Below, piece after piece: positions 1-64,000 of a stretch of DNA of 64,000 bases; the stretch's first letter is position 1, and each line of letters begins with the position of its first letter. The position numbers were made by a program, and so were the translations under genes. The notes beneath the pieces were generated by a model, which worked only from the letters and a program-made list of their open reading frames with translations, was not told where the DNA came from and searched no databases. Origin of the DNA: Hyphomonadaceae bacterium. Lineage in GTDB: Bacteria > Pseudomonadota > Alphaproteobacteria > Caulobacterales > Aquidulcibacteraceae. Where the stretch lies: the NCBI GenBank assembly GCA_016791445.1, contig JAEUMP010000016.1, positions 350,490 through 414,489 of the forward strand. The letters are read 5' to 3'.

Positions 1-2
1 AC

Positions 3-248
3 GGCCGCGCGAGTGTCGAGGCGCTGGAGCAGCGCACGGGGGCCAAGTTCGCGCTGGAAGAACATGAAGACGAAGTGGAAACGGTGGCGGGCCTCGCCGC
101 CGCGATCGCCGGGCGGGTGCCGCAGCGTGGTGAGGTGCTGCGCCATCCGTCGGGGTTTGACTTTGAAATCCTCGATGCCGATCCGCGCCGCGTGAAACGT
201 CTGCGCGTGCGTCCGGCGCCGATCGTGCGGGAAGAGTCCGCAGCGTGA
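3..248 (+). CDS. CorC/HlyC-family transporter-associated protein, 3' end
   Basis: Only the last 81 codons are in the window; the 5' end lies outside. The reading frame starting at base 3 ends with a stop at 246-248. The visible peptide matches the C-terminal CorC_HlyC domain: an acidic stretch with EVETVAGL, then AGRVPQRGEV, then FDFEILDADPRRVKRLRVR. In this family the domain follows paired CBS domains, and members are linked to metal-ion (Mg/Co) efflux or membrane integrity. The stop overlaps the GTG start of lnt (GTGA), so the two are probably translationally coupled. The corC-lnt order is usual in Alphaproteobacteria. The domain call is firm; the exact function is inferred from the family. 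Confidence 0.85.
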   Translation, partial: GRASVEALEQRTGAKFALEEHEDEVETVAGLAAAIAGRVPQRGEVLRHPSGFDFEILDADPRRVKRLRVRPAPIVREESAA

Positions 249-1882
249 GAGTGGGTGACGATCGGACCCCGGCGTTGAGCGGCGTGCAGCTCTGGCTCGA
301 TCAGTTGCCGCGTTGGCGCATGTATGTCGTCGCGCTCGCGACCGGCGCGTTCTCCGCTCTTGCTTACGCACCGTTCTATATCGCCCCCGCACTGGCGGTG
401 GGATTGTGCGTGCTCGTCTGGCTGATGGATGGCGCAGCGCGCCACCACAGGCCGATGCGCGCGGCGTTCGGGCGCGGCTGGGCGTTCGCTTTCGGGCATT
501 TTCTCGCGGGCACCTACTGGGTCGGCGCGGCGTTCACGCAAGTCGATGGCGCCATGGCGCTGATGCCGCTGGGCGTGCTCAGCCTGCCTGCGGTGCTGGC
601 GTTGTTCTGGGGCGTCGCGATGATGGTCGCGGTGCGGCTGTGGACGGCGGATTCGCGCCGCATTGGCGCATTTGCAGGCGCGCTGATCCTTGCAGAAGTA
701 GCGCGCGGCAACGCCTTCGGCGGCTTCCCGTGGAATCTCGCAGGCTATACGTGGGAAGCGGGATCGCCGCTGTCGCAGGTCGCGGCGTTCGTGGGCATTT
801 ACGGACTGACGGCGATTACGCTGCTGGTGCTCGCGACGCCGGCGACGCTCGCCGATTCCCATCGTGGATGGGCCGCGCGCGCGACGCCGGCGATGATTGC
901 GGCCTTGCTGCTCGGTTTTCTCTGGGGCGCGGGGTATCAGCGGCTCGAAGCGGCGGGTCCCGTCGATGCGCGCGCGGGCGGTGTGGCGGTGCGCGTGGTC
1001 GATCCCGGCTTTACGCAGCGCGAGAAGTGGACCGAGGGCCGCGAACGAGAAGTGCTGGAGCGCTATCTTGAGCTCACGGGTCCCGCGACCGCCGACAACG
1101 CGGAAGAAGTCGTCGTATGGCCGGAAGGCGCGGTGCCCGCGCGCTATCCGCAAATGCCCGTCTTGATGGAAAATCCGGACATGCTCGACGCGATCGGCCG
1201 CACGCTCGGCGACCGGGTGCTGATCATGGGCGCCACGCGCATCGAGTACGACAACAATGGTTCGCCTGAGCACTACTACAACGCGGGCGTGGTGGTGGAC
1301 GGCGTATCGGGGCAGGCGGAAGTCCGCCAGTGGCACGACAAGTTCCGCCTCACGCCGTTCGGAGAATTCATTCCGGCGTTCGACCTGATCTCCTGGCTCG
1401 ACATCCCGACGCTGCAGCAGATCGGCACGGGCTTCACGCCGGGCGACCCGCCGTCGCGCGTCGTGATCCCGGGGGCGGAGGATGCGCTCATTCTCATATG
1501 CTACGAATCCATCTTTCCGGGACTCGTGCCGCGTGGCGCGGAGCGTCCCGGCTGGATCGCCAACATCTCGATCGACGCGTGGTATGGCGAAGGCACCGGG
1601 CCGTTCCAGAACGACAACCAGTCGCGCTATCGCGCCATCGAGGAAGGCCTGCCGATGGCGCGCGCGGCGTCGGGCGGCGTCTCTTCGATCACCGATCCGT
1701 ACGGCCGCAAGGTCGTCGAGGTCGGTCGAGAGGGCGGGGCGGTGGAAGCCGCGCTCCCTGTCCCGCTGCCGGAGACGATCAATGCGCGCTTCGGCTTCCT
1801 GTTGACGCCGCTGCTTATTCTGCTCATCGCCTTCCTGCGTTTCGCGCCGCCCGGCGCGCCCGCGCGGGGTTTCAGGTCATGA
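245..1882 (+). CDS. lnt: Apolipoprotein N-acyltransferase
   Basis: Lnt transfers an acyl chain from phospholipid to the N-terminal cysteine of apolipoproteins in the inner membrane, the last step of lipoprotein maturation. The 545-residue protein has about six hydrophobic N-terminal segments (residues 25-230), then a carbon-nitrogen hydrolase domain. The catalytic triad is visible: Glu in VVWPEGAVP, Lys in WHDKFRLTPFGEF and Cys in LICYESIFPG. A last membrane segment (FGFLLTPLLILLIAFL) closes the protein, as expected for Lnt. The GTG start is chosen because it overlaps the corC stop; a later ATG at 320 would cut into the first membrane helix. Several lipoproteins in this window would be substrates. 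Confidence 0.93.
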   Translation: MRVGDDRTPALSGVQLWLDQLPRWRMYVVALATGAFSALAYAPFYIAPALAVGLCVLVWLMDGAARHHRPMRAAFGRGWAFAFGHFLAGTYWVGAAFTQVDGAMALMPLGVLSLPAVLALFWGVAMMVAVRLWTADSRRIGAFAGALILAEVARGNAFGGFPWNLAGYTWEAGSPLSQVAAFVGIYGLTAITLLVLATPATLADSHRGWAARATPAMIAALLLGFLWGAGYQRLEAAGPVDARAGGVAVRVVDPGFTQREKWTEGREREVLERYLELTGPATADNAEEVVVWPEGAVPARYPQMPVLMENPDMLDAIGRTLGDRVLIMGATRIEYDNNGSPEHYYNAGVVVDGVSGQAEVRQWHDKFRLTPFGEFIPAFDLISWLDIPTLQQIGTGFTPGDPPSRVVIPGAEDALILICYESIFPGLVPRGAERPGWIANISIDAWYGEGTGPFQNDNQSRYRAIEEGLPMARAASGGVSSITDPYGRKVVEVGREGGAVEAALPVPLPETINARFGFLLTPLLILLIAFLRFAPPGAPARGFRS

Positions 1883-2319
1883 GCGAAGAGCGGCTCGCCA
1901 ACAGCGTGGACAAGCGCATCGGCCAGCGCGTGAAGCAGCGCCGGCTGGAAATGGGCATGTCGCAGGAGCGGCTCGCCGAACTTCTCGGCGTCACGTTCCA
2001 GCAGATCCAGAAATACGAGAAGGGCGTGAACCGCGTCGCCGCGAGCCGCCTGTTTGAGCTCGCGAGCGCGCTCGGCGTGGGGCTCGCCTACTTTTTCGAG
2101 GGACTGACTGCGGGCGCACCGCAGGGCGGCGGCGTCGCCGAGGACGGGCAGGAATTCGTCTACGACATGCTCGCCAGCCCTGAAGGGCAGCAGCTTTTGC
2201 AGATCTTCGGGCAGATCCGCAGCGCCAAGGTTCGGCGGCGGGTGGTGGAGCTGGTCAGGACGCTGGCCGAGGACGACGCCGAAGACACCGCCGACGGGCG
2301 CTTGCCCGGCCCGACTTAG
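1879..2319 (+). CDS. XRE-family HTH transcriptional regulator
   Basis: This 146-residue protein has a Cro/C1-type helix-turn-helix near the N-terminus: [34 protein letters not shown], then [17 protein letters not shown]. The C-terminal part ([16 protein letters not shown]) is probably a dimerisation helix. Its ATG overlaps the lnt stop (ATGA). An XRE regulator between lnt and metK is a recurrent alphaproteobacterial arrangement. A perfect 7-bp-arm inverted repeat lies directly after its stop and before metK, so it may act on metK. The DNA-binding fold is clear; the target is inference. Confidence 0.88.
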
Positions 2320-2320
2320 A

Positions 2321-2342
2321 GATATAAGGAAGTCTTTATATC
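2321..2342. promoter_or_regulatory. Inverted repeat before metK, operator-like
   Basis: GATATAA, an 8-base spacer (GGAAGTCT), then TTATATC. It is strongly A/T-rich against its surroundings and ends 32 bases before the metK GTG. It resembles the ATATAAAGA-type operators described for ArsR-type regulators of methionine/SAM genes in Alphaproteobacteria. It could equally serve the XRE regulator encoded just upstream. It is too short to be a SAM riboswitch. Confidence 0.5.
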
Positions 2343-2374
2343 CCGATTTCCCCGTTTCTGATGGAGACGACCCC

Positions 2375-3553
2375 GTGCGCCGCCAATCCTATGTGTTCAC
2401 CAGCGAATCCGTCTCCGAAGGCCATCCGGACAAAGTCGCGGACCGCATTTCCGATACCGTGGTCGACGCGTTCCTGGGCGAGGACCCGGTCGCGCGCGTG
2501 GCGTGCGAAACGCTGGTGACGACGCAGCGCATCATCCTCGCCGGTGAGGTCCGCACGGGCGACGACAAGATCAAGAAGATCATCGACGGCCTTGAGGAGA
2601 AGGTCCGCGCCGCGGTGAAGGACATCGGCTATCACCAGCAGGGCTTCCACTGGGCTACGGCCCACTACGAGTGCCACCTGCACGCGCAGTCCGCCGACAT
2701 CGCAATGGGCGTCGATTCCTCGTCGAACAAGGACGAAGGCGCAGGCGACCAGGGCATCATGTTCGGCTACGCGACGAACGAGACGCCGGAGCTCATGCCG
2801 GCGACGCTGCAATACTCGCACAACATCCTGAAAGTGCTGGCGGATGCGCGTCACAGGGGGATAGAGCCGAAGCTCGAGCCGGATGCGAAGAGCCAGGTCA
2901 CGCTGCAGTACGAAAACGGCAAGCCGGTCCGCGCGCTCGAGATCGTGCTGTCCACGCAGCACGCCGACGGCCTCACGCCGAAGGACGTGGAAGCGATCTG
3001 CAAGCCCTACATCCTGAAGGTGCTGCCGGAAGGCCTCGTCGACGCGAAGACAGTCTTCCACGTCAACCCGACGGGCAATTTCGTCATCGGCGGTCCGGAC
3101 GGCGACACCGGCCTCACGGGCCGCAAGATCATCGTCGATACCTATGGCGGCGCGGCGCCCCACGGCGGCGGCGCGTTCTCCGGCAAGGACCCGACGAAGG
3201 TCGACCGCTCGGCCGCCTATGTGTGTCGCTATCTCGCGAAGAACGTCGTGGCGGCGGGCCTCGCGGACCAGTGCACGATCCAGATCTCTTACGCGATCGG
3301 CGTGGCGCGCCCGCTGTCCTTCTACGTCGATCTCCACGGCTCCGACCGGATCGATCCCGCGAAGCTCGAAAAGGCGCTGCCGGAGATGGTGAACGGCTGC
3401 ACGCCGCGCGCGATCCGCGAGCACCTGAAGCTCAACAAGGCGATCTACGCCCGCACCGCGGCCTACGGCCACTTCGGCCGCGCGCCGGAGGCGGACGGCG
3501 GCTTCTCGTGGGAAAAGACCGATCTCGTCGACCAGATCCGCGGGCTGGCATAA
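2375..3553 (+). CDS. metK: S-adenosylmethionine synthase
   Basis: MetK makes S-adenosylmethionine from methionine and ATP. The 392-residue product has the normal family length and signatures: [14 protein letters not shown] at the N-terminus, [12 protein letters not shown] for the ATP/methionine site, [14 protein letters not shown], and the glycine-rich loop [19 protein letters not shown]. The GTG at 2375 is chosen because it puts the conserved [11 protein letters not shown] motif at residue 9 and follows a GGAG sequence at 2363-2366; the ATG at 2361 is out of frame. It sits downstream of lnt and the XRE gene with only a 55-base gap that contains the operator-like repeat. Confidence 0.97.
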
Positions 3554-3569
3554 GCGCAGCATGAGCTTT

Positions 3570-3592
3570 CCTCCCCTTGTTTCAGGGGGAGG
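3570..3592. terminator. Hairpin between convergent metK and SRPBCC gene
   Basis: CCTCCCC (3570-3576) pairs with GGGGAGG (3586-3592) around a 9-base loop. It lies 17 bases after the metK stop, between two converging genes, so it probably terminates both transcripts. There is no T-run. Similar CTCCCC/GGGGAG hairpins recur at 20824, 21870, 23876 and 54065. Confidence 0.5.
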
Positions 3593-3603
3593 ACGGGATC
3601 GCG

Positions 3604-4011
3604 CTACTTCGCCTCCACGTGCCGCGCGAAGTTGTTCAGAATCGCCTGCCAGCCGTCGCGCTGCATATCGACGTCGTTTTCTGACTCAGCATCGAAGGCG
3701 ACGCGCACCGTCACGCCATCGGCGGCGGGCGTGAAATCGACGGTCGCATTTCGATCGCCGAAGGTGTAGGCGATGTGCTTGTGCGGCACGATCTTCGTGT
3801 AGGTCCCGGCGAAATCGAAGCCGAAGCTGCCGTCTTTCGCTTCCATGCGCGACGAGAACGCGCCGCCTTCGCGCAGATCGACGGTGGACGCTGTGGTGTG
3901 CCAGTCATCGGAGGCGGCGTTCCACTGCTTGATGTCATCGGGCGTCACATAGGCGTCCCACACCTTTGCGATGGGCGCGCGGACCAGTTTCTCAACGACA
4001 ATCCGTGTCAT
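3604..4011 (-). CDS. SRPBCC (AHSA1-like) domain protein
   Basis: 135-residue soluble protein of the START/Bet v 1-like superfamily, AHSA1 type. Visible signatures are the N-terminal strand with VEKLVRAPIAKVWDAYVTPDDIKQW, the GGAFSSRMEAKDGSFGFDFAGTY strand region, and the C-terminal helix DGWQAILNNFARHVEAK. Family members bind hydrophobic ligands or act as stress proteins; the ligand cannot be read from sequence. The ATG at 4011 is chosen because it begins the domain exactly and lies 4 bases past the stop of the upstream monooxygenase, so the two form one transcription unit. Confidence 0.85.
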   Translation of the reverse strand: MTRIVVEKLVRAPIAKVWDAYVTPDDIKQWNAASDDWHTTASTVDLREGGAFSSRMEAKDGSFGFDFAGTYTKIVPHKHIAYTFGDRNATVDFTPAADGVTVRVAFDAESENDVDMQRDGWQAILNNFARHVEAK

Positions 4012-4015
4012 CGTC

Positions 4016-5521
4016 TCACTCCGCCATCGCTTCGACGGGCTTTGCCGCTGGCGCGCGGGCAGGGACGTCGACGGGATTGGAAAACTCCATCGCGTCATCG
4101 TCCACGGCGCCGAATTTCAGGTCCATGAGATCGCGGATATAATTCTGATGCACGCGCCAAGGCGACTCCTTGCCCTGGCGCGGAAACTTGTCGATCGAAC
4201 GCTGCACATAGCCGGACGAGAAATCGAGCCACGGATCGGTCTCGATGGCGCCGCTGCGCAGACGCGGCGTCGCCTGCTTCATGCCGACGCGGTCCATGTG
4301 ATTGAGCAGGCGGCACACATACGCGCAGGTGAGATCGGATTTCAGCGTCCAGGACGCATTGGTGTAGCCGAAAGACGACGCCATATTCGGCACGTCGGAA
4401 TACATCATGCCCTTGTAGTTGACGGTCTTCGACATCTCGACATCGACGCCGTCGACGCGCATCTGTACGCCGCCGAGCAGTTCGAGCGTGAGGCCCGTTG
4501 CGGAGACGATGATGTCCGCATCTAGCGCTTCGCCCGACTTCAACTTGAGACCCGTCGCAGTGAAGCTCTCGATATGGTCGGTGACGACCGACGCACGGCC
4601 TTCCTTGATCGTCGCGAAGAGATCATTGTCGGGCACGAGGCACAGGCGTTGGTCCCACGGATTGTAGCGCGGTGTGAAGTGTTTCTCGACGTCGTAGCCT
4701 TCGGGCAGCTGCTCCTTGACCATGCCGATGAGACGATCCTTCACCCTGTCAGGGCGTTTGCGCGCCATGTTGAAGAAGAACATCTGGAACAGCACGTTCT
4801 TCCAGCGCGTGAGGCCGTAGGCTAGCTTCAGCGGCACGCGCTTGCGCAACCAGTTGGCGATGGCGTCTTCCGCGGGGCGCGAGGCCATGTAAGTCGGCGA
4901 GCGCTGCAGCATCGTCACATGTGCGGCGTCTTTCGCCATTTCCGGCACGAGCGTGACAGCTGTTGCGCCCGAACCGATGACGACGACCTTCTTGCCCCTG
5001 TAGTCGAGATCTTCCGGCCACTTCTGCGGATGCACGAAGGCGCCCTTGAAATCGGCGAGGCCCGGAAAGTCCGGCGTGTAGCCTTCCGAATACTTGTAAT
5101 AGCCGCTGCACATGAACAGGAAGCCGCAGGTGAGGCGCACCGTTTCGCCGTTGCGTTCGGCTTCCACTGTCCAGCGGGCATCGGCCGAGGACCACGACGC
5201 GCGCTTCACCATGTGGTTGTAGCGGATGTGCGGCTCCACGCCGTGCTCAGCGGATGTCTCGCGCACATAGTTGAGGATGGCCGGGCCATCGGCGATGGCC
5301 CTGGCGTTCGTCCACGGCTTGAAGCCGTAGCCGAGGGTGTACATGTCGCTGTCGGAGCGGATGCCAGGATAGCGGAAGAGATCCCAAGTGCCGCCGCTCG
5401 CGGCGCGGCCCTCGAGGATCGCATAGGTCTTGCCGGGGCAATCCTTCTGCAGATGGACGGCCGCGCCGATGCCGGAAAGGCCGGCGCCGACGATGATGAC
5501 ATCGAAGTGTTCGACAGCCAC
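4016..5521 (-). CDS. Flavin-containing Baeyer-Villiger-type monooxygenase
   Basis: 501-residue flavoprotein monooxygenase. An N-terminal FAD Rossmann motif (VIIVGAGLSGIGAAVHL), a second NADPH-binding Rossmann motif (VVVIGSGATAVTLVPEM) and, before it, the Baeyer-Villiger fingerprint FKGAFVHPQKWP (FxGxxxHxxxW) are all present. Such enzymes insert oxygen next to a carbonyl group to make esters or lactones from ketones; the substrate here is unknown. The GTWDLFRYPGIRSDSDMYTLGY segment is typical of this class. It is followed after 4 bases by the SRPBCC gene. Cytosolic; no signal peptide. Confidence 0.9.
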   Translation of the reverse strand: MAVEHFDVIIVGAGLSGIGAAVHLQKDCPGKTYAILEGRAASGGTWDLFRYPGIRSDSDMYTLGYGFKPWTNARAIADGPAILNYVRETSAEHGVEPHIRYNHMVKRASWSSADARWTVEAERNGETVRLTCGFLFMCSGYYKYSEGYTPDFPGLADFKGAFVHPQKWPEDLDYRGKKVVVIGSGATAVTLVPEMAKDAAHVTMLQRSPTYMASRPAEDAIANWLRKRVPLKLAYGLTRWKNVLFQMFFFNMARKRPDRVKDRLIGMVKEQLPEGYDVEKHFTPRYNPWDQRLCLVPDNDLFATIKEGRASVVTDHIESFTATGLKLKSGEALDADIIVSATGLTLELLGGVQMRVDGVDVEMSKTVNYKGMMYSDVPNMASSFGYTNASWTLKSDLTCAYVCRLLNHMDRVGMKQATPRLRSGAIETDPWLDFSSGYVQRSIDKFPRQGKESPWRVHQNYIRDLMDLKFGAVDDDAMEFSNPVDVPARAPAAKPVEAMAE

Positions 5522-5601
5522 GAATGCTTCCTCCGGATATTCCTGACGGCGGCGTCACCGATTATTGCGACACCTCCGCCCGCCGGGCAAGGAAGCGGGC
5601 G

Positions 5602-7749
5602 TCAGAACTTCACGGCTACCCCCGCCTGCACCAGTCGCGGCGCGCCCGGCAGGATGCCCCGCGAGCGGTCCACGATGTAGGTCTCGTCGAATACGTTCTT
5701 CACTGTGGCGAAGAGGGTCGTGCCGTCGCCGAAGGGACGGAGATTGGCGGCGAGGTTCACGGTCGTGGCGTCGTCGATCAGGCCGCGCTGGCCGTTGGCG
5801 ATGGGCGCTACGGTGTTGAGATCGTCGGTGAACATCTCGCCGGTGTACTGGACTTCCACCTGCGCCTCGAACCACGCGCCGCGCGCATAGCCGATGGCGG
5901 CGGAGGCGATCCATTCCGGCGCGTAGGGGAGGCGGTTGCCGCTGACGGACGTCGTCGTGAAGCCGGCGATATTGGAGAAGCGCGCGCCTTCGAACTGCGC
6001 ATCGGCAAGCCATGTGGCGGCCGCGCGGAAGAACACGTCATCGGTCTGCATCACGCCTATGTCGCGCAGCGATGCCTGCATCGACGCTTCGAACCCTGCA
6101 TGGCGCGTCTCGCCGGCGCTGGTCAGCGTTGCGCCGACGCCGCCAGCGACGGAGGCCGGGACGATCTGGTTCTCGAAGTTCATCAGGAAGGCGCCGACGT
6201 CGATGTTGACGCCCTTGGTCGGCGCCCCGCGCAGGCCGATCTCGTAATTCACGCTGCGCTCGGCATCGAGATCGACAACGCCGCCGGCGTTGGTGACGAT
6301 GTCTTCCGCGCGCGGCGGGGCGAAACCGCGATGTACGCCGCCATAGACGACGAAATCGGGGTTCACATCGAAGGAAACGCCGAGACCTGGGATCACTTCC
6401 GTAAGGTCCGTCTCGCCGCGCTGGCCGGTCAGGCCGTTGACGCGCTCGTACTCGATCTTTTCGACGCGCACGCCGGGGCTCACGCGGAGCCGACCTAAGG
6501 TGGCTTCCGCCGTCGCCCAGCCTGACACAGCCTCCGCGTAGCGCAGGTTGAACTCGGCGACGCCGCCGTTCGCGCCACGACCCGGCGTGCGTGCGTTCGG
6601 CGTTGCGCCGTTGAACTGCAGGCGGTTCTGCCGCTCCGTGTGCCAGCGCGCGCCCACTTCGGTTTCGAGCGGCGCGCCGAAGAGAACGCCCGTCCAGCCG
6701 AGACGGGATTCCACGCCATAGACATTGTATTCGCGCAGCCGGCCTTCATTGCCGCAGGTGGTGGAGAGGTTCGCCATGCCGCCGCAGGTCGTATCGTTCG
6801 GGCGTTGTGCGGAGTTGGACGACTGCCGCCACCAGTCGCGGTTGAACCAGATGTTGTAGACCGACGTCGTCAGCTTCACGTCTTCGCCGACGCGCCAGCC
6901 ATGCGTGGCGGAGGCGGTGAAGCGCTCGGTCTCGAAGCGGTCGTTCGGGAAGGGGTTGCCAAACGGATCGGCGGCGTACTCGGCTTCCGTCAATCCGGAA
7001 TAACTGACCTGGCTGTCTTCGCTGGCGCGACCGATGCGGACGACGAGACGATGATCGTCGCCGAAGTCGCGTTCGGCCTTCAGGTAGAGATCGTCGAACT
7101 GCAGGCCGTGATTGGCGCGCACGCCGTCGAACTGCGTGTAGTTGCCGTGCGCCAGCAGCCGTGCGCCGAGCACTTCGCCGCCGATGGAGCCGTCGAGTTC
7201 GCCATAGCCCTCCGTGCCGCCCGCGGCGAGAACCGAAGCCGTGAACGCGCTTGGCGCCGACGGCGTGATGTAGTTGACGACGCCGCCCACCGTCTGCGGT
7301 CCGAAGCGGATCTGGCCGGAGCCCTTGAGCACTTCGATGCGCTGGAAGCGGCGCACGGGCGGATGCGAGTAGGTGGCGTTGTCGCCGTAGGGTCCGTAGG
7401 TCAGCGGCAGTCCGTCCTCGAGCAGCAGCGTCTTGGAAGAGCGCGTCGGCGAAAGTCCGCGCACGCCGATGTTCGGACGCAGTCCGAGGCCTTCCTCGTC
7501 ACGGGGATAGACGCCCGAAACCTGGCGCAGCGCCTCGTTGACGCTCAGCACGCGCGAGCGCTCGAGATCTTCCTGTTCAATGGTCGCGCCGGAACCCGGA
7601 ATGTGGAGCAGATCGGTGCGCGATCCCACGACCACCACCTCGGGGGCGGAGACGACGTCCGCGCCGCCCCGCGCCGTTTCGGCGCCGGCGGGCGCCGCGA
7701 GCGCCATGATGGCGGCGGTGGATGCGAACAACGACAGAGACTTGGACAT
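5602..7749 (-). CDS. TonB-dependent receptor, FecA-like
   Basis: 715-residue outer-membrane receptor. It has a signal peptide (MALAAPAGAETA), a plug domain (VLSVNEALRQVSGVYPRDE, then GLRPNIGVRGLSPTRSSKTLLLEDG and FQRIEVLKGSGQIRFGPQTVGGVVNYI) and a long beta-barrel ending in AGVAVKF, a typical aromatic outer-membrane insertion end. The plug motif RGLSPTRSSKTLLLEDGLP resembles ferric-citrate-type (FecA) receptors. No sigma/anti-sigma pair is adjacent and there is no N-terminal signalling domain. A Fur-box-like sequence lies 40-60 bases upstream of the ATG. Receptor type is firm; the siderophore is unknown. Confidence 0.9.
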   Translation of the reverse strand: MSKSLSLFASTAAIMALAAPAGAETARGGADVVSAPEVVVVGSRTDLLHIPGSGATIEQEDLERSRVLSVNEALRQVSGVYPRDEEGLGLRPNIGVRGLSPTRSSKTLLLEDGLPLTYGPYGDNATYSHPPVRRFQRIEVLKGSGQIRFGPQTVGGVVNYITPSAPSAFTASVLAAGGTEGYGELDGSIGGEVLGARLLAHGNYTQFDGVRANHGLQFDDLYLKAERDFGDDHRLVVRIGRASEDSQVSYSGLTEAEYAADPFGNPFPNDRFETERFTASATHGWRVGEDVKLTTSVYNIWFNRDWWRQSSNSAQRPNDTTCGGMANLSTTCGNEGRLREYNVYGVESRLGWTGVLFGAPLETEVGARWHTERQNRLQFNGATPNARTPGRGANGGVAEFNLRYAEAVSGWATAEATLGRLRVSPGVRVEKIEYERVNGLTGQRGETDLTEVIPGLGVSFDVNPDFVVYGGVHRGFAPPRAEDIVTNAGGVVDLDAERSVNYEIGLRGAPTKGVNIDVGAFLMNFENQIVPASVAGGVGATLTSAGETRHAGFEASMQASLRDIGVMQTDDVFFRAAATWLADAQFEGARFSNIAGFTTTSVSGNRLPYAPEWIASAAIGYARGAWFEAQVEVQYTGEMFTDDLNTVAPIANGQRGLIDDATTVNLAANLRPFGDGTTLFATVKNVFDETYIVDRSRGILPGAPRLVQAGVAVKF

Positions 7750-7788
7750 CCTGAACCCCTCAGGTTCTGCAATTAAGTCTCAATTAGG

Positions 7789-7809
7789 TTGCGAGCAACT
7801 CTTATTAGC
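7789..7809. promoter_or_regulatory. Possible Fur box upstream of the TonB receptor
   Basis: TTGCGAGCAACTCTTATTAGC resembles the imperfect alphaproteobacterial Fur consensus (TTGCGAATAATTCTCATTTGC-like), with about 15 of 21 positions agreeing by eye. It lies in the promoter region of the iron-receptor-like gene read leftward. The match is imperfect, so this is a suggestion only. Confidence 0.4.
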
Positions 7810-7929
7810 GCGTCGAGTTGTCACCGGACGCCGGGCAGGCGGCCTGATGAGGGGCGTCAGGGGAAGGGGCCTCGGGTTGACGCTGTTGGCTGGGCGGGGT
7901 TCAGACGTCGCCTCGCACAGGATGTCCCC

Positions 7930-8703
7930 ATGACCTTTGAAACGCTGATCGTCGAAACCCATGGCGCCGTGGGGTTGGTGAAGCTGAACCGCCCGAAGGC
8001 GCTGAATGCGCTCAACAGCCAGCTCCTCGGGGAACTCGGCCAGGCGCTGGCGGCGTTCGAGGCGGACGCGGGGATCGGCTGCATTGTCGTCACGGGCTCC
8101 GAGCGCGCTTTCGCGGCGGGCGCGGACATCAAGGAGATGTCGGAGAAGTCGTTCGGGGAAATGTATGCGTCGGACTTCTTTGGCGATGCCGATCATCTCG
8201 CGCGTTGCAGGAAGCCCACGATCGCAGCGGTGTCGGGCTTTGCGCTGGGCGGCGGGTGCGAGCTGGCCATGATGGCGGATGTGATCTTTGCATCGGAAAC
8301 CGCGAAGTTCGGTCAGCCGGAGATCAAGCTTGGCGTCATTCCCGGCATTGGCGGGACGCAGCGCCTCGTGCGCGCCATCGGCAAGGCCAAGGCGATGGAT
8401 CTCTGCCTCACCGGCCGCATGATGGACGCGGCGGAGGCGGAAAAGAGCGGCCTCGTCGCGCGTGTCATTCCTGCGGACAAGTTCATGGATGAAGTGATGG
8501 CCGCCGCCACGCTGATCGCCGGCTTCTCCAAGCCTGCGCTGATGGTGTGCAAGGAAGCGGTGAACCGCGCCTTCGAATCCTCTCTCGCCGAAGGCATCCG
8601 TTTTGAGCGGCGCGTGTTTCACTCGCTCTTCGCCACCGAAGACCAGAAGGAAGGCATGGCGGCGTTCATCGAGAAGCGCGATCCGGCGTTCAAGGATCGC
8701 TGA
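7930..8703 (+). CDS. Enoyl-CoA hydratase
   Basis: 257-residue crotonase-family enzyme that adds water to trans-2-enoyl-CoA in fatty-acid beta-oxidation. The CoA-binding/oxyanion motif [11 protein letters not shown] and the second motif [19 protein letters not shown] are present, followed by [20 protein letters not shown], where the Glu of QPEIKLG (and Glu in the GGGCE region) are the catalytic pair in short-chain enoyl-CoA hydratases. The C-terminal [20 protein letters not shown] helices complete the fold. The ATG at 7930 begins exactly at the family start; upstream in-frame sequence is not conserved-looking. It precedes rpsT on the same strand with a 97-base gap. Confidence 0.93.
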
Positions 8704-8800
8704 CGCGGCGGTCCGGTCGGCGCATCGCGTGTTGACCGGACCCGGCCTCCCCGATATATCCCCGCGCTTCCTCTACAGAACCCTTTCGAGACCGATACAG

Positions 8801-9073
8801 ATGGCCAATACCTCCTCCGCGAAGAAAGCGATCCGCAAGATCGCCCGGCGCACCGCCGTCAACACGGCCCGCCGTTCCCGCGTGCGGACGTTCTGGCGCA
8901 AGGTCGAGGAGGCGCTGGCCTCCGGCGACGCGACGGCCGCTCAGGCCGCGTTCGCCAACGCCGAATCGGAAACGATGCGCGCCGTGTCAAAGGGCGTGCT
9001 GCACAAGAACACCGGCTCGCGGAAGGTTTCGCGCCTCGCCAGCCGCGTGAAGACCCTCGCGGGCGCGCGCTAG
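8801..9073 (+). CDS. rpsT: 30S ribosomal protein S20
   Basis: 90-residue basic helical protein that binds 16S rRNA during small-subunit assembly. It begins [13 protein letters not shown], continues with [23 protein letters not shown], and ends with [19 protein letters not shown], all standard S20 features. The upstream in-frame extension is ignored because MANT is the family start. rpsT directly before dnaA is the usual alphaproteobacterial order, which supports the dnaA call that follows. Confidence 0.97.
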
Positions 9074-9525
9074 GCGCCTTTTACTACTCCAGATTGAATA
9101 GCGCGTGCGGCGGTGACGTCGCGCGCGCTTTTGCGCGTCCCGGAACGCAACGCCAACTGCAAAATTTTTACACTTCCTTTGCGATTTTTTAGGAAGCGGC
9201 TGACCCGTTGCGCGCCAAGGATTTCGGGCGCGTCAATCAAATTCGTTGCGATGAGCGAATGTCGCGGGGTCATCGAAAAGCCCTTGGTACACAAGGCGAA
9301 ACACGTTTCGCTGGCAAACCATCCACACTGCTTTCGCGTGCTTGACCGTCATCGTTAATGGGTGCCAATCTTTCCCTCGTTCGGGGAACAAACACATCCG
9401 ACTACCCTCACAACGGGGCTGTTGATCGAGGGGCGCGAGCGCAGGGCTGCGGTTCGCGTTACGGTTGTGTTGTCTCCGGGGTCTGGAGCCGCCGCAAGGC
9501 GGTTCATAGCGAAAGCAAGGGGCTG
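9074..9525. other. rpsT-dnaA intergenic region
   Basis: 452 bases without a convincing gene. It holds an A/T-rich patch at about 9157-9191 (CAAAATTTTTACAC then GCGATTTTTTAGG), a weak DnaA-box-like CCATCCACA at 9319-9327, and a TTGACC at 9342-9347 that could be a -35 element for dnaA. An open frame continuous with dnaA extends back to 9358 but lacks any resemblance to DnaA. I do not see enough clustered DnaA boxes to call it the chromosome origin. Confidence 0.4.
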
Positions 9526-10938
9526 ATGAACCACCAACGGGAAACCGATCGCGCCGGATTCGGCGGCGTTGTGAGCGCTCAGACGGCATGGGCCATGAGC
9601 AAGGGCGAACTCCGTTCGGAGTTCGGCGAAGGATACTACCGCTCCTACATCGAACCGCTCGATCTCGCTGCGGAAGAGGACGGCGCATTCGTGTTCGTGG
9701 CCCGCAACGGCCGCACGCAGCGCGAATGGCTGGACGAGCGGGCGCGGGGCAGCATCGTGGCGCGCATGGCCGCGCACATGCGTACCATGCGGCCGATCCC
9801 GGTCCGCATCTGCGAATACCGCGACCTGTCGCCCATCCTGCGGGACTGTCTGGACCGGGCGCCGGCGTCCGGCGCCGGGGTCGGCGGGGAGCCGCCGCGC
9901 GACGCGCCAGCGCGCCCGCAATGGCGCGGCCGCTTCGAGACCTTCTGCGAAGGCCCGTCCAACCAGAAGGCGCTGCGGATGGCGCGTCTCGTGGCGGAGC
10001 GCAGCGGCAGCGTGAAGATGCTCCTGTTCAGCGGCGCGCCGGGCGTGGGCAAAACCCACCTCGCCGAAGCCATCGCCAACGCTGCGGTCGCCCGCGATTC
10101 GATGATCGAGGTCCGCGTCATCAGCGGCCAGCGCTTCACCGAGGATTTCGTCGACGCCGTGAGCCGCAAGCGCGATCCGGCAGCCTTCAAGGCCTCTCTC
10201 CGCAGCGCCGACATTCTCATCATTGATGACGTGCCGCGCGTGGCCGGCCGAAAGGCGACCGAGGAAGAACTGTACGACACGATCATCGCGGTGCTGGATC
10301 GTGGCGGCTCGGTGGTTCTGACGGCGGCGGGCCCGCTCACTGGCTTCGGCGACCGGCTCGCCCACCATTTCAGCTGCGCCACCGAGTGCGCGATCGACCT
10401 TCCGGACCAGACCCTGCGACGCTCGATCCTAGATTCTCTCGTGACGCAACGGGCAGCGGACTATGACGGCTTCGCTGTGACGCCCGAGGCGCTCGACATG
10501 ATCGCCGACCGGATGCCGGTGTCGGGCCGTGAACTCGACGGCGCGCTGAGTCAGGTGTTCGCGGAGTGGATGAACGGGGAGGGCGCGGTGTCCCTCCAAC
10601 GGGCGGAGGAAGCGCTGCGCTCGAAGCTCCCCGACCGCGAGCGCCGCGTGACTGTCGACATGATCAAGGCGGCGGTCGCCAAGCACTACGCTATGTCGGT
10701 GGCCGAACTGATGCGGAAAACGCGCGAGAAGGCCGTTTCGCATCCGCGCCAGATGGCGATGTATCTGTCCACGAAGATGACGCCGCTATCCTTGCCGAAT
10801 ATTGCGCGTCTCTTTGGCGGATACGACCACACTACTGTCCTTTATGCCAAGCGGAAGGTCGCTTCACTTCTGCTGACCTGCAACCAGACGCAGCGGGACT
10901 CCGAGGCGATCGTCAAGCTGTTGCGTCAGCCCGGCTGA
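9526..10938 (+). CDS. dnaA: Chromosomal replication initiator DnaA, divergent
   Basis: 470-residue DnaA in the expected rpsT-dnaA-dnaN context. Domain I is recognisable (WAMSKGELRSEFGEGYYRSYIEPL). The AAA+ domain has Walker A GAPGVGKTHL (170-179; usual form GGxGLGKTHL) and Walker B ILIIDDVPRVAGRK (230-243). Domain IV has the signature HPRQMAMYLS, SLPNIARLFGGYDHTTVLYAKRKV (407-445). Departures from the family are marked. The sensor I region reads VLTAAGPL where TSDRxP is normal. The arginine-finger position of the usual KSRF motif reads AHHF (279-282). The usual FGGRDHTTV is FGGYDHTTV. Sensor II Arg is kept (GRELDGAL). ATG 9526 is chosen for its AAGGGG ribosome-binding site and the domain I start. 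It probably still initiates replication, but ATP switching may differ. Confidence 0.9.
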   Translation: MNHQRETDRAGFGGVVSAQTAWAMSKGELRSEFGEGYYRSYIEPLDLAAEEDGAFVFVARNGRTQREWLDERARGSIVARMAAHMRTMRPIPVRICEYRDLSPILRDCLDRAPASGAGVGGEPPRDAPARPQWRGRFETFCEGPSNQKALRMARLVAERSGSVKMLLFSGAPGVGKTHLAEAIANAAVARDSMIEVRVISGQRFTEDFVDAVSRKRDPAAFKASLRSADILIIDDVPRVAGRKATEEELYDTIIAVLDRGGSVVLTAAGPLTGFGDRLAHHFSCATECAIDLPDQTLRRSILDSLVTQRAADYDGFAVTPEALDMIADRMPVSGRELDGALSQVFAEWMNGEGAVSLQRAEEALRSKLPDRERRVTVDMIKAAVAKHYAMSVAELMRKTREKAVSHPRQMAMYLSTKMTPLSLPNIARLFGGYDHTTVLYAKRKVASLLLTCNQTQRDSEAIVKLLRQPG

Positions 10939-10997
10939 GCGGCCACCAGCGCTTGTCCAAGCGGTCTTCCGCAACCGACGGGTTCTGCTAACCTTTG

Positions 10998-11026
10998 CGC
11001 CCGCGTGACGGTGAGTCGCGCGGGCG
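10998..11026 (+). terminator. Terminator-like hairpin between dnaA and dnaN
   Basis: CGCCCGCG (10998-11005) pairs perfectly with CGCGGGCG (11019-11026) around a 13-base loop and is followed by TTTCGTCTT. It lies 59 bases after the dnaA stop and 51 before the dnaN ATG, so it probably ends or attenuates the dnaA transcript. Confidence 0.65.
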
Positions 11027-11077
11027 TTTCGTCTTCAGGGGCGGGGCGTGTCTCAGGGTCCTGGAAACGGTTGCCAC

Positions 11078-12196
11078 ATGCGGTTGACGATCGAGCGCGC
11101 CGCGCTCCTCAAGGCGCTCACCCACGTCCAAAGCGTCGTCGAGCGGCGCAACACCATTCCGATCCTCTCCAACGTGCTGCTGACGGCGCAGGACAATGCC
11201 CTGCGCCTCACCGCGACGGACCTCGACATCGAGATCGCCGAGAATGCGTACGCGGACGTGGAGCGCGCGGGCGCGACGTCGGCGCCGGCGCAGTATCTCT
11301 ACGATTTCGTGCGCAAGTTGCCGGACAAGGCGGCGGTGAAGTTCGACCTCGGCGGCGATGATCCCCGGCTTTCGGTGTGGGCGGGCAAGGCGCGGCTGAA
11401 CCTGCCGGTGCTGCCGGCGCAGGATTTCCCGCTGATGCCGGTGGATGCGCTCGCGACGCGCTTTGAAATCCACCCCAACGATCTGAAGCGTCTCATCGAC
11501 AAGACGCGTTTTGCGATCTCGACGGAAGAGACGCGCTATTATCTGAACGGCATCTATCTGCACACGGTGGTCAACGAAGGCAGGCCGGTGTTGCGCGGCG
11601 TCGCGACCGATGGCCATCGCCTCGCGCTTGCCGATACGTCGGCGCCGGACGGTGCACAGGGCATGCCCGGCGTGATCGTGCCGCGAAAGACGATCACCGA
11701 GCTGCGCCGCCTGCTCGACGATGCGAGCGGCGCGGTGGAAATTGCGGCGTCGGAGCAGAAGATCCGCTTCCAGATCGGCGATGCGGTGCTGACGTCGAAG
11801 CTGATCGACGGCTCGTTCCCCGAATACGCCCGCGTGATCCCGAAGAACAATGCAAAGATCCTGCGCGTCGAGAACGCCTCCTTCCGCGAAGCGGTGGATC
11901 GTGTCTCGACGGTGTCGGCGGAACGCTCGCGTTCGGTGAAGATGGCGCTCGAAGGCGATCGCCTGACGTTGACCGTCAACAATCCCGATGCGGGTCTCGC
12001 GACCGAGGACGTGGCGGCGGAATACGAGTCCGACGCGATGGAGATCGGCTTCAACGCCCGCTATCTGCTCGACGTGGCGGACCAGATCGAAGGCGAGTCC
12101 GCGCAGTTCGAATTCGCCGACTCCGGCTCGCCGACGCTCGTGCGCGACGAGAAGGATCCCGACGCGCTCTTCGTGCTGATGCCGCTGCGCGTGTGA
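11078..12196 (+). CDS. dnaN: DNA polymerase III sliding clamp
   Basis: 372-residue beta clamp, which dimerises as a ring around DNA and tethers polymerase III. The N-terminus MRLTIERAALLKALTHVQSVVERRNTIPILSNVLL is typical, as are the mid-domain RYYLNGIYLHTV and GVATDGHRLAL and the C-terminal DSGSPTLVRDEKDPDALFVLMPLRV. The ATG at 11078 matches the family start; an upstream GTG adds ten unrelated residues. It is separated from dnaA by a hairpin and is 4 bases from the next gene. Confidence 0.97.
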   Translation: MRLTIERAALLKALTHVQSVVERRNTIPILSNVLLTAQDNALRLTATDLDIEIAENAYADVERAGATSAPAQYLYDFVRKLPDKAAVKFDLGGDDPRLSVWAGKARLNLPVLPAQDFPLMPVDALATRFEIHPNDLKRLIDKTRFAISTEETRYYLNGIYLHTVVNEGRPVLRGVATDGHRLALADTSAPDGAQGMPGVIVPRKTITELRRLLDDASGAVEIAASEQKIRFQIGDAVLTSKLIDGSFPEYARVIPKNNAKILRVENASFREAVDRVSTVSAERSRSVKMALEGDRLTLTVNNPDAGLATEDVAAEYESDAMEIGFNARYLLDVADQIEGESAQFEFADSGSPTLVRDEKDPDALFVLMPLRV

Positions 12197-12200
12197 GGCG

Positions 12201-13183
12201 ATGAAGAAGCACTACGTTCTTCTCGGCGGCCTGGCGGTCGCCGCCGCTGTGTTGTTTTCGCTCAATGCTTCCTTCCTTGCTCAACCGCGCGATGAATTCG
12301 CCGTGCTCGCGCATCGCGGCGTCTACCAGACCTACGACAAGACGGGCGTCGGCCGTGACGACTGCACCGCCACGCAAATCTTCGAGCCCACGCATGGCTA
12401 TCTGGAAAACACCATCGCCTCGATGCGCGCCGCGATCGAGGCCGGCGCCGACATCATTGAAATCGACGTCCATCCCACAACCGATGGCGAGTTCGCGGTA
12501 TTCCACGACTGGACGATCGATTGCCGCACTGACGGGACGGGCGTGACGCGCGAACAGCCGTGGGCGACGCTGAAGGTGCTCGACATCGGCTACGGCTACA
12601 CTGCCGACGGCGGCAAAACCTTTCCGTTCCGCGGCAAGTTCGTCGGCGCAATGCCTAGCCTCGGTGAAGTGCTTTCCACCTTTCCTGAGCAGCGTTTTCT
12701 CATCAACACGAAAAGTCGCGACAGGTCCGAGGCGGATCGGCTCGACGCCTATCTGCGCGCACGCGCAGACGCGAAGCCTGAGCGGCTTGCCGTCTTCGGC
12801 CATGAGCGCATCGTCATGCGCCTTCGTGAATTGCGCCCGCAATTGCGCGTCTCCAGCCGCGCGCAGCTGAAGGCCTGTGCACGGGATTACATGCTCACGG
12901 GCTGGACCGGGCATGTGCCGACGTCCTGCCGCGACACCGTGGTCTATGTGCCGGTGAACTGGGCCTGGGCGGCATGGGGGTATCCTGATCGGCTCCTCGA
13001 CCGCATGCAGAAAGCCAATACCGAAGTCGTTTTGCTCGGTCCGCTCGAGGGACGTGCACTCGGCATGAACGGCGTCGATGATGCGGCGACCGTCGCGAAG
13101 GTGCCGCGCAATTGGCGCGGCGGCGTCGCAACCGACCGCGTCGAAATCACCGGACCGCTGCTGCACGCGGCGAAACGCGCGCC

Positions 13184-13187
<4 letters not shown>
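12201..13187 (+). CDS. Glycerophosphodiester phosphodiesterase family protein
   Basis: 328 residues with an N-terminal signal anchor (VLLGGLAVAAAVLFSLNA) and a GDPD TIM-barrel domain. The domain cleaves glycerophosphodiesters to glycerol-3-phosphate and an alcohol. Metal and catalytic motifs are present: LAHRGVYQ, YLENTIASMRAAIEAGADIIEIDVHPTTDGEFAVFHD, in which the first His, the E/D pair and the second His are the usual active residues. It probably acts in the periplasm. It is wedged between dnaN (4-base gap) and recF (GTGA overlap), so it is co-translated with replication genes, which is not the standard order. Confidence 0.88.
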
Positions 13188-16812
<3,625 letters not shown>

Positions 16813-16815
16813 GGG

Positions 16816-17715
16816 TTAGCGATACGGGATGTCGCTCACAATCACCTCGACGCCGGCCAAATTGTGGGCATTCAGAAGCTGCCGTACCGTTTCAGCGCGC
16901 TCCTCTCTACCGCTCTTAGGCCCGATAACGATTCGTTTGAGAATGGATGCTGGCCTCAGATCAAAATTGGCAGACGGAAAATCCAAGAGCGGCAAACCAA
17001 AATAGGTTCGGCCAGTTTCGGCGCTCCTTCGCATGTTAGAGGGCCCTGATATTCCGGGAATCCAACCACTGTGTAGAAATCTGATTTCCTGCTCTTCTGA
17101 GTAGCCTTGGTGCTTCACGCAGGTGGCCTTCGACAACAACATCATCGCGGCAGCTAGTGAGTGGGCTTGCGGATGGAAGTCTAAGTTTGCGCGATCAATC
17201 GCGTCGAGCGATTCAACGGCGTGTCCAATAACTTCATCTTCCTTCAGGTACGTGATGTTAGAGGTATGGACATTGAAATTCAAATTCTCCGCCGTGATGG
17301 AGCTTGGCTGAAACTGAGAGCTATCGACGACAATTCCCACCCCAGCGGCGTCCTCAGCATATAGGCGCCACATGCTAAGTCGCCCATCGGGCTGATCATC
17401 ATGGTATTCACACCACGAAGACGCAAACGTATTGCCTCGAACCGACGAGCCGAGTGTGGCCAAGATTGTTGGAAGTAGCGGCAACCTTGACTCTAGCGAT
17501 GCGGGCATTCTTGTCTGGAGGGCACGGATGAAATGCTGGCATTCAGAGGTATCGTTCATGTCAACTAAGCAACCGAACCATAACTCTCCGGTTTCAAGAA
17601 TACGCTCAAGGTTGCGCATCGAAGTGTAGTGAATGATTCGCGCTGAATAGTCAGAAACTCCCAGTGCCTCAGATAGCCGCTGATAATCTCTGAATAGATT
17701 CTCGGCACTCAGCAT
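16816..17715 (-). CDS. DUF2971-family protein, copy A
   Basis: 299 residues. The N-terminal pattern HYTSMRNLERILETGELWFG followed by MNDTSECQHF, a central WRLYAEDAAGVGIVVDSSQF and a late KHQGYSEEQEIRFLHSGW are the recurring blocks of DUF2971 proteins, whose biochemical role is not established. No signal peptide. Its start lies inside the end of the upstream gene (7-base overlap, start 17715 against stop at 17709), so the two are an operon. Base composition is about half G+C by eye against about 65% for neighbours, a sign of recent acquisition. It converges on gyrB with a 3-base gap. Confidence 0.75.
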   Translation of the reverse strand: MLSAENLFRDYQRLSEALGVSDYSARIIHYTSMRNLERILETGELWFGCLVDMNDTSECQHFIRALQTRMPASLESRLPLLPTILATLGSSVRGNTFASSWCEYHDDQPDGRLSMWRLYAEDAAGVGIVVDSSQFQPSSITAENLNFNVHTSNITYLKEDEVIGHAVESLDAIDRANLDFHPQAHSLAAAMMLLSKATCVKHQGYSEEQEIRFLHSGWIPGISGPSNMRRSAETGRTYFGLPLLDFPSANFDLRPASILKRIVIGPKSGREERAETVRQLLNAHNLAGVEVIVSDIPYR

Positions 17716-18728
17716 CCGCCAGAGCCTCGCAGTCTTAGTTCGGAGGTTCTGATTTGCAGCACGTCGGAGACGTAGCCTGCGCGTCTGAGCTTCAAAGAGA
17801 ATATCTCGCTCTTCGCGCCGCGAGGATCAGCAACGGGCCCCATGATGGTGCACAGAATTGGCATCGGCCTTATTCGTTCACGCCAATCGCTGCAGCTGGC
17901 CTCTTCCTTACGGCAGTTTATTGGAAGCCAAAGGTGGGGGATGCGGGTCTCGGCGTCTCCTGTATCGATCAACATGGGATCGGCTGACAGCACTACGAAG
18001 CGATACTCCGACTCCGGCTTGAACTGCGGACGTTTGTAGAAAAAGCACGCGGTGTTCAGCGAATTGGCCAGCGCATTTGCGTGATACCACTCGGAGTTTC
18101 CGGTAAGAGCGGCTGATCCATCCGCAAGCTCACCTTCATAATTGTTCAATGTCGAGACTATTTGCTCTCGCACAAAGCTCGCAAACGCGTCTGCTTCGTA
18201 GATTACGTGCCCGAAGGCCATATTGTAGAGCCCGGCTCGGAGAAAACACTGTTGGAGATGCTGAAAATCGAAAACCAAGCATACGCCCGAAGAAGATTTC
18301 GCGTAGCTCTCCCAGAAGGACAGATTGTCAAAAAGGTCGATGTAGTCTTTCGATTCCTTCGCGAGCTTTGCCGCAAAGCAACTCAAAACAAATGCATCGG
18401 CAGACTTAAGCGGGCCTAGATTTGCGAGGGTGAGGATGAGTAGCTGTTGGTATTTGTTGTCAGCCAGTTCCGTCTGGACACGAAGCTGATCCAATACAAT
18501 TTGAAAAGCGGCCGCGTGTTCTTCCTCGTCGCGTTGAAAGCGCAGATGATTGAGTTTCAGTCGCTGCTTGTCGACGATGGATGCGGCGGCGGACTCACCT
18601 GTGTAGTGACCTAGAAAGTACGCTTGGCCGTCACCTCCACCGAAGTAATCTTCAAACTGCCGCTGAACTTCAGACTCAAAGATACGGCGGCCCTGTAAGA
18701 CCCATTGGTCGGTGTGGAACCTGTCCAT
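17709..18728 (-). CDS. DUF2971-like protein, copy B
   Basis: 339 residues, first gene of a two-gene unit. It carries a divergent version of the same blocks as its neighbour: FLGHYTGESAAASIVDKQRLKLNHLRF, then a region with FVLSCFAAKLAKESKDYIDLFDNLSFWESYAKSSSG that matches the family's W-x-x-Y-A...GVC(L/I)xFD motif, then YKRPQFKPESEYRFVVLS. The pair therefore seems to be an old duplication or a matched pair rather than recent copies, as similarity is limited to the motifs. Low G+C relative to the genome. Function unknown; it could be part of a defence or stress cassette. Confidence 0.65.
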   Translation of the reverse strand: MDRFHTDQWVLQGRRIFESEVQRQFEDYFGGGDGQAYFLGHYTGESAAASIVDKQRLKLNHLRFQRDEEEHAAAFQIVLDQLRVQTELADNKYQQLLILTLANLGPLKSADAFVLSCFAAKLAKESKDYIDLFDNLSFWESYAKSSSGVCLVFDFQHLQQCFLRAGLYNMAFGHVIYEADAFASFVREQIVSTLNNYEGELADGSAALTGNSEWYHANALANSLNTACFFYKRPQFKPESEYRFVVLSADPMLIDTGDAETRIPHLWLPINCRKEEASCSDWRERIRPMPILCTIMGPVADPRGAKSEIFSLKLRRAGYVSDVLQIRTSELRLRGSGGC

Positions 18729-18850
18729 TCTGGTCTCACATTCTGCTTAAACTTCTCAATTATGAGGCGATTCCATTGAGCGCTGAAGCCGGTGTCCATG
18801 CCGGCCGATCGGCAACCTTGGCGGCGCTAGGCCCGCGATCTCTTCGTCCG

Positions 18851-18880
18851 TATGCGCAGCAGGAGCTGCGCGGTCCGGCC
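18851..18880 (+). repeat. REP hairpin, copy 1
   Basis: ATGCGCAGCAGGAGCTGCGC then GGTCCGG. The 7-bp stem GCGCAGC/GCTGCGC has a 4-base loop and is followed by the conserved tail GGTCCGG. It lies just downstream (3' side) of the REP-associated transposase gene, which is read leftward. It belongs to the same family as the elements at 19474, 19548, 63633 and 63711. Confidence 0.85.
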
Positions 18881-18903
18881 CGGATACCGGTGCAAAGCCC
18901 CGA

Positions 18904-19413
18904 TCAGCGGGACGCGGAGCTGAAGGGCCAGTCGGCGGGCGCGTGACACAGTCCGGCTTTCACCGGATTCATTTTGATGTAGCGCCGTGCAGTTTCGTAA
19001 TGATCGTTGTCGCGCATCACGCGGTCGAAACAATCGGCCGCCCATAGCGCGCCGGTGCGTTGCAGGCGCGCATTGATGCGCCGTGTCGTGAACATCTTCC
19101 ACGAGCGAACGATGCGACCGAGTTCTACGGCAGGGCCGGTCTGCAAGAGGACGTGCACGTGGTTCGGCATCACGCACCACGCCTTCAGCAGGTACCAGTC
19201 GTCATGGAAGTGCAGCAGCGCATCTTCCACGATCTCTGCGTTGGCGGCATCCGCCAGAACCGCCGCGCCGTGACCGAGATCGAGAATGTCATCGCCGAGA
19301 TCGGGGGCGTCTTTCGGCAGCGCGTCTGCGAGACGAAACACCACGTGCTGCGCGATATCCCAGCCATCGAGATGCGGGAGGTAACCGCGCCTGTGCCAGC
19401 CTTTGCGTCCCAT
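18904..19413 (-). CDS. REP-associated tyrosine transposase (RAYT)
   Basis: 169-residue Y1-type HUH transposase of the RAYT (TnpA-REP) family. The HUH motif is MPNHVHVLL (His85, His87), and the catalytic tyrosine lies in the helix NDHYETARRYIKMNP (Tyr139 or Tyr145). GRKGWHRRGYLPHLDG at the N-terminus and KAGLCHAPADWPFSS at the C-terminus are family hallmarks. RAYTs are single-copy domesticated enzymes thought to mobilise or maintain REP hairpins. The start at 19413 is chosen because the longer frame reads through REP sequences. REPs flank it on both sides, which supports the assignment. Confidence 0.88.
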   Translation of the reverse strand: MGRKGWHRRGYLPHLDGWDIAQHVVFRLADALPKDAPDLGDDILDLGHGAAVLADAANAEIVEDALLHFHDDWYLLKAWCVMPNHVHVLLQTGPAVELGRIVRSWKMFTTRRINARLQRTGALWAADCFDRVMRDNDHYETARRYIKMNPVKAGLCHAPADWPFSSASR

Positions 19414-19473
19414 GGATCGAAGGTGACAAGGGTCTGACACCGACTCAAGTGGTTGGGACCTGTCGAAGGTATC

Positions 19474-19504
19474 GGGGCCGGACCGCGCACCTCCCGGTGC
19501 GCAT
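19474..19504 (-). repeat. REP hairpin, copy 2
   Basis: Minus-strand copy with stem GCGCACC/GGTGCGC, loop GGGA and tail GGTCCGGCCCC. The 29 bases at 19474-19502 are the exact reverse complement of 19548-19576, so copies 2 and 3 form an inverted pair 45 bases apart, upstream of the transposase start. Confidence 0.88.
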
Positions 19505-19547
19505 GCCGATGAAGCTTCAAGCGACGGCGCTTGTGACTGTCCGCCGG

Positions 19548-19576
19548 GCGCACCGGGAGGTGCGCGGTCCGGCCCC
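19548..19576 (+). repeat. REP hairpin, copy 3
   Basis: Plus-strand partner of copy 2 with identical stem, loop and tail. Compared with copies 1, 4 and 5, one stem base pair is changed on both sides (G-C to C-G) so that pairing is kept. Confidence 0.88.
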
Positions 19577-19678
19577 GTCACTGGCGCCAGCTGCTCCGGC
19601 ATCGAGGACGTTGCCCCCACGGCGCCGCTTGTACCGCTCCGCGCGCGCTGCTCAAATCCTCTCATGCAATCACCGCCC

Positions 19679-20356
19679 ATGACCTATGACGACGTCGTCC
19701 GCTCCCGCCGCTCCATCCGCGGCTACCTAAAAAAGCCCGTCCCGAAGGCGCTGATCCGCGAGGTGCTCGAGGTCGCCATGCGCGCGCCGACTTCGCTCAA
19801 CACGCAGCCGTGGAATTTCTTCGTCTGCACCGGCGCCGTGCTCGATGCGATCCGCAAGGGCAATACCGAGCGCATGCTCGCCGGCGTGCCCGAGTCGCGC
19901 GAATTCCGCATTGGCCCCGGCTATGAAGGGGTGCACAGGGAGCGGCAGATCGGGATTGCAAAGCTGCTGTTCGCCGCGATGGGCATCGAGCGCGACAACA
20001 AGGAAAAGCGGCAGGACTGGGTGCTGCGCGGCTTCCGCCAGTTCGACGCGCCGGCGTGCATCGTCGTCACCTACGATCGCAGCATCTACGGCAGCGACAT
20101 CGCGCCGTTCGACTGCGGCGGCGTCGCCAACGCCATCGTCAACGCCGCGTGGGCGCGCGGCCTCGGCTGCGTGATCAACAGCCAGGGCATCATGCAGTCG
20201 CCGGTCGTGCGCGAGCACGCGAAGATCCCCGACGACCAGGTCATCCAGACCTGCATCGCCATCGGCTGGCCCGATCATGACTTCCCCGCCAACGCCGTCG
20301 TGTCGCAACGCAAGAGCGTGGATGAAGCCGCGACCTTCGTGGGGTTCGACGACTAG
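19679..20356 (+). CDS. Nitroreductase-family protein
   Basis: 225-residue FMN-dependent nitroreductase-fold oxidoreductase. The N-terminal VVRSRRSIRGYLKKPVPKALIREVLEVAMRAPTSLNTQPW carries the FMN phosphate-binding arginines and the SxNxQPW motif. GLGCVINSQGIMQSPVVREH and IAIGWPDHDFPAN are the second FMN region. Substrates are unknown; these enzymes reduce nitroaromatics, quinones or enones using NAD(P)H. An upstream in-frame ATG at 19664 adds five residues. It stands alone between the REP region and a small lipoprotein gene. Confidence 0.9.
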   Translation: MTYDDVVRSRRSIRGYLKKPVPKALIREVLEVAMRAPTSLNTQPWNFFVCTGAVLDAIRKGNTERMLAGVPESREFRIGPGYEGVHRERQIGIAKLLFAAMGIERDNKEKRQDWVLRGFRQFDAPACIVVTYDRSIYGSDIAPFDCGGVANAIVNAAWARGLGCVINSQGIMQSPVVREHAKIPDDQVIQTCIAIGWPDHDFPANAVVSQRKSVDEAATFVGFDD

Positions 20357-20409
20357 GTGGACAGGGGCGGGCTTCGCCTCTTTAGTGTGCGCGGAAGAGG
20401 GAGTTCCCC

Positions 20410-20823
20410 ATGCGCATGATGCTCGCCGCCGTCGCCGCCACACTCTCGCTCGCCGCCTGCGCATCGACGCCGGACCTGCCGGCCGGACCGCCGTCGCTCG
20501 TGGAGGGGATGGGGAGCGCGCCGCCCGCGCAGGCGAAATTCTACACCGACTGCATCGTCTTCGCCGCCGCGCGCGGCAATGTCGATCGCGTGGGCAATAC
20601 GCTGCGCTATCGCTGCGGCGGCGCGCCGGCGCAGGCCTTCTACGAAGGGCTCGCCGCCTTCAGCGCGGAGATCGCCTCGGAATATCAGGGCGAAGGCCGC
20701 ACCTATCGTGTCACGCAGAAGATCCAGCGCGATCTCGGCGGCGTCGATTTCTGCTTCCGCGACGCGGCGGGCGTCTACGGCTGCACCGTGGTGCTGAATG
20801 TGGGGCCGTATCTCGCGAAGTGA
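20410..20823 (+). CDS. Small hypothetical lipoprotein
   Basis: 137 residues. The N-terminus MLAAVAATLSLAACAST is a lipoprotein signal with lipobox LAAC, so the mature protein starts at Cys18 and would be acylated by the Lnt of this window. Four cysteines in the mature part (TDCIVF, YRCGG, DFCFRD, YGCTV) are evenly placed and could form two disulfides in the periplasm. No family was recognised. Confidence 0.75.
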   Translation: MRMMLAAVAATLSLAACASTPDLPAGPPSLVEGMGSAPPAQAKFYTDCIVFAAARGNVDRVGNTLRYRCGGAPAQAFYEGLAAFSAEIASEYQGEGRTYRVTQKIQRDLGGVDFCFRDAAGVYGCTVVLNVGPYLAK

Positions 20824-20855
20824 CCTCTCCTTTTCCTACCCCTCCAGGGGAGAGG
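20824..20855. terminator. Hairpin after the lipoprotein gene
   Basis: CCTCTCC (20824-20830) can pair with GGAGAGG (20849-20855). It starts 1 base after the stop codon and belongs to the recurrent CTCTCC/GGAGAG class of intergenic hairpins here. Likely a terminator. Confidence 0.45.
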
Positions 20856-21029
20856 CGGGAGGGGGTGGTGTCACGGTTTGAAATCAGGCCGCGCAGCTCT
20901 GCCGACCGGCAGGTCTTGAGCGAACCCGCCATACGTAAACTTGCGGCGATCAGAGCGAGTTTGGCCCAATTCGGACACTCGCGAAAACGTCCGCCGTCGA
21001 TTAGGAGTGAGTCTCGCAGGGAGCCTGCC

Positions 21030-21686
21030 ATGAGCCGGACGCTAGTCTTTTGCGCGCTCGTCGCGATCCTTGTGGCGTTGTTCGCCACCTCTCCGCATCA
21101 GGGTTTCAACTCAACGTGCTTCAACGATCAGTGCTTCATGAGCGCATCCACATCGCTCATGGGTCTAGTTGCTTCCGGGGTCTTGGTTGCCTTCGTAGTC
21201 TTGTATCCGCAAGAGACGGGCACACCGATGCACATCGAGCCCATAAAAATCTGGGAGCGATTTGCGGCGTTCTTCATCGATTTCCTTGTTGTGCTTGCAG
21301 CAACGTCACCAATCGCGACGCTCCCCATTTTGCTGGCGGAAGCCGAAGCTACAGGCAATTTCCAATGGAGCTTTGAAAGAGACTTTTCACGCCCCACCGA
21401 TGGCGCACTCGCCTTTCCGGGCGTGCTGTCGATGTTCGCCGCATTGTTCGCGTACTTCTACATACATCCCACCATTGGCCGACAGACTGTTGGGCAATAC
21501 CTCCTAGGATTCCGCGTGGAAGGCGTTCCGGGCACGGGCAAGAAGCCTGCGTTCGGACTCAACGTATTGTTTGGTTATATCGGTCTCTGCGCGTGGCCCG
21601 TGTCGGTCTATCTAGCTGCGAAGCGTCAGGACAAGGCGTTCTGGTGGAATCTCCGAAGTCGCACTCGGCTAGTTCGGATCGTCTAG
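21030..21686 (+). CDS. RDD-family membrane protein
   Basis: 218-residue polytopic membrane protein. An N-terminal hydrophobic segment (TLVFCALVAILVALFA), a second (LMGLVASGVLVAFVVLY), then the RDD-type core IWERFAAFFIDFLVVLAA with the R..A..ID pattern, GVLSMFAALFAYFYIHP, and a last pair around FGLNVLFGYIGLCAWPVSVYLAAK. Motif HPTIGRQTVGQYLLGFRV is the conserved RDD C-terminal loop (GrTlGk..lG.rV). The function of RDD proteins is mostly unknown. Its codon use is less G+C-rich than its neighbours. ATG 21030 gives the shortest complete protein starting before the first helix. Confidence 0.72.
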   Translation: MSRTLVFCALVAILVALFATSPHQGFNSTCFNDQCFMSASTSLMGLVASGVLVAFVVLYPQETGTPMHIEPIKIWERFAAFFIDFLVVLAATSPIATLPILLAEAEATGNFQWSFERDFSRPTDGALAFPGVLSMFAALFAYFYIHPTIGRQTVGQYLLGFRVEGVPGTGKKPAFGLNVLFGYIGLCAWPVSVYLAAKRQDKAFWWNLRSRTRLVRIV

Positions 21687-22049
21687 GTTATGTCTGCTTC
21701 CGGCGAATTCCAGCCGCAGGGTGGCTTCCCCGCCAAGGGCTGGTTTCGGGGCGTTTGCGGTCACGGCGCGGCTGACGTCAAACTCAGATACTGCCCGGGA
21801 GGGGGTCCGGCGGTTCGGGTACGCCGTGTTCTGAAATCTCGTTGCGCTGCGCGACCAACCCCCTCTCGATCTCTCCCTTGCAGGGGGAGAAGGGAGCGGG
21901 ATTCAACAGGTCAAACGACACGACACACCGCGCATCCCGTTGGCGCGCATGAATCGTTCGCCCAAAAATAGGGGGAAATTCACGCCGCAATCCGACCGGG
22001 TCGAAAGCGCGGTGACCCTGATGATCGGTTCCACAGAGGACAGACCATC
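21687..22049. other. Intergenic region with one hairpin
   Basis: 363 bases between the RDD gene and the terminase. It holds one CTCTCCC/GGGGGAG hairpin of the recurrent class at about 21868-21890 and an AGAGGA ribosome-binding site for the terminase at 22035-22040. No gene was supported. Confidence 0.5.
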
Positions 22050-23864
22050 ATGGAAAGTACGCATAACGAAACGCCGCCGTCCGAAGCCTCTCGCATCCGC
22101 CTCCCGCCAAAGCTCCCCGTCAAACTCACAGGCGTGAAGGAAGGGCGCGGCAAGCCCTACGGCGCCGCCGTTTGGGCGAAAGTGCGCGCCGAGTACGAAG
22201 CCGGCGAGATCGCGACGGAAATCGCGGCGCGCTACGGCATGGCGCCCGGCACCATCTACACGCGCGCCTCGAAGGAATCGTGGACGCGCACGAAAAGTCC
22301 CGTCACGACGGAAAAATTGCTCGACTCCATGAGCGCGCACGCCGCGCGCGACATCATCGTCGAACTCCGCGACGCGACGTTCGATATCTGTCGCGCCTTC
22401 TCGGTTGTGCATGATCGCATCGTCGCCGCTTCCGACCTGAAGAAGCGCAAGAAGTCGTGGCAGGTGTTGAAGCCCGAGGCGGAGCAGCAGCTGATCGAGC
22501 GCTGGGACAAGGGGGCCACGGCTTCGTCTCTGGCGCCGGAATACGGCCTCACGGAAGCCGGTGTGCGCGGCATTCTCCGCAAGCACGGACGGACGCGGCG
22601 CGGGTCGCCGCGCGAGCCTGTCGAGCTTCCGCCGGAGCTTCCGCCTCCGCCGCCCCCGCCGCCGTGGAACGAAATCGCGCACGCAGCGCAGAAGGCGCCC
22701 GCAGGCGCGTGGCGCACGTGGTTGTTCCAGGGCGGTCGCGGGGCGGGGAAGACGCGCGCTGGCGCGGAGTGGTTCGATGCGATGGCGCGGGCGAACGACA
22801 GCGGCGTCTTCGCGCTCGTCGGCGCGACTTATCACGACGTGCGCGAGGTGATGATCGACGGCGACTCCGGGATCATGAATCTCGGTCGCGGCGATCCGCC
22901 TTACTACGAAGTCGCGCGGCGTCGGCTGCGCTACTCGAACGGCGCCGTCGCGTTCGCTTTCTCGGCCGAGGAATCGCGCCGTCTGCGCGGGCCGCAATTC
23001 CACGGCGCGTGGGCGGACGAGTATTGTGCCTGGAACAAGCCGTCGCAGACGCTCGCCATGCTGCGCCTTGCGCTGCGGCGCGGGCCCGATCCGCGTCTCG
23101 TCATCACCACGACGCCGAAAGCGATCCCCGATCTGCGCAAATTGCACGGCGAGACGGGCTGCGTCATCACGCGTGCGGGCTCGGACGCGAACGCGCACAA
23201 TCTCTCGCCGCACTTTCTCGAACACCTGCGCGACATCTACGGCGACACCGATCTCGCGCGGCAGGAACTCGACGGCGTGATGCTCGAAGCCGCGCCCGGC
23301 GTGATGTGGTCGCACAAGACGCTGCGCGACTGTCGCGGCGCGACGCCTGAGTCGTTCGAGCGCGTGATCGTCGCGGTCGATCCGCCGGCGGGCACGGGCG
23401 GTTCGGCCTGCGGGATCGTGGTCGCGGCGCGGCGGCAGGGGCGGGGCTATGTGCTCGCCGATTATTCGTGCCGCGATCTGTCGCCGCTCGGCTGGGCGCG
23501 GCGCGTGTGCGAGGCCGCGCGCGATTGGAACGCCGACGCCATCGTCGCGGAAGCGAACCAGGGCGGCGATATGGTGCGCGCCACGCTCGCGGGCGCGGGG
23601 CCCGTCTGTCGCATCGATCTTGTGCGCGCGTTCGCGTCGAAGACGCACCGCGCGGCGCCGGTGTCGATGCTCTACGAGCGCGGCCGCATCACGCACTGCG
23701 GCGACTTCGCGGAACTCGAAGAGGAAATGATGGCCATGTCGCGCGACGGCGTGTCGATCAATCGCGCCGTCGGCGGCGACCGCGCGGATGCTCTCGTCTG
23801 GGCGCTCTCGCACCTGCTGGTGGATGTGATGCCGGAACCGCTGTGGCGCGTGCGGCGGTTGTAA
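22050..23864 (+). CDS. GTA-type large terminase with N-terminal HTH modules
   Basis: 604 residues. Residues 220-590 match the large terminase of gene transfer agents and related phages: Walker A GGRGAGKTRAGAEW (228-241), Walker B WADEYCAW (D323-E324), TTTP (353-356) and an RNase H-fold nuclease with Asp in VAVDPPAGTGG (D444), Glu in VAEANQGGDM (E501) and Asp in GGDRADALVWAL (D577/D580). All key residues are present, so it could package and cut DNA. Residues 38-75 and 143-180 look like two helix-turn-helix modules (EIATEIAARYGMAPGTIYTR; ATASSLAPEYGLTEAGVRGIL), joined to the motor by a polyproline linker (194-205). No portal, capsid or other GTA gene is near. The HTH part may replace a small terminase; that is inference. 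Confidence 0.85.
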   Translation: MESTHNETPPSEASRIRLPPKLPVKLTGVKEGRGKPYGAAVWAKVRAEYEAGEIATEIAARYGMAPGTIYTRASKESWTRTKSPVTTEKLLDSMSAHAARDIIVELRDATFDICRAFSVVHDRIVAASDLKKRKKSWQVLKPEAEQQLIERWDKGATASSLAPEYGLTEAGVRGILRKHGRTRRGSPREPVELPPELPPPPPPPPWNEIAHAAQKAPAGAWRTWLFQGGRGAGKTRAGAEWFDAMARANDSGVFALVGATYHDVREVMIDGDSGIMNLGRGDPPYYEVARRRLRYSNGAVAFAFSAEESRRLRGPQFHGAWADEYCAWNKPSQTLAMLRLALRRGPDPRLVITTTPKAIPDLRKLHGETGCVITRAGSDANAHNLSPHFLEHLRDIYGDTDLARQELDGVMLEAAPGVMWSHKTLRDCRGATPESFERVIVAVDPPAGTGGSACGIVVAARRQGRGYVLADYSCRDLSPLGWARRVCEAARDWNADAIVAEANQGGDMVRATLAGAGPVCRIDLVRAFASKTHRAAPVSMLYERGRITHCGDFAELEEEMMAMSRDGVSINRAVGGDRADALVWALSHLLVDVMPEPLWRVRRL

Positions 23865-23875
23865 TCGGTTTTGTC

Positions 23876-23899
23876 CTTCTCCCCCTCGCGGGGGAGAAG
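23876..23899. terminator. Bidirectional terminator hairpin
   Basis: CTTCTCCCCC (23876-23885), loop TCGC, then GGGGGAGAAG (23890-23899): a perfect 10-bp stem 12 bases beyond both the terminase stop and the stop of the converging gene. Confidence 0.7.
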
Positions 23900-23911
23900 G
23901 GTTGTGATGTT

Positions 23912-24634
23912 TCACTTCCCCGCCGCGTACGCGCGCAGGTCCGCTGCCAGCGCGGGCGCGTCCGTCAACGTGGCGGGGGTGTAGATTCCCGTCGGCGCTT
24001 TCGGTTCGCGCGAATGCCGTCGCGGCGCGCGGAAGGTGCGTGCGCCGTCGCGGGTGGCGTAGCTCGCCCACACCGTACGTTGCGCGCCGTCGCGTTCGAC
24101 GTCTGCGGCGGCGACGAGCGATCCGCGGCCGCGCACGTCCAGATTGAAGCTCTTCACCGAGTAGAACTCGCCGTTCCATGTCGGTTGGTTGATGAAGCGG
24201 AAGGGGAGTTCGACGCAGGTGCTGGTGGCGAAATCGTCCGACGAGGTGACGACGGTGAAGGACTGCCCCGGATCGCCGACCTGGCGCTGGGTGACGAGGG
24301 CGAGGCCCGTGGCCGCGGTGAACACGCCGACCTCGTTCTCCCAGTTCACCGGCACGATCGCGCGCCAGCCGTCGGCATGCTTGAAGAAGAGCACCGTGCC
24401 GCTCGCGGCTTCGGCTTCCTCCTGCGGCTCGCGCATGTAGCTGAGATTGCCGATGAGGGCGTTGCTGCGTCCGCCGATCGCTTTCAGGTCGCCCGCATCC
24501 GCGACGAGACGCGCGGTTACCGGACGGCTCATGCCGCACGCGACATCGTCCTCGTCCACTGCATAGGCTGCGGGCGTGAAGGAAAGGAAGGCGAGCGCCG
24601 AAACGGCGGCGGCGGCGAGAGCGGCGAACTGCAT
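23912..24634 (-). CDS. Secreted hypothetical protein
   Basis: 240 residues with a clear signal peptide (AALAAAAVSALAFLSFTPAAYA) and a mature part starting VDEDDVACGMSRPVTARL. Two cysteines (VACGM, TSTCVELP) could form one disulfide. Repeated short beta-strand-like segments suggest a compact periplasmic domain. No family recognised. It lies downstream of the VanZ-sortase gene on the same strand, but with a 326-base gap, so it is probably transcribed separately. Confidence 0.72.
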   Translation of the reverse strand: MQFAALAAAAVSALAFLSFTPAAYAVDEDDVACGMSRPVTARLVADAGDLKAIGGRSNALIGNLSYMREPQEEAEAASGTVLFFKHADGWRAIVPVNWENEVGVFTAATGLALVTQRQVGDPGQSFTVVTSSDDFATSTCVELPFRFINQPTWNGEFYSVKSFNLDVRGRGSLVAAADVERDGAQRTVWASYATRDGARTFRAPRRHSREPKAPTGIYTPATLTDAPALAADLRAYAAGK

Positions 24635-24960
24635 GATGGGCCCCGGTGCTGGAAGTGCGGCGCATGTTGTGGTGCGCGAGCGCGGCGGAAAGACGGCGCG
24701 CGCAAATGTGAAAATTGCGACGGCGCGATTGCTTGACGTGCGCCTGCGGCATGTGAGTTACTTCGCGTGCGGAAGTACTCGGCGGCAGGCCCGCCTCCAA
24801 TTGTCAGCTCTGCTGCAACACGCAAATGGGCCCGGCAAGTCGCCTCGAAGTCTTCCTGCCCAAAACTGAAAGACGACTCCGCGCAAGGCGGTGGGATGGT
24901 CTCCAAGATTGGCCGGCGCATCTATGGCGCTTCAGCAAAAGCGGTGTTTGCGGGCACAAA
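24635..24960. other. Intergenic region, no gene seen
   Basis: 326 bases between the secreted hypothetical and the sortase gene. It is somewhat richer in A/T around 24705-24765 and would contain the promoter of the leftward hypothetical gene. No ORF with a credible start or product was found. Confidence 0.5.
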
Positions 24961-25854
24961 TCATGAACCGAAACTTGAACGGTCGGCATAGACGACGAGG
25001 CGCCACGGCGACTTCTCCGTCGCGTCCACGGGCCAGCAGGTGACGAGCGCCAGCTGCTCTCCCGGCGCATCGGGATAAAGGCGCGAGTCATTGAAGCGCA
25101 CGACCTCGCGGCGCGTGACCGTGTAGTCGAACGTCGCACCGTCGCGCGTCGTCACGCGCACGTCTTCGCCGATGTCGAGATCGCCGAGCGCGCGGAACGC
25201 GGCGTTGCGATGGCCCATGAAGATGGTGACGCCGGCGTCGCCCGGCTCGCGGTCCGGCCACAGCCCCGGCGCGAGCGCAAGCGCGCGTGGTTCGACGCTG
25301 TCGACGAGGATGACGGGCGCGGCGCCCGCAAGCGAAAGCGCGGCATAGGCCTTCGCGGGCGCGCCGGGCCAGGGTCGATCGCCGCCACGCTCGAACGCCT
25401 CCGCCAGCAGCGCGCGCGCCACCGGCCCGCGCAGCGCGCGCCATCCCATGTCGAACGCCGCCGTCGCCGCGAGCGCGAGCGATCCCGCGATGAAGGCGCG
25501 CCGCCAGGTCGTCACTTCGGCCCCCACGAGCGCACGGCCCGTCAGCGCGCCGGCGAAGGAGGCGCAGGCGTCGGTGATCGACATGTCGCGGCCCGTCGGC
25601 GTCAGGCCCTGCGCGATCTCGATGCCGATGGCCAGCACCATCCAGAACACCAGCGTCGTGCGGCCCTTCCACAAGGCGCGCGTCGCTTCCGCGAGGCCCG
25701 CGAGCGTGGCGAAGGCGATGAAGTGCTTGCCCTTGTCGGTGATGGAATCGATGCCGTCGCCGCCGGGCAGCAGCGCAAAGGCGAACACCGCGACCAGCGC
25801 GATCCAGAAAAGCGCGGGCCAGCGGAAGGGCAGTGGCGTGTCGAGGAACGTCAT
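24961..25854 (-). CDS. VanZ-like domain fused to a class GN-like sortase
   Basis: 297 residues. Residues 15-105 form a VanZ-like membrane domain (KGKHFIAFATLAGLAEATR; IEIAQGLTPTGRDMSITDACASFAGALTG). After another helix (121-140), residues 145-292 are a sortase resembling the proteobacterial class GN type, with RPWPGAPAKAYAAL and ALAPGLWPDREPGDAGVTIFMGHR. The catalytic triad is complete: His215 (FMGHRN), Cys273 (LVTCWP) and Arg285 (SPWRLVVY). Sortases cleave a sorting signal and join the substrate to an amine acceptor. The ATG overlaps the stop of the upstream gene (ATGA, 25851-25854), so the enzyme is co-translated with the caspase-muramidase protein, its likely substrate. The usual class GN partner (a VIT/vWA protein) is not in the window. 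Confidence 0.85.
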   Translation of the reverse strand: MTFLDTPLPFRWPALFWIALVAVFAFALLPGGDGIDSITDKGKHFIAFATLAGLAEATRALWKGRTTLVFWMVLAIGIEIAQGLTPTGRDMSITDACASFAGALTGRALVGAEVTTWRRAFIAGSLALAATAAFDMGWRALRGPVARALLAEAFERGGDRPWPGAPAKAYAALSLAGAAPVILVDSVEPRALALAPGLWPDREPGDAGVTIFMGHRNAAFRALGDLDIGEDVRVTTRDGATFDYTVTRREVVRFNDSRLYPDAPGEQLALVTCWPVDATEKSPWRLVVYADRSSFGS

Positions 25855-28253
25855 GCGCGACGGCGCAGCATCCCGACGCCGCCAAGCGCCACAAGCACGA
25901 GCGCCAGCCATGCAAGTGATGACGGTGAAAGCGGCGCGGGCTCGCCGAGATTGGGGATGACAACCGCTTCGTGCGGCAGACCAAACTGGCGCTTGGCGGC
26001 TTGCAGGCGGGCGAAGCGATGTTGATGGCTGAAGTCGTGATTCACGGCAGCAAATGATACCGCAGTGATGTCATCCCGATCCGATGCGTCTATCGGCGAA
26101 ACGCTTCCATGGTATCCGCGCGTCCAGAGAAGCAGCGCCGCCTGCACGGCGACGTCTGGCGTCGCCAGAAGGTCTGGATTGCCTTCCAGATCGATACCCA
26201 GCGCGCGCCCGTAATCGCGATAGGCATTGCGCCCAACGATATCGAATATGCCGCGCTTCCGGTAGCGCGCGCCGTCCCCGGGCTGGGTGTTGCCGAGGTC
26301 AGCTCGTGCCTGCAGCGATTCGCCGCCGCCATTGTCGAGCCTTCTGAATCCGGATTCCTGTGCGGCTTGAGCGAGGAAGTGCGCGACACGAAGGGGTGTC
26401 GTCACACCATACTTCGGCAAGTGTGCGTTTAGCGCCCGTGCAAACGCCTCGGCTGGCATTGGGTCGTGGTTTCCGGCGACTGCGGCCAAGTCCGCTACGG
26501 TGATGGCGCGGAAGAGCGGTTGCGTCGGAATCGTTTCCGGAGCGGGGCGCAACGCCGGCATAGGTGTCGTGTGTGTATCGACATATGGCTCCAGCGGCGC
26601 GGGCGCGGCGGGCAGTTTCGACGCATCGCCGCCGTTGCGGATGTACGCGGCGCGCATCTTGGCATCGTATTGATGCTGGACGTAACCAGGTCCGTTGTAT
26701 CCGCGCGCGAAGCCCGTGAAGTCGAGGCGTTGAATTTCGTCGAGAAGATTGCGCGACACCGCGAGTGCGAGGAGCGACTGATATTGGGCGATTTCGGTGT
26801 TTGAGATCGCGGCGACAAACTCCGTCGCTGAGCCGTACCCGGCGGCGGCGTAGAATTGGCCAAGCATCTGGAAGCGGCCCCAACTTGTCGAGGAGATCGC
26901 CTCTTCGGGGTCCAGCTCGTAGGCTGCCCGTAGCTGCGCCCAGCGCTCATTCTGACCACGCGGATAGCGCTGCGTGCCCCAATGGCGGTACGAAATCGTC
27001 GGATGAGAAGCATCGTAGCGGCGCTTCGTGCGTAGCGAGAAGATATGCGGCTCGAACAGGATGATCGGCCGCCCATTGGCGTCGAAGCCGCCGAGGGGGC
27101 CTGACTCCACTTCTGCGACAGCCAGCAGCGCGGCGAGCTCCACATTGAATTGCGCCGCCAGCTGGCGGAGTTCCGCGTCCGTCGCTTTCGCACGGTTCGG
27201 CACGGTCAACCGGTCCAGATAGGTCGCGCGGCATTGCTGCGCGGCGGTCTGCGCCTGTGTGGCCACATCGCCGTCGGGGACGAGCGCGACGAGATCGAGC
27301 AGCGCCTGGCAATCGCCGGCGGCGCCGGCGGCGCGGGCGCGCACGAGCATGCGCTGCGCATCCGCGCCGGTCTGCGCGACGGGACGTGAGACCACCGGCG
27401 GCGGCGTCACGGGCGTCGGCGCGGCGGCGGTGTTGTCGCCCGCGATATACACCGGCGCGCGGCCCAGCAGCGCCGTCACGAACGGGCGCTGCACTTGCCC
27501 GGTCAATTCCATCGTGCGTTCGGTCACGCCGCCGGCGACGAGGCGCACATCCACGCCGCGCGTAGGCAGTTCAGCGATGAGCGCGCGGGCGAAGGGGCTG
27601 TTTGCGTCGGTGGGCAGGCCGTCGCTGGCGGTGGCGCCGGGCTCCGTGGCGTACATCACCAGCATGCCGTTCGGCAGCGCGGCCTGATTGATCGGCGCGA
27701 GGCCCGCGCCCTGATTGTTCGAACGCACCGGCGCGCCCGCGCCGAGGCGGATCGCGCGCTCGAAGGGATTGTTGCGGCAGGCGTCGAGGATCAGCACCTT
27801 CGTCGTCGCGCCGCCCATGGCGGTGAGCACCATGTCGAGCGGGATGGTTTCCAGCGGCAGGTCTTCAGGCTTGGCGATGTTGGCGGCGAGCGGGATGAGC
27901 CAGTTCTTGCCGTACACTTCCATGCCATGACCGGCGAAATAGACGAGCGCGATGGACGCGCCGTCGGCGACGCGGCGATATTCTCGCAGCGTGCGCTGGA
28001 AGGCGTCGATGTTGAGATCCGTCGCCTCGACGACGGTGGAGAAGCCCGCGCTGCGCAGGCTCTGCGAGATCGCTTTCGCATCGCGCACCGGGTTTGTGAG
28101 CGGCCCGAGCGCGCCGTAGGTCTCGTTGCCGATGACAAGCGCCACGCGGCGGCCGTCCCCGTTGGCGGCGGGCGATGGCGCTTGCGCCGAGGCTGGAATG
28201 ATGGCCGCCGCCAGAAGGCCCAAAGCCGCTGCGAACGCCTTGAGTATCGTCAT
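25851..28253 (-). CDS. Secreted caspase-like/muramidase/GH19 protein with sorting-type tail
   Basis: 800 residues, all parts readable. Signal peptide 1-23 (cleavage near ASAQA). Caspase-like peptidase (C14/metacaspase type) 34-270 with His109 in YFAGHGME and Cys159 in LILDACRNNPF. Linker with Pro-rich stretch 279-300. N-acetylmuramidase domain (PF11860/DUF3380 type) 360-540 with VESG Glu383 and PIILFEPHIFSLRT. GH19 chitinase/lysozyme-like domain 600-720 with FLAQAAQESGF (Glu633), RYRKRGIFDIVGRNAY and LEGNPDLLATPDVAV. The C-terminus is EPAPLSPSS, a hydrophobic helix (780-795), then RRRA, the layout of a sortase or CTERM signal. It should cross the inner membrane and be processed or anchored by the downstream sortase. 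I know of no described family with this architecture. Confidence 0.9.
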   Translation of the reverse strand: MTILKAFAAALGLLAAAIIPASAQAPSPAANGDGRRVALVIGNETYGALGPLTNPVRDAKAISQSLRSAGFSTVVEATDLNIDAFQRTLREYRRVADGASIALVYFAGHGMEVYGKNWLIPLAANIAKPEDLPLETIPLDMVLTAMGGATTKVLILDACRNNPFERAIRLGAGAPVRSNNQGAGLAPINQAALPNGMLVMYATEPGATASDGLPTDANSPFARALIAELPTRGVDVRLVAGGVTERTMELTGQVQRPFVTALLGRAPVYIAGDNTAAAPTPVTPPPVVSRPVAQTGADAQRMLVRARAAGAAGDCQALLDLVALVPDGDVATQAQTAAQQCRATYLDRLTVPNRAKATDAELRQLAAQFNVELAALLAVAEVESGPLGGFDANGRPIILFEPHIFSLRTKRRYDASHPTISYRHWGTQRYPRGQNERWAQLRAAYELDPEEAISSTSWGRFQMLGQFYAAAGYGSATEFVAAISNTEIAQYQSLLALAVSRNLLDEIQRLDFTGFARGYNGPGYVQHQYDAKMRAAYIRNGGDASKLPAAPAPLEPYVDTHTTPMPALRPAPETIPTQPLFRAITVADLAAVAGNHDPMPAEAFARALNAHLPKYGVTTPLRVAHFLAQAAQESGFRRLDNGGGESLQARADLGNTQPGDGARYRKRGIFDIVGRNAYRDYGRALGIDLEGNPDLLATPDVAVQAALLLWTRGYHGSVSPIDASDRDDITAVSFAAVNHDFSHQHRFARLQAAKRQFGLPHEAVVIPNLGEPAPLSPSSLAWLALVLVALGGVGMLRRRA

Positions 28254-28366
28254 CGTGCTTCTCCCCGCAGGCGGACATTAACCACCGGAAATGGCGCGAC
28301 GCAAAGTGGGATGTCGAGGCAAGGCTGCTGACAGGTTCTGGCCGCTGTCGCGGGTATCTGCTGGCC

Positions 28367-28855
28367 ATGAGCACACAGCACGATTTCGACTTTCTCATCG
28401 GCGCCTGGCGCGTGGCGCATCGGCGGCTGAAGCGGCGCCTGGACGGCTGCACCGAGTGGGAGCGCTTCGACGGCGCCTGCAATGTGGCGAAGACATTGGG
28501 CGGGCAGGGCAACTGGGACGACAACATCGTCAACCTGCCGTCCGGCGCCTATCGCGCGAAAGCCTTCCGTGCGTTCGATCCGGCGACGCGCACATGGGCG
28601 ATCTGGTGGCTGGACGCGCGCACGCCCCACGCGATCGATCCGCCCGTGATCGGCGCGTTCAGGGACGGCGTGGGGACGTTCGAATGTGACGATGTGTTCG
28701 AAGGCCGCGCGATCCGGGTGCGTTTCCAATGGTCGCGCACGGATACGGCGTCGCCGCGATGGGAGCAGGCCTTTTCGACAGATGGCGGGGAGAGTTGGGA
28801 GATGAACTGGGAAATGGACTTCCACCGGCTCTGCGGCGCAGGAGCGCTCTCATGA
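28367..28855 (+). CDS. DUF1579-like conserved protein, copy 1
   Basis: 162-residue soluble protein. It opens DFDFLIGAWRVAHRRLKRRL, a pattern shared with its neighbour and with DUF1579-type proteins, and continues with strand-like repeats (YRAKAFRAFDPATRTWAIWWLDAR, IRVRFQWSRT, WEQAFSTDGGESWEMNWEMDFHR). This looks like a lipocalin-like beta barrel, without known ligand. Its stop overlaps the ATG of copy 2 (ATGA). It diverges from the caspase-muramidase gene across 113 bases. Confidence 0.75.
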   Translation: MSTQHDFDFLIGAWRVAHRRLKRRLDGCTEWERFDGACNVAKTLGGQGNWDDNIVNLPSGAYRAKAFRAFDPATRTWAIWWLDARTPHAIDPPVIGAFRDGVGTFECDDVFEGRAIRVRFQWSRTDTASPRWEQAFSTDGGESWEMNWEMDFHRLCGAGALS

Positions 28856-29328
28856 CCGGCGCGCAATCCGAACCGCCCGCCGGCAAGCCCGGCGACTTCG
28901 ATTTCCTCAACGGGGAGTGGCGCATTTCGCATCGCAGGCTCAAGTCGCCCGGCGAATGGGATGTGTTCGATGGCGAAGCCACGTGCTGGTCCATTCTCGG
29001 CGGCATGACGAGCATCGAGGAGCTTCGCATTCCGGCGCGCAATTTCGCGGGTCTCGGCCTGCGCACGCTCGACCAGAAGAAGCTTGTCTGGATGGACTAC
29101 TGGATGAACGCCACCGCAGGCGTGCTCACCGGAACCGGCGCGACCGGACGGTTTGAGAACGGCCGGGGCGTCTTCATCAGCGACTATGACGACAACGGGA
29201 CGATGGTGAAAGTGCGCGGGGTGTGGGACGAGATCACGGGCGTCTCGCATCGTTGGGTGCAGTCGATTTCGCGCGATGGCGGCGCGACGTGGGACGACAA
29301 CTGGCTGATGGAATGGCGCAAGGCGTGA
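28852..29328 (+). CDS. DUF1579-like conserved protein, copy 2
   Basis: 158 residues, paralogue of the preceding gene: GDFDFLNGEWRISHRRLKSPGEWDVFDG, then LRTLDQKKLVWMDYWMNATAGVL, VRGVWDEITGVSHRWVQSISRDGGATWDDNW. The shared W-x-x-x-x-S-x-D-G-G-x-x-W-x-x-N-W ending confirms the duplication. The coupled ATGA overlap implies that both are made together, perhaps as a heteromer. Function unknown. Confidence 0.75.
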   Translation: MTGAQSEPPAGKPGDFDFLNGEWRISHRRLKSPGEWDVFDGEATCWSILGGMTSIEELRIPARNFAGLGLRTLDQKKLVWMDYWMNATAGVLTGTGATGRFENGRGVFISDYDDNGTMVKVRGVWDEITGVSHRWVQSISRDGGATWDDNWLMEWRKA

Positions 29329-29335
29329 CGCCGGC

Positions 29336-30028
29336 CTAGAACGCCGCGCCCACCGCTTCGGTCAGGAACTTCATCAGCGGCTTCGCATCGGCGTAGGCGC
29401 CGGCGACGTGGTCCACGAATTTCGGATCGCCCGCCTGCGAGACGGTGGCGGTGGTGGTGACGAAGAAGCTCTTCTTGCGCAGGTCCTCGATCATCGGGTG
29501 ATCGCAGGGATAGCCCTTCGGTGCGCGGATGAGGGGATCGCCGTCGCCGAGATCGCCGAACGTCTCGACGACCGAAGGCGCCGTGCGCGCCTTCTTCCAG
29601 GCGGGCGCCTTCGCGACGATGGCGTCGCGGATTTTGCCGAGCGTCGGATTGTCCGGCATCCACACGCCGCCGCCGAAGAAGACCTGGGCAGGTTCGAGAT
29701 GCAGGTAGAAGCCCGGCGCGTGGGCGTCCTTGCCGGCGGCGTGGCGGAAATGGATGCCCGCATGGGTCTTGTAGGGCGTCTTTTCCTTGGAGAAGCGCGT
29801 GTCGCGATAGATGCGGAACATGGAGCCGCCGTTCGACCGCGGATCGGCTACGAAGTGCGGCGAGATCTTCTTCAGGCGCGGCCCGATAGCCTCGATGAAC
29901 GCCACGCACGGCGCGACGACGACCTCCTTGTACCGCGGCTTGTTCGCCTCGAACCACGCGCGGTCATTGTTCTTCGCGAGATCGCGGAAGAAGGCGAAGA
30001 AGGATTTGTCGAAGCCCTGAAACGACAT
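29336..30028 (-). CDS. DUF2461-family protein
   Basis: 230 residues. Starts FQGFDKSFFAFFRDLAKNNDRAWFEANKPRYKEVVVAP and continues with FRIYRDTRFSKEKTPYKTHAGIHFRH and FYLHLEPAQVFFGGGVWMPD, the diagnostic motifs of the DUF2461 (TIGR02453) family, which has no proven activity. ATG 30028 is chosen because MSFQGF is the family start. Convergent with the DUF1579-like pair (7-base gap). Confidence 0.88.
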   Translation of the reverse strand: MSFQGFDKSFFAFFRDLAKNNDRAWFEANKPRYKEVVVAPCVAFIEAIGPRLKKISPHFVADPRSNGGSMFRIYRDTRFSKEKTPYKTHAGIHFRHAAGKDAHAPGFYLHLEPAQVFFGGGVWMPDNPTLGKIRDAIVAKAPAWKKARTAPSVVETFGDLGDGDPLIRAPKGYPCDHPMIEDLRKKSFFVTTTATVSQAGDPKFVDHVAGAYADAKPLMKFLTEAVGAAF

Positions 30029-30099
30029 GGCGCCCCCCGTTGTCGAAATCAGGTTGGCCCGAACGTCTCTTGTGCGCAATCTTGCAGCGGGAGGCCCTC

Positions 30100-30585
30100 A
30101 TGGATCGACGTCTTTTTCTGATCGCAGGCGCAGCCAGCGGCCTGAGCGCGCCGGCCGCCGCGCAATCCCCGACGCCGGGCGCGCGCATCGGCGATGTGGC
30201 GTGGATGGCGGGACGCTGGATCGGGGAGGGGCTCGGCGGGACGCTGGAGGAAACCTGGGCGCCGCCGGTCGCGGGGATGATGGTCGGCCACTTCCAGCTC
30301 GTGAAGGCGGGGCGACCGGTCTTCTACGAGCTGATGCAGCTTCATGAGACGTCCGCCGGCGTCGACCTGCGCGTGCGCCACGTCAATCCGGACTTCACCG
30401 CCTGGGAGGACAAGACGACCTCCGTGAACTTCGCCTTCGAGAGCGTGAGCGCGACGGAACTCCGCTTCCGCGGCCTCGTCTTCCGCCGCGAGGGGCCGGA
30501 CGCCATGAGCGCCGTGCTTCGCCTGCGCTATGGTCCCGACGACGTGCGCGACGAGGCGCTGCGCTACCGCCGGGCGCCGCTCTAG
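30100..30585 (+). CDS. DUF6265-like secreted protein
   Basis: 161 residues with a signal peptide (LFLIAGAASGLSAPAAAQ). The mature part VAWMAGRWIGEGLGGTLEETWAPPVAGMMVGHFQLVKAGRPVFYEL matches the DUF6265 pattern of small secreted beta-rich proteins found across Proteobacteria. No catalytic motif. The ATG at 30100 is chosen because it starts the signal peptide directly. Confidence 0.78.
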   Translation: MDRRLFLIAGAASGLSAPAAAQSPTPGARIGDVAWMAGRWIGEGLGGTLEETWAPPVAGMMVGHFQLVKAGRPVFYELMQLHETSAGVDLRVRHVNPDFTAWEDKTTSVNFAFESVSATELRFRGLVFRREGPDAMSAVLRLRYGPDDVRDEALRYRRAPL

Positions 30586-30651
30586 CGCCGCCGCCATTGA
30601 CGGCGGGCGCGCGCGGCGGTCACTTCGTCGACACACAAGAGGGAGGGCCCG

Positions 30652-31128
30652 ATGGCCAGATCGTATTTCATCGCCGCGGCGTTCGCGGTCGCGACGCTCG
30701 GCGCCTGTGATCCGAAGCCGCCCGAGGCGCCGCCGGCGGTGGAGGCGGGCGTGGTGACGGAGGCCGATACGGACACGCGCAACGCGCTGCTCACGGCGCT
30801 GACGCCGGTCATCGAGTACGAACTCGGCAACGGCCAGAAGCTCTCTTTCAAGGTCGAGGAAGCGCGCACGCAGGGCGACTGGGGCTGGATCCATGCGACG
30901 CCGCTCACGCTCGAAGGCACGCCCGTGAACTGGGCGAAGACGAAGTTCGACGAGCAGAACCGCGAGGGCATGCTCGACGGCGGCGGCGCCACGCGCGCGC
31001 TGCTGCAGAAGGTCAACGGCGTGTGGGAGGTGCGGGCCTTCGACATCGGCTCGACCGATGTGGCGTGGGAGCCGTGGCCGGAGGAATACAAGGCGCCGCC
31101 GGAGGTCATGGGGCTGGCGCCGCGTTAA
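30652..31128 (+). CDS. Hypothetical lipoprotein
   Basis: 158 residues. The N-terminus SYFIAAAFAVATLGACDPKPPEAPP is a lipoprotein signal with lipobox TLGAC and an Asp at +2. The mature part is a small domain with WGWIHATPLTLEGTPVNW and VNGVWEVRAFDIGSTDVAWEPWPEEY. No family recognised. Its stop codon lies inside a 20-base palindrome. Confidence 0.75.
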   Translation: MARSYFIAAAFAVATLGACDPKPPEAPPAVEAGVVTEADTDTRNALLTALTPVIEYELGNGQKLSFKVEEARTQGDWGWIHATPLTLEGTPVNWAKTKFDEQNREGMLDGGGATRALLQKVNGVWEVRAFDIGSTDVAWEPWPEEYKAPPEVMGLAPR

Positions 31129-31140
31129 CGTGTTAACGCG
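31121..31140. promoter_or_regulatory. 20-base palindrome over a stop codon
   Basis: CGCGTTAAC, GT, GTTAACGCG: perfect 9-base arms. It overlaps the TAA of the lipoprotein gene and lies 72 bases before the M28 peptidase ATG. No T-run follows, so an operator is more likely than a terminator. Confidence 0.4.
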
Positions 31141-31211
31141 CGTTCCGTGCGCATCCGCCGGAGCGGCGTATCACGTTGAAATTGTGTGGCGATCCGGCGT
31201 AGCAGGGACGC

Positions 31212-32639
31212 ATGCGCCTCCATCTCCTCGCCGCCGCCCTCGTTCTCACCGTCGCCACCGCCGCTGCGCAGACTGCGCCGCCGCCGGTGGCGCCGATCCC
31301 GGCGCCGGTTCAGGCGAACGTGGAGCGCTTGCAGAAGGCCGCGCTCGCAAGCGACCTCGCCTATGACATCGTGGAAAGTCTCACCACCGAAGTGGGCCCG
31401 CGTCTCGCCGGCTCCGACGCGGAGGCGAAGGCGCGCGAGTGGGCCGTCGAGATGCTGCGCGCCAACGGCTTCCAGAATGTGCGCATCGAGCCCTTCACCA
31501 TTCCGTACTGGGAGCGCCGCATCGAGCGCGCGACCGTCATCACCCCGCGCGGTCGGCAAGCGCTTGTCGTCGTTGCACTCGGCGGTTCGCCGAGCGCGGA
31601 TGTGGAGGCGGGCGTCGTGCGCTTCGCGTCGATGGCGGCGCTGAACGCGGCGGTGCCGGAGAGCGTGCGCGGCAAGATCGTCTTCATCGATGAACCCACC
31701 GTGCGTACGCAGGACGGTTCGGGGTATGGCGCCGGCGTCGGCAAGCGGGGGCAGTGTGGAACGGTGGCGCACGCCAAGGGCGCGGCGGCGTGCATCATCC
31801 GCTCCGTCGGCACGCATTCGCACCGCTTCGCGCACCAGGGCGGCTCGACGCATCCGCGTCCCGCGCCTGTGGCGCCATCGGCGGCCGTGTCGCCGCCCGA
31901 TGCGGACCAGCTGACGCGGCTCCTCGCGCGCGGGCCCGTGCGCGTGAAACTCGAGATCGGCGTGGAAACGCGCGAGAACGCGCCGTCCGGCAATGTGATC
32001 GGCGAGATCGTGGGGCGCGAACGGCCCGACGAGATCATCGTCATCGGCGGCCACCTCGATTCATGGGACCAGGGCACCGGCGCCATCGACGACGGCGCGG
32101 GCGTGGCGATCACCACCGCCGCGGCGAAACTCATCCGCGATCTGCCGCGTCGTCCGCGCCGCACGATCCGCGTCGTGTTGTTCGGCGCGGAGGAAACCGG
32201 CATCCATGGCGGCATCGCCTATGCGCGCCAGCACGCTGAGGCGATGGGCAAGCACATCGTGGCGGCGGAGTCGGATTTCGGCGCGCGCGAGATCTATCGC
32301 ATCCGCACGCGCTTCGGCGAAGGCGCGCTGCCCTACGCGCGTGCGCTGCAGGGCGCGCTCGCGCCGCTGCGCATCAACCAGGGCGACAACGCCACCGGCG
32401 GCGGTCCCGATCTCGGCCCGATGCGCGCCGCCGGCGTGCCGATGGTGGAGCTGTCGCAGAACGGCTGGGACTATTTCGACTATCACCACACGCCCGACGA
32501 CACGCTCGACAAGATCGACCGCACCGAGCTTCGCCAGAACGTGGCGGCCTACGCGACGTTCGCGTATCTTGCCGCCGAGATGGACTGGGACTTCCGCAAG
32601 ACGGCGGATGCGGCGGCAGAGAAGGGGCGCACGCCATGA
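31212..32639 (+). CDS. Secreted M28-family zinc peptidase
   Basis: 475 residues with a signal peptide (AAALVLTVATAAAQ) and an M28 aminopeptidase/carboxypeptidase domain. Two-zinc ligands are visible: GGHLDSWDQGTGAIDDGAG (His, Asp), FGAEETGIHG (catalytic Glu and ligand Glu), AAESDFGA (Asp) and YHHTPDDT (His). A PA-type insert lies between residues 130 and 230. It probably trims peptides in the periplasm. Its stop overlaps the start of the paraoxonase-like gene (ATGA), so the two are co-expressed. Confidence 0.9.
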   Translation: MRLHLLAAALVLTVATAAAQTAPPPVAPIPAPVQANVERLQKAALASDLAYDIVESLTTEVGPRLAGSDAEAKAREWAVEMLRANGFQNVRIEPFTIPYWERRIERATVITPRGRQALVVVALGGSPSADVEAGVVRFASMAALNAAVPESVRGKIVFIDEPTVRTQDGSGYGAGVGKRGQCGTVAHAKGAAACIIRSVGTHSHRFAHQGGSTHPRPAPVAPSAAVSPPDADQLTRLLARGPVRVKLEIGVETRENAPSGNVIGEIVGRERPDEIIVIGGHLDSWDQGTGAIDDGAGVAITTAAAKLIRDLPRRPRRTIRVVLFGAEETGIHGGIAYARQHAEAMGKHIVAAESDFGAREIYRIRTRFGEGALPYARALQGALAPLRINQGDNATGGGPDLGPMRAAGVPMVELSQNGWDYFDYHHTPDDTLDKIDRTELRQNVAAYATFAYLAAEMDWDFRKTADAAAEKGRTP

Positions 32640-33703
32640 TCGGACGGATTTTCGGACTGGTCTTTCTCGTCGCGCTCATCGCGGCGGGCGCGTGGGTTTA
32701 TTTCTTTCTCGAGGCGGCGGGCGCGTTCCGCACTATTGCGCCGAAGAGCGTGGGCGCGTGTACGGCGGTGACCGGCGGCGAGATCGTGGGCGTCGAGGAC
32801 CTCACCATCGATCCGCTGACGAAGATCGCGTTCCTGTCGGGCTATGACCGGCGCGCCGATACGCCCGGCGCCACCGCGCGCGGCGCCATCTGGACTTATG
32901 ACGTGGTGGAGCGGAGCGATCCCGTCGATGCGACCGCGACCGCGCTGCCCGGCGGATTCTCGCCGCACGGCATTTCGCTGTGGACCGGCGCGGACGGCCG
33001 CAAGACGCTCTTCGTGATCAATCATGCCGGCGGCAGGCACACCATCGAGGTGTTCGACGTGAACGGCGCGGCGCTCACGCATCGTCGCACGGTCGAGGGG
33101 CCTGAGCTTGTATCGCCGAACGACATCGTCGGCGTGGGCGCGGACGCGTTCTACGTCTCCAACGATCACGCCAACACGACAGGCTGGCGGCGCACGGCGG
33201 AAGACTATCTGCGGCTGAAGGAGACGAAGGTCTATTTCTTCGACGGCCAGCGCTTCACCCAGGCGCTCGACCGCATCGGCGGCGCCAACGGCATCAATGT
33301 GAGCGCGGACGGCAAGTCGCTCTATCTGTCGGCGGGGTCGGAAGGGAAGGTCTATGTGTTCGACCGCGATCCGGCGACGAATGCGCTGACGCAGCGTGAC
33401 GCGCTGGTCGTGCCGGGCTATGCCGACAACATCGAAGTGCTCGCGAATGGCGATCTTCTGCTCGGCATCCATTCGAAGATTTTCGATCTGCTGGCGCATT
33501 TCGGCGATGCGTCGAAGCTGGCGCCGAGCCATGTGATGCTGCTGAAGGCCAATGGCCGCGGCGGCTTCACGGCGGAGACGATCTACTACAATGACGGCAG
33601 CGAACTCTCCGGCGCCAGCGTCGGCGCGCGCGTCGACAACCGACTGCTGATCGGCGCGATCTTCGAGCCGAAGATTCTGGATTGTGCGATCGCGGGGGAG
33701 TGA
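32636..33703 (+). CDS. Paraoxonase/SMP-30-like beta-propeller protein
   Basis: 355 residues with an N-terminal membrane anchor (FGLVFLVALIAAGAWVYFFL). The remainder is a six-bladed propeller of the arylesterase/paraoxonase type: GVEDLTIDPLTKIAFLSGYDRR, SPHGISLW, VINHAGGRHTIEVF, SPNDIVGVGADAFYVSNDH, GANGINVSADGKSLYLSAG. The N-D-I and N-G-I segments hold the calcium ligands of this family. It may hydrolyse lactones or esters in the periplasm. Translationally coupled to the M28 peptidase gene. Confidence 0.85.
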   Translation: MIGRIFGLVFLVALIAAGAWVYFFLEAAGAFRTIAPKSVGACTAVTGGEIVGVEDLTIDPLTKIAFLSGYDRRADTPGATARGAIWTYDVVERSDPVDATATALPGGFSPHGISLWTGADGRKTLFVINHAGGRHTIEVFDVNGAALTHRRTVEGPELVSPNDIVGVGADAFYVSNDHANTTGWRRTAEDYLRLKETKVYFFDGQRFTQALDRIGGANGINVSADGKSLYLSAGSEGKVYVFDRDPATNALTQRDALVVPGYADNIEVLANGDLLLGIHSKIFDLLAHFGDASKLAPSHVMLLKANGRGGFTAETIYYNDGSELSGASVGARVDNRLLIGAIFEPKILDCAIAGE

Positions 33704-33746
33704 CGCTTCGGCTTCTCCATGGCGCAAGGTGCGGAAATTCGACGCG

Positions 33747-34532
33747 CTAGATCCACCCCGCGTCGCGCAGCGCCTTCACGTTCGGCCGGCTCACCGGCGC
33801 TTCGACGTCGCCGGGCAGCAGCAGCGTGACGCGGCCGTTCTCGCGCTTCACGTCCGTCACCGCGTCCCGCGCCACCCACCAGGAGCGGTGCACCTGCGCG
33901 CCCTCGATGCCTTCCAGCTCCGCGATCGCATCGGCGAGGCGCATGAGGATGAGGTCGGAACCCTTCGAGGTATGCAGTCGCAGATAGTGATCTTCTGACT
34001 GCACGGCGTACACGATCGCGCCCATCAGTTTCGGCGGCAGACGATCCATGAATCGCACGCGCGCCGGCGCGGCGTCCTTCGGCGGCGCGTGCGTCGCGGG
34101 ACCGGGATTGTCGACGATCATGGTCAGCGCCGTCATCGCCGCGGTGACGACGCCGGTGACGCCGAGAAAATACGGCAGCGCGCTCACCGCGCGGGCGCCG
34201 AAGACAAGCCCCGTGAACCACCACACGAACACGGTGAGCGGCAGGGTGAGCGACACCGTCACCACCGCCCAGGCGAGCACGCGGTTCTCGCCGATGCGCG
34301 GACGTTGCGCCGCAAACGGCCCGACGATGAGCCCGATCATCGAGCCCGCGAGCATGAGCGTGAGCCAGTAGGAGAGGCGCTGGGGCAGCGGCACGATCTC
34401 GGTGCCGAAGGCGCCGGAAATGGCGAGGAACACGCCGACGATCGCCGCCGCTGCATAGCCGCGCCAGCGTTCGCGGGCGTAGGCCGTCACCGTCGGGATG
34501 ACGCGGGCGATGAGGCCCTCCGGTGCGGACAT
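33747..34532 (-). CDS. Membrane-bound LytTR transcriptional regulator
   Basis: 261 residues: four hydrophobic segments in residues 25-145 (AAAAIVGVFLAISGAF; YWLTLMLAGSMIGLIVG; VLAWAVVTVSLTLPLTVFVWW; YFLGVTGVVTAAMTALTMI) followed by a LytTR DNA-binding domain (MGAIVYAVQSEDHYLRLHTSKG, LADAIAELEGIEGAQVHRSWWVARDAV). The helices suggest a membrane sensor that binds DNA directly, a one-component form common in Alphaproteobacteria. ATG 34532 is chosen as the first start before the helices. Targets unknown. Confidence 0.87.
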   Translation of the reverse strand: MSAPEGLIARVIPTVTAYARERWRGYAAAAIVGVFLAISGAFGTEIVPLPQRLSYWLTLMLAGSMIGLIVGPFAAQRPRIGENRVLAWAVVTVSLTLPLTVFVWWFTGLVFGARAVSALPYFLGVTGVVTAAMTALTMIVDNPGPATHAPPKDAAPARVRFMDRLPPKLMGAIVYAVQSEDHYLRLHTSKGSDLILMRLADAIAELEGIEGAQVHRSWWVARDAVTDVKRENGRVTLLLPGDVEAPVSRPNVKALRDAGWI

Positions 34533-34703
34533 GTCGGCTCCCTCGCTGCGGCGCGCGGGGAGGGCATGCCCGAAACGGGCGCCGCGCATCAAGGCCCGCG
34601 CGAACCCGTCTTCGTGATCCGGCGCGCAGCGCGCCCGGAACCGATCCGCCTCCCGTCCTGTTGGTCCGGGGAAGCCGCGGGTGCGGCGCGACTGGAGGTT
34701 CTC

Positions 34704-34784
34704 ATGCGTGGTCTGTTGCTCTGGCTGGTCGGCGTGCCGTTGCCGCTTGTGCTTCTACTGGCCTTCTGCACGGACATCGTGTGA
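34704..34784 (+). CDS. 26-residue single-helix membrane protein
   Basis: A tiny ORF, MRGLLLWLVGVPLPLVLLL then AFCTDIV, preceded by a strong GGAGG site at 34694-34698 with 5-base spacing. The sequence L-L-W-L-x-G-(V/I)-P-(L/I)-P-(V/I) is one I recognise from small hydrophobic proteins scattered in proteobacterial genomes; no function is known. It lies alone between the LytTR regulator and the GST gene. Confidence 0.6.
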   Translation: MRGLLLWLVGVPLPLVLLLAFCTDIV

Positions 34785-34864
34785 CGCTTTCCGCAAAGGC
34801 ATGAGCTTGCGCGCGGGCGCGCCGTTCGCTTTGGTGGCCGAAACCATCAGGGAAGGAACCGCGC

Positions 34865-35482
34865 ATGAAGCTCTACACCGGCATGGGTCCCAATCCGCGC
34901 GTCGTGCGCCTGTTCATGGCGGAGAAGGGGATCGAAATCCCGCTCGAGGTCGTGGACCTGATGGCCGGCGACAACCGCAAGGGCCCGCACCTGGCGCGCA
35001 ACCCGGCGGGACAGTTGCCGACGCTGGAACTCGATGACGGGACGATGCTCTCGGAAATCACCGCGATCTGCGAATATCTGGAGGAGAAGCATCCAGCGCC
35101 CGCGCTGATCGGATCGACGCCGGAAGAGCGCGCCGCGACGCGCATGTGGACGCGCCGCATCGATCTCAACATCGTTGAGCCGATGACGAACGGCTTCCGC
35201 TATGCGGAGGGGATGCCGATCTTCAAGGACCGTCTGCACTGCATTCCCGCGGCGGCCGATGACCTGAAGAAGATCGCGAAGGACAAGCTCACCTGGCTCG
35301 ACGGCCTCATCGCGGGGCGCGATTTCATCGCCGGACCGAAGATCACGCTCGCCGATCTCCACCTCTTCGCGTTCCTCGAATTCGGCGCCCGCGTGGGCCA
35401 GCCGCTCGATCCCGCGAACAAGAACCTCGCCGCCTGGTATGCGCGCATGGCCGCCCGCCCGAGCGTCACGGCGAGCGCGTAG
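34865..35482 (+). CDS. Glutathione S-transferase family protein
   Basis: 205 residues. Thioredoxin-like N-domain (MKLYTGMGPNPRVVRLFMAEKGIEIPLEVVDL, NPAGQLPTLELDDGTMLSEITAICEYLEE), with the cis-Pro and the SE pair that bind glutathione, then the helical C-domain (LDGLIAGRDFIAGPKITLADLHLFAFLEFG, with the GST N-capping motif). Likely a cytosolic detoxification enzyme; the electrophile is unknown. Confidence 0.9.
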   Translation: MKLYTGMGPNPRVVRLFMAEKGIEIPLEVVDLMAGDNRKGPHLARNPAGQLPTLELDDGTMLSEITAICEYLEEKHPAPALIGSTPEERAATRMWTRRIDLNIVEPMTNGFRYAEGMPIFKDRLHCIPAAADDLKKIAKDKLTWLDGLIAGRDFIAGPKITLADLHLFAFLEFGARVGQPLDPANKNLAAWYARMAARPSVTASA

Positions 35483-35580
35483 GCAGTTTCCCTCGACCGC
35501 GCCTTAGCGGGAGAGGGGGTTGCTGAAATGTGGGGGTTGCGCGCTTCCGCGGGACCGCGGTCGGCGTTACCACCTCCGCC

Positions 35581-36846
35581 ATGACTTCCCTCCGCAACAT
35601 CGCCTCGCTCGTGGCGGCGATCACGATCCTGCAGCTCGCGCAGGGCTTGATGGGGGTCTATCTGCCGCTGGCCATGAGCGCCGACAGCCTGAAGGGCGCG
35701 GCGATCGGCTTCGTCGGCGCGATGTACTCTGCGGGGTTCATGGCGGGCGCCTGGTACGGGCCGACCTTGCTGGCGCGCGTCGGCCATATCCGCGTGTTCG
35801 CGGCGGCGGCGGCGATGGTGACGGCGACGACGCTGGGCCTCGGCGCGGCGAACGACGCGATCTCCTGGGGCCTGCTGCGCGGCGTGATGGGATTTTCGGT
35901 CGCGTTCGTGTTCGTGTCCGTCGACAGCTGGATGAGCATTTCGGTTTCGCGGGATGAGCGCGGCGCCATCATGGGCATCTATCAGGTGCTCACCAAGGCG
36001 GCGCTGACGCTCGGGCCGTTTCTCGCCTTCGGCGCCATACCCGGCGCGATGGGGCCGCTGATGATCGCCGGCGCCCTGCAGGCGCTGGCCATCGTGCCGA
36101 TCAGCCTGACCTCGCGCGCGCAGCCAGCACCGCCGATGGCGGCGCCTCTGGCATTGCGGGAACAGTTCGATGTGGCGCCGGCGGCGGTGACGGCATCTTT
36201 CTTTGCGGGCTTCGTGAACGCCGGCGTGATGACGCTCGCGCCGCTCTATGCGCTTGAGCACTTCGGCGCGGCGCAGGCGCTGACATTCCAGGCGGCGGGC
36301 TTCTTCGGGTCGCTCTTGCTGCAATACCCTGTGGCGCGGCTTTCGGACCGGATGGATCGGCGCGTGGTGATTGCGGGGCTGTCCGGCACGGCGGCGCTGG
36401 CGGCGCTGGCGCTGGCGATCTTCGGCGGGCAGCTCACCTTCGTCGGCGCGGCCGCACTCTTCGCGTTGTGGGGGGCCGGCGCGCTGTCGTTCTACGGCAT
36501 CGCGATCGCACACATGGCCGACCGCGCGGAGCCCGGGCGGATCGCGCAGGCGGCGTCGGGGCTTCTCTTCGTTTGGGCGGCGGGCTCCATCGCGGGGCCG
36601 CTGCTGCTCGGCGCAGCGGTCGAGATCGGCGGCCGCGAGGCGATGTTCTGGTTCGCCGGTCTCTCCGGCGCGGCGCTTGTGGGCTTCATGTTCTGGCGGC
36701 GCGCGGAGCGCGGGCCGGTGGAAGGCGTGCGCAAGGATGTCGTCGCGCCGGCGGTGGCCACGAGCGTGGCCGCCGTTGATCTCGCCTATGGCGACGAAGA
36801 CGCCAAACCGCCCGCGCCGCCGGAAGGCGCTGCGCCGCAGTCGTGA
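35581..36846 (+). CDS. MFS transporter
   Basis: 421 residues with about twelve hydrophobic segments, starting SLVAAITILQLAQGLMGVYLPLAM and including GFVGAMYSAGFMAGAWYGPTLLARVGHIRVFA, which carries the conserved inter-helix 2-3 region, and the mid-point LSDRMDRRVVIAGLSG, the second copy of the G-x-x-x-D-R-x-x-R motif. It resembles the YcaD-like subgroup. Substrate unknown. ATG 35581 is the first start before helix 1. The stop overlaps the GTG of chrA, so the two transporters are co-translated. Confidence 0.88.
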   Translation: MTSLRNIASLVAAITILQLAQGLMGVYLPLAMSADSLKGAAIGFVGAMYSAGFMAGAWYGPTLLARVGHIRVFAAAAAMVTATTLGLGAANDAISWGLLRGVMGFSVAFVFVSVDSWMSISVSRDERGAIMGIYQVLTKAALTLGPFLAFGAIPGAMGPLMIAGALQALAIVPISLTSRAQPAPPMAAPLALREQFDVAPAAVTASFFAGFVNAGVMTLAPLYALEHFGAAQALTFQAAGFFGSLLLQYPVARLSDRMDRRVVIAGLSGTAALAALALAIFGGQLTFVGAAALFALWGAGALSFYGIAIAHMADRAEPGRIAQAASGLLFVWAAGSIAGPLLLGAAVEIGGREAMFWFAGLSGAALVGFMFWRRAERGPVEGVRKDVVAPAVATSVAAVDLAYGDEDAKPPAPPEGAAPQS

Positions 36847-38057
36847 CGCCGCTCGCGGAGATATTCTTCGTCTTCCTGCGGCTCGGCCTCACCTCGTTCG
36901 GCGGACCGGTCGCGCATCTCGGCTATTTCCGCGAAGCGTTCGTCGTGCGGCGCAAATGGATCGACGAAGCGGCCTATGCCGATCTCGTCGCGCTCTGCCA
37001 GTTCCTGCCGGGGCCGGCGTCGAGCCAGGTGGGTTTCGCGCTCGGACTGAAGCGCGGCGGGACGTTGGGCGGGCTTGCGGCTTGGCTGGGATTCACGGCG
37101 CCTTCAGCGATGCTGATGCTCGCGGTCGCGGGCGGGCTCGCGTGGTTTGTGACTCCGGCAGGGCAGGCGGTTGCGCACGGCCTGAAACTCGTAGCGCTGG
37201 TGATCGTCGCGCACGCGGTGCTCGGCATGGCGCGATCGCTCGTGCGCGACGTGGCGACGGGCGTGATCGCGATCTTCGCCTGCGCGGCGCTGATGCTCTT
37301 TCCCGTGGTGTGGATGCAGCCGCTGGTGATCGTGCTGGGCGGGTTGATCTGCGTGCTGCGCCGGCCCCCATCCCCGGCTGCGCCGGTACTTCCCCCGCAA
37401 GCGGGGGAAGAAAACGCGCGCAGCGAGACGGCGGGGGCGTACGGTCGTGCGTTCTTGTTCGTGTTTGTCGCGCTTCTTCTTGCGCTCCCGTTCCTCGCCA
37501 ACCTCGGCGGACCGTTCGCCATCGCCGATGCATTCTACCGCGCGGGCGCGTTCGTGTTCGGCGGCGGACACGTGGTGCTGCCGCTGCTGGAGGCGGAGAC
37601 GGTGGGGCGCGGCTGGCTCGGGCAGGACGCGTTTCTCGCGGGCTACGGCGCCGCGCAGGCATTGCCAGGACCGCTGTTTGCGTTCGCGGCGTTTCTCGGA
37701 GCGAGCGGCGGGCCCATGCCGGGCGTGACCGGCGGGCTGGTCGCACTCGCCTTTCTCTTCCTGCCGGGACTGCTGCTGGTCGCGGCGCTGCTGCCGCACT
37801 GGGAGGCGCTGAAGGTGCGGCCGGGGGCAGTGCATTTCGTCGCCGGCGCGGGGGCGGCGGTGGTCGGCGTGCTGGCGGCGGCGCTCTACAACCCTGTCTT
37901 TACGTCAGCCGTGCGCGGCTGGCCGGACATCGCCATCGCGGCGGCGGGGTTCGCGCTGCTGCAATGGATGAAGACGCCGGCCTGGCTGGTGGTTCTGATC
38001 GTCACGGTCGCAGGGGCGGGGTCGGTTCTTGCGGCTTCTGGCGCTCCGGTCCATTAG
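36843..38057 (+). CDS. chrA: Chromate transporter ChrA
   Basis: 404 residues, the long (two-domain) form of the CHR family, which exports chromate. Domain 1 begins EIFFVFLRLGLTSFGGPVAHLGYFREAFVVRRKW with QFLPGPASSQVGFALG; domain 2 begins ADAFYRAGAFVFGGGHVVLPLLEAE with AQALPGPLFAFAAFLG. The FGGP, PGPxxxQ/PGPxFxF motifs are complete. The cytoplasmic linker (about residues 174-192) contains an in-frame palindromic repeat element. GTG start overlapping the MFS stop (GTGA). Confidence 0.93.
   Translation: MTPLAEIFFVFLRLGLTSFGGPVAHLGYFREAFVVRRKWIDEAAYADLVALCQFLPGPASSQVGFALGLKRGGTLGGLAAWLGFTAPSAMLMLAVAGGLAWFVTPAGQAVAHGLKLVALVIVAHAVLGMARSLVRDVATGVIAIFACAALMLFPVVWMQPLVIVLGGLICVLRRPPSPAAPVLPPQAGEENARSETAGAYGRAFLFVFVALLLALPFLANLGGPFAIADAFYRAGAFVFGGGHVVLPLLEAETVGRGWLGQDAFLAGYGAAQALPGPLFAFAAFLGASGGPMPGVTGGLVALAFLFLPGLLLVAALLPHWEALKVRPGAVHFVAGAGAAVVGVLAAALYNPVFTSAVRGWPDIAIAAAGFALLQWMKTPAWLVVLIVTVAGAGSVLAASGAPVH
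37365..37414. repeat. Palindromic repeat element inside chrA
   Basis: CCCCCATCCCCG, CGGTACTTCCCCCGC, AA, GCGGGGGAAG: includes a perfect 10-bp hairpin at 37389-37410. The same arrangement (CCCCCATCCCCG...CGGTACTTCCCCCGC...GCGGGGAGAG) occurs between genes at 54042-54086. Here it is read in frame as a Pro-rich linker. Confidence 0.75.
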
Positions 38058-38099
38058 AGCGGCTGATTTTTCCACACGTCGACCGGAAGGGCGCACCGC

Positions 38100-39293
38100 A
38101 TGAACATCCACGAGTATCAGGGCAAGGCCATCTACCGGAAATACGGCCTCCCGGTCTCGGCCGGCTATCCCGCCTTCACGCCGCAGGAGGCCATCGAGGC
38201 CGCCGCGAAGCTGGGCGGGCCGCTGTGGGTGGTGAAGAGCCAGATCCACGCCGGCGGGCGCGGCAAGGGCAAGTTCAAGGAAGCGAAGGCGGGCGAGAAG
38301 GGCGGCGTGCGTCTCGCGTTCAAGGCCGAGGACGTGGGCATCTTCGCCGAGCAGATGCTGGGCTCCACGCTCGTCACCGAACAGACCGGTCCCGCAGGCC
38401 GCGTGGTGAAGCGTCTCTACATCGAGGACGGCTCCGACATCGAGAAGGAGCTTTATCTCTCCGCGCTCGTCGACCGTGAGACGGGCGGCGTCTCGTTCAT
38501 CGCCTCGCCGGATGGCGGCATGAACATCGAGAAGGTCGCGCACGACACGCCCGAGCGCGTGCACACCATCGCGACGGATCCGTCGGTCGGCGTCACCGAT
38601 GCGGACGGCAGGAAGGTCGCCGCGGCGCTCGGCCTCACGGGCCATCTCGAGGCCGAGTGCGTGGAGATCGTGAAGAAGCTCTACGAGATGTTCGTGAAGG
38701 AGGACATGAGCCTCCTCGAGATCAATCCGCTGATCGTCACGAAGGAAAATCACCTGAAGCTGCTCGACGCGAAGATCAGCTTCGATTCCAACGCCTCGTA
38801 CCGCCATCCGGAATGGGCGGAGCTGCGCGATCTGGGTGAGGAGGACGAGAAGGAAATCGAGGCGTCGAAATACGACCTCGCCTATATCGCGCTCGACGGC
38901 GACATCGGCTGCATGGTCAACGGCGCGGGCCTCGCCATGGCGACGATGGACATCATCAAGCTCTTCGGCGCCGAGCCCGCGAACTTCCTCGATGTCGGCG
39001 GCGGCGCGTCGAAGGAGAAGGTCACCGCGGCCTTCAAGATCATCACCGCCGACCCGAAGGTGAAGGGTATCCTGATCAACATCTTCGGCGGCATCATGAA
39101 ATGCGACGTCATCGCCGAAGGCGTGGTCGCGGCGGTGAAGGAAGTCGGCCTGCAGGTGCCGCTCGTGGTGCGTCTCGAAGGCACCAACGTCGAACAGGGC
39201 AAGAAGATCATCAACGAAAGCGGCCTGAACGTGATCTCGGCGGATGATCTTGAGGATGCGGCGCGCAAGATCGTGAAGGCGGTGAAGGGGTAG
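38100..39293 (+). CDS. sucC: Succinyl-CoA synthetase beta subunit
   Basis: 397 residues. ATP-grasp domain with [39 protein letters not shown] and [24 protein letters not shown], then the ligase domain with [44 protein letters not shown] and [17 protein letters not shown]. With SucD it converts succinyl-CoA to succinate with nucleotide triphosphate formation. Unusually, sucD is not next to it but 5.5 kb downstream. Confidence 0.97.
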
Positions 39294-39337
39294 GGGGCTG
39301 CTCCAGCGGCGAGAATGACCTTCGCCGCATCGCTGCG

Positions 39338-40111
39338 CTACCCGTCCCTCGGCCACTCATGCGCGTATACCTGACGCAGGTGCTCCGTGTGCAGCTTATC
39401 CCCAAGGTCTGTGTCAAGGGAATCCAGGAAGGCGTGTTTCTGGAAGTAACCGCGGCCGGGTCGCCGACTTGCGTGGTTGACGACAAGCGCGAATAGCGGC
39501 GGCTCCCGCAATGCACGGTTTTGATCTGCAATCGCGTCGAGCACGCCCCATAGCGCCTGTTGCTGGAGTGCGTTGTCCTTTGTCTGAATGACTTTCAGCA
39601 CTGCTTCATAGGAAACTGGGCGCTTCCGCCGTCGGGCTCTGGCAACCAGCAATCGGCGGACGTGCGCCACCGTCTGTGGTCGTTCGCCACCTCCACGCAT
39701 CTCGGCGATCTTCCGCAGGTCGCTGCGGCCGGTAAGCCCCTCTAGCGATCCCAAGAGCGACATCAGTCCCGGATGCGCCCATTCACCGGACCATGTGGTC
39801 AGGTCAGGTGCGTGAACATGTTCGTACTCCGGCGGCGGCGCGCTTTCGACGATGGTCACAGGCAACAGGACGCGGCGCTCATTCCCGATCCGCGCTTCGT
39901 GCATGACCCATTGCGATTCTGCGGCGCCAGGGCTCCAGCAAACAATCATCGCCTTCGCAGCGCGCGCGTGCTGGTCGATTTCCTGTGCCCAGACGCCGCC
40001 TGCGGACAGCGCCACATCATACCAGACGTCGAGTTTCAAAGCTTCGAGCGCGCCAGCAAGCCTCGCGACCCGGGCTTGCTCCTCACGCTTGTATGAAATG
40101 AAGACGTCCAC
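39338..40111 (-). CDS. TIR-domain protein
   Basis: 257 residues. Residues 1-130 are a TIR domain: VDVFISYKREEQARVARLAGALEAL, LDVWYD, AAKAMIVCWSPGAAESQWVMHEA, in which the Glu of WVMHEA occupies the NADase catalytic position. Bacterial TIR domains usually cleave NAD+ in anti-phage or virulence systems. The C-terminal half has a second domain with LFALVVNHASRRPGRGYFQ, a pattern I have seen in uncharacterised proteins (P-x-x-x-L-V-V-x-K/H-x-x-x-x-P-G-x-G). Start is GTG 40111 or 40114. It stands alone inside the block that splits sucC from sucD. No signal peptide. Confidence 0.82.
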   Translation of the reverse strand: MDVFISYKREEQARVARLAGALEALKLDVWYDVALSAGGVWAQEIDQHARAAKAMIVCWSPGAAESQWVMHEARIGNERRVLLPVTIVESAPPPEYEHVHAPDLTTWSGEWAHPGLMSLLGSLEGLTGRSDLRKIAEMRGGGERPQTVAHVRRLLVARARRRKRPVSYEAVLKVIQTKDNALQQQALWGVLDAIADQNRALREPPLFALVVNHASRRPGRGYFQKHAFLDSLDTDLGDKLHTEHLRQVYAHEWPRDG

Positions 40112-40295
40112 CACGATGCCCCCAACTCCGAGGTGAGAATGGTTGAGGAGACGACCATGCACAATTCCTGGCGGATCCGAAGTGCCTGATCGGTTTGCGC
40201 CAACGGCCACCGACGATCGCGGTCACCCCACCCGGGACTCCCGATGGCGCGGCGCTCGTCTGGATCGTGCCGGTCACGGCGTTCGCCCACCCCGA

Positions 40296-40694
40296 TTGTC
40301 TCGTGCGCAAGGGCGCCAAGCAGCGCTGCTCGCTGCTTGTCTCATTTGCGCGACGCCTGTCGCCTTCGCCCAGGAGGCGGCGCGTAGTGAGCCTGTGCGA
40401 TGCGACGTAGGTCCTGTCTCGCAGGAAATCGCTGGGTCCTGGTGGCTCAGCTATGCATGTGACGACGACAGATCGCTCGTGGTGAACTCGGACCAGTCCA
40501 GGGGAAACCCGGTCGCGTTCGTTTTCATCTTTCACCCGAAAGCTGATGGCGGGATCGGTCTGACCGGCGAAGGGAACGGCGATCGGGCTTTCACGAGGCC
40601 TGTTTTCGACGTGCTGAAGACTTGGGACGCAGCGGAGATCGCCGCTCAAATTCAACGTGCGCGCGCGGTCCCGGCGCCGGGCGTCCGCGAATAG
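40296..40694 (+). CDS. Hypothetical secreted protein, probable TTG start
   Basis: From a TTG at 40296 the product is 132 residues with a good signal peptide (QAALLAACLICATPVAFAQ) and a mature part containing RCDVGPVSQEIAGSWWLSYACDDDRSLVV, two cysteines that could pair, and PVAFVFIFHPKADGGIGL. An ATG at 40143 in the same frame would give a 51-residue extension without hydrophobicity and overlapping the promoter of the TIR gene, so it is less likely. No family recognised. Confidence 0.5.
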   Translation: MSRAQGRQAALLAACLICATPVAFAQEAARSEPVRCDVGPVSQEIAGSWWLSYACDDDRSLVVNSDQSRGNPVAFVFIFHPKADGGIGLTGEGNGDRAFTRPVFDVLKTWDAAEIAAQIQRARAVPAPGVRE

Positions 40695-40726
40695 CGCACG
40701 TTTCAGAGTTCGTGGAAGCGGCCACC

Positions 40727-41077
40727 CTACCGCGCGTAGCTCACCGCGCTCACGCCCGTCGTGTGCAGGCGCGTGACCATCGGTGCGTCGAGCAGGCGGA
40801 CGGCCTCGCTGAGCGCCTCCTCGCGGCAGGCGGCCATGGCGCGGCGCGTTGCGGGGGAGGGGTTGGTGAGCTGCGGGGCGTCGCAGACCGCACCCGCTGC
40901 GCGGCGCAGGCGCTCCAGCATGATCGTCGCATCGCGCTCCGAAGAGAGGTCTAGGTCGGCCTGCCGAACGGGCGCCACGCGCTCGGCCGCCGCCGCGGCG
41001 CGTTCCTCGGCCGTCGCCGCGCCCGCAAGTCCAAGGGCGGCAAGGCATACGAGGGCGGAAAGGGTCGTGCGGATCAT
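40727..41077 (-). CDS. UrcA-family protein
   Basis: 116 residues with a signal peptide (TLSALVCLAALGLAGAATAEE) and a mature region DLDLSSERDATIMLERLRRAAGAVCDAPQL, then a second Cys in MAACREEALSEAVRLLDAPMVTRLH, the UrcA pattern of two helices joined by a disulfide. UrcA proteins are periplasmic and common in Caulobacterales and sphingomonads; function unknown. ATG 41077 begins the signal peptide. Confidence 0.82.
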   Translation of the reverse strand: MIRTTLSALVCLAALGLAGAATAEERAAAAAERVAPVRQADLDLSSERDATIMLERLRRAAGAVCDAPQLTNPSPATRRAMAACREEALSEAVRLLDAPMVTRLHTTGVSAVSYAR

Positions 41078-41362
41078 GGCGTTCCTCCGGGACGCGTCCC
41101 TGCCGTGCATGCGACGGGATCGCGATTTCATAGAAATGAAGGATACATGTCACACGAGTGTCATGAAAGTGGATTATCGTGAAACGAGCGAGAGCTCTGA
41201 AGAAAAGCTGACGCAGCTTTCGTCTAGCCTCTGGCGGCCATGACCTTTCGGCCCCACGCCTTGCTGCTCAGAGAAATCCCGCACGCAGTTCGTCGCTGCT
41301 GACTCTCTCTGTCAGCAGGGCGGCGGTAAGCTTCCGCCATCGACATCCAGGGAGGCACACCA

Positions 41363-41734
41363 ATGATCGGATACGTCACGCTCGGCACGAACGACCTCGA
41401 CCGCGCCGCGAAATTCTACGACGCGCTCGCCAAGGAGCTCGGCACGGGCCGCATGATGGAATGGCCGGGCGCGATCGCCTGGGGCACGCCGGGCGGCGGC
41501 GCCGGCATCGGCCTCACGAAACCCTTCGACGGCAATGCAGCCACGGTCGGCAACGGCGTGATGGTGGCGCTCGAAGCCAAGGACAAGGCCCACGTCGATC
41601 GCATCTACGCCTGCGCGATGGCCAATGGCGCGACCTGCGAAGGCAAGCCCGGCCCGCGTGGCGACGGCGGTTTCTACGCCGCCTATTTCCGCGATCCCGA
41701 CGGCAACAAGCTGAACGCCTTCATCATGGGCTAG
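41363..41734 (+). CDS. VOC-family (glyoxalase-fold) protein
   Basis: 123 residues, a single glyoxalase/bleomycin-resistance (VOC) domain: MIGYVTLGTNDLDRAAKFYDALAKELG at the start and GGFYAAYFRDPDGNKLNAFIMG at the end, with Tyr/Asp/Asn positions typical of this subgroup. Metal ligands are partly absent, so it may be a binding protein rather than an enzyme. An AAAGG-type signal (GGGAGGC) precedes the ATG. Confidence 0.88.
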   Translation: MIGYVTLGTNDLDRAAKFYDALAKELGTGRMMEWPGAIAWGTPGGGAGIGLTKPFDGNAATVGNGVMVALEAKDKAHVDRIYACAMANGATCEGKPGPRGDGGFYAAYFRDPDGNKLNAFIMG

Positions 41735-41782
41735 CCGTTCGGGGGCTTCAGCCCTCGACAATTCCGCGTCATCATTGAAAGT

Positions 41783-41809
41783 GCCCGCCTCTTTCCGGAA
41801 GGGGCGGGC
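41783..41809 (+). promoter_or_regulatory. Hairpin covering the amidase ribosome-binding site
   Basis: GCCCGCC (41783-41789) pairs with GGCGGGC (41803-41809), with an inner TTCCGGAA palindrome in the loop. The right arm ends at the base before the ATG at 41810, and AAGGGG (41799-41804), the likely Shine-Dalgarno, is partly inside it. It may limit translation of the amidase. Confidence 0.4.
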
Positions 41810-43387
41810 ATGCGCGTTTTCATCGGTCTGATCATCGCGGCGTTGCTGGTTGCGACGCCGGCGCTCGCGCAGCCGCGCATCGGCGCGGGGAGGTCGGTCG
41901 AGGAGATATCCATCGCCGAACTGCAGGCGGAGATGGCCGCCGGGCGCACCACATCGGAGCGCATCACGCGCGCCTATCTCGCGCGCATAGACGCGATCGA
42001 CCGGCGCGGACCTGTGTTGCGCAGCGTGATCGCGGTGAACCCCGACGCCCTCGCACAGGCGCGCGCGCTCGATGCGGAGCGCCGCGCAGGCCGCGTGCGC
42101 GGGCCGCTGCACGGCGTGCCGATCCTCATCAAGGACAATATCGAAACGCTCGATCCGGTGGCGACGACGGCAGGGTCGCTGGCGCTGAAGGACAACGTCA
42201 CCGGTCGCGATGCGCCGGTCGTTGCACGACTCCGCGCGGCGGGCGCGGTGATCCTCGGCAAGACCAATCTCAGCGAGTGGGCCAACATCCGCGGGTCCGG
42301 CTCGATCAGCGGCTGGAGCGCCATCAACGGCCGCACGCGCAATCCCTACGCCCTCGACCGCAATCCGTGCGGATCGAGTTCCGGTTCCGGCGCGGCGACG
42401 GCGGCGAGTCTCGCGGCGGCGGCGGTCGGCACGGAGACGGACGGCTCCATCGTGTGTCCGTCGTCGGCGAACGGCATTGTCGGCATCAAGCCGACGGTGG
42501 GTCTCGTGTCGCGCACGCACATCGTTCCGATCAGCGCATCGCAGGACACGGCCGGGCCGATGGCGCGCTCGGTGGCGGATGCGGCGGCGCTGCTGACGGC
42601 GATGGCGGGAACTGATGCTGCGGACGCGGCGACCGTCGAGGCGGACGCGCGGAAGTCCGATTATCTCGCGGCGCTGGATGTGAACGCGCTGCAGGGCCGG
42701 CGCATCGGCGTCGCGCGATTCCTCGCCGGCTGGCATGCACCGACGGACGCCTTGTTCAACGAGGCGATCAACGCGTTGCGTGCGGGGGGCGCCGAGATTG
42801 TCGAGATCGCCGAAGGACCGCCGCGCGCGGAGATCAGCGCCGCCGAATTCACTGTGCTGCTCACGGAACTGAAAGTGGGTCTGAACGCCTATCTCGCGAG
42901 CACGTCGCCCGACCGCGTGGCGGTGCGCACGCTTGCCGACGTCATCGCTTTCAACAAGACCGAACCGCGCGAACTCGCGCTCTTCGGTCAGGAGACGTTC
43001 GAACGCGCCGAGGCGACGAAGGGGCTCGACGATCCCGACTATGTGGCGGCCGCCGCAAAGGCGAAGCGGCTCGCGGGCGCGGAGGGCATCGATGCGCTCA
43101 TGGCGCGGCATCGGCTGGACGCCATCGTCGCGCCGACGGGCTCGCCCGCATGGGTGACGGATACGCTTCTGGGGGACCGCTTCATCGGCGGCTCGTCCTC
43201 GCTCGCGGCGGTGTCCGGCTATCCCAACATCACCGTGCCGATGGGCCACGTGCGCGGCTTGCCTGTCGGCCTTTCCTTCTTCGGCGCGGCATGGAGCGAG
43301 GCGAAACTCATCGGCATCGCCTATGCGTACGAGCAACGCACGAAGGCGCGCCGCGCGCCGCTCTATCTGCCGTCACTGCTGGAGTGA
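41810..43387 (+). CDS. Secreted amidase-signature-family protein
   Basis: 525 residues with a signal peptide (GLIIAALLVATPALAQ). The amidase signature Ser-cisSer-Lys triad is visible: Lys in GVPILIKDNIETLD, the GSSSGSGAATAAS loop, and the nucleophile Ser in TETDGSIVCPSS. Secreted members hydrolyse amides such as peptide amides or N-acyl compounds; the substrate is unknown. The C-terminal GSSSLAAVSGYPNITVPMGHVRGLPVGLSFFG is typical. Part of the block between sucC and sucD. Confidence 0.92.
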   Translation: MRVFIGLIIAALLVATPALAQPRIGAGRSVEEISIAELQAEMAAGRTTSERITRAYLARIDAIDRRGPVLRSVIAVNPDALAQARALDAERRAGRVRGPLHGVPILIKDNIETLDPVATTAGSLALKDNVTGRDAPVVARLRAAGAVILGKTNLSEWANIRGSGSISGWSAINGRTRNPYALDRNPCGSSSGSGAATAASLAAAAVGTETDGSIVCPSSANGIVGIKPTVGLVSRTHIVPISASQDTAGPMARSVADAAALLTAMAGTDAADAATVEADARKSDYLAALDVNALQGRRIGVARFLAGWHAPTDALFNEAINALRAGGAEIVEIAEGPPRAEISAAEFTVLLTELKVGLNAYLASTSPDRVAVRTLADVIAFNKTEPRELALFGQETFERAEATKGLDDPDYVAAAAKAKRLAGAEGIDALMARHRLDAIVAPTGSPAWVTDTLLGDRFIGGSSSLAAVSGYPNITVPMGHVRGLPVGLSFFGAAWSEAKLIGIAYAYEQRTKARRAPLYLPSLLE

Positions 43388-43390
43388 GGC

Positions 43391-43951
43391 TCACGCCAGC
43401 GCGGCGGACGCCATGATCGCTTCGACGGCGGGGAGGCCCGCCGCGAAATAGTGTTCGTGCGCGGCGAGAAAGAGGATCACGCTCACGCGGGACTCCTTGC
43501 GCGCAACAAGCGCCGTACCTGTGAAGGCAAGCCCGTCGCCGGTGGATGTCGCGATGTCGAGGCGTTGGCCCGTGACGGCGCCGAACGGGGCAGGGCGCAC
43601 GCTCGACAGCGTCGGCGGCGTAAAGCCCAGTGCATCGACGTTCGCGGCGACAAATGACGCCAACACCTCGCCTCCCGCCGTTGCATCGAACGCCGCCCTG
43701 TCTTTCGGACGGTTCGTCATGCCTTCGCCGTGCGTCAGTCCGCCCGCGAGATAGAGGCGATCCAGCGCCGGACCATTCTGCGAGAGCAGGCGCAGCTTGC
43801 GCGCGCCGGAGGGGGTGAAGTCGGACCAGACACGATCGAGTTGCACGGAGAGGCCGTCGCCCGCGCGAAACATCCCCGGCGCAGGATCGCGCATGGAGGC
43901 GCACCCGGCGGCGACAAGTGTGCCGAAAAGCAGCGTCCGGCGCGCGATCAC
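43391..43951 (-). CDS. Hypothetical lipoprotein 1
   Basis: 186 residues. Signal ARRTLLFGTLVAAGCASM with lipobox VAAGC (and twin arginines, possible Tat route). The mature part has FRAGDGLSVQLDRVWSDF, NRPKDRAAFDATAGGEVLASFVAANV and LAAHEHYFAAGLPAVEAIMASA. No family recognised. Its ATG overlaps the stop of the upstream gene (ATGA), forming a two-lipoprotein unit. Confidence 0.78.
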   Translation of the reverse strand: MIARRTLLFGTLVAAGCASMRDPAPGMFRAGDGLSVQLDRVWSDFTPSGARKLRLLSQNGPALDRLYLAGGLTHGEGMTNRPKDRAAFDATAGGEVLASFVAANVDALGFTPPTLSSVRPAPFGAVTGQRLDIATSTGDGLAFTGTALVARKESRVSVILFLAAHEHYFAAGLPAVEAIMASAALA

Positions 43952-44613
43952 AGCGGCGCTCCGTCCAGCAGCGCATGGAGCAGCGCGTGCGCGCCCTCGG
44001 GCGTGCGCACATCCTGGTCAGGCCGGGCGACGATGCTGTTCTTCCAGATGATGTCGCCGCTGCGGAGATCGACGAGCGATGCGGCGGCGCGCGTGATCCC
44101 CGTCGGCGCCTGCACGCCGGCCGCCGCCGCGCCCACGACGAAGACCCCGCGCAAGGCGCTGGTGACGTCGCCGTCGCAGCTGATGAGGAGGGCGTGCGTG
44201 GCGTCGCCGATGGCGAGCGCCCGCGCGCCGGCGCCCAGGGTCCATGCACGGTGGCGGGGCAGGGTCGGCGGCGCAGGATCGGCGGTGTCGGCGGTGCGGA
44301 TCGACACGCGCACGGCGTCGTGCAGCAAGAGAATCTGTCGCGCCTGCGGCGACGCCTCGGCGCGCAGGAGACTCACCGCATTGCGCCCGCCGCCGGCGAT
44401 CCTGTCCCGCGCATGTCGCGCCAGATGCTCGCGCGCCGCCGCGCTCCAGTCGGGGCGGTCGATACTGCGGGCGTTCACGGCAAGAAGAGCGAGTTTCACG
44501 TCGGGCTCCACGACGACGATCGTCCCGCCGGGCGGCAGTTGCGGCCGCGGGGGCGGCGCAGTTGCGCACGCCGTCGCGCACGCTAGTGCGAGCACCGCAA
44601 TCAATCGTCGCAT
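43948..44613 (-). CDS. Hypothetical lipoprotein 2
   Basis: 221 residues. Signal RRLIAVLALACATACAT with lipobox TACA; the mature part starts with a Pro-rich stretch, then GTIVVVEPDVKLALLAVNARS, HDAVRVSIRTAD and GITRAAASLVDLRSGDIIWKNSIV. The last segment, about a value compared with a logged status, resembles periplasmic outer-membrane-associated lipoproteins but is not assignable. First gene of the pair, coupled to the next. Confidence 0.75.
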   Translation of the reverse strand: MRRLIAVLALACATACATAPPPRPQLPPGGTIVVVEPDVKLALLAVNARSIDRPDWSAAAREHLARHARDRIAGGGRNAVSLLRAEASPQARQILLLHDAVRVSIRTADTADPAPPTLPRHRAWTLGAGARALAIGDATHALLISCDGDVTSALRGVFVVGAAAAGVQAPTGITRAAASLVDLRSGDIIWKNSIVARPDQDVRTPEGAHALLHALLDGAPL

Positions 44614-44767
44614 GGAAGCCCCCAGCCTTGCCCCACGGTCACCCTAAGCGGGCAGGAAACGTCCCTCAAGACCGCACCGAAGGCGCGTCGAAGGGCAGGG
44701 TTTGCCTTTCCGGCGCCGTGCGCTAGGACGGCGCCACTCGTTTCAAATCAGCGGCGGCCCAAGCTCC

Positions 44768-45652
<885 letters not shown>

Positions 45653-45754
45653 GCGTCCCGCGCTTTGGCATGGCAGTCCTGCATCTGCGCAGGACAGACA
45701 ACGTGACCTTTCCCGCATTTGGGGAGGCGCGCGAACGCAAACCGCCTTATATCC

Positions 45755-45772
45755 CCTCCAAATCATCGGAGG
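45755..45772 (+). promoter_or_regulatory. Stem-loop over the sucA Shine-Dalgarno
   Basis: CCTCC (45755-45759) can pair with GGAGG (45768-45772), and GGAGG is the only good ribosome-binding site, 10 bases before the ATG at 45783. A TTATAT that could be a -10 element lies at 45747-45752. Short stem, so suggestive only. Confidence 0.3.
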
Positions 45773-45782
45773 TTAGACGACT

Positions 45783-48764
45783 ATGGCGGATGGCGGCCGC
45801 GGCGTGCCGAATTCGGCGTTCCTTGAGACGAGCTTTCTCGACGGGACCAACGCTCTTTTCGTCGAACAGATGCACGCGCGCTATATCGAGGACCCGACCT
45901 CGGTGGACGCCTCGTGGCGGGCCTTCTTCGAGGAACTCGGCGATCGCGAGCGGGCGCGGGGCCCGTCCTGGGCCAAGCCCGGCGTGGCCGATCCGAAACC
46001 CGATGAAATCACCGCCATGCTCGACGGCAACTGGGCCGCGCTCGAGCCGAAGATCGCCAAGAAGATCGAAGCGCGCGCGGCTGCTGCGCCGTCCGTCGCC
46101 GCACCGTCCAAGGTCCAGATCGAGAGTGCGGCCCGCGACAGCGTCCGCGCCCTGATGCTCATCCGCGCGTACCGCTCGCGCGGGCACCTCGCGGCGAATC
46201 TCGATCCGCTCGCGATGGAGGCGCCCGAGCCGGTCGACGGCCTCGATCCCGCGTCCTACGGATTCGGCCCCGGCGACATGGACCGCGAGATCTTCATCGA
46301 CGGCGTGCTCGGCCTCGAAACCGCGACCGTGCGCCAGATGCTCGACATCCTGCGCCGCACTTATTGCGGCTCGATCGGCGTCGAGTTCATGCACATCACC
46401 AATCCCGTCGAGAAGGCGTGGATCCAGCAGCGCATCGAAGGGCCGGACAAGGAAATCAGCTTCACGCCCGAGGGCAAGAAGGCGATCCTGCGCAAGCTCA
46501 TCGAAGGCGAGACGTTCGAGAAGTTCCTGCACAAGCGCTATCCCGGCACCAAGCGCTTCGGCCTCGACGGCGGCGAGGCGATGATCCCGGCGCTCGAACA
46601 GGTCATCAAGCGCGGCGGGTCCTATGGCGTCGAGGATATCGTGCTCGGCATGGCGCACCGCGGGCGTCTCAACGTTCTCGCGGCGGTGATGGGCAAGCCC
46701 TATCACGTCATCTTCCACGAATTCCGCGGCGGCTCCGCGACGCCCGAAGATGTGATGGGTTCGGGCGACGTGAAGTATCACATGGGCGCTTCATCGGACC
46801 GCGCGTTCGACGGGCATGTGGTGCACCTGTCGCTGACGGCGAACCCGTCCCACCTCGAAATCGTCAACCCGGTCGTGCTCGGCAAGTCGCGCGCCAAGCA
46901 GGCGTCGCGGCAGACGCACAAGGAAGACGACAAGCAGCTCTTCGACCTGCGCGCGCGGGTGATGCCGTTGCTTATCCATGGCGACGCCGCGTTTGCGGGG
47001 CAGGGCGTGGTGGCGGAGTGCTTCGCGCTGTCGGGCCTGCGCGGCTACCGCACGGGCGGGACCATGCACTTCATCGTCAACAACCAGATCGGCTTCACGA
47101 CGAGCCCGCGCTTCTCGCGCTCCTCGCCGTACCCGTCGGATGTGGCGCTGATGGTGCAGGCGCCGATCTTCCACGTGAACGGGGATGATCCGGAAGCGGT
47201 CGTCTACGCGACGAAGGTCGCGACCGAATACCGGCAGGAGTTCGGCAAGGACGTCGTCATCGACATGTTCTGCTATCGCCGCTTCGGCCACAATGAAGGC
47301 GACGATCCGTCCTTCACGCAGCCCCTGATGTACAAAAAGATCAAGGGTCAGCCTTCGACGCGCGACATCTACGCCCGCAAGCTCGTAACACAGGGCGATG
47401 TGAGCCAGGCGGAAGTCGACAGCTGGATCGCAGAGTTCGAACAGTTCCTCGACGAGGAGTTCGAGGCCGGCAAGAACTACAAGCCCAACAAGGCCGACTG
47501 GCTGGACGGCGTCTGGTCGGGTCTGAAGCAATCGGACGATCCGGAGCTGCGCGGCGTCACCGGCGTCGATGAGGGCAAGCTTGTCGAGATCGGCCTGAAG
47601 CTCACCGAGATTCCGTCGAGCGTGGATGTCCACAAGACTCTCGCGCGCGTGGTCGAGGCGCGCCGCAAGACCATCGAGGCGCGCGAAGGAATCGACTGGG
47701 CGATGGCCGAGCACCTCGCCTTCGGCACGCTGCTCGATGAAGGCTACCCGGTGCGCCTGTCGGGGCAGGATTCCTGCCGCGGCACGTTCAGCCAGCGCCA
47801 CTCGCACTTCGTCGACCAGACTACCGAGGAACGCTACACGCCGCTGAACAATATCCGCCCGGGCCAGGCGCACTACGAGGTCATCGACTCGCTGCTCTCG
47901 GAAGAAGCGGTGCTGGGCTACGAGTACGGCTACTCGCTCGCGGCGCCGAAGACGCTGACGCTCTGGGAAGCGCAGTTCGGCGACTTCGTGAACGGCGCGC
48001 AGGTGGTCATCGACCAGTTCATCTCTTCGGGCGAGCGCAAGTGGCTGCGCATGTCCGGTCTCGTGATGCTGCTGCCGCATGGCTATGAAGGGCAGGGCCC
48101 GGAACACTCCTCCGCGCGGCTTGAACGTTTCCTGCAGCAGTGCGCGGAAGAGAACATGCAGGTCGTGAACTGCACGACGCCGGCGAACTATTTCCACGCC
48201 CTGCGTCGCCAGATGCACCGCAATTTCCGCAAGCCGCTCATCGTGATGACGCCGAAGTCGCTGCTGCGCCACAAGCGTGCGGTGTCGCGTCTCGATGAGA
48301 TGGGCGCGGGCACGTCCTTCCACCGCCTGCTGTGGGATGACGGCGATCCGGGCCTGCCGGGCGCGCTGACCTCCACCCGCGTGAAGCCGGACGCCGAAAT
48401 CCGTCGCGTGGTGATGTGCTCGGGCAAGGTCTATTACGATCTGCTCGAAGAGCGCGAGAAGCGCGGCGTCGATGACATCTACCTCCTGCGTCTCGAGCAG
48501 TTCTATCCGTGGCCGATGAAGTCGGTGATGACCGAGTTGGCGCGCTTTCCGCAGGCGGAGCTGGTCTGGTGTCAGGAGGAGCCGAAGAACCAGGGCGGCT
48601 GGCAGTTCGTCGATCCGTGGATCGAACTCACGCTGGACCGCATGGAAACGAAGGCCAAGCGCGCGCGCTATGCGGGACGGCCCGCGACGGCGTCGACGGC
48701 GACGGGCCTCATGTCCAAGCACCTTAAGGAGCTGGAGACGTTCCTGGAAGAAGCGCTGGGATGA
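45783..48764 (+). CDS. sucA: 2-oxoglutarate dehydrogenase E1 component
   Basis: 993-residue thiamine-diphosphate enzyme that decarboxylates 2-oxoglutarate and passes the succinyl group to the lipoyl E2. N-terminal FLDGTNALFVEQMHARYIEDPTSVDASWRAFF, then GVEFMHITNPVEKAWIQQRIE, VLGMAHRGRLNVLAAVMGK, the ThDP motif GDAAFAGQGVVAECFALSGL...NNQIGFTT, and GQDSCRGTFSQRHSHFVDQ of the transketolase-like domain. Length and motifs are normal. Its stop overlaps the ATG of the GFA-type gene. Confidence 0.97.
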   Translation: MADGGRGVPNSAFLETSFLDGTNALFVEQMHARYIEDPTSVDASWRAFFEELGDRERARGPSWAKPGVADPKPDEITAMLDGNWAALEPKIAKKIEARAAAAPSVAAPSKVQIESAARDSVRALMLIRAYRSRGHLAANLDPLAMEAPEPVDGLDPASYGFGPGDMDREIFIDGVLGLETATVRQMLDILRRTYCGSIGVEFMHITNPVEKAWIQQRIEGPDKEISFTPEGKKAILRKLIEGETFEKFLHKRYPGTKRFGLDGGEAMIPALEQVIKRGGSYGVEDIVLGMAHRGRLNVLAAVMGKPYHVIFHEFRGGSATPEDVMGSGDVKYHMGASSDRAFDGHVVHLSLTANPSHLEIVNPVVLGKSRAKQASRQTHKEDDKQLFDLRARVMPLLIHGDAAFAGQGVVAECFALSGLRGYRTGGTMHFIVNNQIGFTTSPRFSRSSPYPSDVALMVQAPIFHVNGDDPEAVVYATKVATEYRQEFGKDVVIDMFCYRRFGHNEGDDPSFTQPLMYKKIKGQPSTRDIYARKLVTQGDVSQAEVDSWIAEFEQFLDEEFEAGKNYKPNKADWLDGVWSGLKQSDDPELRGVTGVDEGKLVEIGLKLTEIPSSVDVHKTLARVVEARRKTIEAREGIDWAMAEHLAFGTLLDEGYPVRLSGQDSCRGTFSQRHSHFVDQTTEERYTPLNNIRPGQAHYEVIDSLLSEEAVLGYEYGYSLAAPKTLTLWEAQFGDFVNGAQVVIDQFISSGERKWLRMSGLVMLLPHGYEGQGPEHSSARLERFLQQCAEENMQVVNCTTPANYFHALRRQMHRNFRKPLIVMTPKSLLRHKRAVSRLDEMGAGTSFHRLLWDDGDPGLPGALTSTRVKPDAEIRRVVMCSGKVYYDLLEEREKRGVDDIYLLRLEQFYPWPMKSVMTELARFPQAELVWCQEEPKNQGGWQFVDPWIELTLDRMETKAKRARYAGRPATASTATGLMSKHLKELETFLEEALG

Positions 48765-49165
48765 TCGAGGCTTCGTGCCATTGCGGCGGTGTGCGCTACA
48801 CGGTGGATGCCGCGCCCACTACGGCGCTCGACTGCAACTGCTCGCACTGCCGGCTCTACGGCAGCCTCTGGGCGTACTATCCGCAGCGCGACGTGAAATT
48901 CACCGCGACGCCGGATACCTTCGTCTACCAGTGGGGCGACAGGATGCTGGACATGCATCATTGCCGGACGTGCGGCTGCTTTTCGCACTTCACGATCACC
49001 GGCGAGGACGACGCCGAGAAGATCGGCCTCAACATCAGGCTGATGCGCGGCCTCACGCCGGAAACGGTGAGCGTCGTGCAGAAGAACAACGGCAACGATC
49101 ACGTTTTCTGGACGAAGTCGGATCGCCCGGTGCTCCCAGGCCATGACCAACCCGCGCAATCGTGA
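48761..49165 (+). CDS. GFA-family (glutathione-dependent formaldehyde-activating) protein
   Basis: 134 residues with the zinc-binding Mss4-like GFA fold: SCHCGGVRYTV, DCNCSHCRLYGSLWAYY, then MHHCRTCGCFSHFTI. The paired CxC/CxxC/CxxC cysteines are complete. GFA relatives bind glutathione adducts or act as carbon-sulfur lyase-like proteins. It overlaps sucA (ATGA) and is 24 bases from sucB, so it is made with the dehydrogenase complex, an uncommon insertion. Confidence 0.88.
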   Translation: MIEASCHCGGVRYTVDAAPTTALDCNCSHCRLYGSLWAYYPQRDVKFTATPDTFVYQWGDRMLDMHHCRTCGCFSHFTITGEDDAEKIGLNIRLMRGLTPETVSVVQKNNGNDHVFWTKSDRPVLPGHDQPAQS

Positions 49166-49189
49166 TAACGCGGCGCAAAGGATCGAAAG

Positions 49190-50365
49190 ATGACTGATAT
49201 CGTAGTGCCGACGCTGGGTGAGTCCGTGACCGAGGCGACCGTCGCCAAGTGGCTGAAGAAGCCCGGCGATGCGGTGGCGAAGGATGAAACGCTCGTCGAA
49301 CTGGAAACCGACAAGGTGTCCGTCGAAGTCTCGGCGACCGAGGCCGGCACGCTCGGCGAGATCGTCGCGGCGGAAGGGGACACGGTGGGCATCGGCGCGC
49401 TGCTCGGCCGCCTGGGCGCCGCCGGCGCCGCCAAGCCCGCGCCTGCCGCGAAGCCTGCAGCGCCCGCACCCAAGGCCGCTCAACCCGCCGCGCAGGTCGC
49501 GCCGCCGAGCGTGCAGCGCATCGCCGCCGAGAGCGGCATCGACGTGGCGTCCATGAACGGCAGCGGCAAGGATGGCCGTGTCACCAAGGGCGACGCGCTC
49601 GCCGCGCTGCAGTCGAAGCCCGCCGCGTCCGCGCCGGCGGCTCCCGCAGCGCCGCGTCGTCTCGATGCGCGCGAGGAACGCGTGAAGATGACGCGCCTGC
49701 GCGCCACCATCGCCCGCCGCCTGAAGGAAGCGCAGAACACCGCCGCCATGCTCACGACCTTCAACGAGGCCGACATGAGCCCGGTGATGGCGGTGCGCTC
49801 GCGCTACAAGGACAAGTTCGAAGAGAAGCACGGCGTGAAGCTGGGCTTCATGAGCTTCTTCGTGAAGGCGTGCGTCACCGCGCTCCACGAGGTGCCGTCC
49901 GTCAACGCCGAGATCGAAGGCGACGACGTCATCTACAAGAACTTCTACGACATCGGCATCGCGGTGGGGACCGACAAGGGCCTTGTCGTGCCGGTGCTGC
50001 GCGACGCGCACACAAAGTCGATGGCGCAGATCGAGCAGGACATCGCCGCCCTCGGCAAGAAAGCGCGCGACGGCCAGCTGAAGCTCGAAGACCTCCAGGG
50101 CGCGACGTTCACGATCTCGAACGGCGGCGTCTATGGCTCGCTGATGTCGACGCCGATCCTGAACGCGCCGCAGTCGGGCATTCTCGGCATGCACAAGATC
50201 CAGGATCGCCCGGTGGTGGTGAACGGCCAGATCGTCATCCGCCCGATGATGTATCTCGCGCTCAGCTACGATCACCGCCTCGTGGACGGCAAGGAAGCGG
50301 TCACGTTCCTCGTGCGCGTGAAGGAAAACCTCGAAGATCCCGAGCGGATGCTCCTCGATCTGTGA
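49190..50365 (+). CDS. sucB: 2-oxoglutarate dehydrogenase E2 (dihydrolipoyl succinyltransferase)
   Basis: 391 residues: lipoyl domain with the lipoyl-lysine motif [17 protein letters not shown], an Ala/Pro-rich hinge (about residues 80-105), E3/E1-binding peripheral domain ([28 protein letters not shown]), a second hinge, and the catalytic domain ending in [21 protein letters not shown], with the active His/Asp. Length normal. Confidence 0.97.
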
Positions 50366-50379
50366 GTGATGCGCGCCCG

Positions 50380-51027
50380 TCAGTGCGCGGTTTCGAGCTT
50401 CGGATGCGTTGCGCCGCTCCGGCTGAGCTGATCGGCGAAGGCGTGGTTCACGTCGCGGTGTCCAGCTTCGTCCGCGCGGACGGCGATGACCACGTCGCGA
50501 AGCCGCGCTTTGGCGGGCAGCTTCCAGTAGTCGATGGCGATGGCGGGGGCGGGGACGTTTTCGATCTCGCCGGCGTCGATCGCCGCGAGATACTGCGTGT
50601 AGCTGACGACCGCCTCCTCCTCGAAATAGCCCACGAGGCGGTGCGCCGTGCGCTGCGAGACGAGATAGAGGACGAAGAATGCGTTCCAGAACACGCCCTG
50701 CGCAATGATGACGAGCAGCCGCTCGAACCAGTTCGGCTGCGCCACGGCGATGAACGTCATGAGATGCATGCGCTCGTTCTCGGCCTCGTCGAGCAGGGTC
50801 TTGATCCAGCCCTCGTCGTCGCGCATCCGCCGGAGGCTCTTCAGATGGTTCATCATCCCGCCGACCATGCCCGGAACCGCCGCCACGGTTTCGAGAACGA
50901 CGGCGCGATGACCGTAGCGCTTGGAGAAGAAGACATCGGCGAGGAAGCGCAGCAGCTTCGTCAGTCCGAAAGCGATCCGGTCGGACAGGCCTTGTGGGGC
51001 ATGGCGGGTGGCGGGCTCGGCGGGCAT
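50380..51027 (-). CDS. Alternative oxidase (AOX)
   Basis: 215-residue membrane-bound diiron quinol oxidase that reduces O2 to water without pumping protons. The motifs are unmistakable: [13 protein letters not shown] (Glu46), NERMHLMTF (Glu85, His88), [10 protein letters not shown] (Glu137) and [12 protein letters not shown] (Glu187, His190). The two hydrophobic helices ([19 protein letters not shown] and the first AOX helix) sit in one leaflet. It lies between sucB and lpd on the opposite strand, so it is regulated independently. Confidence 0.95.
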
Positions 51028-51108
51028 GGCGCTCTCCTCGGTCCTTGTGAGATAGGAGGGCGGCGGTAGCCGGCCCAGGGTGGCCAGTTGTCGCGTCCTT
51101 GTGGAGGG

Positions 51109-51582
51109 ATGATGCCGCTCGCTGAAGGTCTCGCGTGGGTGCTGCGTGCGTTCGGCGCGCTTTACATCGTCGGCGCGATCTTCCTGTTCCGGATGTTGCG
51201 GTTCGACTCGTTTCTGGACAAGGCGCTCCGCGAGATCGAGGCGGCGAACGACAGTCTCGCTCGCGAAGCGGGCGAAGCTGCGCCGGTTCGGGCGGCGGAG
51301 GATCGCGGGCGCAATGTCTGGCTGGCCGCCGGCGGCGCGCTGACGCTCGCGGCGGGCGCCGCGATGCTGCTGGCGAGCCGCTTCGCCGTGCCGCTCCTGG
51401 CGTTGCTCGTCGTGCAGCAGCTCTTCTATTTCATGCGCCAGCGCCGCCGGGAACTCCGCGCCGCTACGCCGGAGGAAGCGCTCGACGCCCGGCCCACCGC
51501 GCAGACACGCAGCGGCTTCTACTATTCGCTCGTCCTGACCGTCCTTGCTGCATGGCTGGGTTGGCAGGGCGCACTTACATGA
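51109..51582 (+). CDS. Hypothetical membrane protein
   Basis: 157 residues from the ATG at 51109 (51112 also possible). About four hydrophobic segments: [57 protein letters not shown] and [16 protein letters not shown]. An amphipathic stretch [21 protein letters not shown] lies between the first two. It is unassigned. It precedes lpd with a 44-base gap, in the same direction. Confidence 0.65.
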
Positions 51583-51626
51583 AGGCCGCGCCCGCGTTAG
51601 ACGGTGCGCAAATATGATCCGAAGGA

Positions 51627-53033
51627 ATGACCATGGCTGAGCAGTTTGACGTCGTCATCATCGGCGGCGGTCCCGGCGGCTACAACTGCGCGATCCGCGC
51701 CGGCCAGCTCGGTCTGAAGACCGCCATCGTGGAGAGCCGCGGCAAGCTCGGCGGCACGTGCCTCAACGTGGGCTGCATTCCGTCGAAGGCGCTGCTGCAT
51801 GCGTCGGAGATGTTCGAGGCCGCCAAGACGACCTTCGCGTCCATGGGCGTCGTCGTCGGCGCGCCGAAGCTCGATCACGCCGCCTTCATGAAGCAGAAGG
51901 ACGACGCCGTGGACGGCCTGACCAAGGGCGTCGAATTCCTGATGAAGAAGAACAAGGTCACATATTTCAAAGGGAAGGGCCGCATCGCCGGGGCCGGCAA
52001 GGTCGAAGTCACCGGCGAGAACGGCGTCGAGACGCTGGCGACCAAGAACATCGTCATCGCCACGGGCTCCGAACCCATGCCGCTGCCGGGCGTGACGATC
52101 GACGAGAAGCAGATCGTGTCGTCCACCGGTGCGCTGGCGCTGGAGAAAGTGCCGGGCAAGCTCGTCGTCATCGGCGGCGGCGTGATCGGGCTGGAGCTGG
52201 GCAGCGTGTGGCGGCGCCTCGGCGCGGAAGTGACGGTGGTCGAATTCCTCGACCGCATCCTGCCGACGAACGACGGCGAAGTGTCGAAGCAGTTCCAGCG
52301 CCTCCTGACCAAGCAGGGCTTTGCGTTCGAGCTGTCGACGAAGGTCACAGGCGTCGAGAAGAAGGGCGGCAAGCTCGCGGTCACCGTGGAGCCCGCAGCG
52401 GGTGGCGAGAAGCGCGTGATCGACGCCGACATCGTGCTCGTCGCGATCGGGCGCCGCCCCTACACTGAAGGCCTCGGCCTCGAGACGGTGGGCATCCAGA
52501 CGGACAAGCGCGGTTTCATCCCGAACGATCACTGGAAGACGAGCGCGCCGGGCGTCTACGTCATCGGCGATGTCACGCACGGGCCGATGCTTGCGCACAA
52601 GGCGGAAGAGGAGGGCGCCAACGTCGCCCAGATCATCGCCGGCAAGTGGGGGCACATGAACTTCGATCTCGTGCCGGGCGTCGTCTACACGAAGCCGGAG
52701 GTGGCCTCCGTCGGCAAGACCGAGGAAGAACTGAAGGCCGCCGGCGTGAAGTACAAGGTCGGGAAGTTTCCGTTCATGGCCAACAGCCGTGCGCGCACGA
52801 ACCACGAGACGGACGGCTTCGTGAAGATACTTGAGGACGAGGCCACCAGCCGCATCGTCGGCGCGCACATCATCGGGGTCGGCGCCGGCGAAATGATCGG
52901 CGAGATCTGCGTCGCCATGGAATTCGGCGCGAGCGCGGAAGACATCGCGCGCACCTGCCACGCCCACCCGACCATGACCGAAGCTATCCGCGAAGCCGCC
53001 AAGGGCGTCGACGGCTGGACGATGCAGGCGTGA
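51627..53033 (+). CDS. lpd: Dihydrolipoyl dehydrogenase (E3)
   Basis: 468-residue FAD disulfide oxidoreductase that reoxidises dihydrolipoamide with NAD+. FAD motif [21 protein letters not shown]; redox disulfide [22 protein letters not shown] motif [18 protein letters not shown]-terminal [13 protein letters not shown] with the active-site His-Glu pair. An alternative start two codons later is possible (ATGACCATG); GAAGGA precedes the first. Its stop overlaps the GTG of the beta-lactamase gene. Confidence 0.97.
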
Positions 53034-53953
53034 GCGCTGGCTTCACACGGCGCTCGGCGCTGCTGTCTGTCGGCGCTGCGGTCGCTGCCGGTTGCGCGGG
53101 TGGGCGGCGCGAAGAGGTCCATCTTCTCGAGCTTCTCGAAAGGAAGGTCGGCGGTCGACTCGGCGTCTTCATGCTCGATACCGCGACGGGACTTGCGGAG
53201 GCGCATCGCGGCACGGAGCGGTTCGGCATGTGCTCGACGTTCAAGCTGCCGCTTGCGGGCGTCGTGCTGCGGGAGGCGGATGCGGGGCGGCTCGATCTCG
53301 CTGAGCGACTGACGTTCACGCAGGCCGACATGGTTCCCTATGCGCCGGTGACGACACAGAATCTGGCGCAGGGTTGGATGACGGTCGAAGCGCTTGCGGA
53401 AGCCGCGCAGAAGACCAGCGACAACGTCGCCGCGAACCTGCTCATCAAGCGTCTGGGCGGGCCGGAGGGCGTCACCTCGAAGGTGCAGGCGATCTACCGT
53501 CACGGCTTCCGCCTCGATCGCTACGAGACGCAGATGAATTTCGTGCCGCCGGGCGAAGTGCGCGACACTGCGACGCCGGAAGGGATGGGGCTCATCCTGT
53601 CGCGCCTGCTCTCGCAGGACGAAACCACGACAAGCCGCCTCGCGCCCGCATCGCGCGCGAAGCTCATCCAGTGGATGGTCGACACCACGACGGGAATGAA
53701 GCGCATCCGCGCCGGCCTGCCGCCCGAATGGAAAGCCGGCGACAAGACCGGCACCGCCGACGCCGCCGGCATGCCGAACAAGGTCAACGACGTCGCCGCG
53801 ATCTGGCCGACGCCGGACGGCGATCCCGTCATCGTCGTCGCGTTCTACGAAGCGCCCGGCGAATTCGAGGGCACGCGCGATCAGGACCAGGCGGTGCTGG
53901 CGGAAGTGGGCAAGCTCGCCGCGATCTGGATCAAGCGCGAGCGGAGTCTGTAG
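53030..53953 (+). CDS. Class A beta-lactamase
   Basis: 307 residues. The N-terminus [22 protein letters not shown] shows a twin-arginine signal with lipobox VAAGC. Class A residues are complete: Ser69-x-x-Lys72 (CSTFK), SDN 130-132, Glu166 with Asn170 (YETQMN) and Lys239-Thr-Gly (DKTGT). It should hydrolyse penicillins and perhaps cephalosporins at the periplasmic face. GTG start overlapping the lpd stop, so it is translationally coupled to a housekeeping gene. No LysR/AmpR-type regulator is near. Confidence 0.93.
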
Positions 53954-54098
53954 CAGCTGCGATTTCCTCCTCCGTGAGCAAAGCGAAACGGGGGAGGTGG
54001 CAATCGCGCAGCGATTGACGGAGGGGGCGCTCGGCGCCCGCCCCCATCCCCGCCCTCGGCGGTACTTCCCCCGCGTGCGGGGAGAGAATAGCGGCGAG
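53954..54098. repeat. Composite intergenic repeat after the beta-lactamase gene
   Basis: 145 bases with no gene, made of repeat modules: a CCTCC...GGAGG arm pair (53966-53998), CAATCGCGCAGCGATTG (54001-54017, partly palindromic), GGGGGCGCTCGGCGCCCGCCCCC (54023-54045) and the CGGTACTTCCCCCGC...GCGGGGAGAG hairpin (54060-54086). The last module is also found inside chrA. Confidence 0.65.
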
Positions 54099-54401
54099 CT
54101 ACTCCGCCGCGCTGAGCATGGCGCGCAGCTTGTCGAGATAGGCGATCCACGCGTCGCGGCCAGCATCCGTCAGATGTGCGCGCGTCACCGGCTTCTTGCC
54201 TTCGAACTGCTTCTCGATGCGGACATAGCCCGCTTCCTCGAGCTTCGAGAGATGCGCGGAGAGATTGCCGTCCGTCGCGTTCACCTTGGCCTTGAGTTCA
54301 AGGAAGGTCGCGGGGCTTGCGGTCGAAAGATACGCCATGATCCCCAGCCGCAGGCGGCCGTGGATCACGTCGTCGAGTTCGGTGTGATCGAAGGACGTCA
54401 T
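54099..54401 (-). CDS. Winged-helix transcriptional regulator
   Basis: 100 residues, a compact winged-helix domain of the ArsR/MarR-like type: DDVIHGRLRLGIMAYLSTA, TFLELKAKVNATDGNLSAHLSKLEEAGYVRIEKQFEGKKPVTRAHLT. The recognition helix is GNLSAHLSKLEEAG. It starts 4 bases after the stop of a six-helix membrane protein gene, a pairing seen in many Alphaproteobacteria, in which the regulator probably controls the membrane protein. ATG 54401 chosen for the domain start. Confidence 0.85.
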   Translation of the reverse strand: MTSFDHTELDDVIHGRLRLGIMAYLSTASPATFLELKAKVNATDGNLSAHLSKLEEAGYVRIEKQFEGKKPVTRAHLTDAGRDAWIAYLDKLRAMLSAAE

Positions 54402-54405
54402 GCGA

Positions 54406-55026
54406 TCACACGGTCGTCGACGGTTCTTTGCGCAAGAGCGCAATGCCGGGCACGAGCAGGGTGGCGACGGAGCCCGCGGCGCCGGCGAGATAGAACCACG
54501 GTGCGCTCAGGAAGGCGCCGAGCACGACCGACAGGCCGAAAGACAGGAAGGCGAACCCACCCAGCCACTTTTCCTGCGTGACGATGGACGTCACCATCAG
54601 CGCGCCGCCGTAGAGCGCGAACGCCGCCGGCACGATGACATCGGGCGATGTGGTGTCGCGCGACACCGCCATGTGCAGGATTGCGCCGATCACGATCGCG
54701 CCCGTGCCGATGCCTGAACCGGCCCACGCCGCGCGCTCCACGCGATTGCCGAGCGAAGACATGCCGGGCTTCGATTTGATGCGGTTGGAGAGAAGCGCGG
54801 AGCCGAAGCCCGCAACCACGCCGTAGCTCCCCCATAACGCCCCGAAGTGCCATTGCGGATTGGCGACGATGAGCTCGTTGACGAGGCCCCAGTGCAGCGA
54901 CCAGGCGACGGCGTTGAGCGCGCCCCAGAACATGAGAAAGGATCCGCCCAGCAGCGGGGCGTGGCGCCCTTCCTCTGCAAGGGTGCGGACGTAGTCGAGG
55001 TCCTCGGCGATTTCGCGCGGGCTCAT
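54406..55026 (-). CDS. Polytopic membrane protein of the wHTH-paired type
   Basis: 206 residues with about six hydrophobic segments: LLGGSFLMFWGALNAVAWSLHW, FGALWGSYGVVAGFGSALL, WAGSGIGTGAIVIGAILHMAV, VIVPAAFALYGGALMVTSIV, LGGFAFLSFGLSVVLGAFL, FYLAGAAGSVATLLVPGIALL. The N-terminus MSPREIAEDLDYVRTLAEEGRHAP is hydrophilic. It forms a two-gene unit with the winged-helix gene that follows. No known transport motif; function unknown. Confidence 0.8.
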   Translation of the reverse strand: MSPREIAEDLDYVRTLAEEGRHAPLLGGSFLMFWGALNAVAWSLHWGLVNELIVANPQWHFGALWGSYGVVAGFGSALLSNRIKSKPGMSSLGNRVERAAWAGSGIGTGAIVIGAILHMAVSRDTTSPDVIVPAAFALYGGALMVTSIVTQEKWLGGFAFLSFGLSVVLGAFLSAPWFYLAGAAGSVATLLVPGIALLRKEPSTTV

Positions 55027-55093
55027 GCGGCTCTCCATTCGATGCTGGAGAAGTACGCAAAGCACTTTGAAATGTCAAGTACCTGCTTTCGCC

Positions 55094-57052
55094 CTAGGCG
55101 GCGGTCTCGAAGAGGGGTGCGCGATAGGTTGCCGGAACGGCGAGCGTGAAGGTCGAGCCGCGGCCTGGCGTGCTTTCCACGGTGACGTCGCCGCCGAGGA
55201 GTCGGGCCAGATGCCGCGTGATGGCGAGGCCGAGGCCCGTCCCGCCGAAGGCGCGCGTGACCGAAGCGTCGGCCTGCACGAAGGGCTGGAACAGCCGGTG
55301 CAGTTTTTCCGGCGCGATGCCGACGCCTTCATCCGAAACGCGGATCACGATCCAGTTCGCGCCGTCGCGCATTTCGCGGATCGCCGAGAGGCGCACGTCG
55401 CCGCCCTTGGTGAACTTCACTGCGTTCGACGCGAGATTGAGCACGCACTGGCTGAGCTTGAAGCGGTCCGTGAAGGCGTCGCCCATGTCCACGTCCATGT
55501 CGACGCGCACGGTGTTGCGGTTGGCGGCGGCCATCGGCTCCACGGTGCCGGCGATGTCCTGCAGCATCAGATCGACGGAGAAGGGGGCGGCGGTGACGTC
55601 CATGCGGCCCGCCTCGATCTTCGAGAGATCGAGCACGTCGTTGATGAGGTGCAGCAGCTGGTTAGCGGCGGTGAGGATGCGGCGGAGATCCTTGTCGTCG
55701 CTTTCGTCGCCGCGCGCCTGTGCGAGTTCGAGCAGGATTTCGCCGTAGCCGATGATCGCGTTGAGCGGCGTGCGCAGTTCGTGGCTCATGTTCGCGAGGA
55801 ACTGCGACTTGGCGAGATTGGCGCTCTCGGCGGCGGCGCGCGATCTGTCGAGATCGTCGATCATGCGCACGAGGGCGGCGTCGCGTGCGGCGATCTCGCT
55901 GACGACGACGCGAAGGCGCGCCACGGAATCCGCGAGCACGCGTTCCGCGCTGAGACTGCCCGACGGCGTCGGCGGCAGCTCGACGGGGGCGGTTTCTCCG
56001 GCATAGGCCGCTATGGCTTGGCGCTTTTCTTCAAGCGCGGCTTCGGCGGCGCGCGTCGCCTCGAGCACTTCGAATTCAAGCTGCTTCTGCGCCGTGATGT
56101 CGTGCGTGAGGCCCGAGAGCCGCACAAGGACGCCCTTGCGGCTGAACGTGGCGATCGCGGCCGTGCGCAACCACAGCACTTCCCCGTCGTGGCGGATGAT
56201 GCGGTGATCGTTCACCGCGCGCGGCGAGTCGGGCGACAGGCCATTGATGGCGGCGGCGACACAGTCGGCGTCGTCGGGATGCACCAGCGGCGTGCCCGGT
56301 TGGGTGACGTCTTCCCATGTCAGCGTGCGCCCGTAGATGCGCTCCATCGCGCCGCCGTTGCGATAGCTCTGGCGTCGGAAGTCGATGTCCCACGAGCCGG
56401 CGTTCATGGAGTCCACTGCCAGGCGGAGCTGCTCGACGAGCGCGAGGTTCTCGGCGTGCGCCTTGCCGACGCGGCGCTCGACGGTGGAGGCGAGATAGAT
56501 CTGCGTGTTCACCGCCGCGCCGAGCACGAAGAAGGCGCCGAGCACTGCAAGGCCGGTCTGGTTCTGAAGGCTCTGGAGGACGAAGTACGTCGCCGTCAGC
56601 GAGTAGGGCGCGCTGATCGCGACCATGATTTCCGGAGAGCCGCGGAATTGCGCCGCCACGAGCGCGAACCCCGCTGCGACGTAGAGCACGGCGACCGCGT
56701 GCGCAGCAGCGTGGCCGGAATGCCAGGCGAGAAGGGGCGCTGTCGCCCAGAAGCAGGTGGTGAGGAAGCCCACGGCGAGGAAGCGCGGATCGCGCGTCGG
56801 ATCGGGGTTTCTGTGGCCGCGGCGCGTGAAGAGCCACCGCTCGGTGAGCGTGCGGACGTGCGCGGCGGTGAGTGTCGCGGCCGTCCAGAGACCTGCGGTG
56901 AGCGGGCCGACGACCGGAATGAGGCCCGCGCCCCAGCCGAGAATGAGGAAGTAGCGGAGGTTCTTGCTGCTCAGAATGGCGGCGATGGTCGCGTTGGTTC
57001 TGACCCCGGCGATCATGGCGGACAAGACGCTGCTCCGTTCAGGAGGCGGCAT
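55094..57052 (-). CDS. PAS-containing hybrid-type membrane sensor histidine kinase
   Basis: 652 residues. Membrane segments in the first 200 residues (FLILGWGAGLIPVVGPLTAG; FLTTCFWATAPLLAW; AVAVLYVAAGFALVAAQF; AVLGAFFVLGAAVNTQIYL), then a PAS domain (about 235-340), coiled-coil, HisKA with phospho-acceptor His near residue 423 (LANMSHELRTPLNAIIGYGE) and HATPase_c (NLASNAVKFTKGG, DEGVGIAPEKL, FGGTGLGLAITRHLARLLGG). No receiver domain and no response regulator is adjacent, so its partner lies elsewhere. The phosphate donor and ligand are unknown. Confidence 0.9.
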   Translation of the reverse strand: MPPPERSSVLSAMIAGVRTNATIAAILSSKNLRYFLILGWGAGLIPVVGPLTAGLWTAATLTAAHVRTLTERWLFTRRGHRNPDPTRDPRFLAVGFLTTCFWATAPLLAWHSGHAAAHAVAVLYVAAGFALVAAQFRGSPEIMVAISAPYSLTATYFVLQSLQNQTGLAVLGAFFVLGAAVNTQIYLASTVERRVGKAHAENLALVEQLRLAVDSMNAGSWDIDFRRQSYRNGGAMERIYGRTLTWEDVTQPGTPLVHPDDADCVAAAINGLSPDSPRAVNDHRIIRHDGEVLWLRTAAIATFSRKGVLVRLSGLTHDITAQKQLEFEVLEATRAAEAALEEKRQAIAAYAGETAPVELPPTPSGSLSAERVLADSVARLRVVVSEIAARDAALVRMIDDLDRSRAAAESANLAKSQFLANMSHELRTPLNAIIGYGEILLELAQARGDESDDKDLRRILTAANQLLHLINDVLDLSKIEAGRMDVTAAPFSVDLMLQDIAGTVEPMAAANRNTVRVDMDVDMGDAFTDRFKLSQCVLNLASNAVKFTKGGDVRLSAIREMRDGANWIVIRVSDEGVGIAPEKLHRLFQPFVQADASVTRAFGGTGLGLAITRHLARLLGGDVTVESTPGRGSTFTLAVPATYRAPLFETAA

Positions 57053-57125
57053 CTTGCACAGGAGGGGATAAATCTTCGTGAGCGCCGCGCGCGTTTTCCG
57101 ACGCGGACGAGCGGCCCCTAAAGCA

Positions 57126-57155
57126 ACTGCGCCCGACCGTGAGGCCGGGCGCAGT
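57126..57155. terminator. Terminator-like hairpin between the H1-like and kinase genes
   Basis: ACTGCGCCCG (57126-57135), 10-base loop, then CGGGCGCAGT (57146-57155): a perfect 10-bp stem 55 bases beyond the H1-like gene stop (read leftward). On the minus strand TGCTTTA follows. Confidence 0.6.
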
Positions 57156-57210
57156 GTTCACTTCACGAAGAGGCGGACGGGCTTCGTCCGCATCACCGTC
57201 GAATGGCCAG

Positions 57211-57525
57211 TTAGGCCTTCGCGACCGGCTTCACGGCCTTCGTCGTGCGGGCCGTCGTCGTGCGCTTCGTCGCGACCTTGGCCGGACGGCCGCGCTTGGC
57301 GACCTTCTTCTTCGCGGCCTTCTTCTTGGCGACCTTGCGGACGGTCTTCTTCGCGGTCTTCTTCGCGGTCGTCTTGCGAGCGACCTTCTTCTTGGCGACC
57401 TTCTTCTTCGCCGTCTTCTTCACGGTCTTCTTCGCCGCCGTCTTCTTGGCGACTTTGCGGACCGACTTCTTCGCGCGCTTGGCCGGGGCCTTCTTCGCGA
57501 CTTTCTTCGTCACTTTCTTCACCAT
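57211..57525 (-). CDS. Histone H1-like Lys/Ala-rich protein
   Basis: 104 residues, almost only Lys, Ala, Arg, Val and Thr in repeats of the form KKxAKK/KKTxKK; one block RGRPAKVATKRTT carries an AT-hook-like GRP. Such proteins coat DNA and are found in several bacteria (Hc1/AlgP-like). No aromatic residues. ATG 57525 is preceded by GGGAGAAC. The gene has a repeat-rich codon structure that would favour slippage and length variation between strains. The upstream region is A/T-rich with a TTGACA on the minus strand. Confidence 0.82.
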   Translation of the reverse strand: MVKKVTKKVAKKAPAKRAKKSVRKVAKKTAAKKTVKKTAKKKVAKKKVARKTTAKKTAKKTVRKVAKKKAAKKKVAKRGRPAKVATKRTTTARTTKAVKPVAKA

Positions 57526-57748
57526 GATAAGTTCTCCCGTTTTCACTGTTTCACTAGGTTTCACCAAAAGCGATCTGCTCCATCGCTGCGTGCCAATTTG
57601 GACCACACATAGTTGTCAAGTAGTTTATTCCACTCGATGCCGAAAATATTTTTCGTTATTGTGCGGTTAAATTGGTCGGTGACTTCCCATTACTTATTTT
57701 GCATTCTGCAGGGAGCCCTAGCCCTTGGGCCCCATAAGTTTCGTCGCC
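57526..57748. other. A/T-rich intergenic region between the H1-like and xerC genes
   Basis: 223 bases, unusually A/T-rich for this genome in 57600-57710 (AAAATATTTTTCGTTATT, TTACTTATTTTGCATTC). It contains a TTGACA on the minus strand (57614-57619), a reasonable -35 for the H1-like gene, whose start is 89 bases away. No other gene was seen. Confidence 0.5.
57614..57619 (-). promoter_or_regulatory. -35-like element for the H1-like gene
   Basis: TTGACA on the minus strand, 89 bases before the H1-like ATG. The -10 region 17 bases on (TTGGCA) is a poor match, so the promoter is only tentative. Confidence 0.3.
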
Positions 57749-58690
57749 TCAAGCGCGCGGGTGCGCAGACCTGTAAGCGTCGAAGACGCGTGCCGCCTCC
57801 ACGTCGGCATATTTCTGTGTTGTCGAAAGCGATTCGTGGCCGAGCAGCTCCTGAATCACGCGCAAATCGCCGCCGTGCGCCAACAAGTGAGTCGCGAACG
57901 CGTGTCGCAACGCGTGTGGCGTCGTTGATTCGGGCAGCGAAAGACGCGCGCGAAGTTGCGCGACACGATCCTGGATGATGCGCGGCGAGAGTTCGCCGCC
58001 ACGCACGCCGCGAAAGAGCGGCGCATCGCGGTCGAGTGCGAACGGACACAGCGCGGCGTACCGCTCCACGGCGTCGCGCGCCGCGTCGAGGACGGGAACG
58101 ATGCGCTCCTTGCCGCCCTTGCCGGTGACGCGCAGCGTGCGCGGCAGCGGCCGGTCGACGCCCTTGAGCGCGAGCGCTTCGCTGATTCGCAGGCCGGCTG
58201 CGTAGAGAAGGGTGAGCACCGCGGCGTCACGCGCGGCGATCCAGTCGGCGCCGTGCGCCTCGTCGCCGGCGGCGATGTCGAGCATGGCGCGCGCGTCTGT
58301 CTCGGAGACAGGGCGGGGCAGGGTGGCGCGCAGGCGCGGGCCGCGCACAAGCTTGATCCGGGCGTTGGCGACGCCGCAGCGGCGCTCGATCCACTGGAAG
58401 AAGGCGCGGATCGCGGCGAGCGCGCGCATGACCGAGCGGTCGCCCAGGCCTTCGCTGCGGCGGTGCGCGAGATAGCCCCGCAGGTCCTGCGGCTCGAGCG
58501 ATCCCATGTCCGCCAGCGTCGGCGGCCCGCCGAGATGACCGGTCAGAAACCCAAGGAATTGAACGACGTCCCGGCGATAGGCGTCCACGCTTGCGGCGCT
58601 GAAGCGGCGCTCGTTCGCCAGATACTCGGTCCAGAGAACCGAAGCTTCCAATGCTGGCGTCGAAGCGCCCGTATCCCTAAATGGCGACAT
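57749..58690 (-). CDS. xerC: Tyrosine recombinase XerC
   Basis: 313-residue site-specific recombinase. SAM-like N-domain (WTEYLANERRFSAASVDAYRRDVVQFLGFL) and catalytic domain with Arg168 (AAGLRISEAL), Lys191 (TGKGGKERIVP), His259 and Arg262 (PHALRHAFATHLL), His285 (LLGHES) and Tyr294 (TTQKYADV). With XerD it resolves chromosome dimers at dif. Adjacent, divergent priA is the usual alphaproteobacterial neighbour and supports XerC rather than a phage integrase. Its start abuts the proposed priA start with no gap. Confidence 0.9.
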   Translation of the reverse strand: MSPFRDTGASTPALEASVLWTEYLANERRFSAASVDAYRRDVVQFLGFLTGHLGGPPTLADMGSLEPQDLRGYLAHRRSEGLGDRSVMRALAAIRAFFQWIERRCGVANARIKLVRGPRLRATLPRPVSETDARAMLDIAAGDEAHGADWIAARDAAVLTLLYAAGLRISEALALKGVDRPLPRTLRVTGKGGKERIVPVLDAARDAVERYAALCPFALDRDAPLFRGVRGGELSPRIIQDRVAQLRARLSLPESTTPHALRHAFATHLLAHGGDLRVIQELLGHESLSTTQKYADVEAARVFDAYRSAHPRA

Positions 58691-60958
58691 ATGAGTCCGT
58701 CAGCCCGCATGCGCGCCGCGCGCCGTCGATCGAGTACGATCGCGACGCTGCCCGGCTTCGAGGAGGAGTCCTCGGACTTCGCGCATGATGCTCAACTCTC
58801 CAAAGTCGCCGTCCTGTTCCCGCTGCCTTTGCCGGAACCATTCGACTACTGCGCGCCCGCCGAATGGGACCTGAAGGAAGGCGATCACGTGATCGCACCA
58901 CTCGGTCCACGCAGCGTGCGTGGAGTCGTATGGAGCGTTGAAACAAAAAGTGCAAATGCCGCGAATCTGAAACGCATCGAATCGAAGGCGCTCGCGGCGC
59001 CGTTGCCGGATATTTCGCGACGCTTCATCGACTGGACTGCGAAGTATGTCGTCACGCCGCCCGGCAACATTCTGCGCATGGTCGTGCGCTCCATCGAAGC
59101 GCTCTCGCCGTCGCCGACCTACGCTGTCTATGCACCCGCCGAGACCATGTCGGGTGCGGTGACGCCGCAACGCGCAAAGGTGATGAGTGAAGCTGCACGG
59201 GAGCCCGCGACGGGCGCCGAACTCGCACGACGCGCCGGCGTTTCTTCCAGTGTTGTCAAAGCCTTGGTCGAAACGGGCGCGCTGACGCGCATCGATGTGC
59301 CGGAAGACGAGCCGTATCCCGAACCCGATCTTTCGCTGCCGGGAAACACGCTCAACGCGCAGCAGGACGCGGCTGCGGAAATACTCAAGGACGCCGTGCG
59401 CGCGGGCGACTTCCAGGCCGTGCTGCTCGACGGGATCACCGGCTCCGGAAAGACCGAAGTCTATCTTGAAGCCATCGCCGAAGCGCTCGCCCGCGACCCG
59501 TCGGCGCAGGTTCTCGTTCTTCTTCCCGAAATTGCACTGACGCAGGCCGTGCTCGCCAGATTCGAGCAGCGATTCGGCACGCGACCCGTGGAGTGGCACT
59601 CCGCGATCACCCAAAAGGCGCGTCGCCGCGCCTGGCGCGAAGTGAATGACGGGCGCGCCAGATTGATCGCCGGCGCCCGCTCCGCGCTCTTTCTTCCGTT
59701 CCGCAACCTGCGCCTGATTGTGGTCGACGAGGAACATGACCCGTCCTACAAACAGGACGACGGCGTCGCGTATCAGGCGCGAGATCTCGCGGTGGCGAGG
59801 GCGAAGCTCGGGGGCTGTGCGGTAGTCCTCGCCAGCGCGACGCCGTCTCTCGAAACGCTCGTGAACGCGCAGGCCGGTCGTTACCGGCATGTAAAGCTGA
59901 CGGCGCGTCACGGTGTGGCGGTGCTGCCGGACGTGGAATTGATCGATCTCAAGATCCACGCGCCGGACAAGGGCCGCTGGCTGTCGCCGAAACTGGTCAC
60001 CGCTGCGGCGGAAGCCCTGTCACGCGGAGAGCAGACGCTCTTCTACATGAACCGTCGCGGCTACGCGCCGCTGACGCTGTGCCGAGCGTGCGGGCACCGC
60101 ATGGAAAGCCCGGACACTAAAAGCTGGCTCGTCGAGCACAAATATTCGGGCCGCCTTGTCTGTCACCTGACCGGCTTCTCGATGCCGAAGCCGAAGGAGT
60201 GCCCCACCTGCATGGCGCCCGATCCGTTCGTGGCGATCGGTCCGGGCGTCGAGCGTGTGGAAGAGGAGACGCGCCAGCTTTTTCCCAATGCGCGCATCGA
60301 GATCTTCTCGTCGGACACCGCGCAGACGGGCGATCAGGTGCGCGCGATCGTCGAGCGGATGGCGGCGGGCGAGATCGACATCCTCATCGGCACGCAGATC
60401 GTCGCCAAGGGTCACAACTTTCCGCGCCTCACCGTCGTCGGCGTCGTCGATGCGGATCTTGGCCTCAAGGGCGGGGACCTGCGGGCAGGGGAGCGCACTT
60501 TCCAGTTGCTCAGTCAGGTCGCCGGCCGCGCAGGGCGCGCTGATCGCCCGGGGCGCGCGCTGGTGCAGACCTATGCGCCGGAGCACGACGCGATGATCGC
60601 GCTCGCGAAGCATGACCGTGACGGCTTCCTCGCGGCGGAGGCGGCGGGGCGCGAAGCGATGGGCATGCCGCCCTATGGACGGCTTGCGGCGGTGATCGTC
60701 TCGGGCGGCGATGAGCCGACGGTCAACTACGCGGCCATTGCGCTTGGCGAAGCGGCGCCGCTGGCCGATGGCGTGGAAGTATGGGGGCCGGCGCCGGCGC
60801 CGCTGTCGGTGATCCGCGGGCAGCATCGTCGCCGCTTCCTCGTGCGCGCGGATCGCGGCGTGGATCTCTCCGCCTACATGTCGGCCTGGCGCGAGCGGGT
60901 GAAGCTGCACTCAAGCATTCGCGTTCAGATCGACGTGGACCCGTACTCATTCCTGTAA
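58691..60958 (+). CDS. priA: Primosomal helicase PriA, degenerate zinc region
   Basis: 755 residues. Replication-restart helicase: N-terminal DNA-binding region (VAVLFPLPLPEPFDYCAP), Walker A DGITGSGKTEVYLEAI (near residue 250), DEEH motif VVDEEHDPSYKQDD, then a zinc region (60080-60211) and motifs V-VI (GTQIVAKGHNFP; QVAGRAGRADRPG). The zinc region normally has four CxxC pairs; here CRAC and CPTC remain, but the second pair reads SPDT and the third CHLT, so three of the eight cysteines are lost. ATG 58691 is tentative; it abuts the xerC start. Conserved sequence begins about 37 residues in, so a later start is possible. Confidence 0.9.
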   Translation: MSPSARMRAARRRSSTIATLPGFEEESSDFAHDAQLSKVAVLFPLPLPEPFDYCAPAEWDLKEGDHVIAPLGPRSVRGVVWSVETKSANAANLKRIESKALAAPLPDISRRFIDWTAKYVVTPPGNILRMVVRSIEALSPSPTYAVYAPAETMSGAVTPQRAKVMSEAAREPATGAELARRAGVSSSVVKALVETGALTRIDVPEDEPYPEPDLSLPGNTLNAQQDAAAEILKDAVRAGDFQAVLLDGITGSGKTEVYLEAIAEALARDPSAQVLVLLPEIALTQAVLARFEQRFGTRPVEWHSAITQKARRRAWREVNDGRARLIAGARSALFLPFRNLRLIVVDEEHDPSYKQDDGVAYQARDLAVARAKLGGCAVVLASATPSLETLVNAQAGRYRHVKLTARHGVAVLPDVELIDLKIHAPDKGRWLSPKLVTAAAEALSRGEQTLFYMNRRGYAPLTLCRACGHRMESPDTKSWLVEHKYSGRLVCHLTGFSMPKPKECPTCMAPDPFVAIGPGVERVEEETRQLFPNARIEIFSSDTAQTGDQVRAIVERMAAGEIDILIGTQIVAKGHNFPRLTVVGVVDADLGLKGGDLRAGERTFQLLSQVAGRAGRADRPGRALVQTYAPEHDAMIALAKHDRDGFLAAEAAGREAMGMPPYGRLAAVIVSGGDEPTVNYAAIALGEAAPLADGVEVWGPAPAPLSVIRGQHRRRFLVRADRGVDLSAYMSAWRERVKLHSSIRVQIDVDPYSFL

Positions 60959-60961
60959 GGC

Positions 60962-61885
60962 TTACATCAGCGGCAGTTCGACCTTCACGCTTTGGCCCGC
61001 GTCATTCCGTGCGTCGCCGACGAGGCGGAAGTCATCGGTGGGCTGGAGGACGAGGACGGTGTTGCGGTCTTCCGCGCCGACCTTGCAGCGCGCGGAGATG
61101 GTGACGCCCGTGCGGTTCACGGTGCCGGCCATGCCGGTGGGTGCGCAGAGGCCGCCGTCGAAGGCGCCGGAGGTTTCGTTCAGCGAGCGGATCGTGAGAC
61201 CCACGCCCTGCAGCGCATTGGCGAAGGGCTGCGCGTCTTCAGTGGCGGCGACCGCCAGCAGCGGCATGCGTGCGCCGCGTCGCATGGAAAGAAGGCGCTT
61301 CACCGCGATCTGGCGCAAGGCGGGATCGTTGCTGCGGTAGAGCTTGTCGATGGCGGCGGCGATGACGGCGTCGTCCTGGCCCGAGAGCACCGTCACGCCG
61401 GCGCGCACGCGCTCCGCCGGATCGGTCGAGGCGAGGCCGTTCGCCAGCTCCTGCATGGCGAGCTCGGAGGGCGACAGCGCGGGCGCTTCGGCGGCATCCG
61501 ACCGCGGCGGCCCCTTCGGGTGCGGCGTGACGAGCACGCTCTGCAACGTGTCGCCGAAGGGAACGAGAGTGGCGAAGACGCCGCGCTCGTTGGCGGCGGG
61601 CTTCGGCGCGACATACCAGAGACCGATGAAGACGGCGCAGGCGAGGGCGTTGAGCAGGGCGACGCCGGCCATGGTGCGGAGCAATCCCGTCAGCGGCGGC
61701 AGCAGCGACAGCACGCCGGCGATCGCCGCGAGTACGCCGAACACCGCCGCCATCGTCAGCACCACGGGCCCGTAGGGCGTCATCAGGTCTGCAGCGACGG
61801 CGAGCACGATCGCGCAGATCAGCGCCGCGATCAGGGTGGAGATGCTGAAGCCCGCGCCCCCGCCGTGCCCGTGCATGTCGCTCAT
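60962..61885 (-). CDS. Membrane protein with HEAT-like C-terminal region
   Basis: 307 residues. The His/Gly start MSDMHGHGGGAGF precedes about four hydrophobic segments: ISTLIAALICAIVLAVAADL, VVLTMAAVFGVLAAIAGVLSLL, LLRTMAGVALLNALACAVFIGLWYV. The soluble C-terminal part has helical repeat-like segments (ELAMQELANGLASTDPAERVRAGV, DAVIAAAIDKLYRSNDPALRQIAVKRLL) followed by a beta-rich domain with a Cys pair (GGLCAPTG, SARCKVG). Unknown function. ATG 61885 follows an AAGGGGA site; the longer in-frame opening to 63595 is non-coding overlap with other genes. Confidence 0.72.
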   Translation of the reverse strand: MSDMHGHGGGAGFSISTLIAALICAIVLAVAADLMTPYGPVVLTMAAVFGVLAAIAGVLSLLPPLTGLLRTMAGVALLNALACAVFIGLWYVAPKPAANERGVFATLVPFGDTLQSVLVTPHPKGPPRSDAAEAPALSPSELAMQELANGLASTDPAERVRAGVTVLSGQDDAVIAAAIDKLYRSNDPALRQIAVKRLLSMRRGARMPLLAVAATEDAQPFANALQGVGLTIRSLNETSGAFDGGLCAPTGMAGTVNRTGVTISARCKVGAEDRNTVLVLQPTDDFRLVGDARNDAGQSVKVELPLM

Positions 61886-61981
61886 GGAAATCCCCTTCCG
61901 ATGGACCTCCGTTCTTACCATCGCGACAGGAAGGCGCCAGACTGTTCGCGAATACGGAACTTCTGGAACCCGGAGCCCACG

Positions 61982-62725
61982 ATGCAGCTTTCCACCGCGA
62001 CCTGGCAGGAGGTCGAAGCCTACCTGAAGCACGCGCGCGGCCTCATCATCCCGATCGGCAGCCACGAACAGCACGGCCCCAACGGCCATCTCGGCACCGA
62101 CGCGATCTGCCCGGAGGTGATCGCCGCCGAAGCGGGGCTCGAGGATGGCATCCTCATCGCGCCGACGTTCAATGTCGGCCAGGCGCAGCATCACATGGGC
62201 TTTCCCGGGACGATCACGCTCCGGCCCTCCACCATGCTTGCGGCCCTGCAGGACTGGATTTCGAGCTTCACGCGGCACGGCTTCACGCGGCTCTATTTTC
62301 TCAACGGCCACGGCGGCAACGTCGCGACGATCCAGGCCGCGTTCTCGGAAGCCTATGCGCCGTGGAGCCTGAAAGGGGAGGCGGCGCCGTTCGCCTGCAC
62401 GCTGCAGAACTGGTGGGAGCTGCGCGGCGTGGCCGACCTGTGCAAGCGGCTCTTTCCTGTCGGCGACGGGAGCCATGCGACGGCGTCCGAGGTCAGCGTG
62501 ACCTATTACAAGTATCCCGATTTCCAGAAGCGCGTGGACATGTCCCCGAAGATCGCGCCGACCGGGCCGATCCGCGACGCGGCCGACTATCGCCGCCGTT
62601 TTCCGGACGGACGCATCGGCTCCGATCCCTCGCAGGCCAGCGTCGAGGCGGGAGCCGAACTCGTGGCGGCGGCGAAGGCTGCACTGATCGCCGACGCCCG
62701 GCGCTTCTTCGGCGAGAACGACTGA
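61982..62725 (+). CDS. Creatininase-family protein
   Basis: 247 residues of the creatininase/MftE fold: LIIPIGSHEQHGPNGHLGTDAI, LIAPTFNVGQAQHHMGFPGTITLRP, LYFLNGHGGN and GDGSHATASEVS. The metal ligands are visible: Glu in SHEQHG, His, Asp in GTDA, and Glu in ASEVS. Members hydrolyse amides such as creatinine or mycofactocin precursors. No mycofactocin genes are near, so the substrate is unknown. Confidence 0.9.
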   Translation: MQLSTATWQEVEAYLKHARGLIIPIGSHEQHGPNGHLGTDAICPEVIAAEAGLEDGILIAPTFNVGQAQHHMGFPGTITLRPSTMLAALQDWISSFTRHGFTRLYFLNGHGGNVATIQAAFSEAYAPWSLKGEAAPFACTLQNWWELRGVADLCKRLFPVGDGSHATASEVSVTYYKYPDFQKRVDMSPKIAPTGPIRDAADYRRRFPDGRIGSDPSQASVEAGAELVAAAKAALIADARRFFGEND

Positions 62726-62791
62726 TCGCGACCCGCTTGACGGCGCCCGGCGACGCCATCCAATGCGGTGGTCTCCGGGGATCACAATATC

Positions 62792-63598
62792 ATGATCGAG
62801 TTTCTCGCCTCGCCGGCTTTCTGGACCAGCCTCGCGGCGCTGACCTTTCTCGAGGTCGTCCTCGGGATCGACAATCTGCTCTTCGTCTCCATCGCCGTCG
62901 GCAAGCTGAAGGGCGCCGAGACCGAGCGCGCGCGGCGCATCGGCATCTGGGGGGCGATGATCCTCCGGATCGTGATGCTGGCGGGCATCTTCTTCATCAT
63001 CGGCGCCAGCAAGGTGACGCTGCTGGAGCTGCCTGCCTGGCTGGGCGCGGCCTTCGGCAAGGAGGGGACCGAGCACTTCGAGGACTTCGTCAACTTCACG
63101 CTGAAGGATCTCGTGCTCTTCGCGGGCGGTCTTTTCCTGCTGTGGAAGGGGACGCAGGAAATCCACGCTTCCGTGGAAGGCACGCACCACGAGCAGGCGA
63201 CGGCGAAATCGGACTTCCAGTCCGTCGTGATCCAGCTCTTCGTCATCAATGCGGTGTTCTCCATCGACTCGGTGCTGACGGCGGTGGGCCTTGTCGACAT
63301 CGAGGGCGCGCCGGTGGAGGCGATCACGATCGCGGTGACGGCGGTGGTGCTGTCGACGATCGTCATGGCGGTGGCGGCCAAGCCTCTGGCCGAATTCATC
63401 GACCGGCACCCGACGACGAAGATCCTGGCGCTCGCCTTCATCCTGCTGGTGGGCGTCGCGCTCGTCGCTGACGCGCTCGGCTTCCACATCCCGCGCGGCT
63501 ATCTCTACTTCGCGATCGCGTTCTCGGTGGCGGTGGAGTTGCTGAACATCCGGGCGCGGCAGAAGGCTGAATTTGCAGCGAAAACCGCGGCGCACTGA
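62792..63598 (+). CDS. TerC-family membrane protein
   Basis: 268 residues, about seven hydrophobic segments. The twin acidic motifs FLEVVLGIDNLLFV and FVINAVFSIDSVLTAVGLV are the TerC (Alx/YjbE-type) signature; such proteins handle Mn2+ or other metals, and the Asp residues in the membrane are essential. ATG 62792 begins just before helix 1; the ten-residue upstream extension is not needed. Downstream is the REP pair. Confidence 0.92.
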   Translation: MIEFLASPAFWTSLAALTFLEVVLGIDNLLFVSIAVGKLKGAETERARRIGIWGAMILRIVMLAGIFFIIGASKVTLLELPAWLGAAFGKEGTEHFEDFVNFTLKDLVLFAGGLFLLWKGTQEIHASVEGTHHEQATAKSDFQSVVIQLFVINAVFSIDSVLTAVGLVDIEGAPVEAITIAVTAVVLSTIVMAVAAKPLAEFIDRHPTTKILALAFILLVGVALVADALGFHIPRGYLYFAIAFSVAVELLNIRARQKAEFAAKTAAH

Positions 63599-63632
63599 CG
63601 ATGCGGCGATCGTGAAAAAGCGCCGGTCTCAG

Positions 63633-63662
63633 TGCCGGACCGCGCAGCGCCCGCTGCGCATG
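63633..63662 (-). repeat. REP hairpin, copy 4
   Basis: Minus-strand REP of the same family as copies 1-3: stem GCGCAGC/GCTGCGC, loop GGGC, tail GGTCCGGCA. Differs from copy 5 at 2 of 30 positions. Confidence 0.85.
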
Positions 63663-63710
63663 CGCGGGCGCCGCCAGACTCCGGGGAATCTCGCGTTCGT
63701 TTCACATGGG

Positions 63711-63740
63711 TATGCGCAGCAGGCGCTGCGCGGTCCGGCA
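63711..63740 (+). repeat. REP hairpin, copy 5
   Basis: Plus-strand REP with stem GCGCAGC/GCTGCGC, loop AGGC and tail GGTCCGGCA. With copy 4 it forms an inverted pair (48 bases between), the typical BIME-like layout, between terC and a leftward gene. Confidence 0.85.
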
Positions 63741-63747
63741 TGACCAG

Positions 63748-64000
63748 TCATGACGTGTCTGCGGCGTCGGTGGCGGGTGCGATGGTCTGCACGCCGAGAG
63801 CGATCGTCACGGCGAGGACCGTGACGATGGCGCCGGGCGTTGCGCCTGTGCGGGGCAAACGCAATGTGGCGCACTTCACCACTTTGTCGAAATTCGCGAG
63901 CGCATCGCGCATGTCGCGGATCGTCCGCAACGGAATCCCGCGCGTGAAGGCGTGAATGATGCGGATCTTGCGGCGTTGGTAGCCAAGGATTCCGTGCGGA
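63748..64000 (-). CDS. Unidentified protein, C-terminal end (partial)
   Basis: The frame is open from the window edge to the stop at 63748-63750, giving about 84 residues of the C-terminus. Visible: a basic stretch (GYQRRKIRIIHAFTRGIPL), DALANFDKVVKCATLRL, and a hydrophobic C-terminal segment (GAIVTVLAVTIALGVQTIA). The start lies outside the window. No family can be given; a short leaderless ORF inside it would be less plausible. Confidence 0.4.
   Translation of the reverse strand, partial: PHGILGYQRRKIRIIHAFTRGIPLRTIRDMRDALANFDKVVKCATLRLPRTGATPGAIVTVLAVTIALGVQTIAPATDAADTS

Follow-up and report, generated by a model that had tools for sequence, protein, structure and literature searches.

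To our knowledge, the purpose of the strictly Gram-negative sortase is unclear. This enzyme, class GN, is described as the partner of vWA/vault-type proteins (PMC3237569). A second C-terminal sorting system of Gram-negative bacteria consists of rhombosortase and its GlyGly-CTERM targets, for which a tripartite signal and often a single target encoded beside the enzyme are described (PMC3237569, PMC6219818). Caspases and wall hydrolases are known to occur in one protein: 4 of 671 prokaryotic metacaspase sequences are reported to carry an Amidase_2 domain, and a role in cell death was suggested (PMC3501461).

The locus described here lies in a window of 64,000 nucleotides and consists of two overlapping genes, which encode a putative caspase-lysin substrate and a VanZ-fused sortase (Table 1). 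Both reading frames are intact, and the overlap of stop and start codon in ATGA is found as given in the preliminary description. Like class GN and its VIT/vWA target, the pair is Gram-negative and dedicated, with the substrate directly upstream and a C-terminal motif followed by a helix and a basic end. Unlike class GN, the sortase is fused to VanZ, the motif is [IL]P[NDQ]xG[EA]P instead of LPx[TG]x and the substrate is a caspase-lysin. Rhombosortase, as described, is a rhomboid serine protease and not a cysteine sortase, and its targets carry a glycine-rich motif. The metacaspase-amidase fusions contain Amidase_2 in place of muramidase and GH19; in the part of that report used for this comparison, no sorting tail is mentioned (PMC3501461). 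The same lytic domains are present in the phage endolysins AP3 (5nm7), Pae87 (7q4s) and LysT84 (7rum), all with PF11860, and PWe2 (9ms7, with GH19), at 26–28% identity in the fold search. In the window, on the other hand, a bacterial gene combines these domains with a caspase and a sorting tail.

Table 1. Features of the sortase–substrate locus and its surroundings (positions in the window)
Feature	Position	Strand	Basis
Intergenic stretch also present in two same-genus genomes; homology stops with the 3' end of the sortase gene, which marks the edge of the variable site	24753..24968	.	
VanZ-sortase gene, 297 aa	24961..25854	-	
Sortase domain, aa 186-292, with His215/Cys273/Arg285	24979..25299	-	Pfam, fold search, alignment
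VanZ-like part (aa 41-109) of the helical N-terminal region	25528..25734	-	Pfam below cutoff; model helices
ATGA shared by the substrate stop codon and the sortase start codon	25851..25854	-	
Gene of the 800-aa substrate: hydrophobic N-terminus followed by caspase, muramidase and GH19-type domains and the sorting tail	25851..28253	-	
C-terminal hydrophobic helix, aa 778-796, then RRRA	25866..25922	-	Hydropathy; model helix 777-799
Sorting motif IPNLGEP, aa 766-772	25938..25958	-	Conserved in alignment
GH19 endolysin-type domain, aa 581-754 (most variable module)	25992..26513	-	Homology and fold search
PF11860 N-acetylmuramidase domain, aa 372-538, with Glu383 and Glu401	26640..27140	-	Pfam
Caspase-like domain (Peptidase_C14), aa 35-235, dyad His109/Cys159	27549..28151	-	Pfam and alignment
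Predicted signal peptide, aa 1-24 (hydrophobic aa 1-19)	28182..28253	-	Hydropathy
DUF2461 gene, conserved flank at the opposite edge of the variable site	29336..30079	-	

The caspase-like domain is recognized by Pfam with 92.9 bits (cutoff 21.4) and possesses both dyad residues that had been proposed. Cys159 is invariant in all 14 aligned homologues; this alignment (A2) comprises 14 of the 32 caspase-muramidase matches, with P0033–P0050 omitted as they do not contain both domains and P0026 included without its N-terminus. In the proline-rich linker of the window substrate an Arg is followed by Pro, as judged by eye from the alignment. Caspases that cut after Arg would hardly cleave at such a position, which counts against gating by the caspase. 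The muramidase domain scores 159.4 bits, above the Pfam cutoff. Its Glu383 and Glu401 align with the two Glu residues of Pae87, which we take to be catalytic. Among the 14 homologues Glu401 is invariant and Glu383 nearly so.

The Glyco_hydro_19 score of 21.2 bits is below the Pfam cutoff of 25.5. The domain resembles solved GH19 endolysins (9ms7, E = 1.1e-15; TM-score 0.82, normalized to the target, in the fold search with the model), and PHROG endolysins also match clearly. Thus the two hydrolase domains noted earlier are both recovered, the second by its homology to endolysins. Since the relatives of both are phage endolysins, a wall substrate is expected. Inspection of the alignment by eye revealed a Gln in place of the first muramidase Glu in P0030 and the lack of the first GH19 Glu in P0025, so some copies are perhaps non-lytic. 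Fold searches based on the predicted models retrieved endolysin, paracaspase and sortase structures; the substrate model is of moderate to low confidence (pLDDT 67, pTM 0.40).

The substrate carries a tripartite sortase signal composed of a signal peptide (recognized by hydropathy only), an LPXTG-like motif, a hydrophobic helix and a basic end. Helix and RRRA terminus had been described correctly, while the conserved IPNLGEP directly in front of the helix had been overlooked. The motif [IL]P[NDQ]xG[EA]P precedes the helix directly in all 12 tailed homologues among the 14 aligned (P0029 and P0032 have no tail); it ends with GEP in 11 of these and with GAP in one. The stretch preceding the motif varies in length and sequence. 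None of the sorting-signal models of Pfam and NCBIfam matched the substrate at E 1. The pattern IP[ND]xGEP has one match in the genome, the substrate tail, and of the five matches to a wider pattern only that of the substrate ends in a hydrophobic helix near the stop codon. Within the reach of these two patterns the substrate is therefore the single one, as had been proposed. A motif match at locus L125, where the reading frame has no stop after the match in the available stretch, was rejected as chance.

The sortase domain matches PF04203 with 69 bits (cutoff 26.6). Its His-Cys-Arg triad, reported as intact in the preliminary description, is invariant in 15 aligned homologues (A3, 15 of 17 sortase matches; P0010 and P0054 omitted). 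VanZ reaches 25.8 bits, which is below its cutoff of 30.1, and is listed by the precomputed Pfam annotation of the same cluster. In the sortase model, also of moderate to low confidence (pLDDT 71.9, pTM 0.62; residues 186–207 under 50), the N-terminal region is helical, and only two of these helices are marked by the hydropathy scan. A further alignment (A1) comprises 12 of 18 sortase matches, with P0010 and P0014–P0018 omitted as VanZ-only or short.

The best NCBIfam match of the sortase is TIGR03784 (class GN; E = 7.4e-24), with 84.3 bits against a cutoff of 158.25. In the tree, the sortase groups in a VanZ-fused clade of its own with moderate support (89/88). This clade is small, with 15 near-full-length clusters in a database of 5.8 billion proteins, and class GN is its nearest relative. 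An LPx[TG]x tail is encoded upstream in 39 of 41 class GN-like loci, a set in which one genome place is counted twice (L069 and L132), L122 is omitted and some flanks are 1.5 kb or shorter. The neighbour of the window sortase, in contrast, is a caspase-lysin with IPNLGEP and has no match to the class GN target family (marine proteobacterial sortase target). Membership in class GN was rejected by cutoff, tree and partner. Thus, the earlier contrast to the VIT/vWA-paired class GN stands, and the implied placement in that class is to be revised: the score is below the GN cutoff and the enzyme belongs to a separate group.

Longest contigs are equal in size for the sortase and caspase-muramidase clusters P0002/P0023 (304188) and P0007/P0028 (5896). 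Judged by these equal sizes, the pairing probably recurs on two contigs besides the window, in line with the co-occurrence expected from the preliminary description; for most clusters the contig sizes give no pairing. The caspase-muramidase clusters P0024/P0027 and P0026/P0030 also share their longest-contig sizes, so some relatives probably carry two such proteins. Since both proteins have homologues and the pairing seems to recur, it appears to be more than chance. A scan of the named GTDB 220 genomes for the sortase yielded 118 pattern matches, none of them a relative. The corresponding scan for the caspase-muramidase gave 24 loci. Of these, 23 match in the caspase region or close to it, and L040 matches in the GH19 region. 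Carriage by phages was rejected, as none of 35 pattern matches in viral contigs was confirmed as a sortase relative. Carriage by plasmids was rejected likewise: 22 plasmid records match the sortase, and each of the 20 listed covers at most 38% of the query; their annotations read class GN, class D or plain sortase, or are missing. At the level of titles and beginnings of abstracts, no paper was found that joins sortase, caspase and muramidase, or a Gram-negative sortase and VanZ.

The only sortase gene found in the genome (96.1% complete, one PF04203 match) overlaps a substrate gene with a conserved IPxxGEP tail. The sortase would therefore likely fix the caspase-lysin in the cell envelope, and the caspase may control the lysin. 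The preferred reading, to which we assign a probability of roughly 0.4, is a sortase-tethered, caspase-gated lysin that acts on the wall of its producer. Both genes would be transcribed as one operon, and the substrate would be exported by Sec and held by its C-terminal helix. By analogy to the cleavage of LPXT-G, the sortase may cut IPxxGEP between x and G and transfer the substrate to a nucleophile of the envelope, either a wall precursor or, as with rhombosortase, a lipid. The caspase would serve as a gate which cuts a linker or a partner, first restraining and then releasing the two predicted lytic domains. The outcome would be regulated lysis or a local opening of the producer's own wall.

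The variability of the lysin half counts against this self-directed lysin. A muramidase domain is present in all 14 homologues, and a GH19 domain in five by alignment and four by Pfam. GH19 is thus optional, and the core consists of caspase, muramidase and tail; of the payload proposed earlier, caspase and muramidase are constant and GH19 is not. Three alleles share 100% protein identity over the caspase and 48–58% over GH19. P0020 and P0021 are 100% identical in the caspase, 97% in muramidase and tail and 52% in GH19; P0021 and P0022 are 78% alike in GH19, 68% in the muramidases and 55% in the tails. Furthermore, GC3 falls within the window substrate gene, which comes first in the ranking by GC3 spread. 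From these sequence comparisons, the lysin half looks exchanged, which suits a weapon better than a constant target in the own cell. Polymorphic toxins consist of a constant N-terminal part and an exchangeable catalytic module. The window protein resembles them, as an exchangeable module follows a constant part in the three near-identical alleles at the protein level. Unlike in polymorphic toxins, the module is flanked on either side by a constant part. No immunity-like gene was recognized by Pfam among the 10 neighbouring ORFs, four of which have no Pfam match; this is in line with a self-directed lysin.

Accordingly, the main rival is a surface weapon: sortase processing would be followed by transport of the protein to the outer surface, and there the exchangeable lysins would attack competitors after release by the caspase. 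The constant caspase and tail flanking a variable module, the GC3 spread and the position of the gene pair at a variable site, which is occupied by different genes in two same-genus genomes, all argue for this reading. No tRNA or Rfam element was found within the window. An analogous route is described for VesB: after the cut by rhombosortase, this protein receives a moiety that contains glycerophosphoethanolamine and is brought to the surface by type II secretion (PMC6219818). On the other hand, the two genes leave the crossing of the outer membrane unexplained and no immunity gene was recognized among the 10 ORFs (four without a match). A weapon is regarded as rather unlikely.

Somewhat less probable still is housekeeping remodelling of the wall, with the sortase placing the muramidase where the wall opens and the caspase merely maturing it. 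The constancy of the muramidase beside an optional GH19 looks as if muramidase activity mattered. The rarity of the system speaks against such a role: any sortase occurs in 1 of 60 genomes of the family, a full-length one in 1 of 385 genomes of the class and 1 of 398 of the phylum, and a joined caspase-muramidase in 1 of 398 of the order. The presence of other genes at the site in both same-genus genomes also argues against housekeeping.

It is very unlikely that the pair serves as an anti-phage suicide device, with the caspase switched on by infection and the cell burst prematurely by the tethered lysin. The variable site and a weak caspase match in PADLOC (E = 1.1e-8, 32.7 bits) are compatible with it. 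However, PADLOC, run on three proteins, gave no match for the sortase or the 240-aa neighbour, Pfam recognized no defence gene among the same 10 ORFs (four without a match), and the caspase is predicted to be periplasmic. That the tail is a mere membrane anchor beside an incidental sortase is the least probable explanation: sorting itself is predicted and the pairings elsewhere derive from contig sizes, but gene overlap, the conserved IPxxGEP, the single sortase and single such tail found in the genome and the probable recurrence of the pair speak against it.

In its widest form, the proposal is tentative: a VanZ-fused sortase that displays a caspase-gated lysin would be a new Gram-negative device, in which lytic modules are swapped while the protease before and the anchor behind them stay constant, and a tethered, protease-triggered wall breaker is directed against neighbours or the cell itself. 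The locus would represent a second dedicated branch of Gram-negative sortases with a motif of its own and an enzyme as payload. As the activity of this payload can be assayed, sorting in a cell with two membranes would become directly testable. Furthermore, a bacterial caspase and cell-wall hydrolases are tied together in one chain, so that a role of prokaryotic caspases in lysis could be tested with the variants C159A and E383Q of the substrate and C273A of the sortase.

The substrate and sortase genes, proposed as a coupled pair in the preliminary description, are both uninterrupted and overlap by ATGA. The residues expected for catalysis are in place (His109, Cys159, Glu383 and Glu401 in the substrate; His215, Cys273 and Arg285 in the sortase), which agrees with the caspase dyad and the sortase triad named there. 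The N-terminus of the substrate is hydrophobic. Pfam assigns residues 35–235 to Peptidase_C14 (92.9 bits) and residues 372–538 to the PF11860 muramidase (159.4 bits). The third domain claimed for the protein, GH19, is below the Pfam cutoff (21.2 versus 25.5 bits); its matches nevertheless include GH19 endolysins of solved structure (9ms7, E 1.1e-15) and endolysins in PHROG. In sequence, the caspase domain is similar to MALT1 paracaspase (best E 3.6e-8), and a fold search with a model of low confidence in this part gives the same resemblance. Genome G000 has 13 caspase-domain matches, two of them near each other on contig C4. PF11860-type muramidase genes are common in the family and at times in tandem (loci L078–L106, mostly from family genomes).

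Coordinates of the operon and of neighboring or related features
Feature	Position	Strand	Remark
Terminase large subunit gene (Terminase_6N/6C)	22050-23864	+	adjoins the operon
Palindromic repeat CTTCTCCCCCTCGCGGGGGAGAAGGGT	23876-23902		27 bases
Intergenic segment	24753-24968
Variable site	24961-29330		compared with loci L117 and L118
Sortase gene	24961-25854	-	297 aa, ORF intact
Substrate gene	25851-28253	-	800 aa, ORF intact
ORF	28367-28855	+	overlaps the next ORF
ORF	28729-29328	+
Possible chimeric gene	60992-62725	+	second-largest within-gene GC3 spread

The C-terminal tail had been described as a hydrophobic helix with RRRA. This is correct as far as it goes, but the motif IPNLGEP (residues 766–772), immediately N-terminal of the helix, was missing from that description. 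Two of the 14 aligned homologues have no tail and all remaining 12 carry [IL]P[NDQ]xG[EA]P, starting with IP in 11 and LP in one, and containing GEP in 11 and GAP in one (IPNTGAP, cluster P0025). The sequence ahead of the motif ranges from GH19 to short proline-rich stretches; thus, the motif is conserved and its surroundings are not. Two DNA patterns were searched in the 3.6-Mb genome, both confined to tails that have GEP and a third residue other than Q: IP[ND]xGEP occurs once, in the substrate tail, and a wider pattern (any NTN codon for the first residue; N, K, D or E for the third) occurs five times, with the substrate tail alone being near a stop codon (35 residues) and having a hydrophobic helix. 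Sorting-signal models of Pfam and NCBIfam do not match the substrate at E 1.

The sortase is the sole PF04203 match in its genome, which is the only one of 60 family genomes with such a match. The sortase protein as query found no match in the two other genomes of the genus and a weak match, to the VanZ part only, in a further family genome. Near-full-length matches in another genome were absent among the matches listed for the order sample (n = 398) and from the class (n = 385, E 1e-45) and phylum samples (n = 398, E 1e-30), with up to six candidates scored per genome. The 11 other sortase-profile hits in the phylum sample start no earlier than position 53 of the profile. Many genomes of the order, including both same-genus genomes, have a short VanZ-like gene of its own; it is therefore plausible that the gene arose when a VanZ gene became fused to a sortase.

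In the 5.8-billion-protein database, where both searches scored the ~8,000 candidates with most words in common, 15 clusters span at least 85% of the sortase query. All 15 match class GN (TIGR03784), which has the lowest E-value (3.6e-29) of those listed, and class D models match each of them as well. The window sortase itself scores 84.3 bits, short of the 158.25 required for class GN. A tree with 42 further sortases, in which the Bacillus outgroup is long-branched, places the 15 on one side of a moderately supported branch (89/88, 87% of bootstrap trees). In 39 of 41 class GN-like loci (one genome place counted twice) the sortase is preceded by an ORF whose end consists of LPx[TG]x and a helix, and two annotated records name the neighbor 'marine proteobacterial sortase target protein'. 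The window, in contrast, has an IPNLGEP-tailed caspase-lysin; a caspase is found in none of the 41 loci within the stretch examined around the sortase.

Outside the window, a sortase and a caspase-muramidase cluster have longest contigs of equal length in two cases (P0002/P0023, 304188; P0007/P0028, 5896), from which we infer that each pair is on the same contigs. For the remaining clusters these values differ, which leaves pairing neither shown nor excluded, as each cluster reports its longest contig only. Equal values also occur twice between caspase-muramidase clusters (P0024/P0027, 14907; P0026/P0030, 3459) and suggest that some relatives carry tandem substrates. In the order sample (n = 398, E 1e-60, up to three candidates scored per genome) the caspase-muramidase profile matches 37 genomes, and caspase and muramidase are within one match in the window's genome alone.

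Residues 25–270 are 100% identical in the window's substrate (P0019) and clusters P0020 and P0021, whose linkers are 99% and 96% identical to that of the window. P0020 first differs at residue 359 or later; identity is then 82% in the muramidase and 58% in GH19, and returns to 94% in the tail. P0020 and P0021 are 97% identical in muramidase and tail and 52% in GH19; in GH19, P0021 is nearer to P0022 (78%), despite lower identity to it in the muramidase (68%) and tail (55%). For these alleles, compared as protein sequences only and with assembly chimeras possible, this is the apparent pattern of a lysin part exchanged between constant flanks. Such exchange would point to competition with other bacteria and keeps alive the explanation of the substrate as a weapon against them. 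GC3 is 88.6 in the sortase gene, 86.9 in substrate residues 1–358, 74.7 in the muramidase, 67.6 in GH19 and 68.6 in the 35-codon tail, where composition stays low, unlike the recovering protein identity. The GC3 spread of the substrate gene, 18.9, is the largest within any gene ranked (next 15.6); elsewhere, 14 of 123 other segments have GC3 of at most 74.7 and 4 of at most 67.6.

Both same-genus genomes (G001 and G002) share synteny with the window on the terminase side and at the DUF2461 gene. Between these flanks, G001 has a hybrid histidine kinase and G002 a penicillin amidase together with an ORF of no assigned family, and the terminase-side homology stops at ~24968, the 3' end of the sortase gene. 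Thus, the sortase and substrate genes are located in a variable site. The terminase may be of the gene-transfer-agent type. The palindromic repeat matches at dozens of places in its own genome and at others in the two same-genus genomes, with several opposite-strand pairs ~120 bases apart. The intergenic segment is ~74% identical to G002 and is within a 68% match to G001 despite the differing neighbor gene; it has no Rfam or tRNA match and could be an uncharacterized RNA or regulatory element. The two ORFs between operon and DUF2461 match nothing in Pfam but resemble each other in a motif of the type FDFLxGxWRxxHRRLK.

Caspase-amidase fusions and dedicated Gram-negative sortases are already known; motif and payload appear to be new. 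PMC3501461 describes a caspase joined to a wall amidase in 4 of 671 sequences, whereas the window substrate combines it with a muramidase and a GH19-type domain. A literature search of titles and abstract openings found no description of this motif or payload.

In the proposed mechanism, the N-terminal signal would export the substrate and the C-terminal helix would hold it at the inner membrane, on the periplasmic side. The sortase, for which the structure model has five N-terminal helices (two of these flagged by a hydropathy scan), would cut IPNL-GEP and attach the resulting terminus to a partner in the envelope, perhaps a lipid or wall precursor. VesB, which is cut in rhombosortase sorting, acquires a glycerophosphoethanolamine-containing moiety and reaches the surface, according to PMC6219818. 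Both lysin-type domains could reach the producer's own wall without being moved any further, and the caspase would gate the attack. For this reason, and because Pfam revealed no immunity gene among 10 neighboring ORFs (4 of them with no match at all), we put this self-directed, caspase-gated mechanism first.
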